Shown: positions 1 through 7,456 of the stretch, one piece after another
Layout: each line of letters begins with the position of its first letter
Numbering within the stretch: the stretch's first letter is position 1
Origin: Chloroflexota bacterium
GTDB lineage: Bacteria; Chloroflexota; Ktedonobacteria; Ktedonobacterales; Ktedonobacteraceae
Assembly: GCA_005881995.1 (NCBI GenBank)
Contig: VBHV01000240.1
Location: 1-7,456 of the forward strand
Reading direction: 5' to 3'
DNA: 7,456 nt
Made by a program: the position numbers and the translations under genes
The notes under the pieces: generated by a model
The model's database searches: none
Told to the model about the DNA's origin: nothing
The model's input: only the letters and a program-made list of their open reading frames with translations

Positions 1-555
1 AACATCAGTCGTGTTGAGACATCACACGGTTGGTGGGGAAATTGCTGCACAGGGGATCACAGCACGCACAACACAGGATCAGTTCCATTGCTGTCTCCTT
101 GGGGTCCACCACCGATCACGGCCAATTCGACCGCAATCGAGTGGTATTTGTTTAACCAGATCAACCACGATCGGGCGGTCCGTGGTCTGTATCTCTATAA
201 CTGGAACCCTACATTAGCCAATGGTGCGCGTCTCCATAGTTGGAATATGGCCAATTGCGGGTTCAGTCACTTCTGCCCCGATGGGGATTACCACTTTGGA
301 TGCATGCGTATCACGTATGAATTCCCTCACAACAATGATTGTGGCGAGTGCATCTCTGCTACATTGAGTAATGGGACACTCGCGAACGAAGAATGGGCTA
401 TCGGGTCGATTCAAAAAGGCATGGTGAACGAGCCAGACAATCCAAATAGCTGGCATCGTATTCACCTCACTTCCCAAACGCTCCACAGTGTAGGAGTGGG
501 TGTGTATGTCTCACCAGGTGGTTGGGTCTACGCCACCGAAGATATGGTGAGTTGA
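1..555 (+). CDS. CAP/SCP (PR-1-like) domain secreted protein, 5' partial
   Basis: The frame is open from the first base with no ATG inside it, so the start lies upstream; 184 residues are visible. A TTG at 88 would be a possible internal start, but it leaves unexplained the open frame before it. The CAP domain begins with a helix FNQINHDRAVRGL, followed by WNPTLANGARLHSWNMANCG, the usual Ala-Arg-x-His-Ser signature with the conserved His. Next come CGECIS, in the place of the usual CGENI with Glu kept, and a C-terminal strand GVGVYVSPGGWVYATEDMV close to the stop, as is normal for CAP domains. Many cysteines (CC near the visible start, then C-G-F-S-H-F-C and C-G-E-C) suggest disulfides and export; the signal peptide would be upstream of the window. 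CAP proteins are secreted and mostly of unknown role; some bind lipids or act in stress or competition. The family call is firm, the function is not known. Confidence 0.82.
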   Translation, partial: NISRVETSHGWWGNCCTGDHSTHNTGSVPLLSPWGPPPITANSTAIEWYLFNQINHDRAVRGLYLYNWNPTLANGARLHSWNMANCGFSHFCPDGDYHFGCMRITYEFPHNNDCGECISATLSNGTLANEEWAIGSIQKGMVNEPDNPNSWHRIHLTSQTLHSVGVGVYVSPGGWVYATEDMVS

Positions 556-636
556 CGTGCTCAGAGAAGAAACAGCATCGACTCATGATGGAACCCAATG
601 CCCAGGAAGACCGCCTCAAATGGCGGAAGGATGTCA

Positions 637-665
637 ATTACCGCCGATGATCGCTCAGCGGTGAT
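637..665. repeat. Inverted repeat, 8-bp arms (one G-T pair)
   Basis: The arms 637-644 (attaccgc) and 658-665 (gcggtgat) pair over 8 bp with one wobble, around a 13-nt loop. A smaller 5-bp hairpin (611-615/622-626, ccgcc/ggcgg) lies just upstream. They follow the stop of the CAP gene by 55-110 bp. No T-run follows, so a terminator role is not supported; a protein-binding site or a chance structure is equally possible. Confidence 0.3.
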
Positions 666-673
666 ATCCGAGG

Positions 674-724
674 TAGGTGGCATAATAGATTCACAGTCTT
701 AGTTGCTCCTCCAAGAGCCACCTA
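674..724. repeat. Inverted repeat, 8-bp perfect arms
   Basis: The arms taggtggc (674-681) and gccaccta (717-724) are perfect reverse complements, separated by 35 nt and extendable by two G-T pairs. The right arm is followed by TTTGAC, which is a poor terminator tail. It lies in the convergent gap between the CAP gene (+) and the kinase gene (-). Confidence 0.35.
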
Positions 725-760
725 TTTGACGAATGTCTCTTTAGAAAGGAAGTTCCAGTT

Positions 761-796
761 GGGCGGATTGCGCATTCAGCATCAGAACATCCGCCC
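761..796. repeat. GC-rich inverted repeat downstream of kinase and CAP genes
   Basis: The arms gggcggat (761-768) and atccgccc (789-796) are perfect 8-bp complements around a 20-nt loop. The position between two converging genes fits a transcript-end structure, but no T-run follows on either strand. Confidence 0.4.
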
Positions 797-808
797 GTCG
801 AAACAGGC

Positions 809-833
809 TGTGGGAATCGTGCGCATTCCCACA
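809..833. terminator. Hairpin at the 3' end of the kinase gene, possible terminator
   Basis: A 9-bp perfect stem, tgtgggaat (809-817) with attcccaca (825-833), closes a 7-nt loop. It lies 18 bp past the kinase stop on the minus strand. On the plus strand it is followed after 6 nt by TTTTAT; on the minus strand it is followed only by GCCTGTTTCG. It could end transcription from the CAP side, or protect the 3' end of the kinase mRNA. The structure is plain in the sequence; the terminator role is inferred. Confidence 0.4.
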
Positions 834-851
834 CGCCGCTTTTATCAGATT

Positions 852-2456
852 TTATACTTCTGATCGTTCTCTATGTCCGGCTATGGCGCTGTAGAGCTTG
901 AGCAGAATGGGCAGCAGGACCAGCCCGCAAATGAGCTCGATCAGGGTAAAAAGCAGGAAATTCAGTGCCGCGCTTTGAACATTTACTGAATAGACCCAGA
1001 TACTACTGCAATCGGCGAAGCCTTCGCCAACGATTACTCCAAGCACGGCGAAGAGTACTGCGGTTGCAACGGCTCTAAACCTATCGTAATGTGCCCTTGT
1101 TCTAAGCAGGGCAAAACCGGCAATCAGGCCGGTTAAACCAAGCCCCAGGCCATTGCTCCATAATCCGGGACTTCCACTGAGCGAATGGCCGAGCAAATAG
1201 CCTCCCATGCCGGTAAAGAAGCCTGCGAATGGACCAAAAACGGCCCCGAAAAAGAGCGGAACTATGATGGAGAGTCCGAAGAGGGCGTAACTAGCAAATT
1301 CCTTGTTATGGAAAAATAGGGTGCTGATATAGAAGTAGACGCCGCCATAGATGACGATACCGATGATTGATGCCATGAGTTGACGCGCTGTGCTTGTTCC
1401 GGATCTGCCGGGGGCGCGAGGTATGGCTCTCTCTTGAGGTGGTCTTACACTCGACCTCTTAGAAGCCGGGCGTTCTTTCTGGGTTGCTGTTTCCATCACC
1501 AATTGTTGTGGCGCCGTACTAGTTTGTGAAGTATTTGCAAGCGCAGGCGAAGGGAGAACCAGTGCTGGTCTAGTAGGAGGATATGAGGGTGACGAAACGG
1601 GATATAGCCCTCGCGTGGGTTCCTGTTGTCCTTGCTGACCCTGTTGGGATCGGTTAGCCTGCTCCAAAGCATTCGCGAACGCCTGTACGCTGGCAAAGCG
1701 CTCGTGCGGATCTTTGGCAAGCGCCATCATCACTGCTGCCTCGACATCTGGTGAGATATCGGGGTTCCTGGCGTGCAGTGAAGGAGGGGGAGCGCTCATC
1801 TGTTGGGCAATAAGCTCGGTTAAAGATCCTGAAAATGGACGCTGCCCGCTCAACCATTCATAGACGACAATGCCAAGCGCGTATTGATCGCTGGCTGGGC
1901 GCGGTTTACCATCGATTTGTTCAGGCGCCATATAGGCAATGGTGCCCACTGTATCCTGCGTGCTCTGTGAATTTGAACTTTGGGCAACCAGGGCCGTCCC
2001 AAAATCGCTTAGTAAGATTTCACCTTGCCTTCCAATTAACATATTGCCAGGCTTTACATCACGATGGATAAAATTGTGATCATGGGCATATTGTAGCGCT
2101 AAAGCTACCTGCTTGACGTATTCTACAATCGTTGCCAGGGGCAAACGAGTGCCATTGGGATGGCGCTCGCGCAGGGTTCCCTGCGGGGCATAGTCCATGA
2201 CCAGAAACGGGAGACCGTTCTGCACACCGAAATCCAGAACGCGAATGATATGTGGGTGTACCAGGTGGGCGATGGTGCGCGCTTCATGCAGGAAGTGATC
2301 TTTTTCATCATCTTCAAGCTGCATTTGGAGTACTTTGATAGCTGCCTGTGTTTTTAGATAGATGTGTTCACCAAGGTAGACATTAGAAAACCCACCTCGT
2401 CCCAGTAGTCGAACGAGATAATAATTGCCTAGTTGTTGCCCTACACTGTCGTACAT
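852..2456 (-). CDS. Ser/Thr protein kinase fused to a C-terminal ECF transporter S-component-like membrane domain
   Basis: This 534-aa protein has three parts. Residues 12-265 are a Hanks-type kinase with all the key residues: Gly-rich loop GRGGFSNVYLG (19-29), ATP Lys41 in AAIKVL, helix-C Glu58, HRDVKPGN (131-138), DFG (151-153) and APE (177-179). It should be active. Residues 266-355 are a Q/P/S/T-rich, probably disordered linker. Residues 359-534 hold about six hydrophobic helices that match ECF S components. The segment PLFFGAVFGP (400-409) is identical in the S protein encoded at 5693-6268, and a hand alignment of 400-519 gives about 54 identities in 120 gap-free columns. One change is His424 where both paralogues have Asp (G-D). 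The kinase would be cytoplasmic, as S components have N-in topology. ATG at 2456 follows AGGAAG by 10 nt. It may be read through from the S gene 153 bp upstream. The fusion is clear in one uninterrupted frame; its substrate is unknown. Confidence 0.93.
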   Translation of the reverse strand: MYDSVGQQLGNYYLVRLLGRGGFSNVYLGEHIYLKTQAAIKVLQMQLEDDEKDHFLHEARTIAHLVHPHIIRVLDFGVQNGLPFLVMDYAPQGTLRERHPNGTRLPLATIVEYVKQVALALQYAHDHNFIHRDVKPGNMLIGRQGEILLSDFGTALVAQSSNSQSTQDTVGTIAYMAPEQIDGKPRPASDQYALGIVVYEWLSGQRPFSGSLTELIAQQMSAPPPSLHARNPDISPDVEAAVMMALAKDPHERFASVQAFANALEQANRSQQGQQGQQEPTRGLYPVSSPSYPPTRPALVLPSPALANTSQTSTAPQQLVMETATQKERPASKRSSVRPPQERAIPRAPGRSGTSTARQLMASIIGIVIYGGVYFYISTLFFHNKEFASYALFGLSIIVPLFFGAVFGPFAGFFTGMGGYLLGHSLSGSPGLWSNGLGLGLTGLIAGFALLRTRAHYDRFRAVATAVLFAVLGVIVGEGFADCSSIWVYSVNVQSAALNFLLFTLIELICGLVLLPILLKLYSAIAGHRERSEV

Positions 2457-2609
2457 ACTGAAATCACTTCCTGGATTTGCTCTCTTCGGACTTGTAGATG
2501 CGTAGAATAAGTCTGGGACAATCGATGAGTAAATCGAATCAGGTACTCTTTATGTACACGAATGAAGAGCCTGAATTGGGACTATCAAGAGGAAGTGAGG
2601 TATATGCGA

Positions 2610-3302
2610 CTAGGCGCGTCCTTTGCTCCAGACGATCGCATCGCCGATAAACAGCAACAACGGCAGCATCACCAGCGCGAAGAGCAAATTCGGCAAGGTA
2701 GTATCGAGGAATGCCATCGTGGCCTCTGTCGCCCTATAATACGGGGAGTGATACACCAGCACCGCGCTATACACTACGATAGCAATACCGAGAGCAACTC
2801 CGGCAGCAGTGATAACACCAACGGTAGCCAGCGACTCGAAGTTATTGTAACGCCGACGGGTAAGAATCTGCGTCAAGCCCGCAACCAGGCCGATCATGCC
2901 ATTAGCAAGGTAGCCAGTAAAGCCATTCCACCCGATCAGATCCCGGAAGTTAATCAACGCGCTGCCATAAAAGAGGTAGCCGTTACCCCAACTGAGGTCG
3001 TGCAGCCATAGGTTAGCAACATAGTCGCCCAGCAGGAAGCCAAATCCCCCGGTAATCAGACCAACCCAGGGACCATAAATTACCCCAAAGAGCAGCGGAA
3101 TCAGCAGCGCAGGCAGGAACACATCCAGCGTCCCCGTTGGAACGAGGATGATGAGGTTGACATGACTCAAGAGGCCGTACAGGATTATGCCCAGGATGGC
3201 GGCGACTACCTGGGGTAAGCCGACAAACCAGATGCTTACCGGCTCGGGGTTCCGGCTGTTGTCGACGGGACTACTCTGCTGGCTCGGCGCTCTTCTCTGC
3301 AT
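2610..3302 (-). CDS. ECF transporter S-component-like membrane protein with an inserted loop
   Basis: This is a 230-aa integral membrane protein with about six hydrophobic segments after a polar N-terminus of some 25 residues. It has the S-domain block PALLIPLLFGVIYGPWVGLITGG...LLGD (residues 64-93), with the same Pro-to-Asp spacing of 24 as the S protein at 5693-6268. It also has GMIGLVAGL, an arginine-rich turn RRRYN and a final helix with MLPLLL, matching LLPILL in its paralogues. Between GD (92-93) and the VAGL motif it is 26 residues longer than either paralogue, with an aromatic and glycine-rich insert. ATG at 3302 follows AAAGGG by 7 nt. S components are the substrate-binding subunits of ECF vitamin and metal importers. 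No A or T gene is adjacent in its own cluster, so it probably borrows them from the cassette at 4700-7456. The ligand cannot be told. Confidence 0.8.
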   Translation of the reverse strand: MQRRAPSQQSSPVDNSRNPEPVSIWFVGLPQVVAAILGIILYGLLSHVNLIILVPTGTLDVFLPALLIPLLFGVIYGPWVGLITGGFGFLLGDYVANLWLHDLSWGNGYLFYGSALINFRDLIGWNGFTGYLANGMIGLVAGLTQILTRRRYNNFESLATVGVITAAGVALGIAIVVYSAVLVYHSPYYRATEATMAFLDTTLPNLLFALVMLPLLLFIGDAIVWSKGRA

Positions 3303-3338
3303 GGTTTAGCCCTTTCACCTCGTTTTTCACGTTCTCAC

Positions 3339-3366
3339 ATGTTACCACATTTTCACCTGATTTCAA
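3339..3366 (-). promoter_or_regulatory. Candidate promoter of the second S gene
   Basis: On the minus strand, TTGAAA (3361-3366) and TAACAT (3339-3344) are separated by 16 nt, and TGG precedes the -10 as an extended -10 element. The predicted start near 3332 gives a leader of about 30 nt. The match is partial, so this is a tentative call. Confidence 0.3.
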
Positions 3367-3372
3367 CAGCTT

Positions 3373-3392
3373 AACTGTCAAATCAACTGTCA
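3373..3392 (-). repeat. 8-bp direct repeat TGACAGTT, 12-bp period
   Basis: TGACAGTT occurs twice on the minus strand (3385-3392 and 3373-3380) with a 12-bp period, just upstream of the candidate -35 of the second S gene. Tandem half-sites there could bind an activator or repressor. The second copy also forms a TTGACA, so it may instead be part of an alternative promoter. Confidence 0.35.
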
Positions 3393-3396
3393 TTTT

Positions 3397-3438
3397 GAGA
3401 GGGGCTGAAGTGGCCTGGTGACAGCTTCAGCCCCTTTT
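3397..3438 (+). terminator. Strong hairpin followed by TTTT on the plus strand
   Basis: The arms aggggctgaag (3400-3410) and cttcagcccct (3425-3435) pair perfectly over 11 bp around a 14-nt loop. The plus strand continues TTTAT, giving a textbook intrinsic terminator on that strand. It also sits 20 bp past the stop of the minus-strand DUF5808-like gene, but that transcript would have CTCAAAAT after the stem rather than a U-run. The structure is certain; its working direction is the odd point. Confidence 0.6.
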
Positions 3439-3455
3439 ATACAGGGTATCCTTGC

Positions 3456-3758
3456 TCACTTTGGCTGGAGATTGTGGGATACTTCAGGGTGAATTAACGG
3501 ATACAGGTTAATGGTCCAGCCGATGCCAAATGCCTGCGGCACCAGGATCTGCGAAGTATTTTTATTCCAGAACGTGGCACGTAGGCGTTCAGTCGTTGGC
3601 GGTCGAAAGTCATAGGGGATCCTGCCCGCGATCCGGCCATGCCAGGTGCGTTCTTCAGGTGGCAGGCGCAGTTGCTCACGAAGAGCTAACCCAACAAGTA
3701 ATGTGAGCACCAGGCTCCACATAATATTCTTGGGCTTGAAGATCTTTTTGCGTCGCAT
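3456..3758 (-). CDS. Small single-helix membrane protein with DUF5808-like C-terminus
   Basis: This 100-aa protein has a basic N-terminus (MRRKKIFKPKN), one transmembrane helix (about residues 12-27, IMWSLVLTLLVGLAL), then a soluble region. That region contains IPYDFRPPTTERLRATFWN and LVPQAFGIGWTINLYPL. This pattern, R-P-P-T, a W-N, L-x-P-x-x-F-G-x-G-W-x-I-N, is what I recall for DUF5808 domains, whose role is unknown. The start at 3758 is chosen because AAGGAG lies 9 nt upstream; the upstream in-frame ATGs at 3776 and 3854 lack such a site, and 3854 would add a polar stretch before the helix. It points away from the lipoprotein gene across a shared 290-bp region. It lies upstream of the second S gene on the same strand, but the hairpin between them may separate them. 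Confidence 0.68.
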   Translation of the reverse strand: MRRKKIFKPKNIMWSLVLTLLVGLALREQLRLPPEERTWHGRIAGRIPYDFRPPTTERLRATFWNKNTSQILVPQAFGIGWTINLYPLIHPEVSHNLQPK

Positions 3759-3767
3759 AGTTTCCTT

Positions 3768-3773
3768 CTCCTT
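3768..3773 (-). promoter_or_regulatory. Ribosome binding site that fixes the start at 3758
   Basis: AAGGAG on the minus strand is followed by 9 nt and the ATG at 3758, with a second GGA inside the spacer. The in-frame ATG at 3776 overlaps this purine tract and has none of its own, so it is unlikely to be the start. Confidence 0.6.
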
Positions 3774-3871
3774 CATTGTAAAGAATAGCACAGTTCTCGT
3801 GTGCTCTGCTGCACGCCTCTTATCAGCTGTGAGGGAGTTGTCAATCGTCCACACAACATTAAGATAGGCCC

Positions 3872-3880
3872 ATCATAGCA
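3872..3880 (-). promoter_or_regulatory. Candidate extended -10 for the DUF5808-like gene
   Basis: The minus strand reads TGCTATGAT, an extended -10 (TG-n-TATGAT). No good -35 lies 17 nt upstream, which is tolerable for extended -10 promoters. The leader would be about 107 nt. A separate TTGACA (3839-3844, minus) lies closer to the gene but has no good -10. Confidence 0.3.
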
Positions 3881-3882
3881 GA

Positions 3883-3940
3883 GTTGCAATTGCCCTGCTA
3901 CGGCAAATGGCCAGGTAACCCGCCGGGCGAAATTTGCAAC
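3883..3940. repeat. 7-bp inverted repeat GTTGCAA in the divergent promoter region
   Basis: GTTGCAA (3883-3889) and TTGCAAC (3934-3940) are perfect complements 44 bp apart, located between the two divergent candidate promoters. They could be paired operator half-sites, but 7 bp at this distance is within chance. Confidence 0.2.
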
Positions 3941-3999
3941 GGTTGGATAGTACTTTCATGGGAGGGGAATAGCTGTCACCTGTAAGCATAAGTGAGGCA

Positions 4000-4008
4000 T
4001 GCTATACT
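4000..4008 (+). promoter_or_regulatory. Candidate extended -10 promoter of the lipoprotein gene
   Basis: The plus strand reads TGCTATACT: TATACT at 4003-4008 with TG one base upstream. The -35 region (CTGTAA, 3980-3985) is weak, which is usual when the extended -10 is present. Transcription would start near 4015, giving a leader of about 35 nt. Confidence 0.4.
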
Positions 4009-4049
4009 CTCATGAAAAGTTCTAGAGAGACAAAGGTCAATTTGTTCTT

Positions 4050-4652
4050 ATGTGGCTACACAGATTCAACTATGATAGATTGCCTCTTTTGTGTAAATGC
4101 TCAGGCGTCGTCCTGCTCATGCTTTCTATGGTGTTGATCGTTTCCTGCGGCAGCGATACCAGCCAGAATGCTCCTGGCACACCAATTGCCACCATCACCA
4201 TTCGTTTTGGTCAATTCAGCGGTTCCCCCACACCGGATCTGAACGGCTTTTATTGCGGAGGGTGGGCCACCAATACGACCCCGCACTATAGTATGAATGG
4301 CATCGAGTATGTCTATGGCAAATTCACCCAGACCGTCCAGGGCAACCCCGTCGGCGTCAACAACGCGGCCGCGGTAGCCACGATCCTTTGGCCCGATGGC
4401 AGCACCCAGGTTGAGAACGCCACCACGGGTTCCGATGGCATCGCGGTGTTCGCCATCCCCCTCAGGCCCAGCGCGATCAATCACCTGGTTCAAATCCAGA
4501 TCACCTTTAGCAGTGGGTCTCAAACCTGTACCATTCCCTCGGCGGCTTTCTTCACGGCGGTTGTGGCTTCGCCATCACCGAGTACTACCTCAACTCCATC
4601 GGTGACGCCAACACCTTGCCATCGAAAGAAATGCATGACTCCAACGCCCTAA
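4050..4652 (+). CDS. Secreted lipoprotein with beta-sandwich-like domain and Thr/Pro-rich tail
   Basis: This is a 200-aa protein. A hydrophobic segment (residues 19-31) ends in the lipobox IVSC with Cys33, followed by GSDTSQN, so it should be a lipid-anchored surface protein. Residues 45-170 look like an all-beta, Ig- or macroglobulin-like domain: AAAVATILWPDGSTQ, GSDGIAVFAIPL, HLVQIQITFSSGSQTC. I recognise no named family. The last 30 residues are a Ser/Thr/Pro tail with a Cys-x5-Cys pair (CHRKKC), as seen in stalk or wall-spanning segments. No close Shine-Dalgarno precedes the ATG; AAAGG at 4032-4036 is 13 nt away, so a start at the internal ATG (4119) cannot be excluded, although that would shorten the signal peptide to 9 residues. 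It converges on ecfT with a 47-bp gap in which I see no terminator. Confidence 0.7.
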   Translation: MWLHRFNYDRLPLLCKCSGVVLLMLSMVLIVSCGSDTSQNAPGTPIATITIRFGQFSGSPTPDLNGFYCGGWATNTTPHYSMNGIEYVYGKFTQTVQGNPVGVNNAAAVATILWPDGSTQVENATTGSDGIAVFAIPLRPSAINHLVQIQITFSSGSQTCTIPSAAFFTAVVASPSPSTTSTPSVTPTPCHRKKCMTPTP

Positions 4653-4699
4653 GGCACATTTCGGGGAAGAGGGTCAACAGGAAGTTTGAATTATGGAGC

Positions 4700-5605
4700 T
4701 CAAAAGCCAGGAATACCCTGAACGTGCAACACGTGTAGGAAGCCGCTGCCGTAGTAATTGCCGAGGATGTTGAGGAGTGTGATGGCAAAGAAACCAGTAA
4801 TACTCAAGGTAATAATGACGCGATCAATGGGTCTTGCGTGTAATTCGGTAATCCATGTGCGTTTCCCCACACCAAAACAGCGCAGTTCCATTGCACTGAT
4901 GATATCCTCCGCGCCAACAATCGAGCCGATCACTACGGGCACAATCATGGGAGCCAGGCGAGCAATCTTAGCGAATGTTCCACCTCGCAGCTTATCAATC
5001 TCGAAGCCGCGAGCGCGCTGGGCATCGAGTGTTGTGCCGAAATCGCGTGCGACGCTTGGCAAGAAGCGAAATGAGAGATCAACGGCGTAGGCGAACTTAT
5101 CTGGCAAGCCCATACCTTTAAAAGCTATCCCTATATCACCTGGATTAGTGGTGTAAGGTATGGCGACAGCAAGCAGAGCAATACTGAAATTGCGCAGGCC
5201 TTGTGTGATCATGAAGGTGACGCTCTCAACACTGATGAGTAATGGGGCAGGGCCGATAAAAGGAGGCTGCCGCTTGAGACCCAGAAATGGCAAGTTGTAG
5301 AGGACATGTTGATGAGCAGGAAGATCTACACCCTGAACGACGGCACCACCTGAAAGGAAATAGTTGACGAAAATAATCATAACATTGAGCGCGATGATGA
5401 GATACCATGCGCGCCTTGTTTCTCTCCATTTAAGGTGAGCCTGGCTATAGTAATAGGATGCGCCGATAAAGCCTGCTAGAATAACCCAGAAGTTTGATGT
5501 CTGTGCTACTGCGAAGCCATAAGCAAACAGCAAAACAAACTTGGCACGAGTATCCAGGCGGTGAATAGGCGAATCACGCTTGATATAAGGGAAGTTGATG
5601 AGCAT
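4700..5605 (-). CDS. ecfT: ECF transporter transmembrane (T) component, EcfT
   Basis: EcfT is the membrane scaffold that couples the ATPase pair to the S subunit in ECF importers. This version has 301 aa from the ATG at 5605. The N-terminal signature FPYIKRDSPIHRLDTRAKF (residues 5-23) is followed by hydrophobic helices. The central cytoplasmic region carries the two coupling motifs: AQRARGFE with the classic Ala-Arg-Gly (198-200), and AMELRCFGVGKRT (238-250). In the second, Leu-Arg-Cys stands where Ala-Arg-Gly is common. A last helix closes the protein. An in-frame ATG at 5653 would add 16 polar residues; it has GAGG 10 nt upstream, while 5605 has only GAGAGA 6 nt upstream. I prefer 5605 because family members begin close to the FPY motif. 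It lies 87 bp after the S gene and is probably in one operon with it and the ATPase. Confidence 0.88.
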   Translation of the reverse strand: MLINFPYIKRDSPIHRLDTRAKFVLLFAYGFAVAQTSNFWVILAGFIGASYYYSQAHLKWRETRRAWYLIIALNVMIIFVNYFLSGGAVVQGVDLPAHQHVLYNLPFLGLKRQPPFIGPAPLLISVESVTFMITQGLRNFSIALLAVAIPYTTNPGDIGIAFKGMGLPDKFAYAVDLSFRFLPSVARDFGTTLDAQRARGFEIDKLRGGTFAKIARLAPMIVPVVIGSIVGAEDIISAMELRCFGVGKRTWITELHARPIDRVIITLSITGFFAITLLNILGNYYGSGFLHVLHVQGIPGF

Positions 5606-5692
5606 AAAATGTCTCTCGCGATCGTCATGAACTGCTCCGGCGAGGAGCACCATGTTAATGCGGCCTCGCCAGAGCAGGTTCCACTTACAATG

Positions 5693-6268
5693 CTAACCAC
5701 GTCCCATGCGTCTCGTCGCCGCATTGTAGGCTACGAGCAGGATAGGGAGCAGGATGACGCCGTTCACAAGATCAGAAACCGTTGCAGGGACAAAGTTCCC
5801 AGTTGCGGCTGCCACATCGTACTTTGAAACCCAGATGTCGCTATAGGCAGCGAAGCCTATCCCAACAAGTATTCCAACGATACCGAAAATCTCTGCTGGA
5901 AGGATATTGGCTACCTTGTTGTAGCGTCCCCAGGTTATGTACATAGCAAGGCCAGCTACGAAACCTATCAGAGCATTACCCAGGTCCCAGTTCCAGTAAA
6001 CGCCGTAGCCGGAGATGTAGTCGCCTAAGAAGTTGCCGATTCCTCCTGTGAAGAGGCCGACCAGGGGGCCAAAGACAGCCCCGAAGAATAAAGGAATGAC
6101 TATAGCCGGACGAAACGAAACATTGCTAGTAGCAGGTAACTGCAAGACGTTGGTGAGGTAACTCAAGCCGCCGTACAGCGCGGCTCCCAGCGCCATAAAC
6201 ACGACCTGGCGAACGCCAATGCCCCAGATTCTTGAGGCGGAACGTTCTTCATGCCTTGTTACTGCCAT
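5693..6268 (-). CDS. ECF transporter S component (substrate-binding membrane subunit)
   Basis: This 191-aa six-helix protein binds the substrate of an ECF importer. Helix 1 reads VVFMALGAALYGGLSYL and contains Ala26-x-x-x-Ala30, the helix-1 motif known to pack on EcfT. It continues with RPAIVIPLFFGAVFGPLVGLFTGG...LGD (53-83), WNWDLGNALIGFVAGL (92-107) and LLPILL (173-178). From memory the pattern resembles UPF0397/DUF1393-type S components, whose ligands are mostly uncertain. The start at 6268 is chosen because AGAAAGGA lies 9 nt upstream and the sequence after it (MAVTRHEERSASR) leads into helix 1. A longer reading from 6427 would overlap the ATPase gene and add 53 non-conserved residues. 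Gene order ATPase, S, T on one strand is that of a dedicated ECF cassette. Confidence 0.88.
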   Translation of the reverse strand: MAVTRHEERSASRIWGIGVRQVVFMALGAALYGGLSYLTNVLQLPATSNVSFRPAIVIPLFFGAVFGPLVGLFTGGIGNFLGDYISGYGVYWNWDLGNALIGFVAGLAMYITWGRYNKVANILPAEIFGIVGILVGIGFAAYSDIWVSKYDVAAATGNFVPATVSDLVNGVILLPILLVAYNAATRRMGRG

Positions 6269-6277
6269 GTGTTGAAA

Positions 6278-6285
6278 TCCTTTCT
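6278..6285 (-). promoter_or_regulatory. Ribosome binding site that fixes the S-component start
   Basis: AGAAAGGA on the minus strand lies 9 nt before the ATG at 6268. This decides for a start at 6268 over the in-frame ATG at 6358 and the more distant one at 6427. Confidence 0.6.
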
Positions 6286-6340
6286 GTGAGTGAACAGATG
6301 TAGGGATGAACGAACGAGTAAGGTAGATTTGTGTGCTAAA

Positions 6341-6350
6341 CACCTCCTTT
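6341..6350 (-). promoter_or_regulatory. Perfect Shine-Dalgarno-like AAAGGAGGTG without an obvious start
   Basis: The minus strand carries AAAGGAGGTG 13 nt after the ATPase stop. No ATG, GTG or TTG follows within 15 nt except the GTG inside the motif itself. The S gene has its own site 56 nt further on. It might be a remnant of a longer S protein, a ribosome standby site, or part of a leader structure. Confidence 0.3.
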
Positions 6351-6351
6351 C

Positions 6352-6372
6352 GTCGCATCTTGTCTATGCGAC
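6352..6372 (-). repeat. 7-bp hairpin overlapping the ATPase stop codon
   Basis: GTCGCAT and ATGCGAC (6352-6358 and 6366-6372) are perfect complements around a 7-nt loop. The hairpin includes the TAG of the ATPase gene and directly precedes the AAAGGAGGTG motif. It has no U-run, so it is more likely an mRNA processing or coupling element than a terminator. Confidence 0.4.
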
Positions 6373-7456
6373 AGCGTTCTGTTCGGCAAGTAAGTAGTGC
6401 AGCAAAGAGGTAGGGCGCAGGTTGCACTCCTCCAACCTTGTTGGATCGGCGAGTACCTGCAATGGCGGTCCATCTCCTACCAGGTTGCCTTCTTTCAAGA
6501 GTAAGACTCGCTGCGTGAAGCGCAGGGCAAGATCGAGATCATGCGTGATGATCAGCAGGGCATCGAGTTCAGGCAGACTGCGCAAGTATTCCATAAAGGA
6601 AATGTAGGAACGATAATCCTGCCCCGCTGTGGGCTCATCGAGCAGCAAGATTTTGCCTTGCATCGACAGCACCGAGGCGATAGCCACGCGCTTCTGCTGC
6701 CCAAAGCTCAACGAAAAAGGCGAACGTTTATCAAATGGCGCGATATTCAATGCCTCTTCCGCCTGCTCTACGGCAGCTTTTATGCGTTCAGGGGCGAAGC
6801 GCAGGTTTTCTGGCCCAAAACTGATCTCTTTGCGTACCGAGGGCGCGAATAACATGGCGCTGGGACTCTGAAAGACGTACCCGATACGCGAAGCCAGCTG
6901 TGCCACGCTCAAATTGCGTGTGTCTTCTCCAAAAAGACGTACGGTGCCTTTGGTGGGGCGCAGCAAACCCAGCGCCTGTTTGACCAGCGTTGTCTTGCCG
7001 GAACCGTTGGGCCCAAGCAGCGCGACGGTCTCTCCCCGGTATAACTGGCAGGATATGCCGTGCAGAATTTCTTCCGAGAATGACCCGTAGCGGTAATGCA
7101 CGTTCACAAATGTCAGAATTGGCTCATGTGTGGCTGCATGCTGTTTTTGCGCGGTCATGATGGGTTGTACCAGCAGCGTTTTTGCATGGGCAGGATCGTT
7201 GAGCGTGCGCAGGGTAGACTGGATGGGCAGCTTGACCTGGGTGGGATCGGCAATGGTGAGAAATTCCTCTCTGTCGCCAAAGAAGACCTGGCATCCATCA
7301 CGCATGAGCAAGACCTTATCTGGTTGGAGGCGCAGCGCCTCCTCGACGCGGTGCTCGACGATAATCACGGTGCTGCCTTTTGCCAGTAAGCCGGTGATAA
7401 GTTCCTCTAATTCGTCTACCGCTCGTGAGTCCAGGTTCGCGAACGGCTCATCGAAC
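6364..7456 (-). CDS. ecfA: ECF transporter fused double ATPase (EcfA-A'), 5' partial
   Basis: The ATPase powers ECF uptake by hydrolysing ATP on the cytoplasmic face of EcfT. The frame runs to the window edge, so the N-terminal half is missing; 363 residues are visible. The first 35 belong to ABC domain 1: Walker B end FDEP, D-loop ANLDSRA and H-loop VEHR, then about 75 residues of tail and linker. Domain 2 is complete: FVNVHYRYG, Walker A GPNGSGKTT (visible 148-156), Q-loop YVFQSP, ISFGPENL, signature LSFGQQKR (about 249-256), Walker B LLLDEP (270-275), D-loop AGQD and H-loop ITHD. ISFGPENL and LSFGQ are typical of the ECF/CbiO ATPase branch rather than of other importers. One chain carrying both domains replaces separate EcfA1 and EcfA2. 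It is first in the A-S-T cassette, 95 bp before the S gene. Confidence 0.92.
   Translation of the reverse strand, partial: FDEPFANLDSRAVDELEELITGLLAKGSTVIIVEHRVEEALRLQPDKVLLMRDGCQVFFGDREEFLTIADPTQVKLPIQSTLRTLNDPAHAKTLLVQPIMTAQKQHAATHEPILTFVNVHYRYGSFSEEILHGISCQLYRGETVALLGPNGSGKTTLVKQALGLLRPTKGTVRLFGEDTRNLSVAQLASRIGYVFQSPSAMLFAPSVRKEISFGPENLRFAPERIKAAVEQAEEALNIAPFDKRSPFSLSFGQQKRVAIASVLSMQGKILLLDEPTAGQDYRSYISFMEYLRSLPELDALLIITHDLDLALRFTQRVLLLKEGNLVGDGPPLQVLADPTRLEECNLRPTSLLHYLLAEQNAVA

Follow-up and report, generated by a model that had tools for sequence, protein, structure and literature searches.

Fusions of a Hanks-type Ser/Thr kinase with an ECF S-component domain: a family of probable receptor kinases

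In this work we describe a bacterial gene that joins a Hanks-type Ser/Thr kinase to a six-helix membrane domain of the ECF S-component type, and we put at roughly two in three the probability that its product is a receptor Ser/Thr kinase, in which the C-terminal domain, derived from an S-component, would now serve as a sensor without docking or import. The gene (852..2456, minus strand) encodes a protein of 534 residues and lies in a stretch of DNA of 7,456 nucleotides, referred to here as the window, from a bacterium probably belonging to the Ktedonobacteria. The initial annotation had read a kinase and an S-component-like domain in one open frame; matches to PF00069 (163.1 bits) and PF07155 (37.3 bits) confirmed this, and the window protein proved to be one of 45 distinct proteins of the same architecture.

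The kinase domain (residues 14-260; 1677..2417, minus strand) carries the beta3 lysine, the alphaC glutamate and the HRD and DFG motifs, the residues present being K41, E58, R132-D133, N138, D151-F152-G153 and T166. Across the fused proteins, D133 is found in 45/45 and K41, E58, N138 and D151 each in 44/45, the exceptions being P0011, which is without the stretch from the catalytic loop to DFG, and the frame L087, which is without the start of the N-lobe. When the full-length model was compared with a viral library using Foldseek, the 50 matches listed were mainly viral protein kinases, an uninformative result. The kinase is followed by a disordered linker of about 77 residues (residues 277-353; 1398..1628, minus strand; the full-length model has pLDDT below 50 at 277-329 and 331-353), rich in Pro, Ser, Thr, Arg and Gln over the examined residues 277-354. 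The S domain ends the chain, and the N-terminal kinase is the only output domain found. A possible zinc ribbon ahead of the kinase was noted in L042:6380-8155 (minus strand; 24.1 bits, just under the cut-off of 25) and, from precomputed Pfam matches, in P0146. The order of parts recalls PASTA and other transmembrane Hanks kinases such as PknB and StkP, in which an N-terminal cytoplasmic kinase is followed by a linker and a membrane part, with one membrane helix and a sensor outside; the fusion shares this layout, but sensing would fall to its six-helix bundle. The window fusion scored 260.2 bits against the PASTA kinase equivalog NF033483, below its cut-off of 450, and no PASTA family is among the Pfam matches listed for it with E up to 10.

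Residues 355-534 (855..1394, minus strand) form the S-component domain, with six transmembrane helices and a PF07155 score above the curated cut-off of 26.7. The predicted structure of this domain (pLDDT 94.9) has the six-helix S fold and matches ECF S-components in the PDB; on this point, structure prediction and profile agree with the assignment of the initial annotation. Of 18 other fused proteins scanned, 5 reached the cut-off and 13 fell below it, and a profile built from nine divergent rows, of which eight are fused and one is a lone S-like protein, matched the cassette-S profile with 98.9% probability. The cassette-S profile, searched against PDB sequences, gave no matches at E <= 0.01. 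In a PDB search with alignment A3, all of the best 60 of 2862 matches were kinases, a result that is uninformative on the S domain because this alignment contained full-length fusions.

The kinase-S fusions are, on sequence evidence, a family and not an accident. A first search of 5.8 billion proteins, using words from the S part, retrieved 14 kinase-S proteins including the query, and a second search with a different fused query retrieved 13, of which 12 were new (one being the query itself) and one was P0010 again. Twenty fused genes, each matched by both kinase and S profiles, were found across 15 of the 47 genomes that represent the class of Tengunoibacter tsumagoiensis (G001), after large frames had been picked by S-domain profiles; we take this class to be the Ktedonobacteria. 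The initial annotation had proposed a protein-database search for the kinase plus ECF S architecture and had allowed for two genes joined by a sequencing error; the 45 fusions are all distinct, with no sequence equal to or part of another, and they bear out the former and rule out a sequencing or assembly artefact. Among the names they bear in databases are 'protein kinase [Ktedonobacteraceae bacterium]' and 'serine/threonine protein kinase/uncharacterized membrane protein'. The genomic fusions were obtained by profile search of the genomes and not by a contig scan with the core S alignment, which gave 11 loci; the six of these that were inspected (L001, L002, L003, L004, L009 and L010) are all unfused S genes in ECF cassettes. 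Seven large PF07155 frames outside the fused set (L054-L060), one of which is the S-HAMP protein discussed below, gave no kinase-profile match, and a weak match at G030:C1:508894 (L035, L066) was dropped, as neither the kinase nor the S profile matched.

Fused genes were also observed in tandem. At L049:5203-8929 (G035), two kinase-S genes are identical over their first 45 residues and clearly different in their S domains, as if the sensor had diversified after duplication, while at L045:8177-11928 (G024) two different kinase-S genes follow an ECF cassette. The longest contig listed is 5415 bases for P0005 and also for P0140; as these two represent the two types, the tandem pair may recur elsewhere.

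A key feature separating fused from unfused S domains is the AxxxA motif of helix 1, which docks S-components on EcfT (Partipilo and Slotboom, PMC11109136). Where the S-component of a functional ECF transporter would have AxxxA, motif comparison places I364-xxx-V368 in the window fusion (1353..1367, minus strand). Among 156 unfused rows, in which L001 and L022 are the same locus, L016 and L017 are near-copies, and 120 P rows are the best-listed of 557 matches to one query and hence biased to close relatives, AxxxA is found in 151 and GxxxA in 2; the three exceptions are the second S-like protein of the window (2610-3302), an S-like protein beside a fused gene (L051, G035) and the S-HAMP protein (L055, G057). 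The fused rows number 46 for 45 distinct proteins (L045 KS2 is the same protein as P0135), and only P0010 and P0011 have AxxxA (2/46); P0136 has SxxxA, L044 has AxxxL, and the second alanine is kept in many. As a control, 20 distant unfused loci were compared, of which the 12 usable with the local S profile gave AxxxA in 10 and GxxxA in 2; the other eight were dropped for a weak match (L069, L071, L079) or no match (L070, L072, L073, L074, L076), so that the motif counts stop short of the most distant PF07155 proteins. Nor are these counts independent events, because as few as about three changes on an 88-row tree suffice for loss of the motif and an independent-pairs test of fusion versus loss (2 pairs when only well-supported branches are used, 5 with every branch) has no power; there may have been one old loss with few repeats. 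Taken by its motifs, the S domain of the fusions seems to have left the transporter.

Candidate pocket residues were examined within the clade of the window gene, which holds 10 proteins (support 100/99) and in which H424, N435, E478, D482, S485, N499 and E507 are invariant (10/10). At the positions of H424 and N435, unfused S rows carry Asp (155/156) and Trp (154/156), respectively; a first comparison set held 151 unfused rows, without L051, L055, L067, L068 and the second S of the window, and these two columns were repeated on the 156. A further group, KS2 (P0135-P0144), keeps the Asp and Trp in 10/10 members despite an altered first docking position in all ten (nine to I, L or V, one to Ser). 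Across all fused rows the pair is kept together in 18/46 only, and divergent fused members retain few pocket residues. Conserved polar residues account for 7/20 in the outer half versus 3/10 in the inner half in the window clade, and for 8/19 versus 4/10 in KS2; neither group shows an outer-half enrichment beyond the general polar excess there, and in KS2 the inner half is more conserved than the outer (0.83 versus 0.76). The clade-fixed polar residues and the KS2 pattern fit a binding site that could have been kept or re-tuned after docking was lost, and we regard the case for a ligand pocket as suggestive.

The genomic context of the fusion includes an ECF cassette, the order in the window being EcfA (cut), S, EcfT, a lipoprotein-like gene of opposite orientation, a short gene with a DUF5808 match, an S-like gene and the fusion. 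The EcfA ATPase (6364..7455, minus strand; PF00005, 108.9 bits) is cut by the window edge and scores 233.2 bits against ECF_ATPase_2, below the equivalog cut-off of 330. The cassette S-component (5693..6268, minus strand, start taken at ATG 6268) has an intact AxxxA, matches PF07155 with 91.0 bits on the longer frame 5693-6427 and has 557 homologs at E <= 0.001; EcfT, of the CbiQ family (4700..5605, minus strand, start inferred at an inner ATG from homologs), matches PF02361 with 66.5 bits on frame 4700-5653. Between the cassette and the S-like gene lies the small protein with a DUF5808 match (3456-3854, minus strand; 28.6 bits, cut-off 26.3). The S-like protein itself, without a kinase and directly upstream of the fusion (2610..3302, minus strand, 230 residues), matches the local S profile with 139 bits and PF07155 with 24.7 bits, under the cut-off of 26.7, and has IxxxI in place of AxxxA; its best match in the 47 genomes is a kinase-S protein of G047 (34% across residues 30-220 of the query). 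In G035 (L051, 6922-7479), another lone gene of this S-like kind lies 88 bp ahead of a fused gene, and such a protein could possibly be a partner or a decoy receptor. At the other end of the window, a 5'-open frame (1-555, plus strand) with a CAP/SCP domain (PF00188, 40.4 bits) is convergent with the fusion gene. Rfam was searched for a riboswitch that might give a clue to the ligand, and there were no matches at gathering score in seven sources (the window, L045, L044, L049, L051, L002 and L004).

Fused genes also occur in genomes in which no such cassette was found. Window-type EcfT is missing from 7 of the 15 fusion-carrying genomes (G026, G028, G029, G030, G031, G045 and G047; best EcfT match 25.8-43.7 bits), some cassette-less genomes being drafts in which absence is not proof, and profile A5 found no unfused S in these seven; the fused genes of G028, G029 and G030 sit in contigs of 6.1, 6.0 and 8.9 Mb. 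In G045, a distant EcfT match has, about 2.2 kb away, a weak unfused PF07155 frame of 207 residues (25.8 bits, below the cut-off); the two probably belong to an ECF cassette of another kind. The order in G024 is EcfA-S-EcfT-fusion-fusion, with the first fusion beginning 95 bp past EcfT, whereas G026 has one fused gene and no cassette between what appear, by eye and from first residues, to be the same flanks.

Adjacency to a cassette in the window and in G024 would be needless for a free receptor, and the fusion could instead belong to the nearby ECF transporter as a functional or regulatory component, docking on EcfT while its kinase phosphorylates the ATPases. AxxxA in P0010 and P0011 and SxxxA in P0136 also speak for this and against a receptor, and because a CbiQ-family EcfT was found in 12/12 fusion-carrying genomes searched, some other EcfT could be the partner. 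We nevertheless judge such a role improbable, given IxxxV in the window fusion where docking requires AxxxA, the seven genomes without window-type EcfT, and the G026 gene that stands alone between the apparent neighbours of its G024 counterpart. The suggestion of the initial annotation that the kinase phosphorylates its own ECF module is weakened by the loss of the docking motif and the cassette-less genomes, even though the window gene and its G024 ortholog adjoin a cassette.

A different objection is that the S-like domain merely anchors the kinase in the membrane and senses nothing. The few pocket residues of divergent members, the 13/18 proteins below the PF07155 cut-off and a polar conservation without outer-half bias beyond composition would all suit an anchor, as the low count of the Asp and Trp pair weighs against a receptor; yet a domain that does nothing but anchor would seldom have to conserve a six-helix fold, and neither the invariant polar residues within the bundle of the window clade nor the Asp and Trp of KS2 would be expected of one, which leaves this explanation unlikely. 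Transport by the S domain alone, regulated by the kinase, has a parallel in solitary S-components reported to work without an ECF module, as for some BioY and BtuM (PMC11109136), but no sequence feature points to it and we consider it very improbable. The proposal of the initial annotation that a transporter subunit became a nutrient sensor fits the fused family, its kinase residues, the loss of the docking motif and the cassette-less genomes, and from these features the fusion is probably a nutrient-sensing receptor kinase.

For such a receptor kinase, we infer ligand binding, coupling, the direction of control and the presence of targets along the following lines. S-components bind substrate near the outer face and then topple onto EcfT (PMC11109136). 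The C-terminal domain of the fusion, whose ancestor would be the S-component that binds the vitamin in an ECF importer, would neither dock on EcfT nor import; it would keep the rearrangement on binding and hand it to the tethered N-terminal kinase, which the topology described for the S fold would place in the cytoplasm. A small outside molecule would bind the extracellular half of the S domain, the rearrangement would travel through helix 1 and the flexible linker, and the kinase would be altered, probably through dimerisation or substrate access, so that phosphorylation of its targets would change with the ligand signal.

Clues to the ligand come from PdxU and PdxU2/HmpT, which we take to be ECF S-components. 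According to PMC9997740, PF07155/COG4720 includes both as named B6-vitamer transporters, with the substrate verified for PdxU2/HmpT; they share the Pfam family of the fusion S domain without a fused kinase, and this shared family suggests a B6-vitamer or HMP-like ligand as a first guess.

The S-component fold has already been described as the sensor of histidine kinases, for which a receptor logic without docking has been argued (PMC11109136). Like the fusion, the 5TMR (5TM-5TMR_LYT, PF07694) histidine kinases YpdA, BtsS and KinB have an S-fold membrane sensor without the AxxxA of helix 1 and a cytoplasmic kinase output, which in the fusion is inferred; in these systems the sensor is preceded by an additional helix, H0, and followed C-terminally by a histidine kinase (PMC11109136), whereas the fusion has an N-terminal Ser/Thr kinase, no extra helix between linker and helix 1 in the full-length model, and a match to PF07155 and not to PF07694 at cut-offs (9.7 bits at full length and 13 bits for the S domain alone, cut-off 24.6). 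In the ammonium sensor Ks-Amt5, a transporter domain that reportedly 'binds but does not translocate' drives a kinase in the same chain, a similar re-use of a transporter domain as receptor that differs in joining an Amt transporter to a histidine kinase (PMC5764959). The nearest Ser/Thr precedent seen, in a 2005 architecture survey, is the group of kinases with solute-binding-protein domains of Streptomyces coelicolor and Nostoc, whose sensor likewise comes from the solute-binding part of an importer but is a periplasmic-type binding protein and not an integral membrane S-component (PMC1262709). In the titles and abstract openings of the papers listed by open-access literature searches, we found no description of an ECF S-component acting as the sensor of a Ser/Thr kinase, and neither 'serine' nor 'threonine' occurs in the main text of PMC11109136. 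The new receptor-kinase class envisaged in the initial annotation is plausible as a new type of sensor on Hanks-type kinases, while its principle was known from S-fold histidine kinases. A possible second receptor-like use of the S-component, judged by its domains, is the S-HAMP protein of another Chloroflexota genome (L055:3119-4825, plus strand; G057), in which an S-component with IxxxL in place of the docking motif is followed by HAMP and a coiled-looking tail; an oppositely oriented gene downstream of it was recognised by eye as a response regulator whose sequence resembles HD-GYP.

Furthermore, S domains were likely captured by kinases more than once. The fused versus unfused state needs at least 5 changes on the best tree, 2 of them forced by well-supported branches, while long branches and weak deep support limit the number of captures that can be read from it. 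P0010, P0011 and P0012 are placed with moderate support among unfused cassette S proteins, and the kinase of P0011 and P0012 is clearly different (31% identity with the window protein when aligned); these two observations make more than one capture likely. A broader reading, which we offer tentatively at a little short of even odds, is that ECF vitamin S-components gave rise to a whole class of receptor Ser/Thr kinases in Ktedonobacteria through several captures, some recent ones keeping the docking motif and one type having a different kinase, with sensors diversified to several ligands. Under that reading, the recent fusions would catch a transporter in the course of becoming a receptor, and this would be the first transceptor family with a Hanks-type kinase output known to us.

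For many bacterial Ser/Thr kinases, the signal is still to be found. Here the candidate sensor has a fold that is solved and a binding region that is known in relatives, and the likely ligands, vitamins and their precursors, are few; together these points make ligand control of a bacterial Ser/Thr kinase directly testable. The fusions with and without the docking motif provide a series for studying the loss of transport during receptor evolution, and the family would extend the idea of the S-component transceptor from histidine kinases to Hanks-type kinases.
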